Shown here one piece after another: positions 1 to 12,904 of a stretch of 12,904 nt of DNA (position 1 is the stretch's first letter; the number at the start of each line of letters is the position of its first letter). Source of the DNA: Dehalococcoidia bacterium (GTDB lineage Bacteria > Chloroflexota > Dehalococcoidia > GIF9 > UBA5629); NCBI GenBank assembly GCA_012961565.1, contig DTZC01000023.1, forward strand, positions 1-12,904, in the 5' to 3' direction. Both the position numbers and the translations under genes were made by a program. A model generated the notes under the pieces. That model was not told the DNA's origin, made no database searches, and saw only the letters and a program-made list of their open reading frames with translations.

Positions 1-71
1 GGGCTACAGGCAAAAATAAGGGCTGGCTAAAGCCTTACAGCTACATTAGTAAACAGTCTCCTGTCCTTAAT

Positions 72-101
72 TTGACTTAGTTATTGTGGGGATGATATAA
101 A
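72..101 (+). promoter_or_regulatory. sigma70-like promoter for the small ORF
   Basis: TTGACT (72-77) and TATAAA (96-101) are separated by 18 bp, close to the bacterial housekeeping consensus. Predicted transcription start is near 108, giving a leader of about 50 nt before the mini-gene at 160. It could also feed the trehalose cassette by read-through, because no convincing terminator is visible between 234 and 505. Seen as a sequence match only. Confidence 0.5.
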
Positions 102-159
102 TGAAATAGAAAACCCCGGGCTTCGTTTGGGGAAGTGAGTGAGAAAGGAGCTGGAAGCT

Positions 160-234
160 ATGTGCAAGACCTGTGCTGCGCATGCCAAGAAGACAAGCAA
201 GGTGACAAAGAAAGGTGCTACTGAAAAGAAATAA
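160..234 (+). CDS. Small Cys/Lys-rich peptide, CxxC motif, function unknown
   Basis: A 24-codon ORF starting MCKTCAAHAKK and ending in TAA at 232-234. It has Cys2, Cys5 and His8 (CxxCxxH), followed by a tail in which about a third of residues are lysine. Three signals argue that it is translated: the promoter at 72-101, a Shine-Dalgarno sequence AAAGGAG at 144-150 with 9 nt spacing, and an ATG start. The Cys/His cluster could bind one metal ion as a half-site or dimerise through cysteines, and the basic tail could contact nucleic acid; both are inference. I do not recognise a family. It lies 270 bp upstream of otsA on the same strand, so it is either an independent short transcript or a leader peptide for that cassette. 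Chance ORFs of this length are common, so confidence is moderate. Confidence 0.45.
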   Translation: MCKTCAAHAKKTSKVTKKGATEKK

Positions 235-504
235 GCACATATCCCAGAGGTCAACGGTTTTTAGGCTGCATTATGCTGTGTGTGGGGGCGTTCTTAGCTT
301 GACGGGCTAAAGATATGCCCGGAAGGCAAAGGCGTTTCTTATCATCGGCAACAATCCTCCGCTCTTCCCAAAGTATTCTTTGCCATTTCTTCCGTTCCTT
401 TTGTCCCTGTCACTTATCAAGATGACAATACCAAGGAAGCTAATCGTTTCTAGCCCCCGCCGTGCTGGAAACTAGGGCAACCAAGTTGACATTATGGGGC
501 TGCG
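235..504 (+). other. Intergenic leader before otsA
   Basis: 270 bp without a convincing gene. The only structure I see is a short inverted repeat CGGGC (303-307) / GCCCG (317-321) with a 9-nt loop and no T-run after it, so it is a poor terminator. I compared the stretch by eye with c-di-GMP and c-di-AMP riboswitch cores and saw no match. A TTGACA at 486-491 may belong to an otsA promoter. Confidence 0.4.
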
Positions 505-515
505 ATGAGGATATT
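486..515 (+). promoter_or_regulatory. Possible otsA promoter overlapping its start
   Basis: A perfect -35 hexamer TTGACA (486-491) is followed after 18 bp by GATATT (510-515), a 4/6 match to the -10 consensus. Transcription would then begin near 522, downstream of the ATG at 505 and just before the in-frame ATG at 529. This would make a nearly leaderless mRNA starting at residue 9 of the annotated protein. The -10 is weak, so this is tentative. Confidence 0.25.
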
Positions 516-2019
516 CAATACAGACACCATGAGCACAGCTGGTGAAGCAAACTGGACCAGGGAAGGTTTGCAGCACTTGGTCACAACCAAGTTAGCCGGG
601 CGCTTGTTCATAGTGGTATCTAATAGGGAGCCTTATATACACACTTCGGCTGGTGGTGAAATTCAGTGTCTGGTTCCAGCGAGCGGGCTTACGGTAGCTC
701 TGGACCCGGTGATGCGTTCTTGTGGCGGCGTCTGGATTGCTCACGGTAGCGGTAATGCTGATAGAGATGTGGTTGATGAAAAGGGTCATGTATCGGTCCC
801 TCCTGATGAGCCTTCCTACACCTTAAGACGAGTGTGGTTGACCAAAGAAGAGGAGGAGGGTTATTATTTAGGTTTTTCCAACCAGGCACTATGGCCGTTA
901 TGTCATATCGCCTATACACCTCCGAACTTTGATGAGAGTCACTGGAATACATACCGGAGAGTAAATCAGCTCTTTGCTGGTGCTGTCCTGGATGAGGTTG
1001 GTGACAAACAGGCGATTGTGTTTATTCAAGACTACCACCTGGCTCTCTTGTCTCGCTTGATTAAAGCTAAGAATGCCCGGGTGATAACCGCACAGTTCTG
1101 GCACATCCCCTGGCCTAATCCTGAAGCCTTTCGAATTTGTCCTTGGGGGGAAGAGATTCTGGACGGGCTGCTAGGAAACAATATTCTAGGCTTTCACATA
1201 GGTTATCACTGTGAGAACTTCTTGGAGACGGTAAGACGAATGCTCGAAGTAAAGATTGACTATGAAAGGTCAGCGGTCAGTCGCGGTGGTGAGACCACGC
1301 TGGTGCGGTCTTTTCCCATAAGCGTTGACTTCGACCGTATAGCGATTGATGCGCGTAGGCAAGAGGTAGTTAAAGAAATAGAGCAGATTCGACGCAGATG
1401 GAGACTGAGTGATGAAATTATCGGTATCGGTATTGACAGGATAGATTACACCAAGGGTATCCCCCACAGGTTTAGAGCCCTAGATAAGCTCTTCACCAAG
1501 TATCCTGAGTATCAAAAGCGGCTGGTCTTCTTTCAGTTAGGCGAGCCAAGTCGGGTGCATATTAAGAAGTACAAGGAATTGAATGCTGAAATTGATGACC
1601 TGGTTGAAGAGATAAATTGGAAGTACGAGTCCGATAATTGGCGACCGATAATATATGTCAGGGAGCATTTACCCCCGACAGCTTTATTAGGTTTTCAGCG
1701 ACTGGCGGATTTTTGCATTGTCAGTTCTCTGCATGATGGGATGAACCTAGTAGCCAAGGAGTTTGTTTCTTCTAGGGTGGACAACGACGGCGTACTCATA
1801 CTCAGCCGGTTTACCGGCGCCGCCAGAGAATTGACCGAGGCTCTTCTGGTTAATCCTTACGCCATAGACGACTTTGCCGAGACGATTAAGCGAGCTATTG
1901 AGATGCCACGAGGGGAGAGGCAAGAGAGGATGAGGAAGCTACGCCAGATAGTGAGGCAAAACAACATTTACCGCTGGGCGGGGGGTATCCTCTCCGAATT
2001 AGCCGACTTAAAGCTTTAG
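505..2019 (+). CDS. otsA: Trehalose-6-phosphate synthase (GT20)
   Basis: Transfers glucose from an NDP-glucose to glucose-6-phosphate to give trehalose-6-phosphate in the cytoplasm. The 504-residue protein has the GT20 landmarks in order: SNRE (39-42) in the N-terminal loop, [10 protein letters not shown] (74-83), HIPWP (200-204), [11 protein letters not shown] (229-239), [10 protein letters not shown] (311-320) with the Arg/Lys that hold the donor phosphates, and [12 protein letters not shown] (409-420) with the donor-binding Asp and Glu. Length fits single-domain OtsA; the phosphatase is a separate gene directly downstream. About 30 residues precede the conserved core, so the start is open: ATG at 505 has only a weak GGGG (496-499), and ATG at 529 is an alternative. 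The nearest alternative activity is glucosylglycerol-phosphate synthase, a GT20 relative, but the otsB and TreT-like neighbours favour trehalose. The donor nucleotide (UDP, ADP or GDP) cannot be read from sequence by eye. Confidence 0.92.
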
Positions 2020-2034
2020 GTGTATTCATACCAT

Positions 2035-2823
2035 ATGCAGTATCTTTTCGATAGTTGGGGTGGAGTTGCTCGACGTCTCAAGTCAGCCGACCACATTTTG
2101 CTTCTCACTGACTATGACGGCACCCTGACTCCTATCGTAGGTAGACCGGAATTAGCCACTCTGCCACAGGAAACACAGAAGCTGCTGCGGAGGCTGGCCA
2201 GGGACCACCGCCATACGGTTGGAGTTATCAGCGGTCGGGCTTTAGCTGACCTCAAGGATAAGGTAAACGTTGAGGGCATTATTTATGCTGGAAATCATGG
2301 ACTAGAGATAGAGGGCTTCGGTTCAAGTTTTCTCGAGCCTATCGCGGAAGAGATGAGACCTTTTCTTCAGATGCTCAAGCTGGCATTATCGGCTGCATTG
2401 AGAGGCATTAAAGGGGTATTTGTTGAGGACAAAGGTCTAACGTTGAGTGTCCACTACCGTGCAGCTGAACAAGCGGAGGAGAAGAAAATAAGAGATACCC
2501 TCAGCCGTATCGCCGACCCGCTCCACGTTACCGGTCAGATACGAGTTACCCGAGGCAAGAAGGTGTACGAAATAAGACCACCTGTGGACTGGGATAAAGG
2601 CAAGGCGATAGCCTGGCTTATAGCCAAATTTAGAGAGACAAGGGGCAAAGGTAATGTGCTGCCCATATATCTAGGGGATGACCTGACCGATGAGGATGGC
2701 TTCAAGGCAATTGAGAAAAACAAGGGTATTTCAATTTTTGTCGGTGAAGGAAACTCTAGGTCAAGCGCCCGCTACTTTTTGAAATCACCTGAAGAAGTAG
2801 TAGTATTTTTGAAGATGCTATGA
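2035..2823 (+). CDS. otsB: Trehalose-6-phosphate phosphatase (HAD family)
   Basis: Removes phosphate from trehalose-6-phosphate to give free trehalose, the second step after OtsA. Numbered from an in-frame GTG at 2020, the HAD motifs are DYDGT (31-35, nucleophile Asp31 and general acid Asp33), SGR (71-73), GNHG (91-94), DWDKGKA (190-196) and GDDLTDEDGF (219-228, Mg-binding acids). Length is typical for OtsB. I chose ATG 2035 because the AGGTG at 2018-2022 that overlaps the GTG can serve as its ribosome binding site (12 nt spacing), whereas the GTG, which directly abuts the otsA stop, has no such site. This removes five residues and touches no motif. The stop TGA overlaps the next start as ATGA (2820-2823), which implies translational coupling with the MscS gene. 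Confidence 0.92.
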   Translation: MQYLFDSWGGVARRLKSADHILLLTDYDGTLTPIVGRPELATLPQETQKLLRRLARDHRHTVGVISGRALADLKDKVNVEGIIYAGNHGLEIEGFGSSFLEPIAEEMRPFLQMLKLALSAALRGIKGVFVEDKGLTLSVHYRAAEQAEEKKIRDTLSRIADPLHVTGQIRVTRGKKVYEIRPPVDWDKGKAIAWLIAKFRETRGKGNVLPIYLGDDLTDEDGFKAIEKNKGISIFVGEGNSRSSARYFLKSPEEVVVFLKML

Positions 2824-4232
2824 CGTCTGAAAACGTTCTGGTTGAGTGGCTAACCCAGTGCTGGCTCTGGCTGACACAAAACTGGCTGCATATTGTTATT
2901 CCCCTGCTAGTCTTTCTGGCTGCCTATGTGGTAGGCTTGTGGGTCAGGAGGGCTGCTTATAGAGCCTTTAATCGCTGGGCAGCAAGGGGGAGATGGGAGG
3001 GCAGCAAGCTGGTTATCGAAACCACAAGGGGGGCGTTCCTTCACTGGTTCCTGATACTGGGAGCCTTTTTGGCTATTCATGCTTCCGGGCTGAGCGCTCC
3101 GACCAAGGTTTTAGCTGACAAAATACTGGCAACTCTGTTTGTAGTGTCTCTGACCTGGGTTGTTGCCAGCCTCAGTGAAAAGGTGCTGCGGTTGTATATA
3201 GCGCAGGTGGAGCCTCTGCAGCCATTGGAAAGACTGCTGGTGAACATAGCCAGAGCTGCCATTGCCGTGGTTGGTGCTCTAATGCTGCTTGATATCTGGG
3301 GAGCACCGACGACACCTGTTATTCTAGTTCTAGCTGCTGGAGTTCTGGTGGCAGCTTTAGCTTTCAGAGACCTGCTAGCGAACCTGTTGTCTGGCTTCCA
3401 GCTTGTTCAAGGGGAACAGCTCAAGGTCGGTGACTTTATAAAATTGGGGTCAGGGGAAAGCGGTTATGTCGCCGAGGTGACTTGGAGGAACACCAAAATT
3501 CGAGGGCTGGATGGTAATCTTATCTTAGTACCTAATAACAGGCTGGTTCAGAGCACCATTATTAACTATGGTCGTCCCCTAAAGAAAGCTTCCAAACCCT
3601 TTCGTTTTTACACCCGCTTGTGTTTAAAGGAGCTGACAGGTCTTAAAGCCCGGAATTTGAAGGAGCTACTTGCTCTGCTGAGAGAAGTCCCCGAATCGGT
3701 GATTTATTTCCACACCCATCATTTTCTGGAGCAACACCACTATCTAATTCCCGAGCCAGCTAATGACTTTGCCCTATGGGTTAGTGATGAGCTGGGTGAG
3801 GAGACATTAGGTGAGAAGTTAGCCAGTATCGATACCTTTGAGTTCCCCACCATTGATGCCCTGCGAGCGAGAATCGAAGGGGTTATCAGTGACTATTTGG
3901 CACAGAATCCAGATGGGCGAGCTGTGAGCGAGGGGCGAGAGTTTCATTTCATCAAGTCGATAAGCTTCGTGCTGCCCACTCCTTATGTGGCTCATGACCT
4001 CAGAGAGTTTGTCGAAGTGCTGAGGCAGATTAGCCTTAATTCCCTTAATTACCATGTTTTTGAGGCGAGGTTGAGATTGAGGAAAGGTGTTAATGACTTT
4101 TCAGCCTGGATCGAGGATTGCCTGGGGGACAGAGATCTGGCAGAAAAGCTAGCCTATCTTGACCCCTACAATTATACACTGGAGGGTTTGAGGTCAGCGA
4201 TAATCCAGTTGATTGAGAAACGCATAAAGTGA
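2820..4232 (+). CDS. MscS-type mechanosensitive channel with duplicated C-terminal domain
   Basis: A likely small-conductance channel that opens under membrane tension and releases solutes on hypo-osmotic shock. Of 470 residues, the first half shows about five hydrophobic segments (near 22-42, 72-90, 102-121, 139-160, 165-190). The last, Ala/Gly/Leu-rich and ending RDLLANLLSGFQLV, matches the MscS pore helix and is followed by the beta domain: QLKVGDFIKLG (200-210), then NTKIRGLDGNLILVPNN (224-240). The usual MscS C-terminal alpha/beta domain is not evident. Instead there are two related copies of about 95 residues (261-360 and 375-470), sharing NDFxxWxxDxLG (315-326; 425-436), EKLAxxD and a closing LRxxI helix. 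From memory these resemble Pfam DUF5752; I cannot check. The gene overlaps otsB by 4 nt and the TreT-like ORF lies immediately downstream, so it belongs to the trehalose cassette. Confidence 0.85.
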   Translation: MTSENVLVEWLTQCWLWLTQNWLHIVIPLLVFLAAYVVGLWVRRAAYRAFNRWAARGRWEGSKLVIETTRGAFLHWFLILGAFLAIHASGLSAPTKVLADKILATLFVVSLTWVVASLSEKVLRLYIAQVEPLQPLERLLVNIARAAIAVVGALMLLDIWGAPTTPVILVLAAGVLVAALAFRDLLANLLSGFQLVQGEQLKVGDFIKLGSGESGYVAEVTWRNTKIRGLDGNLILVPNNRLVQSTIINYGRPLKKASKPFRFYTRLCLKELTGLKARNLKELLALLREVPESVIYFHTHHFLEQHHYLIPEPANDFALWVSDELGEETLGEKLASIDTFEFPTIDALRARIEGVISDYLAQNPDGRAVSEGREFHFIKSISFVLPTPYVAHDLREFVEVLRQISLNSLNYHVFEARLRLRKGVNDFSAWIEDCLGDRDLAEKLAYLDPYNYTLEGLRSAIIQLIEKRIK

Positions 4233-4238
4233 CACGGA

Positions 4239-4246
4239 GAGGTGAT
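4239..4246 (+). promoter_or_regulatory. Strong ribosome binding site deciding the treT start
   Basis: GAGGTGAT is fully complementary to the 3' end of bacterial 16S rRNA (anti-SD core). It sits 6 nt before an in-frame TTG at 4253. A GTG at 4229 that overlaps the upstream stop has no comparable site. This favours TTG 4253 as the real start. Confidence 0.6.
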
Positions 4247-4252
4247 AGTCAG

Positions 4253-5509
4253 TTGCAGAGTGAAATTCGCCTTAAGTCAAAGCCCCGACTGGAGGACTAC
4301 GAGCCGATAGTGAGTAAAAGCTGCATCGAAGAGTTGCGAGCCCTGGCTCGGAAACTATCAGGGAAGGTCGTCCAGATTATCAATTCTACATTCATCGGAG
4401 GTGGGGTGTCGGAGATTCTGGGGCATATGGTGCCTTTGTTCAATCAACTGGGTGTTGACGCGAGGTGGGACGTAATCCGTGGCGATGAGACATTCTTCGA
4501 AGTAACCAAGAAGTTCCACAATGCTCTCCATGGCGAAAAGGAGAAGATTTCGCCACAGGACTTTGCCTTGTTCCGTGAAGTAACCAAACAGCACCTGGAG
4601 GAATTAAGCTTCTACGGGGACATTTTCTTTATCCAGGACCCGCAGCCGGTGGGTCTGGTGGCTAAGAAAAAAGAGGTGGGCAGGAACTGGGTCTGGAGGT
4701 GCCACATCGATATTTCCAAGCCAGACAAACGGGTGTGGAATTTCATTCGGCAGTTCGTTCTCGATTATGATGCGGCGGTCTTCTCGGCACCAAACTTTGC
4801 CCAGCGGCTGCCGGTTCGTCAATTTATGATTACACCATCAATAGACCCGCTGAGCGACAAGAACAGAGAGATAGACCAGAACACGGTTGATTCCGTGTTG
4901 ACCAAGTACGGTCTGACGTCAAACAAACCTATGGTGGTGCAGATTTCCCGGTTCGACCGCCTCAAGGACCCGCTGGGTGTGCTAGAAGCCTTTGAGATTG
5001 TGAAGAAGGCAGTAGACTGTCAACTGGTTCTGGCTGGGGGGACAGCAGCAGATGACCCGGAGTCTGAAGAGGTGCTCGAGGAGGTTAGAAGGCGTGCTAA
5101 TGGAAACCGGGATATTCATGTGCTGCTGGTTCCACCTGAGAGTGACCTGGAGATTAATGCGTTGCAGAGGGCAGCCACAGTTATCATCCAGAAGTCGTTG
5201 AAGGAGGGATTCGGGCTCACCATAAGTGAGGCCTTGTGGAAGGGAAAACCGGTGGTGGCTTCAGCAGTTGGCGGCATACCACTGCAGGTCAAGAATGCGT
5301 TAACTGGACTTTTATGCTACAGCGTGGAGGGAGCTGCCTACCATCTCAAGCGGTTGCTGACCAATCCAGAATATGCTAGCTGGCTGGGGCAGAATGGGAA
5401 GGAACATGTGCGGCAGAATTTCTTGGTAACCAATCAGATTAAGGACCTGCTGCTGATGTTTCTGGCTATAGGACTGCCGGGCAAATCCTCCGATGTGGTC
5501 CATCTATAG
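4253..5509 (+). CDS. treT: TreT-like trehalose synthase / GT4 glycosyltransferase
   Basis: TreT enzymes make trehalose in one step from NDP-glucose and glucose (often reversible), bypassing trehalose-6-phosphate. Numbering from the longer ORF start at 4229 (426 residues), visible features are GGGVSE (57-62) in the N-terminal Rossmann half, WRCHIDIS (156-163), SRFDRLKDP (240-248) with the donor-binding Arg/Lys, and KEGFGLTISEALWKGKP (325-341) carrying the GT4 E-x7-E pair (Glu326, Glu334). I place the start at TTG 4253 because of the ribosome binding site before it; this gives 418 residues and leaves a short N-terminus before the RLEDY element, as I recall for archaeal TreT. A caution on function: in Thermoproteus tenax a glycosyltransferase in the same kind of operon was reported to activate the trehalose-phosphate synthase by complex formation, so this protein may act as enzyme, regulator or both. 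Confidence 0.8.
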   Translation: MQSEIRLKSKPRLEDYEPIVSKSCIEELRALARKLSGKVVQIINSTFIGGGVSEILGHMVPLFNQLGVDARWDVIRGDETFFEVTKKFHNALHGEKEKISPQDFALFREVTKQHLEELSFYGDIFFIQDPQPVGLVAKKKEVGRNWVWRCHIDISKPDKRVWNFIRQFVLDYDAAVFSAPNFAQRLPVRQFMITPSIDPLSDKNREIDQNTVDSVLTKYGLTSNKPMVVQISRFDRLKDPLGVLEAFEIVKKAVDCQLVLAGGTAADDPESEEVLEEVRRRANGNRDIHVLLVPPESDLEINALQRAATVIIQKSLKEGFGLTISEALWKGKPVVASAVGGIPLQVKNALTGLLCYSVEGAAYHLKRLLTNPEYASWLGQNGKEHVRQNFLVTNQIKDLLLMFLAIGLPGKSSDVVHL

Positions 5510-5542
5510 GAATTAGGCGACAGGCTTTGGGAGTGCTATTAC

Positions 5543-5989
5543 GTGCTCTACTTTGCCTGCGGCTCGAATATGAACCGGGAAAGAATCATCAAAAGGAGAG
5601 TTAAATTCTCGAGAAGAGAACATGCAATCCTGGAGGGATGGAGATTGGAATTCAACAAAGTTGCTTCTGGGAAGCCTAAGGAGGGTTATGCAAATATAGT
5701 AAGAGAGAAAAAAGGTGTTGTCGAGGGTATCATCTACGAAATTCAAAAAACAGACTTAAAGAGACTTGATGAGCATGAAGGGCATCTCTGTCACTATCGC
5801 AGGATGCCGGTGAGAGTTAGATTGGACAGCGGAGAAGAAGTGGAAGCTACAACTTATGTGGCACAACCTTGGCAGACAAGCAGCGGATTAAAACCAAGCA
5901 GGGGATATCTTGGTCACCTTTTGGAGGGGCGTGATTTATTGCCGCCAGAATACTCTCAGTGGTTGAAGAGAACGAGCACCGTAGATTGA
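5543..5989 (+). CDS. Gamma-glutamylcyclotransferase-like (AIG2/GGCT fold) protein
   Basis: Members of this fold turn gamma-glutamyl compounds into 5-oxoproline plus the free amino acid or amine; many bacterial members have no tested substrate. The 148-residue protein starts with the family signature YFACGSN (3-9), which shapes the gamma-glutamyl pocket, and has LDEHEG (75-80), where Glu79 fits the conserved catalytic acid, followed by YRRMPV. The start is GTG 5543: GGGAG (5529-5533) lies 9 nt upstream, and no other usual start codon occurs in frame after the treT stop. It follows treT by 33 bp on the same strand and is probably cotranscribed, though its role next to trehalose genes is unclear. 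The substrate cannot be predicted. Confidence 0.75.
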   Translation: MLYFACGSNMNRERIIKRRVKFSRREHAILEGWRLEFNKVASGKPKEGYANIVREKKGVVEGIIYEIQKTDLKRLDEHEGHLCHYRRMPVRVRLDSGEEVEATTYVAQPWQTSSGLKPSRGYLGHLLEGRDLLPPEYSQWLKRTSTVD

Positions 5990-5991
5990 CT

Positions 5992-6041
5992 GTGCCCGGG
6001 CACGTTTGTTTGTACGGTGTAAAAGACCTGCCCCACAGGGC
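5992..6041. terminator. Possible bidirectional terminator between convergent genes
   Basis: Two short hairpins lie between the convergent genes. GTGCCCGGGCAC (5992-6003) is a perfect 12-bp palindrome followed by GTTTGTTT on the plus strand. GCCC-CACA-GGGC (6030-6041), read on the minus strand, is followed within a few bases by TCTTTT. Both stems are short and neither T-run is strong, so either or both may be weak terminators. Confidence 0.3.
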
Positions 6042-6078
6042 GAAAATTCTGCTTCGCTGGACTTTTTCAACAGAGCGT

Positions 6079-7083
6079 TTACTGTGCTTCAGACACTGGT
6101 TTGCGTAATGGCTTGAAAATGCCCTGAGCACCTATGCGAGAGGCTACCTCTTCAGCCTCCTTCATTATCCTGTCTATCAGCTCCTTGACACCGGGTATAT
6201 CATGGACGAGCCCCACCACTTGACCCGCGCTAAGTAGTCCATTCTCTACGTCCCCGCCCTCAAGAAGCTTCAGCCCTGCTCTCCCACTTATGAGCGACTC
6301 CAGCTGGTGTATATCTGCTCCTTGCTTCTCCATCTCCAAGACTTTCTCAGAGGTGGGATTTCTCAGAGCCCTCATCGTGTTGCGGAATGAGCGCAACAGC
6401 AGCATGGTATCGCGCTCCGAAGCTTGAATCAGCCACTCTTTCACTTTGGGATGCCCCGGCGCTTCTTTAGTTGCCATGAATCTGGTGCCCATATTAACTG
6501 CTTCTGCTCCCAGTGCCAGTGCAGCAACAAGCCCACGTCCATCACCAAAGCCTCCGGAGGCAATAACAGGTATTTTCACAGCATCTGCGGTGAGGGGAAC
6601 CAACACCAGCGAGGTGACATCTTCCTCACCGGGATGTCCGGCGCACTCGAAGCCATCAATACTTATAGCATCGCAACCTATTCGCTCGGCGGTGCGGGCA
6701 AAGCGGACGGCAGTGCATTTGTGTATTACCTTTACTCCTGCTGACTTGAGTCGCCCCATATACTGCTCTGGATTTCTGCCGGCGGTCTCCACAATCTTAA
6801 CGCCAGCATTTATCACCGTGTCCAAGTAGCCATCAATGTCTATGGGACGGAGTGTTGGCAAAAGCGTGATATTGACTCCAAAAGGCTTATCAGTGAGTTC
6901 CTTGGTTCTTTTTATCTCGGCAGCTAATTCTTCGGGTGTTGGATGGGTGAATGCTGTCAAAATGCCGAGACCTCCAGCATTGGATACGGCAGAGACTAGC
7001 TCAGCCCGTGAAATCCACATCATGCCACCTTGAATGATAGGGTACTTGATACCAAAAAGTTCGGTGATACGCGTTTCAAACAT
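6079..7083 (-). CDS. Nitronate monooxygenase family FMN enzyme
   Basis: This TIM-barrel flavoenzyme family (2-nitropropane dioxygenase) oxidises alkyl nitronates such as propionate-3-nitronate; relatives include the FabK enoyl-ACP reductase. The 334-residue protein has the N-terminal YPIIQGGM element (14-21), FECAGHPGEED (145-155) with His150 at the catalytic-base position, ASGGFGDGRG (175-184) and MGTRFMAT (198-205), the FMN-phosphate-binding glycine loops. Length is normal and nothing looks broken. The start ATG (7081-7083) is preceded by GGAGGAG with 5 nt spacing, an excellent site. It is transcribed divergently from the antiporter gene and converges on the trehalose cassette, so it appears monocistronic here. 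The AGHPGE form favours nitronate monooxygenase over FabK, but the natural substrate is unknown. Confidence 0.88.
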   Translation of the reverse strand: MFETRITELFGIKYPIIQGGMMWISRAELVSAVSNAGGLGILTAFTHPTPEELAAEIKRTKELTDKPFGVNITLLPTLRPIDIDGYLDTVINAGVKIVETAGRNPEQYMGRLKSAGVKVIHKCTAVRFARTAERIGCDAISIDGFECAGHPGEEDVTSLVLVPLTADAVKIPVIASGGFGDGRGLVAALALGAEAVNMGTRFMATKEAPGHPKVKEWLIQASERDTMLLLRSFRNTMRALRNPTSEKVLEMEKQGADIHQLESLISGRAGLKLLEGGDVENGLLSAGQVVGLVHDIPGVKELIDRIMKEAEEVASRIGAQGIFKPLRKPVSEAQ

Positions 7084-7153
7084 TGTCTCTCCTCCATACG
7101 TTACAAATTCTGCTGCGTTTTGACATCTTCACCTGTTAGCCATTCCTTCTTAT

Positions 7154-7184
7154 TTGGTTCGGTTATCGGGTGATATGCTAGAAT
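7154..7184 (+). promoter_or_regulatory. Extended -10 promoter for the antiporter gene
   Basis: TAGAAT (7179-7184) is preceded by TG at 7176-7177, making an extended -10 element (TGnTAGAAT). A -35-like TTGGTT (7154-7159) lies 19 bp upstream, wider than ideal, which an extended -10 tolerates. Predicted start near 7191 gives a leader of about 20 nt. Confidence 0.45.
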
Positions 7185-7211
7185 GAGGTTGATTCGGGAC
7201 TGGAAGGGATT

Positions 7212-8936
7212 ATGGCAGGATTTGACCCCATTGTCAATATCGTCATCGTGCTGGCAGCAGCCCTAGTTGGGGGTATGGTGGCACACCGGTTAAGACAGCC
7301 AGTGATTTTAGGCTATCTGCTGGTAGGTGTTGCCCTGGGACCTCACGGTTTTGGCATAGTGAGCGACCTGGAACTAATTGAGACACTAGCCACTATAGGC
7401 GTCGCTCTGCTGATGTTTACCGTGGGGCTGGAGATATCTTACAGCCAGCTCTGGGAGGTAGGCAGGGTCGGCATCTGGGGTGGTATAGCCCAGATTTCGG
7501 CAACTTTTGCTCTAGGTATGGCGGCAGGGTGGCTGATATTTGACTGGACTCTATCGGATGCTACCTTCTTTGGGCTTATTATCTCGTTGAGCAGCACCAT
7601 GGTTGGTCTCAAGCTCCTTATGGAGCGGGGTGAGCTTGATTCGGTGCACGGGCGTATCATGGTGGCTATTCTCATTGTCCAGGACTTGAGTGTGGTGCTG
7701 ATGATGGTGGTGGTGCCTGTATTTGGTGCCACACCACAGGTACTGCTGACGAGTCTTGCAGTCAGTCTTGGCAAAGCAGTTCTTTTCCTAGGAGTGGCGA
7801 TAATCCTGGGAATTTGGGTGTTACCCTGGTTGCTAGGCACAGTGGCTGGAGTAAGGTCGCGTGAGCTTTTTCTGCTAACGATTCTCATTTTGTGTTTTGG
7901 AGCTGCCATTGCCACCTATATCTTTGGCTTGTCTATAGTCTTTGGGGCTTTCGTAGTCGGATTGCTGCTTAGAGAGTCAAGATTTGCTCATCAGGCTCTA
8001 GCTGAGGTAACTCCACTGCGGGACGTCTTCGCCACCCTCTTCTTTGTGTCACTGGGTATGCTCTTAAGTCTACAGTTTGTGGTGGAGCACCGGACTGCGG
8101 TGCTTTTGCTTGTTGGAGTTGTCTTAGGTCTCAAGTTCCTGATTTGCTTCGGTATCACCAGATTTTTTGGCTATGGTGGGCGCGTGGCTGTGTTTGTAGG
8201 TGCTGGGCTTGTTCAAATGGGAGAGTTTGGCTTTATCCTGGCCCAGGCAGGAATGAATGCTGGAATAATAACAGAACATATTTATTCGCTGGTCATAAGC
8301 AGCACGGTTATCACCATGCTGCTTACCCCGGTATTGATGGGGCTGGTCTCGGTGCTGTATCCCAGGTCACTTGGCATTCCTCCCGTCAGGGAGCTCCTAA
8401 CAGGCGATTCTATTGTTTCTGAAGGATTGAAGTCGTCACAGCCTGAAAATCTGGTAGTGCTCTGCGGCTATGGCAGAGTGGGGCGAAATGTTGCTCGCAG
8501 CCTGCGCAACCTTGCGATACCGTATCTCATTATTGAGATGGACCCTGAACGTATTTCGGAGCTGCACCGTGAAGGTGAGCCCTGCATATATGGGGACGCC
8601 AGCAATGTCCACGTACTTTCTCTAGCCGGGCTGGACAAAGCCAGCGTGCTGGTCATTACCTTTCCCGACCCTTTAGCTACTGTGACGACCGCCAAGACTG
8701 CCCTGAAGATGAATCCAAAGCTTCAAATCATCGCCCGGGTTCATCGAAGACGTGAGATTGAACTCCTTGACAGCCTGGGGGTTTCAGGATTAGTCAGTCC
8801 GGAATATGAGGCGAGTTTTGAGTTTGTCCGCCATACCCTGGCTGGCATCGGATGGAATAAAGCCAAGATCCAACAGGCAATAAACAGATTGAAGCATCAC
8901 AAAGAGGAGGGCGAGCTTAACCCCAGCGAAGAGTAA
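7212..8936 (+). CDS. CPA2 cation:proton antiporter with TrkA-N (RCK) domain
   Basis: An inner-membrane monovalent cation/proton antiporter of the KefB/KefC/Ybal type, likely moving K+ or Na+ against H+. Of 574 residues, about 1-385 are highly hydrophobic with roughly 12-13 helices (PF00999-like). They include GYLLVGVALGPHGFG (34-48) and IVQDLSVV (155-162), where Asp158 fits the conserved ion-binding acid. Residues 413-530 form a cytoplasmic nucleotide-binding domain with the Rossmann loop GYGRVG (419-424) and the strand-end acid in IIEMD (440-444), typical of NAD(H)-sensing TrkA-N domains. The TrkA-C domain seen in some relatives is absent; only a charged tail of about 40 residues follows. 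Start ATG has GGAAGGG close upstream. Beside a trehalose/MscS cassette, a role in osmotic or pH homeostasis is a reasonable inference. Which cation it moves is not evident. Confidence 0.87.
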   Translation: MAGFDPIVNIVIVLAAALVGGMVAHRLRQPVILGYLLVGVALGPHGFGIVSDLELIETLATIGVALLMFTVGLEISYSQLWEVGRVGIWGGIAQISATFALGMAAGWLIFDWTLSDATFFGLIISLSSTMVGLKLLMERGELDSVHGRIMVAILIVQDLSVVLMMVVVPVFGATPQVLLTSLAVSLGKAVLFLGVAIILGIWVLPWLLGTVAGVRSRELFLLTILILCFGAAIATYIFGLSIVFGAFVVGLLLRESRFAHQALAEVTPLRDVFATLFFVSLGMLLSLQFVVEHRTAVLLLVGVVLGLKFLICFGITRFFGYGGRVAVFVGAGLVQMGEFGFILAQAGMNAGIITEHIYSLVISSTVITMLLTPVLMGLVSVLYPRSLGIPPVRELLTGDSIVSEGLKSSQPENLVVLCGYGRVGRNVARSLRNLAIPYLIIEMDPERISELHREGEPCIYGDASNVHVLSLAGLDKASVLVITFPDPLATVTTAKTALKMNPKLQIIARVHRRREIELLDSLGVSGLVSPEYEASFEFVRHTLAGIGWNKAKIQQAINRLKHHKEEGELNPSEE

Positions 8937-8962
8937 CAGCGGAAACCCACCGGGCGCTGTTA
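8934..8962 (+). terminator. Hairpin overlapping the antiporter stop codon
   Basis: TAACAGCG (8934-8941) and CGCTGTTA (8955-8962) are perfect 8-bp complements; an inner CCC/GGG pair (8946-8948, 8952-8954) can extend the stem past a 4-nt bulge. The stem begins at the TAA stop itself. The following GTCTTTG is a weak T-tract, so termination may be partial. Confidence 0.45.
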
Positions 8963-9200
8963 GTCTTTGAAGAGAATGCGAGAGTTCTTTGGGTCTAGCC
9001 TGCGTCTCAGCAAAGTATCCCTGTTTTGGACTTATATGGCTGACAGCATTTCCTACAGCCTGTAGCTGGTTAGGGAGATACTAAAATCTATTAGGCTTCC
9101 TCGTCTGGATAACAGACACACTGCACGATGATAACGGAACAAAAAGCTCGAGGAATTCCATTCTGGGCATGAAGCAGCGAGAGGGCAACTGCCAGCCCAT
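8963..9200. other. Intergenic region between convergent genes
   Basis: About 240 bp between the antiporter hairpin and the end of the double-redoxin gene. I see no RNA gene or convincing CDS. A 29-codon ORF from ATG 8976 exists on the plus strand but has a poor ribosome binding site. A short CTACA/TGTAG repeat near 9054-9066 and a GGAATTCC palindrome near 9153-9160 are too small to interpret. No clear terminator for the minus-strand gene is visible. Confidence 0.4.
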
Positions 9201-10148
9201 TTATGGTAAAGATTCGAGCATATTCTCTATCTCCTCAGGGCTCTGGAAGGCATCGTCCTTGATGGCTCTGATGATGCCGTTTTCGTCTATGAGAAAGGTC
9301 GTGGGACAACCCCGTCTGTATGTGGTGCAGACATCACCGTCAGGATCGAGCAGTACCGGCAAGGTCAGTCCCAGGCTGTCGGTAACAGAGAGCACGGTCA
9401 GTGCTTCCTCTCCCACGTTGACGGCAAGTACTACCAGTTCCTCGTCTGACCACCTATCAGCAACTGTCTGAAAATATACCAGTTCATCTATGCAGGCGGG
9501 ACAGGTACTCACCCAGAAGTTCAGTAATACAGTTCTGCCCCGGAAATTGCTCAGAGTGTAGATTTGACCGTAGATGGTGCGTAAGGTGAAGTCGGGGGCG
9601 GTATTGCCTATTTCAGGAGCGGCTTTAGGTTGAGGGATGAGTGTCAGAGCTGGGAATACCTCTGTCACCACGTCTTCTATCTGCTGCCGGCTCTGGAATG
9701 AGCCAACCTTGTATGCTTGAATAATACCCTCGGCATCGATGAAGAATGTCACTGGCACACCGGGGATGCCATAAAGGCGAGAGGTGCTCTTGTCCAGGTC
9801 AAGCAGCACAGGGAAATTCAAGCCGCTACTGGCGATAAAGGCGCTTACTGCTGCGGCACTATCTCCAGCGTTTACGGTCAGTAGAACCACCTTCTCATTT
9901 GACCACCGGTTATAGAAGTTCTGAAGATAGGGCATTTGAACCTGGCAGGCGGGGCAATATATGCTCCAGAAAGTGAGCACCACCGGCTTACCATTGAAGT
10001 CACTCAACGTAACTGTGCTGCCATCAAGGGAGGGCAGCGTGAAATCGGGAGCATGGGCAACGTTCCCTTTGCTGCAGCCGCTCAGCACGCTGCTGAGCAT
10101 TAGGGCTATTCCTAAGATAATTACTAGGTACCATTTACTTCTGTTCAC
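9201..10148 (-). CDS. Lipoprotein with two TlpA/ResA-like redoxin domains
   Basis: A predicted extracytoplasmic thiol-disulfide protein. The N-terminus (1-24) is a lipoprotein signal ending LSGC, with Cys25 as lipidation site. Domain 1 (about 33-167) has APDFTLPSLDG and active site WSIYCPAC (Cys65, Cys68). Domain 2 (about 180-315) has APDFTLRTIYG and WVSTCPAC (Cys216, Cys219). Domain 1 carries the usual cis-proline loop as GVPVT. Domain 2 reads RGCPTT, with an extra Cys281 before the proline and another Cys274 seven residues earlier, so it may form a second disulfide or bind a ligand. Start is GTG 10148 with AGGAG 11 nt upstream. It lies 45 nt after the zinc-ribbon/FN3 gene on the same strand, so the two are probably cotranscribed. 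Electrons likely come from the CcdA encoded nearby. Targets could be cytochrome c maturation factors or other exported thiol proteins; this cannot be decided here. Confidence 0.82.
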   Translation of the reverse strand: MNRSKWYLVIILGIALMLSSVLSGCSKGNVAHAPDFTLPSLDGSTVTLSDFNGKPVVLTFWSIYCPACQVQMPYLQNFYNRWSNEKVVLLTVNAGDSAAAVSAFIASSGLNFPVLLDLDKSTSRLYGIPGVPVTFFIDAEGIIQAYKVGSFQSRQQIEDVVTEVFPALTLIPQPKAAPEIGNTAPDFTLRTIYGQIYTLSNFRGRTVLLNFWVSTCPACIDELVYFQTVADRWSDEELVVLAVNVGEEALTVLSVTDSLGLTLPVLLDPDGDVCTTYRRGCPTTFLIDENGIIRAIKDDAFQSPEEIENMLESLP

Positions 10149-10193
10149 GGTCAGCCTGGCTCCTACTTTGATTTAAGATGGAATAGTGGTGAG

Positions 10194-11819
10194 CTACAGG
10201 GATTTGACTATTTCTTCTATCTGGGTGTATGTTTTGAAGCTTGTGTCTTGCCTTTTGCGCACAACGCCCCACTCATCAATGAACAGAGTGGTGGGATTAG
10301 AGCTCGGATTTGCCCTGTATTTGTCAGCTACCTCTCCCTGTTGGTCAAGCAAGATAGGAAAGGTGAGCCCTTTGTCTTTAGCGAACGTCTCCGCTTGCTC
10401 CTTGCTCTGTTGCCAGTTAATAGCGAGTATTTCCAATTCCTCACCTGACCATTTCTCATAGAACGTCTGGACAGCAGGCATATGAGTTATGGCGTATCTG
10501 ACATCTACCCAAAAGGTGACCATGACGAGTTTGCCACGGAAGTCGCTTAAACTGACCTCGTTGCCATTGAGGTCTGGGAGTGTAAAATCTGGAGCCCGCT
10601 TACCTACTTCCGGAGCCACCTCGGCGGTAACCGACACGGTGCTACCGGTTGTGAAGGTGCGATCTTCAGATACCACCTCATTGCCAGCGGCGTCTTTAGA
10701 TATCACTCTGAAGTGGTAGGTCATATCGGGCTGGAGTCCTGTTAGGGTGACGCTGTGCTCTGTAGTCAGGCTTTCAACGTATGGCGTGGTATCCCCATAA
10801 GTTTCACTGATGCCATATTCCACCTGGCTTGAAGCTGGGCTGTTGGTTTTCCAGCTTATGGTGATGCTTGCGTCGGTAAGGTTTGACGTGGTAATTTCTG
10901 AAATCAGCAGTGCCACTGCAGTAGTTTCAGGTAGTGTGGTAAATTCTCCTTCATAAATAGCTTGGTTTTTGCCAGCATCTGTGGAGGTTGCGGTGAATTT
11001 ATAGGAAGTATCTGGCTTGAGGTCACTCAAGCTGACTGAATGAGTGGTGGTTAGGGTCTCATCTAGTTCTGTCCAAGTACACCCTCCTTCGGGCTCACAT
11101 AGCATCACCTGGCTGGTAGCTGGCTCGCTGGTTTCCCATGTAACCACAGCACTGCTCTGGGTTATGTCGGAAACAGAAACATTTTGAATCACAGGTGGAG
11201 TGGTATCAGCAGGACCGAATGGCAACCATCCCGGCCACTCGATTCCCTCGATCCACTGCTGGGTAGCGGTGATGGGGGCTGTCAGCCAGCCCTGACTCCA
11301 GATGGCAAAACCAAGGAGGCTGACACCGAAAAGAACCATAACGGTCACTATTGCCAGGGGGAATCTGCGCGCTGGTATCGGTCCGCTAGGCATCCTAGGA
11401 CCAACGCTGGGTGGTGGTTGTATCCCACTGTAGGGTGTTGGGACTGGCATGGCCGGGGGACCATATTGTGATGGCGTTGCTGAGACGGACGGTACGGGTG
11501 TAGGCTGTGGGGATGGCACTTCCTGACGACCGGTGATGTAACCACCGGGTGTTTGCCATCCTGTGGGGCGTTCTCCACTGCCTGGTATTGGAGTCGGGCT
11601 CAGCGTGGTGGATGGTGGAGTAGAGGGAGGAGGTGCTGCCTGTTCTGCCTCGCCGGTGATAGCAGGACCGACAGCAAAGCCACAGTGGGGGCAGAATTTT
11701 ACCCCTGGGGGAATAACTCCATGGCAGCCAGGACATATTCTAGTAGCACAGCGGGGGCAAAAGCGACTGTTGGAATCGATTTCTTGACCGCAGTTAGGAC
11801 ACCTGATTATTCCTGTCAC
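10194..11819 (-). CDS. Membrane protein: double zinc ribbon, Pro-rich linker, TM helix, two FN3, cysteine-less redoxin
   Basis: A 541-residue multidomain protein with no family name I can assign as a whole. Residues 7-24 and 29-46 are two zinc ribbons (C7/C10/C21/C24 and C29/C32/C43/C46). Residues 56-150 are a Pro/Ser/Thr-rich linker, and 153-174 form one transmembrane helix. Two fibronectin type III domains follow (about 205-296 and 302-392), each closing with a TxHSVxLxxLxPDxxYxF strand pair; the first has an extra Cys241/Cys247 pair. The C-terminal domain (about 404-541) is TlpA/AhpC-like (APDFTLPDLNG, NPTTLFID), but the active-site stretch reads FWVDVRYAITHMP, one residue shorter and with no cysteine. 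The predicted topology is ribbons inside, FN3 and redoxin outside. A role in binding or sensing rather than catalysis is inferred. Start is GTG 11819 behind AAAGGTG (11824-11830) and a strong promoter. The double-redoxin gene follows 45 nt downstream. Confidence 0.82.
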   Translation of the reverse strand: MTGIIRCPNCGQEIDSNSRFCPRCATRICPGCHGVIPPGVKFCPHCGFAVGPAITGEAEQAAPPPSTPPSTTLSPTPIPGSGERPTGWQTPGGYITGRQEVPSPQPTPVPSVSATPSQYGPPAMPVPTPYSGIQPPPSVGPRMPSGPIPARRFPLAIVTVMVLFGVSLLGFAIWSQGWLTAPITATQQWIEGIEWPGWLPFGPADTTPPVIQNVSVSDITQSSAVVTWETSEPATSQVMLCEPEGGCTWTELDETLTTTHSVSLSDLKPDTSYKFTATSTDAGKNQAIYEGEFTTLPETTAVALLISEITTSNLTDASITISWKTNSPASSQVEYGISETYGDTTPYVESLTTEHSVTLTGLQPDMTYHFRVISKDAAGNEVVSEDRTFTTGSTVSVTAEVAPEVGKRAPDFTLPDLNGNEVSLSDFRGKLVMVTFWVDVRYAITHMPAVQTFYEKWSGEELEILAINWQQSKEQAETFAKDKGLTFPILLDQQGEVADKYRANPSSNPTTLFIDEWGVVRKRQDTSFKTYTQIEEIVKSL

Positions 11820-11852
11820 TATGCACCTTTTTGCTATGAAAAACTATCCATT

Positions 11853-11880
11853 ATTATACATCTTGAGACAAGCGAAACAA
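11853..11880 (-). promoter_or_regulatory. sigma70 promoter for the zinc-ribbon/FN3 gene
   Basis: On the minus strand, TTGTTT (11880-11875) and a perfect TATAAT (11858-11853) are 16 bp apart. Predicted transcription start is near 11846, giving a leader of about 27 nt to the GTG start. This makes the two downstream genes a transcription unit of their own, apart from ccdA and the single-domain redoxin. Confidence 0.6.
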
Positions 11881-11926
11881 ACTACCGCGACTTTTATGAA
11901 GATTGGTAACGTGGCTTCTCTCTGGG

Positions 11927-11939
11927 TAGCATGATGCTA
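11927..11939. repeat. Palindrome TAGCATGATGCTA
   Basis: A perfect 6-bp inverted repeat around one central base, about 47 bp upstream of the -35 element of the zinc-ribbon gene promoter. It could be a binding site for a dimeric regulator. There is no second copy I noticed in the window, so function is speculative. Confidence 0.25.
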
Positions 11940-11998
11940 TAGCGCCTGTAGGTTGTGCGTCGAATGGTTAGTCACCGTTTAAGGTTGCTTTTCTTAGG

Positions 11999-12054
11999 AA
12001 AAAAATATTACTACACACCTGAGTCATGTTCTGAAGCAATATCTAGGCTCAGAA
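11999..12054 (-). terminator. Possible terminator after the single-domain redoxin gene
   Basis: Just past the stop codon, on the minus strand, TTCTGA (12054-12049) and TCAGAA (12034-12029) form a 6-bp inverted repeat with a 14-nt loop; a competing CTGAG/CTCAG pairing (12052-12048 with 12023-12019) also exists. A run of seven T (12005-11999) follows further on. The T-run is separated from the stem by over ten bases, so this is not a textbook terminator. Confidence 0.3.
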
Positions 12055-12055
12055 G

Positions 12056-12562
12056 TTACAGGGACTGAAGTATGTCTTCTATCTCCTGGCTACTCTGGAA
12101 AGGCCCTACCTTCTTGTATCTGACAAACCCTTCGGTATCAATGATGAAATTTGTCGGAGGGAAGCGTGTAACACCATAGGCAGTTGCAGTTTTGTTCTCA
12201 GGGTCGGGTAGAACAGGGAAAGTCGTTAATTGCTTCTCAGTCACGTAATCCTTGATTATCCTGGCGTCATAGATTATGTGATAGATGTTCAATACTACTA
12301 GCTCTCCCTGTGCCCGCTGATAGACTTCGAGGAGGTATGGCATCTGGTCCTCGCATTCTTTACAGTTGACACTGGTAAACACGAGCAGCACAATTTTGCC
12401 TCTAAAGTCGCTCAAACGCAAGGTGTCGCCATTGATAGTTGTCAGCGTGAAGCCAGGAGCCTTGTCTCCTACCTCTGGGATGGTGGCAGAACCTCCACAG
12501 GCTGGCGCCGTAAGGGCTATAGCGATGACGACTGCGATTGTTACCAGTGCTTTAGCTTTCAT
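12056..12562 (-). CDS. TlpA/ResA-like thiol-disulfide lipoprotein
   Basis: A single-domain extracytoplasmic thioredoxin-fold protein of 168 residues, normal for TlpA/ResA. Residues 1-21 are a hydrophobic signal ending APAC, with Cys22 the likely lipidation site although Ala rather than Leu occupies position -3. The redoxin core shows GDKAPGFTLTTINGD (32-46), active site NCKEC (66-70; Cys67 and Cys70), and RFPPTNFIID (133-142) with the cis-proline. CKEC is unlike the CPAC of the neighbouring double-redoxin protein and suggests a different redox potential or partner. Start ATG (12560-12562) is preceded by an AGGAG about 10 nt upstream. It follows ccdA by 52 nt on the same strand. The usual logic of such a pair is that CcdA keeps this protein reduced so that it can reduce cytochrome c apoproteins or other exported substrates. 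Confidence 0.85.
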   Translation of the reverse strand: MKAKALVTIAVVIAIALTAPACGGSATIPEVGDKAPGFTLTTINGDTLRLSDFRGKIVLLVFTSVNCKECEDQMPYLLEVYQRAQGELVVLNIYHIIYDARIIKDYVTEKQLTTFPVLPDPENKTATAYGVTRFPPTNFIIDTEGFVRYKKVGPFQSSQEIEDILQSL

Positions 12563-12614
12563 TCGACGTTTTCTCCTCGTTTTGCCGGTTATCGGTCCGG
12601 TTTCATGATGATAC

Positions 12615-12904
12615 CTACCAACTGAGCCAGACTAGGTTGCCGGTGAGTATGAGAATGCCGACGACTATGAGCAGCACACCGCTGGCTACGGAAATCACTC
12701 CGAGATAGCGGTTTATACTCTTCCAGAGGGGCATAATGGCGCCCCAGACCAGACCCAATAAAACGAAAGGAATGCCCAACCCCAGAGAGTAGACAGTCAG
12801 CAATAGAGCTCCCTCGCCCACTGTCTGTGAGCTCCAAGCCAAGGTCAAGATGGCACCTAGTATGGGACCAATGCAGGGTGTCCAGCCCAGGGCAAAAGCA
12901 GCCC
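12615..12904 (-). CDS. ccdA: CcdA-family cytochrome c biogenesis / thiol electron carrier (partial, 5' end outside window)
   Basis: CcdA carries reducing equivalents from cytoplasmic thioredoxin across the membrane to extracytoplasmic thioredoxin-like proteins. Only the C-terminal 96 residues are here; the reading frame is open to the window edge, so the N-terminal half lies beyond 12904. The first visible residues read FALGWTPCIGPILGAIL, the diagnostic CcdA/DsbD motif with one of the two redox cysteines and flanking prolines. Two further hydrophobic segments follow (GALLLTVYSLGLGIPFVLLG and VASGVLLIVVGILILTG), then the TAG stop. A TTG at 12846-12848 could be mistaken for a start, but the conserved motif lies upstream of it. 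The gene leads directly into the TlpA-like gene, a pairing common in bacteria. Confidence 0.88.
   Translation of the reverse strand, partial: AAFALGWTPCIGPILGAILTLAWSSQTVGEGALLLTVYSLGLGIPFVLLGLVWGAIMPLWKSINRYLGVISVASGVLLIVVGILILTGNLVWLSW

Follow-up and report, generated by a model that had tools for sequence, protein, structure and literature searches.

This locus raises the question of why an MscS-type channel gene, placed between genes of trehalose synthesis, ends in a domain that is foreign to MscS, and what this domain may do there. The window, i.e. the whole stretch of 12,904 nucleotides that was analysed, from a Dehalococcoidia bacterium, contained the following features.

505..2019, + strand: OtsA-like trehalose-6-phosphate synthase (GT20), opening the cluster (PF00982, 416.8 bits; TIGR02400, 433.9 bits, below the equivalog cut-off of 564.85)
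2020..2823, + strand: OtsB trehalose-6-phosphate phosphatase (PF02358, 165.1 bits; TIGR00685, 181.6 bits, cut-off 68.05)
2820..4232, + strand: MscS-DUF5752 fusion channel of 470 aa (open reading frame and Pfam)
3330..3407, + strand: pore-lining helix, residues 171-196 (alignment with MscS/YnaI)
3369..3572, + strand: MscS beta domain, residues 184-251 (PF00924, 62 bits, cut-off 20.2)
3594..4217, + strand: DUF5752 (OrfY-like) domain, residues 259-466, replacing the MscS C-terminal domain (PF19027)
3594..3890, + strand: first repeat, residues 259-357 (hhalign of the halves), one long strand and five helices
3936..4217, + strand: second repeat, residues 373-466 (hhalign of the halves), strand and helix order as in the first
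4229..5509, + strand: TreT, GT4 trehalose glycosyltransferring synthase (PF21269, 175.1 bits; PDB 6zj4, E of 2.1e-117; 2x6q, E of 4.4e-90)

The channel gene overlapped otsB by 4 bases and treT by another 4. OtsA and OtsB were encoded by two distinct open reading frames, and no fused TPS-TPP was found in the window. The gene at 4229-5509 carried the PF21269 N-terminal domain and a GT1 domain, and matched solved TreT over nearly the full length. Against NCBIfam TreT_Thcocales it scored 335.6 bits, below the equivalog cut-off of 775, which is consistent with a position outside the branch of the Pyrococcus horikoshii TreT. After the cluster, at 6079-8936, genes for a nitronate monooxygenase-like protein and for a cation antiporter of the KefB/YbaL type were observed; such genes also occurred near the cluster in loci L008, L009, L012, L014 and L040, with up to three of the nitronate monooxygenase-like kind. 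Three consecutive redoxin-type proteins were encoded at 9201-12562 on the - strand, with two AhpC/TSA domains in one, zinc ribbons, FN3 and a redoxin domain in another, and a single domain in the third.

The Pfam search of the 470-residue protein at E 0.1 gave PF00924 at residues 184-251 and PF19027 at 259-466, and no further family. The PF19027 match (223.2 bits) covered profile positions 2-208 of 208 and confirmed at full length the DUF5752 identity that the sequence-only reading had suggested. The internal duplication claimed there was also recovered: the two C-terminal halves aligned with each other by blastp (E of 9e-13, with a score far exceeding 2000 shuffles) and as profiles (E of 3.7e-23). 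Its third claim, that the ordinary vestibule domain was missing, held as well. PF21082, the MscS C-terminal cage domain, was not found in the window channel by Pfam at E 0.1, yet the ordinary MscS that this genome encodes on contig C151 showed it among the three usual MscS domains, so its absence from the window channel was not a failure of the search. The two-fold repeat belongs to the DUF5752 family generally, and the window domain has the OrfY fold with two repeats. The OrfY of Thermoproteus tenax (PDB 4CSO, DUF5752/PF19027; structure released in 2014) is a stand-alone chain of 216 residues, whereas the window domain forms the C-terminal end of a channel protein. The DUF5752 family and its solved fold are already known, as are MscS pores that end in foreign domains; no paper that demonstrates a role for DUF5752/OrfY was found. 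One DUF5752 protein (P0275) carried the source name MinE and is probably misnamed.

The window channel shares the pore helix and the beta domain of MscS and YnaI, with which its residues 99-252 aligned; the best E value (2.1e-12) was obtained with a YnaI-MscS chimera. L176 and L180 kept the positions of the two leucines that form the seal in E. coli MscS (L105/L109). R183-D184 stood where E. coli MscS has Q112-G113 at the pore-helix kink. Among 42 fused proteins, leucine was present at position 176 in 34 and at 180 in 37, R183 in 40 and D184 in 36. Besides the R-D in place of Q-G and the missing PF21082, the window channel differed from E. coli MscS by extra N-terminal membrane helices before the MscS-like core, as suggested by hydropathy and a structure model. 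The pTM of the full-length model was 0.47, and therefore the model gives no relative domain placement. The window protein is predicted to be an MscS-like pore and not a canonical MscS, and it is possible that it serves as a non-conducting membrane anchor instead of a conducting channel. Bacterial CNG channels are relatives of MscS that carry a cyclic-nucleotide-binding domain and are gated by cyclic nucleotides. They have in common with the window channel, going by titles cited in PMC4560390, that an MscS pore ends in a foreign module; unlike in CNG channels, a cNMP-binding domain was not found in the window channel (Pfam, E 0.1).

A search with the window channel gave 938 matches, and all of the best 120 of these had both PF00924 and PF19027; other MscS proteins with this domain, for which the sequence-only reading had proposed a search, were thus found. 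The tree of DUF5752 gathered all 27 fused domains in a single clade (100/100), and one database fragment fell there too. The fused proteins with titles were from Chloroflexota/Dehalococcoidia; P0108 and P0112 were named Nitrospirota, and P0108 lay inside the fused clade. A Chloroflexota genome of a different class (G019) had a stand-alone DUF5752 (L086). Among 20 stand-alone loci (L020-L039), four (L020, L024, L028 and L030) had in the cluster a separate MscS gene with PF21082, and L035 had an MscS-like gene farther off; in the sequence examined, the remaining 15 had no MscS-like gene, and an MscS_N-like gene was absent from 16 of the 20. An unfused channel beside DUF5752 and TreT thus exists but is not the rule, and the channel is not a fixed member of the DUF5752-TreT set.

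The neighbours of the domain were compared in 71 DUF5752 loci, i.e. the window, the paralogue on contig C11, a set of 33 loci, five of other Chloroflexota, two archaeal and 29 of Omnitrophota (58 of 145 Omnitrophota genomes matched, from which the 30 best-scoring loci were taken). The 71 loci held 67 distinct DUF5752 domains, four pairs being identical, and a few were cut by contig ends (L004, L017, L037 and L040). In 70 of the 71 loci, TreT came after DUF5752 in the same orientation, and in 68 it was directly adjacent. The sole locus without TreT stopped at a contig edge; a 27-residue DUF5752 end followed by TreT opens contig C228 of that genome, which was read as the continuation of the locus. 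The only gene that parted DUF5752 and treT was an AAA_14/DUF4143 ATPase gene, in L023 (8694-9875) and likewise in L137 (Pfam was run on one of them); with the same domain and the same inserted gene, these two loci look like one genome. Two further DUF5752-TreT loci from a Myxococcota survey (L154 and L155) agreed with the pairing. In L015, L026, L034, L038, L039 and L088, TreT was present and neither OtsA nor OtsB was found in the sequence examined. Because the pairing persists where OtsA/OtsB are missing from the locus sequence, TreT and not OtsA/OtsB is the constant neighbour. The supposed link of the channel domain with trehalose genes was upheld, and refined in this respect.

In the source genome, both the DUF5752 channel and TreT were encoded twice. 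One pair was in the otsA-otsB cluster, and the other was in a glycogen-type cluster (glgC-GH57-glgA-ROK-GH57) across a contig break, over contigs C151, C11 and C228; the same arrangement was observed on a single contig in genome G170 (L088). A 634-aa protein that ends the glycogen-type cluster in L085 (2617-4518) had no Pfam match at E 0.01. Of 400 Chloroflexota genomes, 15 matched PF19027, six with the whole domain and nine with half-length units in other proteins. PF21269 was found in 102 of the 400, including all six with full-length DUF5752; the chance of this co-occurrence was about 2.5e-4, calculated by hand from the counts with relatedness ignored. Whole DUF5752 therefore goes with TreT, while TreT can do without DUF5752. 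Two further phyla gave whole domains too: among 246 genomes from the phylum of the archaeon G400, 25 matched and three of these had the whole domain, and among 188 genomes of Myxococcota, the phylum of G403, nine matched, again three with the whole domain.

The TreT tree comprised 91 sequences, 68 of 69 linked to DUF5752 and 23 of 24 unlinked ones, one from each set being dropped as too short. A 100/100 branch placed the 68 linked TreTs on one side and the 23 unlinked on the other, a split limited by the unlinked set, which consisted of best-scoring loci from Chloroflexota only. No DUF5752 was found in the ~1.5 kb flanks of the 24 unlinked TreTs. A second tree was made with 25 of the 68 linked TreTs, the same 23 unlinked and two structures. 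In this tree a 100/99 branch placed 6zj4, which we take to be the T. uzoniensis TreT (Thermoproteus type), with the linked group, and 2x6q, the TreT of P. horikoshii, with the unlinked group. The identity of 6zj4 was taken in part from a passage of PMC11046441. The placement of 6zj4 is the expected outcome if the Thermoproteus TreT is of the OrfY-linked kind. The P. horikoshii enzyme shares the GT4 family and the predicted reaction with the gene at 4229, but unlike it belongs to the DUF5752-free branch. Passages of PMC3634074 and PMC7688234 term the T. tenax TreT pathway unidirectional. Two clades were common to the DUF5752 and TreT trees, namely the fused clade and an eight-row Omnitrophota clade (L025, L029, L126, L127, L134, L136, L140 and L153), while L143 and L152 shifted position.

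With moderate confidence, we propose that the window protein is a channel of the MscS superfamily whose cage domain was replaced by a two-repeat DUF5752/OrfY domain, that this domain arose in evolution as a partner dedicated to one TreT branch, and that it likely holds TreT at the inner channel mouth and ties its activity to turgor. The TreT held there by DUF5752 would be the product of the overlapping gene that follows. At low membrane tension the channel would be closed and the docked TreT would make trehalose; upon down-shock the channel would open and let solutes out, and the moving cytoplasmic module would slow or free TreT. The exchange of the domain, its repeat and fold, its constant pairing with treT in the loci examined, the matching TreT group and the single origin of the fused clade were observed, while physical binding, the effect on activity, conduction of solutes and the direction of regulation are inferred here. 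Partner docking is favoured by the genomic context, gene order being a sign of association and not of binding. It is supported by the pairing across loci, the presence of TreT in six of six genomes, the separate TreT branch, the two cluster types, the single fused clade, the MscS genes with PF21082 in four of 20 stand-alone clusters, and a precedent in T. tenax. Against it, TreT is common without DUF5752, so that TreT chemistry does not need the domain; single DUF5752 units on non-TreT enzymes imply that the unit may have a more general role; and the tree conflict of L143 and L152, the low pTM, the name given to OrfY in the PDB and the 16 of 20 loci with no MscS_N-like gene in the sequence examined also count against docking.

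The closest experimental precedent for the proposed docking of TreT at a channel tail is the msc-gt-tpsp operon of T. tenax. Passages of PMC3634074 describe msc, gt and tpsp as an operon, called unique to Thermoproteus and Pyrobaculum, in which GT binds and activates TPSP, and propose trehalose release through the channel. The MSC is given there as 197 aa and likened to the MscS transmembrane region, and the GT as PimA-like; its length and description suggest that this MSC has no DUF5752. Channel, GT4 and TPS/TPP genes stand together in both systems, and the arrangement proposed for the window would also share with T. tenax a trehalose enzyme complex and a model with a trehalose-releasing channel. 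The window differs in having DUF5752 on its channel, TreT as the GT, and separate otsA and otsB genes with no fused TPS-TPP.

A somewhat unlikely alternative is that DUF5752 is a ligand sensor, its repeats binding alpha-glucan, trehalose or NDP-glucose, and that the fused form is a metabolite-gated MscS comparable to the bacterial CNG channels. This reading was kept because single DUF5752 units also occurred on other carbohydrate enzymes. In the archaeal phylum, 27 half-match loci (L098-L124; four below the family cut-off, Pfam run on L098, L108 and L115) had a C-terminal unit on NDP-sugar pyrophosphorylase-like (17/27) and GH57 (8/27) proteins. L119 looks false as a DUF5752 locus. A 105-aa single-unit protein (L050, 1408-1725) adjoined GH57 and glucan phosphorylase-like genes, and a 109-aa protein of L053 resembled it. 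Units also ended proteins with HAD phosphatase and HerA-type ATPase parts (L046-L049, L052, L054 and L158; assigned by Pfam for L046 and by eye for the others) and large look-alike proteins (L051, L156, L157 and L159-L161), of which L051, the one run with Pfam, had response-regulator-like and PPDK_N matches. The half-repeat profiles matched 35 and 29 of 42 half-match proteins (E < 1e-3), which had been chosen beforehand by the DUF5752 search, and none of 840 shuffled decoys; the signature H...[DH]F[AS]xW was present in 36 of the 42. Single units on such varied enzymes favour a general accessory unit and keep ligand sensing alive. A glucan ligand nevertheless fits poorly with the PPDK, HAD and HerA partners, and ligand sensing alone explains neither why the double domain is paired with TreT nor the separate TreT branch.

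Less probable still, the domain could be a neutral structural substitute for the cage as filter or crowding sensor, with no contact to TreT, whose co-expression would merely reflect ancestral gene order. Since DUF5752 stands alone beside TreT in the other lineages examined, its fusion to an adjacent channel could have arisen without function, and the unfused channels of L020, L024, L028 and L030 kept PF21082. This is opposed by a pairing that spans several phyla and two cluster types and has its own TreT branch, and by the many DUF5752 positions that were invariant or almost so in the 42 fused proteins. That DUF5752/OrfY is a transcription factor, and the fusion a membrane-tethered osmotic regulator of trehalose genes, is highly improbable: PDB 4CSO bears the molecule name 'ORFY PROTEIN, TRANSCRIPTION FACTOR', but the domains were mostly acidic to neutral (median pI of 6.0, with 8 of 86 domains exceeding 8 and the window domain at 5.65, which argues only weakly), Pfam gave no DNA-binding family for the window protein (E 0.1), DUF5752 units are fused to metabolic enzymes, and a search of the open-licence literature found no paper on T. 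tenax OrfY.

A stronger form of the docking of TreT at the channel mouth, which we put forward tentatively, is a turgor-gated enzyme platform, in which a heptamer would sense tension and release compatible solute while its seven DUF5752 tails switch TreT, release and synthesis being opposed outputs of one switch. If this is true, DUF5752 repeats would serve generally in alpha-glucan and trehalose metabolism, as units of attachment or regulation. For the families concerned, TreT divides into DUF5752-linked and unlinked branches, and DUF5752/OrfY gains a concrete predicted partner in TreT. The locus suggests a coupling, at the membrane, between the synthesis of a protective sugar and its release. 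The matching of solute synthesis to solute release is usually viewed as the work of separate circuits; a fusion of a channel with the partner of a synthase would couple both directly.
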